32,287 nucleotides of DNA from the NCBI GenBank assembly GCA_945919465.1, contig CAMEJG010000024.1:1-32287 (forward strand), written 5' to 3'. The DNA comes from an uncultured Anaeroplasma sp. Its GTDB lineage: Bacteria > Bacillota_I > Bacilli_A > Acholeplasmatales > Anaeroplasmataceae. This document shows positions 1 to 32,287 of the stretch, piece after piece. The position numbers and the translations under genes are program-made. The notes beneath the pieces are model-generated. The model was not told the DNA's origin. It was given only the letters and a program-made list of their open reading frames with translations, and searched no databases. How positions within the stretch are numbered: the stretch's first letter is position 1; every line of letters begins with the position of its first letter.

Positions 1-90
1 CACCCTTCATATAATAATAGTAAGTTTTTACAAAAGTTTTTGGTTTTTTTCTAATTTTTTTAAAAAATACGAAAAATTAATGATGATATT

Positions 91-120
91 AAAAAAGCGC
101 ATTGAAAATAATCAATACGC
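91..120 (-). terminator. intrinsic terminator after sigG
   Basis: On the minus strand a 9-bp stem (112-120 with 97-105, one G-T pair) with a 6-nt loop is followed by six T (96-91). It closes the sporulation operon. The remaining bases 1-90 hold no gene. At the very edge, minus-strand GAAGGGTG (8-1) looks like a ribosome site for a gene starting outside the window. Confidence 0.85.
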
Positions 121-137
121 GTAGACTAAATTGTTTA

Positions 138-908
138 TTATTTTAAATAATTATACATTTCCTTAAGTGCACTTTTTTCAAGTCTTGAAACCTGAGCTTG
201 AGAGATATCAAGCTCCTCTGCAATCTCCATTTGTGTTTTATCTTGATAATATCTCTTATAAATTACCTTCTTTTCTCTTGGTCTAAGCTTTAAGAAGGCC
301 TCCTTTATCATATTATTTTTTAGAAATGTTTCGTTCAAATCCTCTTCATCTGCAATTTGATCCTCAAGTTCTATCACATCTCCACCATTATCATAAATAG
401 GAGTTGACATACTTATTGTATCTTGTATTGCTTCTAAGGCCATTATTACATCTAAAGAATCAGCTCCTATTGCTTCACTTATTTCATTAATAGTTGCTTC
501 TTTTTGATTCAGTTGAAAATATTTATCCTTAAAGGCAATTGCTTTATAAGCAATATCTTTAAAACTTCTACTAATTCTAATGGAACTATTATCTCTTAGG
601 TGTCTTCTAATCTCACCTATAATCATTGGGCAGGCATAGGTTGAAAATTTTACATTATGTGATAAATCAAAATTATCAATAGCCTTCATCAATCCTATAC
701 AACCTACCTGAAATAAATCATCTAAGCATTCCTTCTTATCATTAAATCTTTTTAATATTGATAATACTAGTTTTAAATTACCATGGATCATTTCTTCTCT
801 AGCCTTCATATCCCCATCTTTTATTCTGATTAGAAGCTCATTCATTTTCTCATTAGAAAGAGTTTTTAGCTTCGAAGTATCCACACCTGTTATTTGTACC
901 TTACGCAT
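138..908 (-). CDS. sigG: RNA polymerase sporulation sigma factor SigG
   Basis: Late forespore sigma factor of the sigma-70 family, 256 aa, the usual length. The N-terminus ITGVDTSKL matches the conserved start of SigG. Region 2 carries DDLFQVGCIGLMKAIDNFD and HNVKFSTYACPMIIGEIRR, nearly identical to the family. Region 4 near the C-terminus has a helix-turn-helix (EIAEELDISQAQVSRLEK). It lies 47 bp after sigE with its own ribosome site (AAGGAAGGG), the classic spoIIG arrangement. In Bacillus, sigG also has a forespore promoter just upstream; I could not identify one here. Product is very secure from sequence and synteny. Confidence 0.96.
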   Translation of the reverse strand: MRKVQITGVDTSKLKTLSNEKMNELLIRIKDGDMKAREEMIHGNLKLVLSILKRFNDKKECLDDLFQVGCIGLMKAIDNFDLSHNVKFSTYACPMIIGEIRRHLRDNSSIRISRSFKDIAYKAIAFKDKYFQLNQKEATINEISEAIGADSLDVIMALEAIQDTISMSTPIYDNGGDVIELEDQIADEEDLNETFLKNNMIKEAFLKLRPREKKVIYKRYYQDKTQMEIAEELDISQAQVSRLEKSALKEMYNYLK

Positions 909-955
909 TATATCTTCCCTTCCTTTTTAATATGGAAGAATGTTAGATAATTTAT

Positions 956-1663
956 TCATTTTTTTTGAAATTCTAAGCTTTTATTAATTTCTATTCTAAG
1001 CTTATCCATTATTTTCTTTTCTAATCTAGAAATATAGGATTGTGAAATACCTAAAATATCAGCAACCTCCTTTTGTGTATATTCTGGAGTATTATATAAT
1101 CCAAACCTCATAATAATAATTTCCTTTTCTCTTTTTTTAAGACCATTAATAGCCTTAAACATAAGCTTCTTCTTTTCCTCTTCTAAAGAAATATCTAAGG
1201 AATGTTCCTCATTTGAAGGAATAACATCAGATAGTAATAACTCATTACCATCTCCATCAATATTTAATGGTTCATCTAGTGAAACCTCTGCTTTCATTTT
1301 TGAAGCTTTACGTAAAAACATTAATATTTCATTTTCTATACATCTTGAGCAATAAGTACCAAGCTTAATATTTTTATCTGGTTTAAAGGTTTCTACCCCC
1401 TTAATTAATCCCATAGAACCAATAGATATTAAATCCTCAAGTAAAACTTTTGGTGATTCAAATCTTTTAGCTATATATACTACTAATCTCATATTATGCT
1501 CTATTAATATATTTCTTGCGGTTAAATCATTATTGACACATTGCAAAACATATTGTCTTTCCTCTTCATCTGTTAAAGGAGATGGTAATGACATTTGATT
1601 ATATAAATATGCCACCTCATCATGGACACCATATACTTTTTTAATTAGCCTATATAATAACAT
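956..1663 (-). CDS. sigE: RNA polymerase sporulation sigma factor SigE (pro-sigma-E)
   Basis: Early mother-cell sigma factor, 235 aa. Residues 1 to about 25 form the amphipathic pro-sequence that SpoIIGA removes in the family. Region 2 has LLEDLISIGSMGLIKGVETF and CSRCIENEILMFLRK; EVSLDEPLNIDGDGNELLLSD is a SigE signature; region 4 ends with EVADILGISQSYISRLEKK. The start lies 2 nt after the spoIIGA stop, with the ribosome site AGGGGG inside the end of spoIIGA, so translation is probably coupled to its own processing protease. Identity is secure. Confidence 0.96.
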   Translation of the reverse strand: MLLYRLIKKVYGVHDEVAYLYNQMSLPSPLTDEEERQYVLQCVNNDLTARNILIEHNMRLVVYIAKRFESPKVLLEDLISIGSMGLIKGVETFKPDKNIKLGTYCSRCIENEILMFLRKASKMKAEVSLDEPLNIDGDGNELLLSDVIPSNEEHSLDISLEEEKKKLMFKAINGLKKREKEIIIMRFGLYNTPEYTQKEVADILGISQSYISRLEKKIMDKLRIEINKSLEFQKK

Positions 1664-1665
1664 TA

Positions 1666-2385
1666 TTATCCCCCTAAAAGTGCTAATCCAAACATCATAT
1701 TATAGCTAATATCTGCATAGGATAGATAGACATCTCTATCCTGATAGATACCATTTATCATTATTTGAAATTTATCAACCTTATATAATCTAATTTTCCC
1801 CCTTCCATTTACAGTATTACAATCTAAATATTTTACAAATTCTCCTATTTTTATTTTTTTATTTACAAATACAATAGGAATATTTTCATTTGATAATAGA
1901 AAATTTCCTGTATCGCAATATCCAATATAATGATAATATTTATCATTATCAATAATCCTAATTTTATACTCAAAATGAGTATTTCTATAATGTATTCTTT
2001 TATATGCAAAGTAGACATTAAATATGCTAAAAACTAATAATATTACAGGATATAGCATATAAGGATTATTATTTAGCCGATATATTATTCCAGCAGTCCC
2101 TCCCAATGTTATATTTAACATCCAATATATTGTTGATTCTAAAAGAGCTTTTATCATTCCTTTATTAATATAGGGTATAATTGATATTGCGAAAATAAAT
2201 AAATATTTAAAGGGTTCAAGCTCATAGGGAATTAATAAATATAAAACTATGTAGATAGCATCAACAATTATTGAAATAAAAAATAGAATTAGATTTATTC
2301 TTTGTTTAAATAAATAGATTGTAATATATATAAAAATAATATGAATTAATAGATTTACAAAAACTATTTCCTCAATATATTTCAT
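1666..2385 (-). CDS. spoIIGA: sporulation sigma-E factor-processing peptidase SpoIIGA
   Basis: Membrane-bound aspartic protease that matures pro-SigE at the sporulation septum. About five hydrophobic segments fill residues 1-128, followed by a cytoplasmic protease half with the catalytic motif D158-T-G-N. At 239 aa it is clearly shorter than Bacillus SpoIIGA (about 309 aa); most of the missing length is after the catalytic Asp. The start aligns with the family N-terminus (MKxxxx then a membrane helix), yet no Shine-Dalgarno sequence precedes the ATG. Order spoIIGA-sigE-sigG is conserved in spore formers, which supports the call despite weak sequence conservation. Confidence 0.92.
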   Translation of the reverse strand: MKYIEEIVFVNLLIHIIFIYITIYLFKQRINLILFFISIIVDAIYIVLYLLIPYELEPFKYLFIFAISIIPYINKGMIKALLESTIYWMLNITLGGTAGIIYRLNNNPYMLYPVILLVFSIFNVYFAYKRIHYRNTHFEYKIRIIDNDKYYHYIGYCDTGNFLLSNENIPIVFVNKKIKIGEFVKYLDCNTVNGRGKIRLYKVDKFQIMINGIYQDRDVYLSYADISYNMMFGLALLGG

Positions 2386-2391
2386 GAGAAT

Positions 2392-2424
2392 AGTATATTT
2401 TATGTATAATGATTAATATGACAA
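2392..2424 (-). promoter_or_regulatory. candidate spoIIG promoter with long spacer
   Basis: Minus-strand TTGTCA (2424-2419) and TATACT (2397-2392) are separated by 21 bp. The Bacillus spoIIG promoter is known for an abnormally long 22-bp spacer used by sigma-A with Spo0A. Only 6 nt lie between the -10 box and the spoIIGA ATG. I see no clear Spo0A box (TGNCGAA). Inference from spacing only. Confidence 0.4.
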
Positions 2425-2455
2425 AAAAAGAGGAATGATTTTTTTATCATTCCTC
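2423..2455 (-). terminator. intrinsic terminator after phosphoglucomutase
   Basis: Minus-strand stem GAGGAATGAT/ATCATTCCTC (10 bp, perfect; 2455-2446 with 2439-2430), 6-nt loop, then seven T (2429-2423). It separates the phosphoglucomutase gene from the sporulation operon. Confidence 0.9.
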
Positions 2456-2473
2456 ATATTTCGTGTTATTTTA

Positions 2474-4168
2474 TTATTTAATCATGTTAACTATTGATAG
2501 AACTTCATTTGAAAGCTTAGTAAGCTTTTCATCTGCATCATTTTGTGTTGTGCCCTTAACACCATAATATACCTTTAGTTTTGGTTCTGTTCCTGATGGG
2601 CGAAGTACAAACCACATATTATCATTTAGATAATATTTAATTACATTAGATGATGGTAAATTGATCTTAGTCTTTTCATCAGTTAAAATATCAGTTTTTA
2701 TTCCAAGCTTAACATCATCCTTAGTTAAAATCTTAAAATCCTTTAATGCTATATCAGTAGTTCTAAAGAAATCCATAATTCTTTGAATCTTTGCAGCACC
2801 CTCAAGGCCTTTTAGACTAATATTAGTGATTCCTTCCTTATAATAGCCATATTCTTCATATACTTGATTTAATGCATCAACTAAATCCATACCCTTTTCA
2901 CGATAGTATGCTGCAGTTTCACATAGCATTAAAATAGCTTGAATTGAATCCTTATCTCTTACACAATCTGATATTAAGCAACCATAGGATTCCTCAAATC
3001 CAAATACATAAGTACCTCTATGAGTAAGCTCCATTTCTCTTGCCTTTTCTCCAATGAACTTAAAGCCTGTTAAAGTAATTTCAGTCTTTAATCCATAATT
3101 ATCAGCAATTGCAATAGGTAATGTTGATGATACATTAGTTGTAAATAAATAGCCATCTGAAGGTAATGTACCTAACTCCTTACGAGTTCTACAAATATAA
3201 TCAAATACTAATGCTGCAGTTTGATTTCCTGTAAATAAAACATATTCTCCATTATGCTTTACAGCTATTCCTAAACGGTCAGCATCTGGGTCTGTAGCTA
3301 ATACTAATTCAGCACCGATTTCCTTAGCTAAATCAATTGCTTCATCATAAGCTTCTTTATTTTCTGGATTAGAAGTTTTTACACCTGAAAAATCTGGATC
3401 ATTTGTCATTTGACATGCAAGTGGTACTACATCATATCCAACTGATTGTAAAACCTGTGGTGCAAATACCTGTCCAGTACCATGAAGTGGTGTATATACA
3501 ATCTTAAAATCTTTATTTAAATTTGGTCTTAAGATAATCTTTTTAACCTCATTAATATAAACTTCATCTACTTCTTTTCCAATATATTGGATAAGCTCAT
3601 GATTCTTATCATGCTCAATATTAAAATAATCTGTAATTTGATTAATTTCCTTGATTACTAAATCTGCATCCTTTGGTACTAATTGACAGCCTGTTTCATC
3701 ATAAATCTTATATCCGTTATATTCCTTTGGATTATGGCTAGCTGTAATCATAATACCACCAATACAATGGAAATGGCGAACAGCAAAGCTTAGTTCTGGA
3801 GTAGGACGTAAAGACTCAAATAAAAATACTCTAAATCCTAAAGATGTTAATACCTCAGCTGACATTCTAGCAAATTCAACTGATTGATGACGATTATCAT
3901 GACTTATTGCAACACCTCTACTTAAAGCAACAGGTGAAAGCTTAGATAAATAACGACCAAAGCCTAATGTAGCTTTAGCAACAATATAAACATTCATTCT
4001 ATTAGTACCAGCACCTAAAATTCCTCTTAAGCCTCCAGTACCAAATTCTAAATCTGTTGTGAATGCTTCCTTTAATTCTTGTTCATTCATTGAGTCTAAT
4101 TCTTTTTTTAGACTAGGCTCTAGATTCAGATTGTTTTTCCATAGTTGTACTTTTTCTAAATATTCCAT
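2474..4168 (-). CDS. pgcA: alpha-phosphoglucomutase / phosphomannomutase
   Basis: Interconverts glucose-1-phosphate and glucose-6-phosphate in the cytoplasm, feeding glycogen, UDP-glucose and envelope synthesis. 564 aa from the chosen start. The order of motifs is that of the alpha-D-phosphohexomutase superfamily: phosphoserine loop TASHNP, metal loop DPDADRLG, sugar loop FEESYG and C-terminal phosphate loop RPSGTEPK. The reading frame extends 18 codons further upstream (to 4222), but that part overlaps a terminator and promoter; the ATG at 4168 has AAGGAG about 9 nt upstream and begins MEYLEKVQLW, as in the family. Monocistronic, with its own promoter and terminator. PgcA-like by length; mannose activity is possible. 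Confidence 0.93.
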   Translation of the reverse strand: MEYLEKVQLWKNNLNLEPSLKKELDSMNEQELKEAFTTDLEFGTGGLRGILGAGTNRMNVYIVAKATLGFGRYLSKLSPVALSRGVAISHDNRHQSVEFARMSAEVLTSLGFRVFLFESLRPTPELSFAVRHFHCIGGIMITASHNPKEYNGYKIYDETGCQLVPKDADLVIKEINQITDYFNIEHDKNHELIQYIGKEVDEVYINEVKKIILRPNLNKDFKIVYTPLHGTGQVFAPQVLQSVGYDVVPLACQMTNDPDFSGVKTSNPENKEAYDEAIDLAKEIGAELVLATDPDADRLGIAVKHNGEYVLFTGNQTAALVFDYICRTRKELGTLPSDGYLFTTNVSSTLPIAIADNYGLKTEITLTGFKFIGEKAREMELTHRGTYVFGFEESYGCLISDCVRDKDSIQAILMLCETAAYYREKGMDLVDALNQVYEEYGYYKEGITNISLKGLEGAAKIQRIMDFFRTTDIALKDFKILTKDDVKLGIKTDILTDEKTKINLPSSNVIKYYLNDNMWFVLRPSGTEPKLKVYYGVKGTTQNDADEKLTKLSNEVLSIVNMIK

Positions 4169-4193
4169 ATAATATAGCTCCTTCTTTAATCCT

Positions 4194-4222
4194 ATTATAT
4201 AACAAAAATACCCCTCTTTCAA
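4194..4222 (-). promoter_or_regulatory. sigma-A promoter of pgcA, overlapping a terminator
   Basis: Minus-strand TTGAAA (4222-4217), 17-bp spacer, TATAAT (4199-4194). The -35 box lies inside the 3' arm of the preceding terminator hairpin. Confidence 0.75.
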
Positions 4223-4246
4223 GAATAAGCTTGAATAAAGGGGTAT
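4204..4246 (-). terminator. intrinsic terminator after the UPF0210 gene
   Basis: Minus strand ATACCCC (4246-4240) pairs with GGGGTAT (4214-4208); an inner TTCAAG/CTTGAA helix extends the stem; a short T-run follows. It ends the three-gene operon 4254-6338. Confidence 0.8.
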
Positions 4247-4253
4247 ATTATCT

Positions 4254-5612
4254 TTAATTCTTTAAGCTATTCAAAGGAGCTGGTATTTGTCCACCACGAT
4301 TAACAAATACTGATGGGTCTCCCTTTGATATTTTCATTATTGGACCATAACCTAATAAGCCACCAAAATTAAGAGATTCATTCTCCTTTTTACCTATTGC
4401 GGGAATAACTCTAACTGCAGTAGTTTTAGAATTTATCATACCTATTGCTGCTTCATCTGCTATTAATGCTGATATAACTTCTGGAGTTGTATCTCCTGGA
4501 ATTACTATCATATCAAGACCAACAGAGCATACAGCAGTCATTGCCTCAAGCTTTTCTATTGTAAGCATTCCAGATTCTGCAGCTGCAATCATGCCAGCAT
4601 CCTCACTTACTGGTATAAAGGCACCTGATAAACCTCCAACACGACTTGATGCCATAACTCCACCCTTTTTAACTGCATCATTTAATATTGCAAGACAAGC
4701 AGTAGTACCACAGCCTCCGCATTGTTCAAGACCCATTTCCTCTAAAATATGTGCAACTGAATCACCAACTGCAGGTGTCGGTGCAAGTGATAAATCTACA
4801 ATACCAAATGGTTTATTTAGAAGCTTTGAAGCCTCAACTCCAACTAATTGTCCCATTCTTGTAACCTTAAAAGCTGTTTTCTTTATAATTTCAGCAATTT
4901 CAGCAATTGACGCATCCTTAGGAGCACTTTTTACTGCCGCTCTAACAACACCAGGACCTGATACACCAACATTTATTACTGCATCAGCCTCTCCAACTCC
5001 ATGAAAAGCTCCTGCCATAAATGGGTTATCTTCAACTGCATTACAAAATACTACGAGCTTAGATGCACCTATACATTCTTGATCCTTGGTTAGCTCTGCT
5101 GCTTCTCTTATCTTTTGACCCATAAGCTTTACTGCATCTAAATTAATTCCAGCTCTAGTAGAGCCAATATTGACACTTGAGCATAGCTTAGAAGTTTCTT
5201 TTAAAGCTTTTGGAATTGAATTAATTAATTCTAAATCTCCAGGTGCAAATCCCTTTTGAACTAACGCTGAATAACCACCAATAAAATCAATACCAATATC
5301 ATTTGCTACCTTATCTAAGGTTTTTGCATATAAAATCGGATCTCCCTTTGATACTCCTACAAGCATTGATATCGGAGTTACTGCTACACGCTTATTGATA
5401 ATAGGAATACCATATTTTTTTTGAATAAAATTTCCAACCTCAACCAAATTATGAGCATAATTGTAGATTTTATTATAAACCTTTTCACATGATTTATTAA
5501 TATCTGTATCCATACAATCAATTAAGGAAATACCCATAGTAATAGTTCTGACATCAAGATTTTGTTCTTGAATCATTTGTATTGTTTCTAAAATTTCATT
5601 ATTATTAATCAT
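4254..5612 (-). CDS. UPF0210 (DUF711, PFL-family) protein
   Basis: 452 aa, the full length of the UPF0210/DUF711 family, with the typical RTITMGISL near residue 22, [11 protein letters not shown], glycine-rich [19 protein letters not shown] and the C-terminal [11 protein letters not shown]. The biochemical role is not established; the fold is related to glycyl-radical-enzyme-like barrels by family annotation only. It is almost always paired with a small ACT-domain protein, as here (9 nt gap), suggesting that a ligand-sensing partner controls it. Ribosome site TAGGAG precedes the ATG. No signal peptide or membrane segment. Confidence 0.9.
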
Positions 5613-5621
5613 ATAATACTC

Positions 5622-5891
5622 CTAAATCTTATGCATTAAATTAAAAATATCTTCATGCATAACATTAATTTCAAGTCCCATTTCACGACCAAAGTCCTTT
5701 AACTCATCACCAAATCTAGTGAATTCAATTGTTAAATTATCAATTGATACAATCATAAACATTGTAAAGAAATTATTAACTATAGTTTGAGAAACATCGT
5801 TAATATTTGCGTTAAATTCTGCACATTTTGTTGATACTCCAGCAAGGATACCTACCTTATCCTTACCAACTACTGATACTACTGCATTCAT
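5622..5891 (-). CDS. ACT domain-containing protein (UPF0237 family)
   Basis: 89 aa, a single ACT domain: VVSVVGKDKVGILAGVSTKCAEFNANINDVSQT followed by beta strands. ACT domains bind small ligands, often amino acids, and regulate partner proteins. Conserved neighbour of UPF0210 genes; likely its regulatory subunit. The actual ligand cannot be read from sequence. Confidence 0.9.
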   Translation of the reverse strand: MNAVVSVVGKDKVGILAGVSTKCAEFNANINDVSQTIVNNFFTMFMIVSIDNLTIEFTRFGDELKDFGREMGLEINVMHEDIFNLMHKI

Positions 5892-5912
5892 ATATAATCT
5901 AACCTCCCAAAT

Positions 5913-6338
5913 TCATGCTAGTAAATAGATAAAATAATATATTGAAAAATAATATATTGATATATTCATAGCAAATAAGCCAACACTAATAGTAGGCAAT
6001 AAAAATCTAGCCACCTTGCCAAATAAATTAACATAAAACTTAATTCTTTTTCTTAAATAATAATCTATTAATAATACTAATATTAAAATAGGCACTATTA
6101 TAAATAATATCCATCCAAACTCAATATTAATATAAAAATTAATATTAAATCCACCATTCATTATTATTAATAGCCAGGATAATACCATTATAGTTATCAT
6201 TCCTTCTAAGAAAAATGTTACTAAAGTTTTATCAGCATGGGGATATTTTTTTTTGAAAAATAATATAGGATATAAGGCTAATGTAACTAAATATATTAAA
6301 ATTGCGATATTCATAATTACAAAGCATAAATAAACCAT
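5913..6338 (-). CDS. small integral membrane protein, unknown function
   Basis: 141 aa with four hydrophobic segments: about residues 2-27, 40-65, 72-95 and 110-140, with lysine/arginine-rich loops such as KKKYPHADK and RKRIKF. I do not recognise a family. The ATG at 6338 is preferred because GGTGA lies 4 nt upstream; a GTG four codons earlier (6350) is the alternative. It is the first gene of an operon with the ACT and UPF0210 genes (21-nt gap). Confidence 0.7.
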   Translation of the reverse strand: MVYLCFVIMNIAILIYLVTLALYPILFFKKKYPHADKTLVTFFLEGMITIMVLSWLLIIMNGGFNINFYINIEFGWILFIIVPILILVLLIDYYLRKRIKFYVNLFGKVARFLLPTISVGLFAMNISIYYFSIYYFIYLLA

Positions 6339-6358
6339 ATTATCACCCACTTAAGGGT

Positions 6359-6387
6359 ATTATAATATTTTTTTCAATTAATAACAA
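6359..6387 (-). promoter_or_regulatory. sigma-A promoter of the UPF0210 operon
   Basis: Minus-strand TTGTTA (6387-6382), 17-bp spacer, TATAAT (6364-6359), about 20 nt before the first start codon. Confidence 0.7.
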
Positions 6388-6423
6388 TATTTTTAGATAA
6401 AAACTGACATTTTAATAAAAAAA

Positions 6424-6449
6424 GAGATATGTATTGTTATACATATCTC
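6424..6449 (-). terminator. intrinsic terminator after kduD
   Basis: Perfect 11-bp stem GAGATATGTAT/ATACATATCTC with a 4-nt loop. On the minus strand it is followed by a run of T (6423 downward). It ends the kduI-kduD unit. Confidence 0.88.
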
Positions 6450-6470
6450 AAAAATATCAGTAAATATTAA

Positions 6471-7271
6471 TTACTTAGGTTGCTTACCGATATAAGCTAG
6501 GATACCACCATCAACATATAAAATATGTCCATTTACAGCATTAGATGCATCAGATGCAAGGAATACTGCTGGTCCTGCAAGCTCTTCTGGTTCTAACCAA
6601 CGTCCAGCTGGAGTCTTAGCAACAATGAATGAATCAAATGGATGACGAGATCCATCTGGTTGTCTTTCACGTAATGGAGCAGTTTGAGGTGTTGCGATGT
6701 AACCAGGTCCAATACCATTACATTGAATATTGAACTCACCATATTCAGAACAAATATTACGAGTTAACATCTTTAAGCCACCCTTAGCAGCTGCATAAGC
6801 AGAAACTGTTTCACGACCAAGCTCTGACATCATAGAACAAATATTAATAATCTTTCCATGACCCTTCTTAATCATACTAGGGATTACTGCCTTAGAAACA
6901 ATGAATGGTCCATTTAAGTCAATATCAATTACTTGACGGAATTGAGCAGCAGTCATTTCAATCATTGGAATTCTCTTAATAATACCAGCATTATTAACTA
7001 GAATGTCAATAACTCCAACTTCCTTCTCAATAGTTTGAACCATAGCATTAACACCATCCTCATCAGTTACGTCACAAACATAACCATGAGCTTTAACACC
7101 ATGCTCAGTATAAGCAGCAAGACCCTTATTTACTAAGTCTTGATTAATATCGTTAAAAACGATAGTAGCACCAGCTTCAGCTAAGCCTAATGCAATATTG
7201 AAGCCGATTCCGTATGAAGCACCTGTAACTAGAGCAACCTTGCCATCTAGTCTGAAATCTTCCATTTTCAT
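6471..7271 (-). CDS. kduD: 2-dehydro-3-deoxy-D-gluconate 5-dehydrogenase (SDR family)
   Basis: Reduces 3-deoxy-D-glycero-2,5-hexodiulosonate to 2-keto-3-deoxygluconate with NAD(P)H. 266 aa, classical short-chain dehydrogenase: cofactor motif TGASYGIG near residue 16, NNAG near 92, catalytic Ser in INICSMMSE and the YxxxK pair in SAYAAAKGG. Gluconate 5-dehydrogenase is a close relative, but location directly after kduI decides for KduD. Ribosome site GGAGG upstream. Second gene of the kduI-kduD unit, 20-nt gap. Confidence 0.92.
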   Translation of the reverse strand: MKMEDFRLDGKVALVTGASYGIGFNIALGLAEAGATIVFNDINQDLVNKGLAAYTEHGVKAHGYVCDVTDEDGVNAMVQTIEKEVGVIDILVNNAGIIKRIPMIEMTAAQFRQVIDIDLNGPFIVSKAVIPSMIKKGHGKIINICSMMSELGRETVSAYAAAKGGLKMLTRNICSEYGEFNIQCNGIGPGYIATPQTAPLRERQPDGSRHPFDSFIVAKTPAGRWLEPEELAGPAVFLASDASNAVNGHILYVDGGILAYIGKQPK

Positions 7272-7291
7272 TTTATTATTTTCCTCCTATA

Positions 7292-8128
7292 TTATCTTAA
7301 ATCAGTTGTCTTGATATTATCCATATCATCGAACTCTTGATTTTCACCGCACATAGCCCAAATGAAATTATAGTTAGATGTACCAATACCTGAATGAATA
7401 CTCCAGCTTGGAGAAATAACTAATTGTTCATTTTGCATAACGATATGTCTTGTTTCCTGTGGTTGTCCCATCATATGGAAAACAACATTATTATCAGGAA
7501 TATTAAAATAGAAATAAACTTCCATTCTTCTTTCGTGTGTATGGCTTGGCATTGTATTCCAACCACTTCCTTCAGCAAGTTCTGTCATACCCATTGCTAG
7601 TTGACAGCTTTGACATACATCTGGATGAATATATTGATTAATAACACGCTTATTTAAAGTCTTTGCTTCTCCACAAGGACGATGATTAGCCTTTTCAAAA
7701 TCAATATAGTAAGTTGGATATGTCTTATGTGCTGGACAAGAAGAAATATAGAATTTAGCAGGATTTTTTGGATCAACAGATTCAAATACTACTTCCTTTG
7801 TGCCCATTCCTACATACATTCCATCTTTTGGCTTGATATTATATACTACACCATCAAGTGTAACCTTACCAGCTCCACCAATATTAATTATTCCTAGTTC
7901 ACGACGCTCTAAGAAATAATTTGCACGTAGTTCATCACTAGTCTCTAAAGGTAATGGCTTTGTAACAGGCATAACACCACCTGAAACAATACGATCCTGA
8001 TGAGAATATACTAATAATATATCATCAGCCTCAAATACCTTTTCCATTAAATAATGCTTACGTAGTTCTTGAGTTGTATAATGCTTTGAATCATCTGGAT
8101 GATTTGCATATCTTACTTGTAGTTTCAT
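7292..8128 (-). CDS. kduI: 5-dehydro-4-deoxy-D-glucuronate isomerase
   Basis: Isomerises 5-keto-4-deoxyuronate, the product of unsaturated uronides, to the KduD substrate. 278 aa, the exact family length. The cupin zinc site is intact at the same numbers as in E. coli KduI: H196, H198, E203 and H245 (PSHTHERRMEVYFYF and SWSIHSG). Additional signatures are NIGGAG and the YxSSxPAHKTYPT block. Ribosome site AAGGAG. Transcribed from a promoter in the preceding gap. Confidence 0.96.
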   Translation of the reverse strand: MKLQVRYANHPDDSKHYTTQELRKHYLMEKVFEADDILLVYSHQDRIVSGGVMPVTKPLPLETSDELRANYFLERRELGIINIGGAGKVTLDGVVYNIKPKDGMYVGMGTKEVVFESVDPKNPAKFYISSCPAHKTYPTYYIDFEKANHRPCGEAKTLNKRVINQYIHPDVCQSCQLAMGMTELAEGSGWNTMPSHTHERRMEVYFYFNIPDNNVVFHMMGQPQETRHIVMQNEQLVISPSWSIHSGIGTSNYNFIWAMCGENQEFDDMDNIKTTDLR

Positions 8129-8239
8129 TTTAATCTCCTTTATTTATTTAAATTTATTATTAATTATTAGTCAATTTTAAAATAATATCAATATTCTAAA
8201 TTTAATATAGTTGAGCATTTATTAATATTAAAAATAATA

Positions 8240-8262
8240 GGTAATATTATTTCGATATTATC
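8240..8262 (-). promoter_or_regulatory. inverted repeat just after the kduI start point, possible operator
   Basis: GGTAATAT (8240-8247) and ATATTATC (8255-8262) are inverted with one G-T pair and a 7-nt centre. It lies just downstream of the -10 box, where a repressor would block initiation. The cognate regulator is not in the window. Confidence 0.35.
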
Positions 8263-8270
8263 TGTTCTAA

Positions 8271-8298
8271 AGCATAACACGCAAATAATTATTTACAA
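8271..8298 (-). promoter_or_regulatory. candidate kduI promoter
   Basis: Minus-strand TTGTAA (8298-8293), 16-bp spacer, TATGCT (8276-8271) with an extended TGT just before the -10. It would give a leader of about 135 nt; nothing else stands out in that leader. Confidence 0.5.
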
Positions 8299-8427
8299 AT
8301 TATTAAAATAGAAATAAATATTTTTATTTACATAATTATATTTAATTAGCTATAAAACATTTTTATATTCTTTTTTTATATTATTCATATGTAATCTCTA
8401 AAATTGAATTAACAATCTATTATACTC

Positions 8428-8559
8428 AAAAAATCCTATAACCTTCAGGTTGTTCGTAGACAAGCTACATTGCATCGTTTAAAGAGTCGGTCTCTATCCC
8501 ATCAAATTATATTCATTTAGTTTCTAATAGAGAGAATACTAACCCTAAATAATATAAAT
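8428..8559 (-). ncRNA. candidate structured non-coding RNA, unknown family
   Basis: Within the gene-free stretch 8129-8766 the segment 8440-8500 is visibly richer in G+C than its surroundings. On the minus strand TCTCTAT (8533-8527) can pair with ATAGAGA (8497-8491); GTAG-CTTGT-CTAC (8468-8456) forms a small hairpin; AACC-TGAA-GGTT (8451-8440) is followed by ATAGGA and six T (8433-8428), resembling a weak terminator. A TATAAT at 8571-8566 could start it, but its -35 is poor. No long reading frame. I cannot match it to a riboswitch or ncRNA family I know. Confidence 0.35.
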
Positions 8560-8643
8560 ACTAAAATTATATTTTGTTTAAGCTAATAGAATATGCAGCT
8601 AAATATTGAATTTTAAATATTTCTATATATTTTAATTATTGAA

Positions 8644-8675
8644 GGCCTAAATAATAGTTTTATTTTATTTAGGCC
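8644..8675 (-). terminator. hairpin after the eda-kdgK operon, probable terminator
   Basis: Perfect 11-bp stem GGCCTAAATAA/TTATTTAGGCC with a 10-nt loop, 92 bp after the kdgK1 stop. No real T-run follows on either strand, so it may stabilise the 3' end rather than terminate efficiently. Confidence 0.5.
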
Positions 8676-8766
8676 ATCTAATAACCAAAATAAATTTTTA
8701 ACAAGAAATGGTTTAAAATAAATATCTATATTAATATTAATTAAATTCTACCAAATGCTCAAATAA

Positions 8767-9789
8767 TTAACGTTGAACACGTCCGTTAGCATTACCGCCA
8801 GCAAGTGATTCTACTTCACTAGCAGAAACTAAATTGAAGTCACCATTAATAGTGTGCTTTAATGCAGATGCAGCAACAGCGAACTCTAATGCTTCACCTT
8901 GGTTTGCCTTAGTTAATAAACCATGGATAACACCACCAGAGAATGAATCTCCACCACCGATACGGTCAATAATTGGATTGATGTCATAATGCTTAGATTC
9001 ATAGAATTCCTTACCATTATAAATTAATGCCTTCCAACCATTGTGAGTAGCTGAATAAGATTCACGTAATGTAGAAATAACATACTTGAATCCGAAAGTT
9101 TCAGCCATTTGCTTAAAGATACCCTTATATCCTTCAGCACCAGTATTACCAGCCTCAACATCTGCTTCAGGCTTAAATCCTAAGCAAAGCTCAGCATCCT
9201 CTTCATTACCGATACATACATCAACATATTCCATTAAAGGTCTCATAATAGAAATAGCCTTTTCAGAAGTCCAAAGCTTCTTACGGAAGTTAAGGTCTAC
9301 AGAAACTGTAACACCATGACGCTTTGCAGCCTCACAAGCAAGCTTAGTTAATACTGCAGCCTTATCAGAAATAGCTGGAGTAATTCCAGACCAGTGGAAC
9401 CAATCAGCACCTTCCATAATCGCATCGAAATCGAAATCCTCAGGGTTAGCCTCAGCAATTGAAGAACCAGCACGGTCATAAATAACCTTTGAAGGTCTCA
9501 TTGAAGCACCAGTTTCAGCATAATAAATACCAACACGATCACCACCACGAGCGATATATTGAGTATTAACACCATATCTTCTTAATGAATTTACAGCAGC
9601 TTGACCAATTTCATGAGTAGGAAGCTTAGTAACAAAATATGCATCATGACCATAGTTAGCACATGAAACTGCAACGTTTGCTTCTCCTCCACCATAAATT
9701 ACATCAAAAGATTCTGATTGAACGAAACGCTTATTTCCTTCTGGTGATAATCTTAGCATAATTTCGCCCATTGTAACAATTTTTGCCAT
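8767..9789 (-). CDS. kdgK: 2-dehydro-3-deoxygluconate kinase, paralog 1
   Basis: PfkB-family sugar kinase, 340 aa; phosphorylates 2-keto-3-deoxygluconate to KDPG with ATP. N-terminal substrate region has GEIMLRLSPEGNKRF and the family GGGEANVAV motif; the C-terminal PfkB signature DRIGGGDSFSGG holds the catalytic Asp. Last gene of the eda operon, 22 nt after yhcH. A second kinase of the same family lies two genes upstream, so the two may divide substrates (for example KDG and another keto-deoxy sugar); sequence alone does not tell which is the true KDG kinase. Confidence 0.88.
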   Translation of the reverse strand: MAKIVTMGEIMLRLSPEGNKRFVQSESFDVIYGGGEANVAVSCANYGHDAYFVTKLPTHEIGQAAVNSLRRYGVNTQYIARGGDRVGIYYAETGASMRPSKVIYDRAGSSIAEANPEDFDFDAIMEGADWFHWSGITPAISDKAAVLTKLACEAAKRHGVTVSVDLNFRKKLWTSEKAISIMRPLMEYVDVCIGNEEDAELCLGFKPEADVEAGNTGAEGYKGIFKQMAETFGFKYVISTLRESYSATHNGWKALIYNGKEFYESKHYDINPIIDRIGGGDSFSGGVIHGLLTKANQGEALEFAVAASALKHTINGDFNLVSASEVESLAGGNANGRVQR

Positions 9790-9811
9790 TTTAATTTTCT
9801 CCTCTAATTTT

Positions 9812-10270
9812 TTAAATTTTTACTTTTACTACAGCCTTTTCAACTAATTCATCATTAGCCTTATACTTTGCAAGATGTACATCCTCTGTATATACTAATG
9901 CAAAGCCTTCCTCTAATGTAAAGAATACAGCGCCCTTAGGGTCGTTGTTATATTTAGTAACATCCTTTTCAGGATTGTAAGGTGTAGTCACCTTTAAATC
10001 AGGGTTAGTAATATGAGTATAACCTATTACCTCTTGGCCCTTTAATACGATTTGAATATCAATATAATTCTCATGATTTTCAAAGAAACACTTTTCAAGT
10101 GGATTTGCAACGTAAGTACTACGATTAATAAATACGTTTTTTCCATCTACCTCAGTTTTTCCTTGAGGTAAAGCTAATAAGTCATGAGTTAAAATATAAT
10201 CGATAGCAGTATCGATATTTTTTGATATTCCCTTATAACGATATAAATCGCTTAATTTTCCAACTATCAT
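9812..10270 (-). CDS. YhcH/YjgK/YiaL family protein (DUF386, cupin-like)
   Basis: 152 aa, the usual length. Family features are the N-terminal MIVGKLSDL, the central ENHENYIDIQIVLKGQE and C-terminal VYTEDVHLAKY with metal-ligand type His/Glu residues. Members such as YhcH and EbgC occur in sugar operons and are proposed to act on sugar anomers or isomers; the activity here is unproven. It is sandwiched between two KDG-kinase genes, 8 nt after kdgK2, so a role in keto-deoxy sugar metabolism is likely. Confidence 0.88.
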   Translation of the reverse strand: MIVGKLSDLYRYKGISKNIDTAIDYILTHDLLALPQGKTEVDGKNVFINRSTYVANPLEKCFFENHENYIDIQIVLKGQEVIGYTHITNPDLKVTTPYNPEKDVTKYNNDPKGAVFFTLEEGFALVYTEDVHLAKYKANDELVEKAVVKVKI

Positions 10271-10278
10271 GTTTTCTC

Positions 10279-11319
10279 CTACCTTACTACTTCTGCGCTA
10301 CCATTAGCAGCCATAAAGTTTTCAATATCCTCACAAGACATTGTTGATGCATCACCATAAATTGTATGCTTTAAAACAGATGTATTTAAACCATAGCGAA
10401 CTGCATAGGCTGGGTTATTATAATCTTTTAATAAGCCATGAATAACACCAGATGCAAATGCATCACCGCCACCTATTCTATCATAAATATTGAAACGAAT
10501 AGGTTCAGTAAGCTCCCAAGATAATTCATCATCACGTAGCTTGAAATAATAACCAGCTAATGAATTATCAGTTGCAGTATAGACTACTCTATCTGTACCG
10601 AAAATATAATGAAGGTTATATTTCTTAATCATCTTAGGGAATACATTACGACGCTTTTCAGATAATGTTAAATTCTCCATTCCCTCATCTAAAGGAATTT
10701 CAAGTATTGTATTTGCATCATAGAAGCTTGCAAAAACAATATCAACATAGTCCATAAATTGCTTATAAACAGGACGAGCTTCCTCGATGGTCCATAGCTT
10801 AGAACGATAATTGAAGTCGAAGCTAATAGGCACATTATGCTTCTTTGCTTCTTTTACTGCTCTTAATGCTACCTGACGAACTCTATCACCTAACGCTAAA
10901 GTAATTCCAGACAAATGGAACCATGTAGCACCAGTAAATATTTCTTCCCAATCGAATTCATCCTCCTGAATACGAGTAATAGCCGAATGCTTACGGTTAT
11001 AAATTACCTTTGATGGACGACCACCAAAGCCTGTCTCTAAAAAGTAAATACCAATTGTTGTAGAGCCTCTAACAACATAGCGAGTATCAACTCCATGAGA
11101 TAATAGATGGGTAATAGCTCCATCTCCTAATTGATTTGGAGGTAGCTTAGACATGAAATATGTTTTATGTCCCATATGCGCTAATGCTACAGCAACATTA
11201 GCCTCTCCTCCACCATAGTTTACCATGAATGAGTGAGTTTGATTTATTGTAGCATAATCTGGAGTAGATAAACGTAGCATTATTTCTCCAAATGTTATAA
11301 TCTTTTCTTCATTCTTCAT
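10279..11319 (-). CDS. kdgK: 2-dehydro-3-deoxygluconate kinase, paralog 2
   Basis: PfkB-family kinase, 346 aa, same architecture as the paralog at 8767: GEIMLRLSTPDYATINQ, GGGEANVAVALAHMG, and the C-terminal DRIGGGDAFASG with the catalytic Asp. It follows eda by 21 nt, so it is the more obvious partner of the aldolase. The two paralogs have clearly diverged outside the motifs, pointing to an old duplication rather than a recent tandem copy. The Shine-Dalgarno sequence is weak. Confidence 0.88.
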   Translation of the reverse strand: MKNEEKIITFGEIMLRLSTPDYATINQTHSFMVNYGGGEANVAVALAHMGHKTYFMSKLPPNQLGDGAITHLLSHGVDTRYVVRGSTTIGIYFLETGFGGRPSKVIYNRKHSAITRIQEDEFDWEEIFTGATWFHLSGITLALGDRVRQVALRAVKEAKKHNVPISFDFNYRSKLWTIEEARPVYKQFMDYVDIVFASFYDANTILEIPLDEGMENLTLSEKRRNVFPKMIKKYNLHYIFGTDRVVYTATDNSLAGYYFKLRDDELSWELTEPIRFNIYDRIGGGDAFASGVIHGLLKDYNNPAYAVRYGLNTSVLKHTIYGDASTMSCEDIENFMAANGSAEVVR

Positions 11320-11340
11320 AATAAAAGCTCTATCTATATA

Positions 11341-11997
11341 TTATTTCTTTAAAGCAGCCTTTGCTTCTTGGAACTTAGCTACAAATTGTCTAGCTGTTTC
11401 AGTAACTAATTCATAGTCTCCAGTCTTAGCTCCCTTAGTTAAAGATGAACCAGCAGAAACTGCAACTACACCAGCCTTAACCCAATCAGCAACATTTCCA
11501 AGATCAACACCACCTGATGGCATTAAATTAGCATAAGGAAGTGGTCCCTTTACATCCTTAATGAAGTTAGGTCCTAAAATATCACCAGGGAATACCTTGA
11601 TAACATCACAGCCATAGTCTAAAGCCATCTTAACCTCTCTAACAGTTTGAGTTCCTGGAACGTATGGAACTTGATATCTGTTACATAGCTTAGCAACTTC
11701 CTCATCAAAGCATGGAGAAACAATAAACTTAGCTCCATTTAAGATTGCATCACGTGCAGTTTCAGTATCAAGTACTGTACCAGCACCAATACAAACTGAC
11801 TTATCATTTTGATAAGCTTGTGCTAGATTAGAGATGATAGCACCAGCACCTGGTACTGTATATGTTACCTCAATAGAAGTGACACCACCTTTAATACATG
11901 CTTCAGAAATTTTTAATCCCTTTTCAGTGTTTTCTGCTCTTACTACAGCAACAACACCAGTTGAAGCAATTTGATTTAATACATCAAACTTTTTCAT
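11341..11997 (-). CDS. eda: KDPG / KHG aldolase
   Basis: Cleaves 2-keto-3-deoxy-6-phosphogluconate to pyruvate and glyceraldehyde-3-phosphate. 218 aa class I aldolase trimer family. Visible active-site elements are R20 (VAVVRAE), E43 (EVTYTVPGA), the GAGTVLD loop and the Schiff-base lysine K134 in VIKVFPGD; LMPSGGV binds phosphate. First gene of the operon, with a strong promoter and operator-like repeats upstream and ribosome site AAAGAGG. Confidence 0.95.
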   Translation of the reverse strand: MKKFDVLNQIASTGVVAVVRAENTEKGLKISEACIKGGVTSIEVTYTVPGAGAIISNLAQAYQNDKSVCIGAGTVLDTETARDAILNGAKFIVSPCFDEEVAKLCNRYQVPYVPGTQTVREVKMALDYGCDVIKVFPGDILGPNFIKDVKGPLPYANLMPSGGVDLGNVADWVKAGVVAVSAGSSLTKGAKTGDYELVTETARQFVAKFQEAKAALKK

Positions 11998-12020
11998 ATT
12001 TATACCTCTTTCTTTAGTCT

Positions 12021-12039
12021 AATTTCAATATATGAAATT
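12021..12039 (-). promoter_or_regulatory. inverted repeat in the eda leader, candidate operator
   Basis: Perfect 7-bp arms AATTTCA / TGAAATT with a 5-bp centre, 11 bp downstream of the -10 box, so around or just after the start point. The position suits a repressor. Its TTTCA/TGAAA halves recall KdgR-type half-sites in the opposite orientation, which is too weak to name the regulator. Confidence 0.45.
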
Positions 12040-12049
12040 GTTCACATCT

Positions 12050-12078
12050 ATTATAAATTGATTTATAAAGTTTGTCAA
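12050..12078 (-). promoter_or_regulatory. consensus sigma-A promoter of the eda operon
   Basis: Minus-strand TTGACA (12078-12073), 17-bp spacer, TATAAT (12055-12050): a perfect consensus in all 12 positions, implying that tight control must come from elsewhere. Confidence 0.9.
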
Positions 12079-12092
12079 TGAAACGCTTTCCC
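12079..12092 (-). promoter_or_regulatory. LacI/CcpA-like box abutting the -35
   Basis: Minus strand GGGAAAGCGTTTCA, with the near-symmetric core GAAAGCGTTTC (12090-12080), sits directly upstream of the -35 box. It resembles LacI-family operators and is close to, but not a full match of, the cre consensus. Confidence 0.45.
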
Positions 12093-12141
12093 TAGCATTC
12101 ACTTTTTTATATAATTTTACTAAATTTTTAAATAATTTTTA

Positions 12142-12169
12142 TTGTAAATATTTAGAAATCAAGTATAAT
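12142..12169 (+). promoter_or_regulatory. sigma-A promoter of the transporter gene
   Basis: TTGTAA (12142-12147), 16-bp spacer, TATAAT (12164-12169), 18 nt before the start codon. Divergent from the eda promoter. Confidence 0.7.
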
Positions 12170-12187
12170 TCATTAGGGTGAGAAAAA

Positions 12188-13492
12188 ATGAATTTATATT
12201 TTGTGTTAGGAATTTCAATTTTATCAATTCTAGGAATGTTTATTTGTATATTAAGATATCCAACATTAAGAATTAAAGGAATTACAATTGATACCTTCTA
12301 TCTTCCAATTTTATTTGGAGCAATTCTTCTTTTATGTATACCGATATTCAATAAAGATAGCTTATGGAATATTTTATTTTCAAATTCCTCATTAAATCCT
12401 ATAAAAATATTAGTCTTATTTATATGTGTTTCAATTTTATCTATTTCCCTAGACGAAGCTGGTTTTTTTAGATATATTGCGACTATATTTATAAACAAAT
12501 ATAATAAGAGTCAGTTTATGTTATTTATTGTACTATATATACTTATTTCAGTTCTAACTATATTCACCTCTAATGATATTGTAATATTAACATTTACTCC
12601 ATTTATCTTATATTTTTCAAAAAAAGGTCATATCAATCCTATACCTTATTTAGTTATGGAATTTGTTGCGGCAAATACTTATTCAATGATGCTTTCTATT
12701 GGTAATCCTACTAACATTTTTTTATCTACTGCATTTAATATTAGTTTTTTGGATTATTTTATTAATATGATTATTCCTACTATCTTTGCTGGAATATTTA
12801 GCTTTATAGCATTAATACTCTTATTTTATAAAGATTTAAAAAAAGAAATAACTATCTTTGATTTAGATAAAGCTAAAATTGAAAACAAATTATTATGTAT
12901 AATTTCTGGCATTCATTTATTTTTATGTACTATTTTACTTGCGATAAGCAATTATATTTTTCTTGAAATGTGGTTAATATGCTTAATATTCGCATCTTCT
13001 TTATTATTATTTTTAGTATGTTATTCTATAAAAACAAAAAAGTATAGATATCTAAAAGGAACAATACATAGAATACCTTATAGCTTAATACCTTTTGTAC
13101 TATCAATGTTTGTAATTATTATGGCATTAACTGATCAAGGATTATTCTCAATTATTAGAGGTTGGTTTGATTTGATTGAAAATGATTATTTAAAATCTAT
13201 TTCTTATTTATTTACTTCTACTATATCATGTAATATTTTGAACAATATTCCAATGACACTAGCATATAGTTCGATATTAAATGGTACTACTAATTTAAGC
13301 TTAATATACTCAACAATAATAGGTTCTAATATTGGGGCAATATTGACTCCTGTAGGTGCATTAGCAGGTATAATGTGGATTAGATTATTAAAGCTTAATG
13401 ATATTAATTATAGTTTCAAAGATTTTATGAAAAATGGTTCCATAATACTATTATTTATTTTAATAGGTGAAGCAATAGCACTTATAATATAA
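12188..13492 (+). CDS. ion transporter of the IT superfamily (ArsB/NhaD/citrate-type)
   Basis: 434 aa with about eleven to twelve hydrophobic segments along the whole length. The half-repeat motifs of ArsB-like permeases are present: TSNDIVILTFTPF near residue 127 and GNPTNIFLS near 170 in the first half, NNIPMTLAYSSIL near 355 and SNIGAILTPVGALAGIMW near 378 in the second. Substrate could be an anion (arsenite, dicarboxylate) or Na+; no arsenic genes are nearby, so I leave it open. Start has AGGGTGAG upstream. Divergent from the KDG operon; a uronate-related role is possible but unsupported. Confidence 0.8.
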   Translation: MNLYFVLGISILSILGMFICILRYPTLRIKGITIDTFYLPILFGAILLLCIPIFNKDSLWNILFSNSSLNPIKILVLFICVSILSISLDEAGFFRYIATIFINKYNKSQFMLFIVLYILISVLTIFTSNDIVILTFTPFILYFSKKGHINPIPYLVMEFVAANTYSMMLSIGNPTNIFLSTAFNISFLDYFINMIIPTIFAGIFSFIALILLFYKDLKKEITIFDLDKAKIENKLLCIISGIHLFLCTILLAISNYIFLEMWLICLIFASSLLLFLVCYSIKTKKYRYLKGTIHRIPYSLIPFVLSMFVIIMALTDQGLFSIIRGWFDLIENDYLKSISYLFTSTISCNILNNIPMTLAYSSILNGTTNLSLIYSTIIGSNIGAILTPVGALAGIMWIRLLKLNDINYSFKDFMKNGSIILLFILIGEAIALII

Positions 13493-13529
13493 AAATATTT
13501 TACTATTATAATTTAAGGAAGTTATCACT

Positions 13530-14129
13530 ATGAAAAAACTTGTTATTTATGTACATGGAAAAGGAGGAAATATTAATGAGGCCAATCATTATAAATCACT
13601 ATTTATAGAATATGATGTTATTGGTTTTGATTATAAAGCAAAAACACCATGGGAAGCTAAAATTGAATTTACTCTTTTTTTCGATTCTATAAAAGAAAAA
13701 TATGATGAAATTATTCTAATTGCTAATAGTATAGGGGCCTTTTTAGCAATGTATGGTTTTTTTGAAAAGAAAATTTCAAAAGCATTTTTTATTTCTCCAA
13801 TAGTAGATATGGAAACATTAATATTAGATATGATGAGAGATTTAAATATAAAGGAAAATGAACTTAAAAACAAAAAAGAAATAACTACTTCATTTGGTGA
13901 AACTATATCATGGGATTATTTCTGCTATCTCAGAAATAATCCCATAATTTGGAAAATTCCAACATATATTTTATACGGAGAATATGATAAATTAACTTCA
14001 TATAACACAATCTATAAATTTAAAGAAAAAATTAACGCTAGCCTTACTATTACAAAATCAGAGCATTGGTTTCATACTGATGAACAAATGAAATCTATTA
14101 ATAATTGGATAAAAAAAATAATACAATAA
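13530..14129 (+). CDS. alpha/beta hydrolase
   Basis: 199 aa. Begins with a beta strand and the oxyanion motif VIYVHGKGG; nucleophile elbow ANSIGA with the serine near residue 68; acid residue in LYGEYDKLT near 150 and His in SEHWFHT near 180, so the triad is complete. Small serine esterase/peptidase-like hydrolase, substrate unknown. No signal peptide. 37 nt after the transporter with ribosome site AAGGAAG, same strand, probably co-transcribed. A perfect 13-bp inverted repeat lies inside the gene (13911-13944). Confidence 0.8.
   Translation: MKKLVIYVHGKGGNINEANHYKSLFIEYDVIGFDYKAKTPWEAKIEFTLFFDSIKEKYDEIILIANSIGAFLAMYGFFEKKISKAFFISPIVDMETLILDMMRDLNIKENELKNKKEITTSFGETISWDYFCYLRNNPIIWKIPTYILYGEYDKLTSYNTIYKFKEKINASLTITKSEHWFHTDEQMKSINNWIKKIIQ
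13911..13944 (+). repeat. perfect 13-bp inverted repeat inside the hydrolase gene
   Basis: Arms TGGGATTATTTCT (13911-13923) and AGAAATAATCCCA (13932-13944) around an 8-nt loop, coding for residues about 128-138. No T-run follows, so not a standard terminator. Confidence 0.85.
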
Positions 14130-14170
14130 ATGTAAAATTAATATTTTAAATTTTTTAAACTTTAACATTA

Positions 14171-14202
14171 AAAATAGTGAGTGTCTTTGCACTCACTATT
14201 TT
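14171..14202 (+). terminator. bidirectional terminator between convergent genes
   Basis: Perfect 13-bp stem (14171-14183 with 14190-14202), 6-nt loop, A-run before and T-run after, so it works for the plus-strand hydrolase and the minus-strand gene at 14209. Confidence 0.92.
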
Positions 14203-14208
14203 TATATA

Positions 14209-14778
14209 TTAATTTTTATTAAAAGATTTATTAATATCATTAACAATTAATTCAATTATTTCTTTATTAGTTTCATTTTTTAAAACTATATCTTTATTAG
14301 TGTTATTAAGGATTAATTTCCAATGATCATTTTCTGTTGAAAATGAAAGATAAAAATTTTTTCTTTTAGATATGCTTCCTTCAATGATAAAATCATAATA
14401 TTTATCCTCAAATACAAAGTCAAAATCATATTTAAGATTATATTTTTTTACAAGAAAATCAATTTCTATTATTTCGTTTTTAATTAGTGAATTCAACAAT
14501 GAAAATCTTTCACTAAATGAAGAATATTCTTCAATTTTTAGAAAAGCTTCTTGCTTCTCTTTTTCCCATTCCTTTTCAAGCTTTTGTTCATGCTCTTTGT
14601 CTATATTTTTTATCATTTTTTCTATTATAACTGTCATAATAATAAATACAAAGGCAATGGATATAAAGGTAATCATTAATGCTTGATTGGTTTTAAAAAT
14701 AATGGATAATACTGCAAATCCTATTGCTACTACAAAAAATATAAAGTTAAGCATATTAAGTTTTTTTCTATTTTTCAT
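14209..14778 (-). CDS. hypothetical membrane protein with G9 ribosome site
   Basis: 189 aa, no family recognised. Two membrane helices at about residues 10-28 and 32-52, then a very charged, probably coiled-coil stretch (residues 53-80, rich in E and K) and a soluble beta-rich C-terminal part. The ATG is preceded by nine G residues 3 nt upstream, which would serve as the ribosome site. The gene begins right after the secA terminator and I see no promoter between, so expression may rely on readthrough. Confidence 0.65.
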   Translation of the reverse strand: MKNRKKLNMLNFIFFVVAIGFAVLSIIFKTNQALMITFISIAFVFIIMTVIIEKMIKNIDKEHEQKLEKEWEKEKQEAFLKIEEYSSFSERFSLLNSLIKNEIIEIDFLVKKYNLKYDFDFVFEDKYYDFIIEGSISKRKNFYLSFSTENDHWKLILNNTNKDIVLKNETNKEIIELIVNDINKSFNKN

Positions 14779-14781
14779 ATT

Positions 14782-14790
14782 CCCCCCCCC
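14782..14790 (-). repeat. homopolymeric G9 tract at a ribosome site
   Basis: On the minus strand eight T (end of the secA terminator) run directly into nine G, then AAT and ATG (14778). The tract is the only possible Shine-Dalgarno element. Homopolymers of this length slip during replication. Confidence 0.85.
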
Positions 14791-14823
14791 AAAAAAAATT
14801 AGGTAGATTATTCAATCTACCTA
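14791..14823 (-). terminator. intrinsic terminator after secA
   Basis: Perfect 10-bp stem TAGGTAGATT/AATCTACCTA (14823-14814 with 14809-14800), 4-nt loop, one A, then eight T (14798-14791). Confidence 0.9.
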
Positions 14824-14829
14824 AAATAA

Positions 14830-17427
14830 TTATCTATTTAATCCATGACAGAATTTAAATTTCTTACCACTTCCACATGGACATGGCTGATTTGGTGTAC
14901 AACCTGCAAATGGATCATTAATTGCCTTTCTTACAGGTGATTTTTTATTTACTGTAGATAAATCTTGGTTAGTATGAAGTCCCTTCATTGAATCATCCTT
15001 TGGTTCTTCAACTACTCTTTGAACTCTAATTCTTGCATGCATTGCAGTGATAAGAATCTCTTCGTTCATCTTCTTATTTAGCTTTTCAAATCTATTATAG
15101 CCTTCTCTTTGATAAAGCTCTAATGGATTTGTTTGAGCATAGGATTGAAGATGGATTCCTTGACGTAAACCTTGCATATCATCAATATGCTCTCTCCAAT
15201 TCTTATCTAGAATAGGAAGAATGATTCTTTTAATAAATAATTGCATTTGCTCTTCAAGAATATTAGGATTTTCTTGATATGCTTCATTAGGAATTATTGT
15301 CTTTAATTGTTCCTTTGCTTCATTTAATCTATTATCTAAATCTTTTGTTGCAGTTTCATAGATATATTTAATAATATCTTGATCATCTTCATAACTACGA
15401 ATAGTATCAACTGATAATAAATTATTACCAAAGATTCTTTCATTAAAAATTCTTGTCAATTCCTCATCATCAAATTTTTCTGTTGTAGTAATATATTCTT
15501 CAACCTTATTATCAATTGCAGAATACATTAGCTTCTTTAATAGTTCATTAAGATGTTCAGCCTTTACAACCTCTTGACGTTCCTTATAGAAGGTTTCTCT
15601 TTGCTTACGAACAACATCATCATATTTTAAAATGTTCTTTCTTGAATCATAGTTAATACCCTCAATCTTTGTTTGAGCCATAGTAACCATTTTTGTAAGC
15701 ATCTTATTTTCAAGAGGTAAGGATTCATCACCCTCATTCATCATATGAATAATATAGGCTAATCTATTTTTAAATGAATCACCACCGAAGCGTTGAATTA
15801 ACTCATCCTCAGTTGAAATAAAGAATCTAGAATAACCAGGATCACCTTGACGACCGGAACGTCCTCTTAACTGATTATCAATACGACGAGATTCAAATCT
15901 TTCAGTACCTAATACAGCCAAACCACCTAATTCAGCAACACCAGGTGCAAGCTTAATATCAGTACCACGTCCTGCCATATTTGTTGATAGAGTAATAGCT
16001 CCAAGCTCACCAGCATGAGCTACAATCTCAGCCTCACGCTCATGATTTTTAGCATTTAATACCTCATGAGGTAGATGCTCTTTTTCAAGTAATCTATGAA
16101 CGTGCTCAGAGGTTTCAACATTTGCAGTACCAATTAGAATTGGTTGTCCCTTTGAATGACGTTCCTTAATTTCTTCAATCATTGCCTTGAATTTAAATTC
16201 AGGTGTTAAGAATAATAAATCTGGTGCATCAATACGAATAACAGGTCTATTTGTAGGAATTTCTACAACATACATATTGTAAATATCTCTAAATTCCTCT
16301 TCTTCAGTCTTAGCGGTACCTGTCATACCTGAAAGCTTCTTATACATTCTAAAGAAATTCTGATAAGTAATTGTAGCTACTGTTATAGTTTCTTTCTTAA
16401 TTTCTACGCCTTCTTTAGCCTCTAGTGCTTGATGTAAGCCCTCAGAGAATTGACGTCCCTTAAGAATACGACCAGTTGAGGCATCAACAATTAATACCTC
16501 TCCATCCATTACAACATATTCCTTACCATTTTCAAAGATATAAACTGCCTTTAAGGCATTATTGATTCTATGAACAATTGATACATGCTCAATATCATAT
16601 AGATTATCAATATGGAAAAATGCTTCAGCTTTTTCAACTCCACTAGGAAGTAATGAAATTGTTCTTGATTCTATATCAATTTCATAATCATCTTCCTTTA
16701 ATGCTTTAACAAAGCTATCGGCCTTTTCATATAAACCATTATCATCCTTTGTAGGACCAGAAATAATTAATGGGGTTCTAGCATCATCAATTAAAATTGA
16801 ATCAACCTCATCGATAATTGCATAATTTAAGCCCTTAAGTTGAGTAACCTCATTATAATTAGGAACCATATTATCTCTTAAATAGTCAAAGCCTAATTCA
16901 GAGTTTGTAGAATATATAATATCACATGAATAGCACTCACGCTTTTGTTGACGATCTAGTTCTCTTAAATTTAAACCTACTGTCAATCCTAAGAAACGAT
17001 AAATATCGCCAATTTCACCATTTGCTTCACGTCCAGCTAGATATTCATTAACTGTAACAATGTGAACACCTTCACCAGTTAATGCATTTAAATATGCAGG
17101 CATTACAGCTGTAAGAGTTTTTCCTTCACCAGTTTTCATTTCAGCAATATTTCCACCATGAATAGCACAACCACCGATTAATTGCACCTCATAAGCCTTC
17201 ATTCCTGTAACACGATATGCAGCCTCTCTAGCTACTGCATATGCCTCTATTAAAATATCATCAAGAGTTTTACCATTTTTTAATAATTCTTTAAAATATG
17301 GTGTTTTTGCTTTAAGCTCATCATCAGATAAAGCAGCCATAGTAGGCTCAAGCTCTAAAATTTTTTTAGCAATCTTGCTACAACGTTTTAACTCTTTATG
17401 ACCTGAATCTAAAAATTTTAATGCCAT
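14830..17427 (-). CDS. secA: protein translocase ATPase SecA
   Basis: Motor of Sec-dependent export, 865 aa, full length. Walker A GEGKT at residues 100-104 (MKTGEGKTLTAVMP), DEAD-type Walker B in IIDEVDSILIDDARTPLIISG, the second RecA-fold motif TNMAGRGTDI and QLRGRSGRQGDPG. The C-terminus has the SEC-C zinc motif CPCGSGKKFKFCHG, which binds SecB-like partners or lipid. Upstream neighbour hpf is the standard Firmicute order; prfB, normally next, is absent on the downstream side. Own promoter and terminator. Confidence 0.98.
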   Translation of the reverse strand: MALKFLDSGHKELKRCSKIAKKILELEPTMAALSDDELKAKTPYFKELLKNGKTLDDILIEAYAVAREAAYRVTGMKAYEVQLIGGCAIHGGNIAEMKTGEGKTLTAVMPAYLNALTGEGVHIVTVNEYLAGREANGEIGDIYRFLGLTVGLNLRELDRQQKRECYSCDIIYSTNSELGFDYLRDNMVPNYNEVTQLKGLNYAIIDEVDSILIDDARTPLIISGPTKDDNGLYEKADSFVKALKEDDYEIDIESRTISLLPSGVEKAEAFFHIDNLYDIEHVSIVHRINNALKAVYIFENGKEYVVMDGEVLIVDASTGRILKGRQFSEGLHQALEAKEGVEIKKETITVATITYQNFFRMYKKLSGMTGTAKTEEEEFRDIYNMYVVEIPTNRPVIRIDAPDLLFLTPEFKFKAMIEEIKERHSKGQPILIGTANVETSEHVHRLLEKEHLPHEVLNAKNHEREAEIVAHAGELGAITLSTNMAGRGTDIKLAPGVAELGGLAVLGTERFESRRIDNQLRGRSGRQGDPGYSRFFISTEDELIQRFGGDSFKNRLAYIIHMMNEGDESLPLENKMLTKMVTMAQTKIEGINYDSRKNILKYDDVVRKQRETFYKERQEVVKAEHLNELLKKLMYSAIDNKVEEYITTTEKFDDEELTRIFNERIFGNNLLSVDTIRSYEDDQDIIKYIYETATKDLDNRLNEAKEQLKTIIPNEAYQENPNILEEQMQLFIKRIILPILDKNWREHIDDMQGLRQGIHLQSYAQTNPLELYQREGYNRFEKLNKKMNEEILITAMHARIRVQRVVEEPKDDSMKGLHTNQDLSTVNKKSPVRKAINDPFAGCTPNQPCPCGSGKKFKFCHGLNR

Positions 17428-17491
17428 TTAACTCACCATTCCTATAATAAAAAATATAGAAACATAAAACCTTTCTATAATCTCAAATATA

Positions 17492-17520
17492 ATAATACTA
17501 TAATTATATCAATTTTGCAA
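17492..17520 (-). promoter_or_regulatory. sigma-A promoter of secA
   Basis: Minus-strand TTGCAA (17520-17515), 17-bp spacer, TATTAT (17497-17492), about 65 nt before the secA start. Confidence 0.6.
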
Positions 17521-17551
17521 CAAAAAAGCAAATTTCAGAAAAATAAAACAA

Positions 17552-17580
17552 CAAAAATACCCACATTATTTTGTGGGTAT
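17552..17580 (-). terminator. intrinsic terminator after hpf
   Basis: Minus-strand stem ATACCCACA/TGTGGGTAT (17580-17572 with 17565-17557) followed by TTTTTGTTG. It lies 65 nt past the hpf stop. Confidence 0.85.
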
Positions 17581-17645
17581 AAATTGAATAAAAATTCAAC
17601 CAATTTGCATATTTATGCAATAAAATTTAATAATATTAATTTTTT

Positions 17646-18167
17646 TTATTTTGTTTCAGTTTCAATAATAGCGTAATCGCCATCATCTCTTAAATAAATA
17701 ATATTAGTCTTTCTTGTTTCTTTGTCAAGATAAACAAAGAAATCATGACCTAATAATTCCATTTGATCTAATGCTTCTTCTTTTGTCATAGGTTCAAGAT
17801 CAACATGCTTACCTCTTACAATATTTTGAGTTTTTTCTTCTGGATGAACTTGACGAATACCAGGCTTACCTAAATTATCCTTAATTTTATCATTGAATCT
17901 ACGAACCTGTTTAACAAGCTTATCAATTGCGCCATCAATTGCTGCATATAAGTCTTCTTCCATTACTTCAGCACGAAGAATAATATTTTTTGCTGGAATA
18001 GTAACCTCAACCTTATGATAGCTTTTATAAACCTTGCATACTACTCTAGCATTTAAATTCTCATAATCATCAAGTAGATGCTCAAGCTTAGAAAGCTTCT
18101 TAATGGCGTACTCTTTATTTGCTTCAGAAGGAGTAAAACCATTTTTACCTAAAACTTCAATTCTCAT
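17646..18167 (-). CDS. hpf: long-form ribosome hibernation promoting factor
   Basis: 173 aa. Residues 1 to about 100 are the S30AE/YfiA domain (MRIEVLGKNGFTPSEA, then LSKLEHLL and the lysine-rich VKQVRRFNDKIKD); residues about 115-173 are the C-terminal dimerisation domain (IVRGKHVDLEPMTKEEALDQMELLGHDF, IYLRDDGDYAIIE) that joins two 70S ribosomes into 100S. The ATG at 18167 is chosen over an in-frame GTG 9 nt upstream, because that GTG lies within the ribosome site AAAGGAGTGAT. Monocistronic. Confidence 0.96.
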   Translation of the reverse strand: MRIEVLGKNGFTPSEANKEYAIKKLSKLEHLLDDYENLNARVVCKVYKSYHKVEVTIPAKNIILRAEVMEEDLYAAIDGAIDKLVKQVRRFNDKIKDNLGKPGIRQVHPEEKTQNIVRGKHVDLEPMTKEEALDQMELLGHDFFVYLDKETRKTNIIYLRDDGDYAIIETETK

Positions 18168-18191
18168 AAATATCACTCCTTTTACACCATT

Positions 18192-18220
18192 ATTATAGCA
18201 ATAATTAAAAGCGTTTTCAA
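18192..18220 (-). promoter_or_regulatory. sigma-A promoter of hpf
   Basis: Minus-strand TTGAAA (18220-18215), 17-bp spacer, TATAAT (18197-18192), 25 nt before the start codon. I see no sigma-B-type element. Confidence 0.8.
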
Positions 18221-18227
18221 TACTATT

Positions 18228-18428
18228 TTAAATTTTATAAACATTTTGTGCTTGAAGACCTTTTTCACCAATTACCAAATCAAATTCTACTAATTGTCCT
18301 TCATTCAATGTTTTAAAGCCTTCATCTATTATTGAACTATAATGAACAAAAATATCATCATAGTTTTCTTTAACAATAAACCCATAGCCCTTCTCATTAT
18401 TGAACCATTTTACCTTTCCTACTAGCAT
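18228..18428 (-). CDS. csp: cold shock protein, CspA/CspB family
   Basis: 66 aa single cold-shock domain, a nucleic-acid chaperone. [19 protein letters not shown] contains RNP1 (KGYGFIV) and DIFVHYS is RNP2; acidic C-terminal half [18 protein letters not shown]. The frame is open for 23 codons further upstream, but the ATG at 18428 starts exactly where all Csp proteins start and has AAGGAGGG in front. The short leader lacks the long 5' region of classical cold-induced genes, so it may be a constitutive member. Confidence 0.96.
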
Positions 18429-18453
18429 AACTTTTCCCTCCTTGTGTAATTTA

Positions 18454-18482
18454 ATGATACAATCGAAGCAATAAAAAAACAA
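18454..18482 (-). promoter_or_regulatory. candidate promoter of csp
   Basis: Minus-strand TTGTTT (18482-18477), 17-bp spacer, TATCAT (18459-18454). Confidence 0.5.
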
Positions 18483-18506
18483 TTTATTTCGCACCAAAAG
18501 TTTCGA

Positions 18507-18878
18507 CTAGTTTTTCAAATAAAAACAAACAACAATTAAATTACTTTTAAATAAATGACAATAATAATTTAATACTTCCATTGTATCTTGATTTAATAAT
18601 AAAGAGTCTAAAACTATTACATTATAACCATCTCTATCTACATTAGCTTCAATAATTTGATTATATTCCTTGTAATACCAATTAAAATCAATTGGATATT
18701 TTTTCTTAAATAGAGAAATAATTGCCACCTCATAATCAACAAATTTAATCGACTCAAAGCCTAAAGAAATTGGATATTTTTTATAACATTCATTACATAA
18801 AAATTCTTTTTCCTCCCTAAATAGACCTAAAAAGCTTCTTTTAATAAAAAATAATTTTTTGCATTTAGCGCACACCAT
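18507..18878 (-). CDS. ComFC-like protein, degenerate and shortened
   Basis: 123 aa. The N-terminus is a four-cysteine zinc ribbon (CAKC ... CNEC, residues 3-6 and 33-36 or so) of the type that opens ComFC competence proteins. The rest is short: VDYEVAIISLFKKKYPIDF resembles the ComFC start of the phosphoribosyltransferase domain, and the end VIVLDSLLLNQDTMEVLN lies where ComFC has its PRPP motif DDxxTTGAT, here lost. Functional ComFC is about 200-240 aa. Position two genes upstream of hpf-secA matches comFC in other Firmicutes. Ribosome site GAGGTGA is good, so it is expressed but probably without transferase activity. Confidence 0.6.
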   Translation of the reverse strand: MVCAKCKKLFFIKRSFLGLFREEKEFLCNECYKKYPISLGFESIKFVDYEVAIISLFKKKYPIDFNWYYKEYNQIIEANVDRDGYNVIVLDSLLLNQDTMEVLNYYCHLFKSNLIVVCFYLKN

Positions 18879-18942
18879 AAAAAATCACCTCACTATAATA
18901 ATAGTAACTTTTTTTTATAATTTTTGAAAAAATTAATAAAAA

Positions 18943-18972
18943 TAAAAAAAAGTATGCATTTATTTGCATACT
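18943..18972 (-). terminator. intrinsic terminator after asnA
   Basis: Perfect 8-bp stem AGTATGCA/TGCATACT (18972-18965 with 18958-18951), 6-nt loop, then eight T. The asnA stop codon overlaps the first base of the stem. Confidence 0.88.
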
Positions 18973-19966
18973 ATAATAAAAATATATTTAGCTTTTTAAA
19001 TTCTTCAATATCATCTTCTGGCCAATATGATGCTTGTACTTCTCCAATATGTACCTTATTAAGCATAAATAAGCACATTCTAGATTGACCAATTCCTCCA
19101 CCAATAGTAAGAGGCAATCTATCATTAATAATATCCTGATGATATTGATAATCAAGTTTAAATTCTTCATTCTTTTTCTTCAACTGATATTTTAATGAAT
19201 TACTATCTACTCTAATTCCCATTGATGAAATTTCATAAGCAATTCCTAAAGGCTCATACCATAATAAAATATCTCCATTTAAAGACCAATCATCATAATC
19301 TGCAGCTCTTCCATCATGAGGTTTTCCATCCTTTAAATCATCACCAATATTCATTAAGAAAACTGCACCATATTTCTTAGCGATCTCATTTTCTCTTTCT
19401 TTTCTAGATAAATTAGGATATAATTCCTCCAACTCATAAGAACTAATAAAAGTAATATCCTCAGGTAGTATATGTATTAAGTTTGGATATTTTTTACCTA
19501 ATTTATTTGAAGTATCTATTAAAGCTTGATATATCTTTTTAACAGTTTTCTTTAAATAATCTATAGTTCTTTCTTCCTTAATTATAACCTTTTCCCAATC
19601 CCATTGATCAACATATAGTGAATGGATATTATCTAATTCCTCAAATGGTCTAATTGCATTCATATCGGTATATATTCCTTTAAAACCATATTTATTTAAT
19701 GCATTTCTTTTCCATTTAGCTAAAGATTGTACTATCTCCAAATGAGTATTAGTTTGATTAACATTAAAGCTTACAGCTTTTTCATAGCCATTTAAATTAT
19801 CATTTAATCCTGTTAATGGATCTACGAATAATGGAGCTGATACTCTTGTTAAATCTAGATAATAAGATAATCTTTCTTCAAAGGTATCCTTAACAAACTT
19901 AATTGCTAGTTCTGTATCCTCTAAACTTAATATTGATTTATAATTTTTTACATAAATATTTCCCAT
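18971..19966 (-). CDS. asnA: aspartate--ammonia ligase (asparagine synthetase A)
   Basis: Makes asparagine from aspartate, ammonia and ATP in the cytoplasm. 331 aa, class II aminoacyl-tRNA-synthetase-like fold, the normal length. Family blocks: RVSAPLFVDPLTGLNDNLNGYE, the VQSLAKWKR block, GIYTDMNAIR, SLYVDQWDWEK and near the end GGGIGQSRMCLFML. Ammonia-dependent, without a glutaminase domain. Ribosome site AGGGTGAG; single gene between two terminators. Confidence 0.97.
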   Translation of the reverse strand: MGNIYVKNYKSILSLEDTELAIKFVKDTFEERLSYYLDLTRVSAPLFVDPLTGLNDNLNGYEKAVSFNVNQTNTHLEIVQSLAKWKRNALNKYGFKGIYTDMNAIRPFEELDNIHSLYVDQWDWEKVIIKEERTIDYLKKTVKKIYQALIDTSNKLGKKYPNLIHILPEDITFISSYELEELYPNLSRKERENEIAKKYGAVFLMNIGDDLKDGKPHDGRAADYDDWSLNGDILLWYEPLGIAYEISSMGIRVDSNSLKYQLKKKNEEFKLDYQYHQDIINDRLPLTIGGGIGQSRMCLFMLNKVHIGEVQASYWPEDDIEEFKKLNIFLL

Positions 19967-19990
19967 AATCTCACCCTTTTTTTAAAAAAA

Positions 19991-19999
19991 ATTATAGCA
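19991..19999 (-). promoter_or_regulatory. extended -10 promoter of asnA
   Basis: Minus-strand TGCTATAAT (19999-19991), an extended -10; a -35 at normal spacing (TTTATA) is poor. About 25 nt before the start codon. Confidence 0.5.
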
Positions 20000-20038
20000 C
20001 ATAAATAATAAATTATAAATAGAATTTAGATATTTATG

Positions 20039-20064
20039 AAAAAAAATATTGCCGAAGCAATATT
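20039..20064 (-). terminator. intrinsic terminator after metK
   Basis: Minus-strand stem AATATTGC/GCAATATT (20064-20057 with 20052-20045) closed by a C-TTCG-G tetraloop, then a T-run. It marks the end of the priA-metK operon. Confidence 0.92.
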
Positions 20065-20071
20065 CTTTTTA

Positions 20072-21223
20072 TTATTTAATTAATGATTTTAATTCCTCAA
20101 CATAATCTAAATGCTCCCATGGAAGGTCAATATCAGTTCTACCAAAATGACCATAGGCAGCAGTTTGTTTATATATTGGTCTTTTTAAATCAAGAGTTCT
20201 TATAATTCCTTTTGGAGTTAAATTAAATAATTCTCTAACCTTATTAGAAATTAACTCTTCGCTAACTATTGAAGTATTAAAAGTATCTACTAATACTGAT
20301 GTAGGATCAGCAACACCAATCGCATAAGATAATTGAATTTGACATTTTTTACATAATCCTGCAGCTACTATATTTTTAGCAATATATCTTGCCATATATG
20401 AAGCACTTCTATCGACTTTAGATGGGTCCTTTCCTGAAAATGCTCCTCCACCATGACAAGCAGCTCCACCATATGTATCAACAATTATCTTTCTTCCTGT
20501 TAAGCCACTATCTCCAGCAGGACCTCCTACAACAAATCTACCAGTTGGATTAAACAAGAATTTTGTATTTTCATCTACTAAATCACTAGGAACAATTTCA
20601 TCTACAACATATTTCTTAATATCCTTAGCTAATGTTTCCATATCAATGTCTGGAGAATGCTGTGTAGAAATTAATATTGTATCAATTCTTGTAATCTTAT
20701 CATCATCATATTCAACTGTAACTTGAGTTTTTCCATCAGGTCTTAAGTATGATAATGTTCCATTTTTTCTAACATCTGTTAATCTTTTTGCAAGCTTATG
20801 AGCTAGGGTAATTGATAATGGCATGTATTCAGGTGTCTCATCACAAGCATATCCAAACATAATACCCTGGTCTCCAGCACCTTGTTCATGATCATCACTT
20901 TCATCAACACCCATTGCAATATCAGGAGATTGAGGGTCTATAGCAGTTAATACTGCTAAATTATCAGCATCAAAGCCAAATTTTCCTCTAACATAACCAA
21001 TTTCTGTAACTGTATTTCTTACTATTTTTTGAACATCTACGTAATGATTGGTAGTTATTTCTCCAAATACCATAACCATACCTGTAGTACAAATTGTTTC
21101 ACAGGCAACACGACCATTAGGGTCATTTGCTAAAATATCATCTAATATTGCATCACTAATTTGATCAGCAATCTTATCAGGATGTCCTTCTGTAACTGAT
21201 TCTGATGTAAAAAATCTTTTCAT
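20072..21223 (-). CDS. metK: S-adenosylmethionine synthetase
   Basis: Makes SAM from methionine and ATP. 383 aa, full length. N-terminal [20 protein letters not shown], the [12 protein letters not shown] loop, the phosphate-binding [17 protein letters not shown] and C-terminal [14 protein letters not shown] are all intact. Its ATG shares one base with the stop of the TSCPD gene (TAATG), so translation is coupled. Last gene of the priA operon, whose leader is a SAM-responsive riboswitch; the switch would therefore give feedback on MetK. Confidence 0.98.
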
Positions 21224-21468
21224 TATAATCTCTCCTTTAATGCTTTTGCTAGTTGATCAGCGCAGCTAGTATTTTTCATACCACATAAATTTCCTTCTAG
21301 TAGTTCAATAACCTTAGTAGCTTCCATTCCTTCAACAAGCTTTCCTATTGCCTTTAAATTTCCATTACAGCCTCCTAAAAAGGAAACATTATGAACTTTA
21401 CCCTCTTCATCAAGAGTAAAGTTTATTTTTCTTGCACAAGTGCCCTTTGTTAAAAATTCGTAATCCAT
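21223..21468 (-). CDS. TSCPD-domain protein (TIGR03905-like)
   Basis: 81 aa, essentially one TSCPD domain. Four cysteines, C11, C34 (GGCNGN), C62 (LCG) and C69 ([10 protein letters not shown]), could bind a metal. Such domains occur at the C-terminus of some ribonucleotide reductases and as stand-alone proteins in Firmicutes; function unknown. It overlaps metK by one base and starts 11 nt after the preceding gene, so it is made together with MetK. Confidence 0.85.
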
Positions 21469-21479
21469 ATTTTTCTCCT

Positions 21480-22787
21480 TTAATTTTCATCATATATAAG
21501 TTCAAAATCTGAACTAAATCTATAAAATCTATCATAAACAACTGGATCAAAGAATATTTTAAATTTTGTTTCAAAATAATTCATTGTGTTCTTATGATTA
21601 AATGCTTTTTTATAGGATTGCACACTTCTCAATATCACATATATATCACATATTAATACAATTTGTGAATCTATATTATTAAGTATTTCTCTTTGTCTTG
21701 CAATAAATTCAGGGGTATCAGAACCCTCTAATACACTTCTTACTATATCCTCACTTTTTCTAGTTAGCTGAAGCCTAGAAATTAATGTAGAGCCTAATTC
21801 TGTTTGTTGTCTTAAATTTTCAAATTTTTCATCCTCATTCTCAAAACAAGAATTATCAAATGAAACACTTTTTTCAATATGAATCTTACTAAATTTAACT
21901 AAATCTTCGCATTTTTTAGGTTCTAATGATAATAATGAAGAAAGTTTTTTTGTCATAAGAGAAACTATATTAGCATTTCTTCTTTCTTCTTCATTGAAGC
22001 TATTTGAGTCAGATAAGGTAACATCAAATATTTTAGTTACTACATTAGTAAAATCCTCTTGAACCTTACGTCTTTTATTTAATTCCTTTTTTCTTTCTTC
22101 CTGCATATATATTGCCATTGTTACATAAACATATAAAACTAAACAAAATAATGCAAGTAATATAGTTCTCATTAAAATATCCTTAAATTCATTTGAGGTA
22201 AAGAAGGTAGTAATAAATGTAATAATATCAGTTGATTGAGATAACTCTAATATATTGTAAGTAATAGTAAAATGAATAATTGTTACAATAATAAATAACC
22301 AGGTATAAACATTTTTAAGTAGCTTTTTGTCTTGATAAAAGGCAGTAATAGCCAATGAATAATATATTAATATATACCCACATTCTTTCAAAAAATCTTG
22401 AGAGCCATTTTTCAGTTTAAAATAAATAATTATACTTATTAAAAACATATAGAAGCTTGCGAAATACATCGCAATAGTTTGGCTCATTTTATCCTCTGGA
22501 CCTTTTTTTATAAACTTTGTAAGAGAATAGTTTACAAAAAAGGTTACAGGAAATAATAATAAGGTTAAAAGCCAATTTGAACTATCACCAAAGGATATTA
22601 AGGTAAATAAGAAAGTAAATATTAAGTTTGAAACAAAGATAATATTTTTAATAACAAAATTTTTCCTATACAAAACCTGATTATCATTTGTGATATCTAT
22701 TCCACTTTCAAATCCAAATTTATCTTTAAAAAATGAGGTGTTTTTAATTTTTCCTTTTATTTTATCTTTAAATTTTAAAATCCCCAA
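21480..22787 (-). CDS. membrane protein with a degenerate HD-GYP-like domain
   Basis: About 435 aa. Six hydrophobic segments fill roughly residues 45-245; a charged linker follows (EERKKELNKRRKVQEDF) and then a cytoplasmic domain. Its last 70 residues align well by eye with the end of HD-GYP phosphodiesterases: QIVLICDIYVILRS then QSYKKAF, NYFETK and FFDPVVYDRF. The metal ligands are gone: the HD position reads KFSKIHIEKS and the HHE/GYP region reads SVLEGSDTPEF. So it is probably a catalytically dead sensor or scaffold. The TTG at 22787 is preferred because GAGGGTGAT lies 3 nt upstream; an ATG ten codons earlier (22817) has no ribosome site. Confidence 0.65.
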   Translation of the reverse strand: MGILKFKDKIKGKIKNTSFFKDKFGFESGIDITNDNQVLYRKNFVIKNIIFVSNLIFTFLFTLISFGDSSNWLLTLLLFPVTFFVNYSLTKFIKKGPEDKMSQTIAMYFASFYMFLISIIIYFKLKNGSQDFLKECGYILIYYSLAITAFYQDKKLLKNVYTWLFIIVTIIHFTITYNILELSQSTDIITFITTFFTSNEFKDILMRTILLALFCLVLYVYVTMAIYMQEERKKELNKRRKVQEDFTNVVTKIFDVTLSDSNSFNEEERRNANIVSLMTKKLSSLLSLEPKKCEDLVKFSKIHIEKSVSFDNSCFENEDEKFENLRQQTELGSTLISRLQLTRKSEDIVRSVLEGSDTPEFIARQREILNNIDSQIVLICDIYVILRSVQSYKKAFNHKNTMNYFETKFKIFFDPVVYDRFYRFSSDFELIYDEN

Positions 22788-22840
22788 GATATCACCCTCA
22801 ATTGAAGATTTTAACATATTTTTTCATTTTTTTCACTATA

Positions 22841-23752
22841 TTATCCAATTATTTGTCCGTTTATTAGCAATTTTTGTCCATTAGAAAAATCTCTACCGCT
22901 CATTATTTTCTTGCCGGGTAATTGAACCAAATCTAAAGAAATTGCTGAATCTAGAGTTTTTATTACAATTTCCTTTTTAGTACTTAATACCATTCCACAA
23001 GGCTCATCATTTGATTTAACCTCATGTGCTTCATATATTTTAAGCTTTACTGAGCCTATTTCTAAATAGCTACCTATATCCATTGAAAAAGCGTGTATCC
23101 TGTTTATAATATCCTTTGTTTTTGAATGAATGTCTATTTTTTCTTCTTCAGGTAATAGATTAGGTGAATAGCTTGCAAGAGTTTCATCTTGGGCTATTCC
23201 TTGATTTTTTCCTGAATAAATATCTTCTATTGTCTCTAATAATAAATCTCTTCCAATAATTGAAAGCTTATTAAATAATATAGTAGAATTATCAGTAGGA
23301 AGAATATCATATTCTCTCATACTATATATTTTTCCAGCATCCAATTTTTTTGCCATTTCCATTATGGTAACACCTGTTTTTATATCACCATTTAAAATTG
23401 CTCTTTGAATAGGCGCACCACCTCTATGCTTAGGAAGTAAAGAACCATGAACATTAATTTTAAATTTAAAAAGATTTAATAGCTTAGATGGTAAATATTG
23501 ACCATAAGCAGCTGTTACTAAAACCTCAGCATTTAAATCCTTTAATTCTTCTATTATTGTAGAAATTTTTTCTGGTTGAAATAATAATAAATTATTATTT
23601 TTAGCATATTCTGCAACTGGAGTATCTATTATTACTCCTCTTTTTTTCGCTCTTGAGGGTTGAGATACTACGCCTACAATTTCATAATTTGTATTTAATG
23701 CCTCAAGAATTGGTACTGCAAAATTTGGAGTTCCCATAAATACTATTCTCAT
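22841..23752 (-). CDS. fmt: methionyl-tRNA formyltransferase
   Basis: Formylates initiator Met-tRNA using 10-formyltetrahydrofolate. 303 aa. N-terminal MRIVFMGTPNFAVP, the folate-site VHGSLLPKHRGGAPIQRAILNGD, the GVTIMEMAKKLDAG block and C-terminal OB-fold end KIMSGRDFSNG. Starts 1 nt after the priA stop. It links the operon to folate, which is imported by the adjacent FolT. def, a usual neighbour, is absent. Confidence 0.97.
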   Translation of the reverse strand: MRIVFMGTPNFAVPILEALNTNYEIVGVVSQPSRAKKRGVIIDTPVAEYAKNNNLLLFQPEKISTIIEELKDLNAEVLVTAAYGQYLPSKLLNLFKFKINVHGSLLPKHRGGAPIQRAILNGDIKTGVTIMEMAKKLDAGKIYSMREYDILPTDNSTILFNKLSIIGRDLLLETIEDIYSGKNQGIAQDETLASYSPNLLPEEEKIDIHSKTKDIINRIHAFSMDIGSYLEIGSVKLKIYEAHEVKSNDEPCGMVLSTKKEIVIKTLDSAISLDLVQLPGKKIMSGRDFSNGQKLLINGQIIG

Positions 23753-23753
23753 A

Positions 23754-26081
23754 CTATTCCTCCCTTGTTATGGATAATTCAATATCCTTATTATTTTGAT
23801 ATAAAGGATAAATATATTTTATCTTTTCTATTACCGAATCTTCTACTGCTTGAATTTGAATTTGATAATAATATTTATCTCTTCTTTTAAACATTGGTGC
23901 TTCTACAGGTCCTAAAATTAGAGATGATTTTGATACTGATAAGAGACTATCTTTAATATGGTTAGCCTCTTTTTTACATAGTTCTTTATTCTCTGATGAA
24001 ATTAATATTTCAATGATAGAAGAAAAAGGAGGCAAAAGCTGAAGCTTTCTTCTTTTTATTTCTTCATTAAAGAAACTATTATAATCATGCTTTTTAGCAC
24101 ATCTTATTACATAATGATCTGGATTATAAGTTTGAAGTATTACCTTACCATCCTTACTAGCTCTACCTGCTCTACCTGATACCTGCTCTATTAAATTAAA
24201 GGCTATCATAGTTGAATCATATTTAGGATAGTATAAGGCTAAATCTGCATTAACAATTCCTACTAAAGTTACATTTTCAAAATCTAATCCCTTTGTAAGC
24301 ATTTGAGTACCAATTAATACATCAGCTTCATGATTTTTAAAGCTTTGATATATACCCTCATAATCCTCTATTTTTTTAGTAGTATCCATATCCATTCTTA
24401 ATAATTTCGCACCAGGAATAAGCGTATTAACTGCTTCAATTATTTTTTCAGTACCACTACCAACAAATCTAATCTTATCAGAACCACACTCTTTACATCT
24501 TGATACATTTGGGGTAGTGTAGCCACAATAATGACATTTGAGACTATTAGTTGTGGCATGAAATGTCAATGAAACATCACAATGAGGACATTTTATTGTA
24601 GCTCCACAGTTTCTACACATCACGAACGATGAATAGCCTCTTCGATTAATAAATAGAATTGATTGTTCTTTTTTATTATAGGTTTTAATTAATTCCTCTT
24701 GTAGTCTTTTTGATAAAACACTTCTATTGCCACTTAATAGTTCATTTCTTAAATCTATAACCTCAATATCAGGAAGCCTTTTTCCATTACTTCTTTCTGG
24801 AAGTTCTAAAAGCTTATAATCATTATTAATTGCATAATAATAATCATTAATATTAGGGGTAGCACTACCTAATACTAATGGGCAATTATGATATTTACTA
24901 CGAAGCTTAGCTATTTCTATAGCGCTATATTTAGGGTTATTTTGCTGATAATAGCTTCCCTCATGACATTCATCAATAATAATTATTCCTAGATTATCTA
25001 TTGGGGCAAATATTGCACTTCTAGCCCCTATAACTATATTAACTTCATTATTAATAATTTTTTTCCAAGCTTCGTATTTTTCATAAATAGTCAATCTAGA
25101 ATGTAATATTGAAATATTATTTTTAAATCTTCCTTGTAAAACACTAGTTATTTGAGGAGTCAATGAGATTTCAGGCACTAGCATAATAGCTTTTTTATTA
25201 TTCTTTAAAACTTCATCTATCCATCTCATATATAATTCAGTTTTACCACTACCAGTAACTCCATGTAATAGATAAGTATTATTTGAATCATATTTCATTT
25301 CATTAAATATTTCTTTTTGTTTAAGAGTAAGATTAACTATTTTATCAGGAATATTTATTACCTCAGTTTCTTCCTTATATTCTTTTTTATATAAGGATAT
25401 TATTCCTAATTTAGATAATGTATCAACAGTAGATTTTGAAAAGCCCATATCATTTATAATGACACTTAATTCAATATCTGATTGTAATTCAATAAGAAAT
25501 TTTAATAACTCTTTACCCTTTTTACTTGATGGAGTGATAGCCTCATCTAATAAATGAAGCATTGTAATTTCCTTATCCTTATGACATTTTACCTTGGTTT
25601 CAATTATTACATTATTATTTTTTATTTCTTCAAATATTAGTTTTTGTTTATCATTATCCAAATTATCAAAAACTAATTCTTTTCTTTTTTTAAATAATTC
25701 CTTACATGCATCATTTAATAATTCAAAATTATTTAGCTTTACAATCTTTTGATATTTGATTTTTAATGCAGTCGGAATCATTGCATCAAGAGCTGTTGCG
25801 TAAAAGCTAAAATTATTTTCAGCAATATATTTTGCAAGCCCTATAAATTCCTCATTTAATACTCTTTTAATATCTATGACATCAATTATTTCCTTGATAT
25901 TATTTTTATATTCAGTAGTTTCTTTAATATTTATTACATAACCAGTTCTTTTTAATTTGCCAAAAGGAACAATTACTCTACTACCAATTAAAACAATACC
26001 ATCTAAATAAGAAGGAATAAGATAATCAAAGCTTCTATTAACTTGTTTATTTTGAATATCAATAATAATTTCAGCTATCAT
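23754..26081 (-). CDS. priA: primosomal protein N' (replication restart helicase PriA)
   Basis: 3'-5' DNA helicase that reloads the replisome at stalled forks. 775 aa. N-terminal DNA-binding domain begins IIIDIQNKQVNRSFDY; Walker A GVTGSGKTE at 274-282; Walker B IIIDECHEGSYYQ, where DECH replaces the more usual DEEH; VIGARSAIFAP; a complete zinc-binding cysteine block (CRNCGATIKCPHC ... CHYCG ... CKECG); helicase motifs GTEKIIE and QVSGRAGR. First gene after the SAM riboswitch, ribosome site AAGGAGG. Confidence 0.97.
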   Translation of the reverse strand: MIAEIIIDIQNKQVNRSFDYLIPSYLDGIVLIGSRVIVPFGKLKRTGYVINIKETTEYKNNIKEIIDVIDIKRVLNEEFIGLAKYIAENNFSFYATALDAMIPTALKIKYQKIVKLNNFELLNDACKELFKKRKELVFDNLDNDKQKLIFEEIKNNNVIIETKVKCHKDKEITMLHLLDEAITPSSKKGKELLKFLIELQSDIELSVIINDMGFSKSTVDTLSKLGIISLYKKEYKEETEVINIPDKIVNLTLKQKEIFNEMKYDSNNTYLLHGVTGSGKTELYMRWIDEVLKNNKKAIMLVPEISLTPQITSVLQGRFKNNISILHSRLTIYEKYEAWKKIINNEVNIVIGARSAIFAPIDNLGIIIIDECHEGSYYQQNNPKYSAIEIAKLRSKYHNCPLVLGSATPNINDYYYAINNDYKLLELPERSNGKRLPDIEVIDLRNELLSGNRSVLSKRLQEELIKTYNKKEQSILFINRRGYSSFVMCRNCGATIKCPHCDVSLTFHATTNSLKCHYCGYTTPNVSRCKECGSDKIRFVGSGTEKIIEAVNTLIPGAKLLRMDMDTTKKIEDYEGIYQSFKNHEADVLIGTQMLTKGLDFENVTLVGIVNADLALYYPKYDSTMIAFNLIEQVSGRAGRASKDGKVILQTYNPDHYVIRCAKKHDYNSFFNEEIKRRKLQLLPPFSSIIEILISSENKELCKKEANHIKDSLLSVSKSSLILGPVEAPMFKRRDKYYYQIQIQAVEDSVIEKIKYIYPLYQNNKDIELSITREE

Positions 26082-26095
26082 ATTTCCTCCTTACA

Positions 26096-26120
26096 AAATA
26101 AAAAGCCATCATAGATGGCT
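26096..26120 (-). terminator. regulated terminator of the SAM riboswitch
   Basis: Minus-strand stem AGCCATC/GATGGCT (26120-26114 with 26110-26104), 3-nt loop, then TTTTATTTT. The alternative antiterminator is a perfect 9-bp helix: ATAGATGGC (26145-26137), which contains the 3' side of aptamer helix P1, with GCCATCTAT (26119-26111). The two are mutually exclusive, so ligand binding should cause termination. Confidence 0.85.
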
Positions 26121-26135
26121 ATGTTATCTATATTA

Positions 26136-26217
26136 TGCCATCTATCAAGCTGTAGCACCTTACTTAAAAGGTTGCTTGGTAGTCATCGAGCTTGCCTCTC
26201 GTACCATCTTTATGACA
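26136..26217 (-). promoter_or_regulatory. SAM-I-clan riboswitch aptamer upstream of priA-metK
   Basis: The minus strand carries the S-box core GATGA-N-TACC, AGCAACC and AAGGTGCTA. Helices: P1 TGTCAT/ATGGCA (26217-26212 with 26141-26136); P2 GGTA/TACC plus CGAG/CTCG; P3 ACCTT/AAGGT (26172-26168 with 26161-26157). The P2 loop CAAG(CT) (26194-26189) is complementary to (AG)CTTG (26151-26146), the expected pseudoknot. No P4 is visible, so it may be the SAM-I/IV variant type. A terminator follows. metK is in the same operon, consistent with SAM as ligand. Confidence 0.85.
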
Positions 26218-26222
26218 CAAGT

Positions 26223-26251
26223 ATTATACTATTTAATATCATATTTTACAA
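26223..26251 (-). promoter_or_regulatory. sigma-A promoter of the priA-metK operon
   Basis: Minus-strand TTGTAA (26251-26246), 17-bp spacer, TATAAT (26228-26223). Predicted start is within a few bases of aptamer helix P1, so the transcript begins with the riboswitch. Confidence 0.85.
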
Positions 26252-26263
26252 TAGAAATTTATA

Positions 26264-27610
26264 TTAAAATAATGAAATGTTATTACTAATTTCTTCTTCC
26301 ATTAATCCTATTCTTTCAAGCGGCTTAGCTAAAGCCTTTAAAACACAGAACAATACAATTGATTGTGGTAATAAATAGAATATATTTTTAGGTAAAGATA
26401 CCATAAATAAATATATTGTGTAGGTTTCAAAAGTAAAGCCATTTAAAAATACACAACAATACCATAAGGAACCAAAAATAACATTTACAAATAGATTAAT
26501 AATAATTCTAGAATATAAACATTTAGAGAATGTTATCTTCGTTTTATAGAAGAATAATGCATATATTAATCCTGCTGCCATCGCATCAAGAGTGTAACCT
26601 GGAAAGTATATTCCTCCACCATTAATAAAGAATCCTATATTATCAGATAAAAAACCTATTAATAATCCAGCAATTGGTCCATATAGCATTGAAATTACTG
26701 CAAATACTAAATAAGTAAGACCGATTCCTAAATCACCAAAGCCTGATGGTAATCTAAATAATTTGAATGTCATCATAAGTGCGAATAATATCGCAATTGT
26801 TACAAGTGACTTAATATTTTTAAGAAATGCTTTCGAATGAATCCAATATTTTTTATGAAATGGAGTTTTAAAAATAGTCTCATTATTATAAATATTTACT
26901 ATTTCTTTTTCTTTATTTTTTAAAGAATAAATAAATAATACTATAATGTGGGCTAAAAATAAAACTATTGATGTAATAGCACCAAATAAATAATAATTTA
27001 AAGAATTATCAATAACATTTTCATTAAATGAAATATACTCTAAATCTTTAACAAATACCTTATTTAAATAAGTTATTATACGATCCTTACCATATAAAAC
27101 ATTTTGATTAGTTGTTGAATAGGAATTTTTAAAAAATCTTTGTTTAATATGAATGATATATGTATCATTTTCTTTTTCTTCAATTGAAATATTATTAACT
27201 AAATTCTTATAATCAATATCAGCTATTGTTTTTTTCTTAGTTAATTTTTTTAGATTGGGATTATTTCCAATATTTTCTTCTATTAATTTATTATATGCTC
27301 CTACACTACTATTGTAATTAGTGTAATCAAAGCTAAATTCTAAATTATTATTATTTATTATTTCTTCATTTGATGCTTCAATTTTAGAATTTGTTTCATC
27401 AAATTCTAAATAATAATCCTCAAAATAATCAAGTGTAAATAATTCATTTGGATTAAGTGAGGTTTTCATTTCTAAATCATAGGTACAAAAATAGGGATTT
27501 ATTATACCATAACAAATAAAGTATCCTATTAAAAAGCCTAGTATTGTAAATATCAATAAAGATAGCTTATAGGAATTAATTAATTTTATAAAACTTATTT
27601 TATTTTTCAT
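26264..27610 (-). CDS. folT: folate-type ECF transporter S component (FolT) with N-terminal extracytoplasmic domain
   Basis: 448 aa. Residues about 255-435 are a six-helix ECF substrate-binding component with the folate-family pattern: RLPSGFGDLGIGLTYLVFAV, YGPIAGLLIGFLSDNIGFF and YFPGYTLDAMAAGLIYALFFY. Usual FolT proteins are about 170-200 aa. The extra N-terminus has one helix (about 17-37), an outside domain rich in N, E, Y and K (about 40-205) and a second helix (about 208-230). A tetrahydrofolate riboswitch precedes it, which supports folate as substrate. Start has GGAGG. The energising EcfA/EcfT proteins must be encoded elsewhere. Confidence 0.85.
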   Translation of the reverse strand: MKNKISFIKLINSYKLSLLIFTILGFLIGYFICYGIINPYFCTYDLEMKTSLNPNELFTLDYFEDYYLEFDETNSKIEASNEEIINNNNLEFSFDYTNYNSSVGAYNKLIEENIGNNPNLKKLTKKKTIADIDYKNLVNNISIEEKENDTYIIHIKQRFFKNSYSTTNQNVLYGKDRIITYLNKVFVKDLEYISFNENVIDNSLNYYLFGAITSIVLFLAHIIVLFIYSLKNKEKEIVNIYNNETIFKTPFHKKYWIHSKAFLKNIKSLVTIAILFALMMTFKLFRLPSGFGDLGIGLTYLVFAVISMLYGPIAGLLIGFLSDNIGFFINGGGIYFPGYTLDAMAAGLIYALFFYKTKITFSKCLYSRIIINLFVNVIFGSLWYCCVFLNGFTFETYTIYLFMVSLPKNIFYLLPQSIVLFCVLKALAKPLERIGLMEEEISNNISLF

Positions 27611-27640
27611 TTGGCCTCCAAAAGAGTGCCACTATAATTA

Positions 27641-27736
27641 ATATAGCGGACGCGCAAAACCACCGCCACTAATGTGTTCGTCTATTCCCAACTTCCCATG
27701 GAATAGCACTTAACGCGATTTTACTACTCTATATTT
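27641..27736 (-). promoter_or_regulatory. tetrahydrofolate (THF) riboswitch upstream of folT
   Basis: The minus strand contains the conserved blocks in order: AGAGTAG, CGCGTTAAGTG (about 27717-27707), a 7-bp hairpin CTATTCC/GGAATAG with GGGAAGTTG inside, ACGAA, GGCGGTGG and GTCCGCTATA. Outer helix P1 is ATATAG (27734-27729) with CTATAT (27646-27641). This is the RNA that senses reduced folates, usually ahead of folT or folE. The ribosome site GGAGG follows within 30 nt, so control may be translational. No good promoter fits between it and the preceding terminator; a TATAAT lies at about 27744-27749 without a -35. Confidence 0.9.
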
Positions 27737-27763
27737 TATTATTATATTTTTTAAAAGAATTAA

Positions 27764-27786
27764 GGGCACATCCATAGGATGTACCC
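27764..27786 (-). terminator. hairpin terminator after the split pfl genes
   Basis: Minus-strand stem GGGTACATCC/GGATGTGCCC (27786-27777 with 27773-27764), one T-G pair, 3-nt loop, followed by TTAATTCTTTT. The T-run is broken, so some readthrough into folT is possible. Confidence 0.7.
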
Positions 27787-27796
27787 AAAATATTAA

Positions 27797-28030
27797 TTAC
27801 ATTGATTCATGAATTGTACGACTAATAACATCATCCTGTTGTTCCTTAGTTAGCTTAATGAAATTTACAGCGTAACCAGAAACACGAATTGTTAATTGAG
27901 GGTACTTTTCTGGATGTGCTTGAGCATCTAGTAATGTTTCTCTATTAAAAACATTAACATTTAAATGATAACCACCATCATTTACATATGTATCAAGCAT
28001 TTGAACTAAATTATCTACTCTTTGTGACAT
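27797..28030 (-). CDS. stand-alone glycyl-radical domain of pyruvate formate-lyase
   Basis: 77 aa, corresponding to the C-terminal segment of Pfl[13 protein letters not shown], then [23 protein letters not shown] and the radical motif RVSGYAVNF with G52 as the radical glycine. It ends ISRTIHESM like full-length PFL. It is separated from the catalytic gene by a stop codon and 24 nt and has its own ribosome site AGGAGG and ATG, so it is a separate polypeptide. It resembles GrcA/YfiD spare parts, but here the main PFL lacks its own radical domain, so this subunit must complete the enzyme. Confidence 0.92.
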
Positions 28031-28054
28031 AATATTAATCCTCCTAAATTTATA

Positions 28055-30085
28055 TTAGTCTTCATCCTTACCTAAGGATTGAGGTGTAATAGAGAATGTA
28101 TTAGAAATACCATCTCTTGAATATTCATATGGAAGCTTAGCTACAGATTCTAGTGAAGCTAGAGCACCATGAGAATCACGACCATGCATTGGGTTAGCAC
28201 CTGGAGCTAGTGGCTCACCTGCCTTACGTCCATCTGGTGTATTACCTGTTTTCTTACCATATACTACATTAGAAGTTATAGTAAGAATTGACATTGTAGG
28301 AACTGATTCACGATATGTATAATGTTTCTTAATCATATTCATAAATGTCTTAACAAGCCATACTGCAATTTCATCAGCACGATCATCATTATTACCATAT
28401 TTAGGATAATCTCCTTCTGTAACGAAATCAACAATTAAGCCTTCTTCATCACGAACTGGAGTAACCTTAGCATACTTAATAGCAGATAATGAATCTACTG
28501 CACAAGATAATCCTGCAACACCTGTTGCGAAGAAACGACCAACCTTTGAATCATGTAAAGCCATTTCTAATGCTTCATATGAATATTTATCATGCATATA
28601 ATGAATTAAATTTAAAGTGTTAACATAAACACCAGCTAACCATTCCATCATAGCCTCATACTTATGCTTTACATCCTCATAGCATAAAGGTTCATTTCCT
28701 AAGATAGGCATGAATTCAGGACCAACTTGCATTGCCTTTCCAGTGACCTTATCCTTCATTAATTCGTCCTTACCACCGTTCATAGCGTATAATAAACACT
28801 TAGCTAGGTTAGCACGAGCACCGAAGAATTGCATATCTTTACCAACTCTCATTGAAGATACACAGCATGCAATACAGTAATCATCACCCATTTCTGGACG
28901 CATTAATTCATCTGATTCATATTGAATTGATGAAGTACGGATTGATAAATCAGCACAGAATTGCTTAAATGCAAGAGGTAATCTCTTACTCCATAATACA
29001 GTTAAATTTGGCTCTGGAGCAGGTCCAAGATTATCTAATGTATGTAATACACGGAATGAGTTCTTTGTAACTAAGGTACGACCATCAGAGCCCATACCAC
29101 CAATTGATTCAGTAACCCAAGTTGGATCTCCTGAGAATAATTGATTATATGATTCAATACGAGCGAAACGTACAATACGTAGCTTCATAATGAAATGATC
29201 CATAAGCTCTTGAGCTTCAGATTCAGTTAAGATACCCTTTGCAAGGTCTCTTTCAATATAAATATCTAGGAATGTAGAGTTACGTCCAATTGACATTGCA
29301 GCACCATTTTGATCCTTAACTGCAGCTAAATATCCAAAATATAATGCTTGAATAGCTTCTTGAGCAGTACAAGCTGGCTTTGTAATATCACAGCCATAGC
29401 TCTTAGCCATTTCAGCTAAAGCTTTTAATGCCTTAATTTGTTCTGCAATTTCTTCTCTATCTCTAACACGATCAGGAGTCATTTCACCATCAATTAATGA
29501 CTTATCTAATTCCTTATGCTTAATTAAATAATCAGTACCATATAGTGCTACTCTACGGTAATCACCAACAATACGTCCACGTCCATATGTATCAGGTAAA
29601 CCTGTTAAAATATGAGCAGAACGGCAAGCACGCATTTCAGGAGTATATGCATCAAATACACCATCATTATGTGTCTTACGATACTTTGTAAAAATTGTAT
29701 GAATCTCAGGGTCTACAGTATAACCATATTGAGCAGCAGCTTGTTCAGCCATTTTAATACCACCAAATGGCATTAAAGCTCTCTTTAATGGCTTATCAGT
29801 TTGTAAACCAACAATCTTTTCTAAATTCTTATCTAAATATCCAGGTGCATGAGATGTAATTTGTGAAACAATCTTTGTATCACATTCTAAAACACCACCA
29901 TTAGCACGCTCTTGAGCACAGTAATCTAATACAATTGCCCATAATTTTTTTGTTGCCTCTGTTGCAGGAGCTAAGAAGCTACCATCTCCTTCATATGGAG
30001 TATAGTTCTTTTGAATGAAGTCACGGACATTTACTTCGTCACTAGACCACTTGCCAGGTACAAAACCTTCCCATCCTTTGTACAT
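28055..30085 (-). CDS. pflB: pyruvate formate-lyase catalytic subunit lacking the glycyl-radical domain
   Basis: Converts pyruvate and CoA to acetyl-CoA and formate in anaerobic metabolism. 676 aa; normal PflB is about 750. Conserved blocks [18 protein letters not shown], the catalytic cysteine pair C407-C408 ([24 protein letters not shown]), and [18 protein letters not shown] are intact. It stops after [16 protein letters not shown], at the linker before the radical segment, which is encoded by the next gene. No conserved residue is lost at the break. Own promoter upstream. Activated by PflA at 30546. Confidence 0.95.
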
Positions 30086-30130
30086 AATACTTTTCCTCTT
30101 TCTATATACATTTTATTAATAAATTTAATA

Positions 30131-30147
30131 TAATCATAAAATGATTA
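30131..30147 (-). repeat. inverted repeat in the pfl leader
   Basis: TAATCAT / ATGATTA, 7-bp arms with a 3-nt centre, between the promoter and the pfl start. It could be an operator or a small hairpin; no Rex or FNR consensus is matched. Confidence 0.4.
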
Positions 30148-30168
30148 ATACTAAACATACCGTTTGCT

Positions 30169-30197
30169 ATTATACACTAGTATAAATTAATTTTCAA
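30169..30197 (-). promoter_or_regulatory. sigma-A promoter of the pfl genes
   Basis: Minus-strand TTGAAA (30197-30192), 17-bp spacer, TATAAT (30174-30169), leader of about 75 nt. Confidence 0.8.
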
Positions 30198-30212
30198 TAT
30201 AATTTTATTATC

Positions 30213-30235
30213 TTATTAAGAATAATTCTTAATAA
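30213..30235 (-). repeat. A+T-only hairpin directly after the thioredoxin-like gene
   Basis: Perfect 10-bp arms TTATTAAGAA/TTCTTAATAA with a 3-nt loop, adjoining the stop codon. No T-run follows; a weak terminator or 3'-end stabiliser. Confidence 0.45.
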
Positions 30236-30556
30236 CTAAATGTTTTTAATTTCATTAATTTTAGAATCAAGCCATAATTCTAAAATTTCTTCAGGTTGAA
30301 ACCCTTTGCACCTTGCATATACCTCTTCATCCTTCATAACAAGGATTGTAGGAACTCCTCTAATTTCAAATTTTTCAATCAAATCCATGGTGTCTTCAGA
30401 AGCCTCAATATGATGTAATACCGCATCAGTTCTATCCTTCATTAATGAATGAAGAATAGGCATTAATGATAGACAATTAGCACAAGATTCACCTGAAACC
30501 TCAATTACAGTTATACCCTTTAAATATTCTTTATAATTTTTTGAATTAAGCAACAT
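30236..30556 (-). CDS. thioredoxin-like protein
   Basis: 106 aa thioredoxin fold. Redox motif C25-A-N-C28 (SGESCANCLSLMP) instead of the classical CGPC, and cis-proline P71 in RGVPTILV. No signal peptide, so cytoplasmic thiol-disulfide exchange. It overlaps the end of pflA by 11 nt with ribosome site AGGAGTGA inside pflA, so it is coupled to it. A role in keeping PFL or its activase reduced is a guess from location. Confidence 0.88.
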   Translation of the reverse strand: MLLNSKNYKEYLKGITVIEVSGESCANCLSLMPILHSLMKDRTDAVLHHIEASEDTMDLIEKFEIRGVPTILVMKDEEVYARCKGFQPEEILELWLDSKINEIKNI

Positions 30557-31286
30557 CTTTAATCACTCCTAATAAATATTTTGCATGTCTTACCTCTTCT
30601 TTAGTAGGAGCCTCTACTCCCTCTAAACGATAAGGTATACCTAAATTCTTATATTTAACAATTCCCATTGTATGATATGGTAATACTTCTATCTTTTCAA
30701 CAGTATTTAAAGTATCAATAAAGGCCTTTGTCTCTTTTAAATATTCATCATTTAATGTAATAGTTGGGACTAATACATGCCTAATCCACATCTTTTTATT
30801 ATTATCTGATAAATATTTAGCAAATGCTAATACATTAGTATTAGGATATCCTGTAAGCTTGATATGCTCATCATTATTAATATGCTTTATATCTAATAAG
30901 AATAAATCTACATATTTAATAAGCTCATCAAATTTAGCTAATACTTGAGGATCATTTCTATCAAAGGTAATACCAGAAGTATCACAAGCAGTATGAATTT
31001 TCTTTTCCTTTAGTTTTTTAAATAACTCGGTAACAAAATCAATTTGCATTAGAGGCTCACCACCTGTAACAGTGACTCCCCCACCTGTTGCGAAATAACC
31101 TTTATATTTTAAAGCCTCATTAACAATTTGATCTACATCATATTCTAAGGCATTTTGGCTAGTCCAGGTATCAGGATTATGACAATATAAACATCTTAAT
31201 GGGCATCCTTTTACAAATATAACATAACGGATTCCTGGTCCATCAACCGTACCACCGGCAAAAAATGAATGAATCTTTCCAATCAT
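30546..31286 (-). CDS. pflA: pyruvate formate-lyase-activating enzyme (radical SAM)
   Basis: Uses SAM and a 4Fe-4S cluster to place the glycyl radical on PFL. 246 aa. Cluster motif CPLRCLYC near residue 28, followed by HNPDTW; SAM-binding TGGGVTVTGGEPL near 67; LLDIKH, and C-terminal VLPYHTMGIVKYKNLG, all typical of PflA. The ATG at 31286 follows the ribosome site GGAGGA and begins MIGKIHSFFAGGTVDGPG like the family; a TTG eight codons upstream is rejected. It starts 2 nt after the nrnA stop. Its substrate here must be the separate 77-aa radical subunit. Confidence 0.96.
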   Translation of the reverse strand: MIGKIHSFFAGGTVDGPGIRYVIFVKGCPLRCLYCHNPDTWTSQNALEYDVDQIVNEALKYKGYFATGGGVTVTGGEPLMQIDFVTELFKKLKEKKIHTACDTSGITFDRNDPQVLAKFDELIKYVDLFLLDIKHINNDEHIKLTGYPNTNVLAFAKYLSDNNKKMWIRHVLVPTITLNDEYLKETKAFIDTLNTVEKIEVLPYHTMGIVKYKNLGIPYRLEGVEAPTKEEVRHAKYLLGVIKDVA

Positions 31287-31288
31287 TA

Positions 31289-32227
31289 TTATTCCTCCAA
31301 AAGCTTGCAAAAATCTTTTAATACTAAATCAATAGTAGGAAGTGAATCAATAGTAGCACCACATGCTAAAGGGTGTCCGCCACCACCATATTTTTTGGCA
31401 ATATCAACTATTTCCTTATTTCTACTTCTAAATTCTCCAATATAAGCATTTTTGTTAATATCAAAGGTAAAATTACACCATATCTCAATTTCCTTTATTC
31501 CTGCCATAACTGATAGCATACCTCTTGAAATATCATTAAATTCCTTAATATTAAACTTTTCAAATACTTCATGCTCATTTATTAAATAAGCGACTTTACC
31601 AATAACCTTAAACTGATTTGAAAAATAATTCTTTATTTTTCTATCATTTAAGGTTTCTACATTAATATTATCATAAATAAATTTAGGATTCGCTCCATTT
31701 TTTACCAAAATAGATGCCGCTAAAAAGGTATTTTCTAATTTTTCTCCAAATTGGAATCTACCACTATCAGTCACAATTCCACCATATAATGGTGTTGCTG
31801 CAGCACTAGGTATATTATAACCATTTTTATAGAATAAATGCGTTATATATTCACTACATGCAACACAACTAGTATCTACTAAATAATTATCTGTTATATC
31901 ACAGCTATTTTTGTGATGGTCTATAACAATAACCTCACTTGCTAATTTATATCTATCATCACTAACCATATTCATTACCGCAACATCACAAATAATAGAA
32001 AGTGCATTTTTATAAACCTCATCAGAAATAGTATCCATATTTCCAATAAATGAATATTTATTAGAAATATCTCCTACTACGTACACATTTTTATTATTAA
32101 AATTACTCTTAATTAACTCCTTAAGTCCAATTTGACTTCCCAAGGCATCTAAATCAGGTCTTGAATGTCTATGAATAATTATTGTATTATATTTATTTAT
32201 TTTTTCAAATAATTCAAATTCTTGCAT
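31289..32227 (-). CDS. nrnA: bifunctional oligoribonuclease / PAP phosphatase NrnA-like (DHH-DHHA1)
   Basis: Degrades nanoRNA or linear dinucleotides such as pApA and may hydrolyse 3'-phosphoadenosine-5'-phosphate. 312 aa, typical. DHH domain motifs: HRHSRPDLDALGSQ, ICDVAV, VIDHHKNS and TDSGRFQF; DHHA1 C-terminal motif GGGGHPLACGA. The start MQEFELFEKINKYNTIIIHRH agrees with the family, but no Shine-Dalgarno lies close to the ATG; AGAGGG is 33 nt upstream, separated by a hairpin. First gene of the nrnA-pflA-trx unit. Confidence 0.93.
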   Translation of the reverse strand: MQEFELFEKINKYNTIIIHRHSRPDLDALGSQIGLKELIKSNFNNKNVYVVGDISNKYSFIGNMDTISDEVYKNALSIICDVAVMNMVSDDRYKLASEVIVIDHHKNSCDITDNYLVDTSCVACSEYITHLFYKNGYNIPSAAATPLYGGIVTDSGRFQFGEKLENTFLAASILVKNGANPKFIYDNINVETLNDRKIKNYFSNQFKVIGKVAYLINEHEVFEKFNIKEFNDISRGMLSVMAGIKEIEIWCNFTFDINKNAYIGEFRSRNKEIVDIAKKYGGGGHPLACGATIDSLPTIDLVLKDFCKLLEE

Positions 32228-32236
32228 ATTTTCACA

Positions 32237-32257
32237 GTCGAGTAGACAAGGCTCGAC
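32237..32257 (-). promoter_or_regulatory. hairpin in the nrnA leader between ribosome site and start
   Basis: Minus-strand stem GTCGAG/CTCGAC (6 bp, perfect; 32257-32252 with 32242-32237) around CCTTGTCTA. AGAGGG lies just upstream (32266-32261) and the ATG 9 nt downstream of the stem. Folding would bring the ribosome site near the start codon. Confidence 0.5.
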
Positions 32258-32287
32258 ATTCCCTCTCTTTCCAACTTATATTGTATT

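Follow-up and report, generated by a model that had tools for sequence, protein, structure and literature searches.

In the DNA analysed here, 32,287 nt of an uncultured Anaeroplasma sp. (contig CAMEJG010000024.1, called the window below), eight consecutive T directly followed by nine consecutive G stand between secA and a gene for a predicted membrane protein. This T8-G9 site is best read, with a probability of roughly 0.78, as the junction of two ordinary signals, namely the end of the secA terminator and a strong, over-long Shine-Dalgarno (SD) site of the membrane-protein gene, so that T8 and G9 are separate parts that happen to touch. The site shows that a terminator tail next to a G-rich SD can mimic a designed repeat. 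The tract itself matters little, and the survey of long G runs across the genus outweighs it in importance. Anaeroplasma is a little-studied wall-less gut genus, and a literature search for it together with phase variation returned passing mentions only.

The T8-G9 site and its neighbours

Read directly on the minus strand, the order is T8 (14798-14791), G9 (14790-14782), AAT and ATG (14778-14776), equivalent to C9 at 14782-14790 and A8 at 14791-14798 on the plus strand. An earlier note on this DNA had the coordinates and run lengths right, with T8, then G9, 3 nt before the ATG at 14778. It had taken both homopolymers together as the ribosome site, which holds for G9 but not for T8, the U-tract of the secA terminator. 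The features of the region are as follows.

14830..17427, minus strand: secA, the upstream gene, 865 aa (Pfam SecA_DEAD, P-loop_SecA, SecA_SW, SecA_PP_bind, SEC-C)
14799..14824, minus strand: predicted intrinsic terminator stem-loop of secA, TTAGGTAGATT-GAAT-AATCTACCTAA, 11 bp
14791..14798, minus strand: T8, forming the terminator's U-tract immediately 3′ of the stem
14782..14790, minus strand: G9, read as the extended SD site of the 189-aa ORF, one of 22 SD-type runs of at least seven G in the genus
14779..14781, minus strand: AAT spacer from G9 to the ATG, of fixed length and outside the repeat
14209..14778, minus strand: 189-aa orphan ORF, 189 codons, ATG start
14169..14204, no strand assigned (called on plus): palindromic terminator with a 16-bp stem, between the convergent 199-aa (plus) and 189-aa (minus) ORFs

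The secA hairpin (-12.4 kcal/mol, z -5.45 vs shuffles) has the structure of an intrinsic terminator, a stable stem-loop of 11 bp followed at once by a T run, here T8. Nearly all Anaeroplasma relatives with sequence at this position have, behind the secA stop codon, a hairpin that ends in a T-rich tail, and its position is constant while the genes beyond it differ (both read by eye); the secA matches, by which the genus was identified, include A. bactoclasticum ATCC 27112. T8 runs as such are common, nine being present in the window when both strands are counted. In three relatives (L013, L014, L030) a convergent transporter-like gene comes directly after secA, and here too a CitMHS/ArsB-type transporter gene (12188-13492, plus strand) lies near secA in the same convergent orientation, with the 189-aa ORF and a 199-aa ORF between the two. 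As side observations, SecA of genomes G004 and G015 apparently carries extra copies of the SEC-C tail, the C-terminal motif matching three times in a single frame at the secA 3′ ends (L025 and L024), and Rfam places a SAM riboswitch (26121-26218, minus strand) and a THF riboswitch (27642-27733, minus strand) in the window.

G9 is the sole SD candidate for the 189-aa ORF, as the earlier note had maintained, other SD-like sequence being absent before the ATG. It offers complementarity to the 16S tail at usable spacing, with a best modelled pairing of about -10.3 kcal/mol in a simple duplex-plus-spacing model, whose anti-SD was inferred from the other SDs of the window because none of the 27 assemblies yielded the 16S 3′ end. 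The spacing constants of this model are reportedly those of Salis 2009. Most other genes of the window have SDs that are AGGAGG-like, GGGGG or GGTGAG-like. The 3-nt spacing of G9 is the shortest among the 22 SD-type runs, the others having 5-10 nt, and this counts against the reading as a junction.

Judged from its sequence, the 189-aa ORF, which starts with an ATG 51 nt beyond the secA stop codon, is a putative lineage-specific membrane-protein gene and an orphan. The first ~55 residues are predicted to form hydrophobic helices, after which come a predicted charged helix and, at the C-terminus, a small alpha/beta part; the single-sequence fold is weak (pLDDT 63, pTM 0.32) and too poor for a fold search. 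The codon score of frame 1 is 0.38 bits/codon (window genes 0.28-1.01), and one reverse frame scores 0.32. No homologues were found in genome contigs, viral contigs, phages or plasmids, comparison with relatives gave two very weak partial matches and nothing else, and Pfam and NCBIfam gave sub-threshold matches only. Since the ORF is an orphan, a comparison of orthologous SDs is impossible, which again counts against the proposed junction. Because the gap between hairpin and ATG is too small for a recognisable promoter, we propose that read-through of the secA terminator probably transcribes the ORF; anti-SD pairing would then allow ribosomes to bind at any one of several registers within the G run.

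Tract length and slippage

The rarity of G9 claimed in the earlier note is borne out. The window contains 134 runs of G3, 13 of G4, 4 of G5 and then the one G9, and pattern searches of the 2.10-Mb assembly gave only two runs of at least seven G, both at SD positions: G9 and a G7 that precedes a 376-aa ORF, with 5 nt to its ATG. This ORF resembles a glycosyltransferase gene, its function having been read from the sequence and not from a scan. Half of the runs of at least six G in the assembly (7/14, including both of at least seven) lie 3-8 nt upstream of an ATG ORF. Across the 27 Anaeroplasma genomes the pattern GGGGGGN{3,11}ATG has 111 occurrences, compared with 28 of the reversed control, and the SD-type lengths are 77 G6, 17 G7, 4 G8 and 1 G9 (ratios 0.22, 0.24, 0.25), in a survey that pools species without phylogenetic correction and takes G6 sites by pattern only, with no ORF check. 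As these lengths are geometric, a single G9 is what the tail predicts (about 1.1 SD-type runs of at least nine G expected, 1 observed). G9 is rare for the base composition, yet its length is unsurprising given the SD position, and it is the longest member of an ordinary G-rich SD class.

Genes with an SD of this class include uvrB, an rnfD-like gene and others that are apparently housekeeping genes. For uvrB, the one G-run SD traced across species, the G7 is replaced by GGGGTGG in the closest orthologue and by AAGGAGG-like sequences in several others, the SDs being mostly ordinary. The order of terminator, G-run SD and ATG is also found before genes unrelated to one another, among them uvrB (L205) and an mntP-like gene (L244). 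The closest look-alike of the T8-G9 junction is a T-box-like leader terminator (L219) with the arrangement T9-A-G7-ATTAT-ATG.

Translational phase variation, the idea of the earlier note, in which slippage at G9 would alter SD strength and so switch or tune the membrane protein in subpopulations, is unlikely. It can draw on the rarity of G9 in an AT-rich genome, on a product predicted to be a membrane protein, on poly-G tracts of similar size that vary in T. pallidum, where the tprL tract has 7 to 11 G with 9 the most common (PMC7864442), and on the M. tuberculosis espR 5′ UTR, in which poly-G alters translation by leader refolding (PMC11898584). G9 is indeed of the slippage-prone kind, with the long homopolymer typical of contingency loci (for G or C usually at least 8), and its length, at which slippage is known from other bacteria, counts against the two-signal reading. 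The supposed effects of slippage fare less well. Spacing would not change, as gain or loss of G shifts the 5′ edge only and the AAT spacer stays. Modelled strength would hardly change: the same model gives -8.9, -9.8, -10.3, -10.5 and -10.5 kcal/mol for 7, 8, 9, 10 and 11 G, a span of at most 0.7 kcal/mol over 8-11 G (about -9.8 to -10.5) with hardly any change between 9 and 11 G, and the modelled SD clearly weakens only below 6 G. This near-flatness arises because a homopolymer can pair in many registers and the 3-nt spacer is fixed.

Folding of the secA terminator hairpin is predicted to be independent of tract length, though the G run, folded together with the start of the ORF, is predicted to be exposed to a somewhat different degree (mean unpaired value 0.44, 0.32 and 0.40 for 8, 9 and 10 G), and a small structure-mediated effect of tract length may exist. 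On these models slippage would amount to mild tuning at most, and changes in tract length would probably be close to neutral for expression. The geometry of the lengths, with G9 inside the tail of ordinary SDs, a gene set that includes housekeeping genes and lacks lipoprotein enrichment, and the flat pairing model leave phase variation unsupported as the purpose of G9.

Other long G runs in Anaeroplasma

The 27 Anaeroplasma genomes contain 57 runs of at least seven G, assigned partly by eye to 22 SD-type, 10 promoter-type (L211, with TAGAAAT, by eye only), 7 leader RNA and 18 elsewhere. The promoter-type runs (L212 at 1101-1108, L213, L214, L217, L234, L241, L246, L247, L211, L224) are G7-G11 in length, come from several Anaeroplasma species and either touch a -10-like element or lie a little upstream of it. 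The -35 to -10 spacing is 16-21 nt in loci with a clear -35; L224 has AATAAT with a weak -35. The genes behind these runs encode lipoproteins and other membrane or surface-related proteins. Two paralogous lipoprotein genes of genome G007 (L213, L214) are preceded by G9-TATAAT and G7-TG-TATAAT, respectively, with a spacer of 17 nt in both.

A leader RNA of the form CCTTGCCTYYY...GGGGGGGGTAA...ATCC..GGATCTAGGT, with an intrinsic terminator behind it in which GGATCTAGGT is used again, was found in eight genomes (L206, L210, L216, L218, L221, L240, L255, L257), mostly upstream of lipoprotein genes, with L222 as a more distant look-alike and possible member. In 6/8 loci its G strand consists of an unbroken run of 8-9 G, and in L255 (GAGAGGGG) and L257 (TGAGGG) it is non-homopolymeric. 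In the consensus fold the pyrimidine strand pairs with the G run, which the MAFFT alignment misplaces, and ACCU pairs with AGGU of the terminator half; through this shared pairing the poly-G hairpin and the terminator would be mutually exclusive. The leader RNA is a candidate attenuator, in which the outer parts of the poly-G hairpin would compete with the intrinsic terminator. Only two pairs are changed on both sides, and the structure is therefore a proposal; the loci scanned gave no Rfam family at the gathering threshold.

Runs of G8 or longer (G8-G11) account for 16/17 promoter and leader runs but 5/22 SD-type runs (p=1e-5). A lipoprotein, called by a lipobox rule, is the first gene behind 9/17 promoter and leader runs, against 2/22 SD-type runs (p=0.004) and 9/120 background ORFs (p=2e-5); these length and lipoprotein p-values are optimistic because some entries are paralogues or orthologues (L213/L214, L210/L240). 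SD-type runs show no such enrichment over the background (2/22 vs 9/120, p=0.68). The promoter-type G7-G11 runs are candidate phase-variable promoters, and promoter and leader runs together are more suspicious than G9, forming a candidate poly-G surface-variation system. With long G tracts in promoter spacers and leaders, often before lipoprotein genes, surface variation in a commensal mollicute would become directly testable.

That the G9 SD is itself an outlier of a genus-wide poly-G contingency system, acting at promoter spacer, leader-RNA attenuator and ribosome site, is quite unlikely; if true, the system would have three levels, and slippage at G9 would tune the orphan membrane protein via translation. 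We consider it very improbable that G9 is instead a promoter element, a G run in a -35/-10 spacer with the true start further downstream. Ten G7-G11 runs in the genus do abut or just precede a -10-like hexamer, but G9 is followed by AATATGAAA, in which the scan found no TATAAT-like hexamer, the upstream T run is no -35, and the ATG is placed correctly for an SD. As a candidate poly-G promoter-spacer switch, G9 was rejected on the lack of a -10-like hexamer after it. Just as improbable is a sequencing or assembly artefact, with a true run made longer by false poly-G calls or a chimeric join: the assembly is a draft in 89 contigs, and elsewhere in the genus some G runs lie close to contig ends, but this site is in the interior of its contig, the position of the terminator relative to secA agrees with that in relatives, the ORF start is in the right place, and a convergent CitMHS-type gene lies near secA in L013, L014 and L030 too.

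Comparison with known systems

Read as a terminator end that meets an SD, the site can be set beside both kinds of signal. It resembles an intrinsic (rho-independent) terminator in the 11-bp hairpin and T8 just after the secA stop codon, but differs in adjoining the SD of the next gene and in a stem with only 3 G-C pairs. As an SD site, G9 lies 12 to 4 nt upstream of the ATG as sole candidate and is complementary to CCUCC with G-U pairs; it differs in being pure G9 rather than AGGAGG-like and in its short spacer of 3 nt.

The poly-G phase-variable promoters of T. pallidum (tp0126/tpr) and Neisseria (porA) have a G run of similar length upstream of a membrane-protein gene (PMC7864442), but there it stands in the promoter spacer, whereas G9 lies at the SD and comes from one genome. 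The espR 5′-UTR of M. tuberculosis likewise has poly-G in the leader, with a proposed influence on translation (PMC11898584); that tract sits in a G/C hairpin a long way upstream and causes the leader to refold, whereas G9 would be the SD itself. The vlp genes of M. hyorhinis (PMC10502178) also belong to a wall-less organism and have homopolymers ahead of surface or membrane genes, the difference being that their tracts are poly-A, lie in the promoter region and have been experimentally linked to ON/OFF switching.
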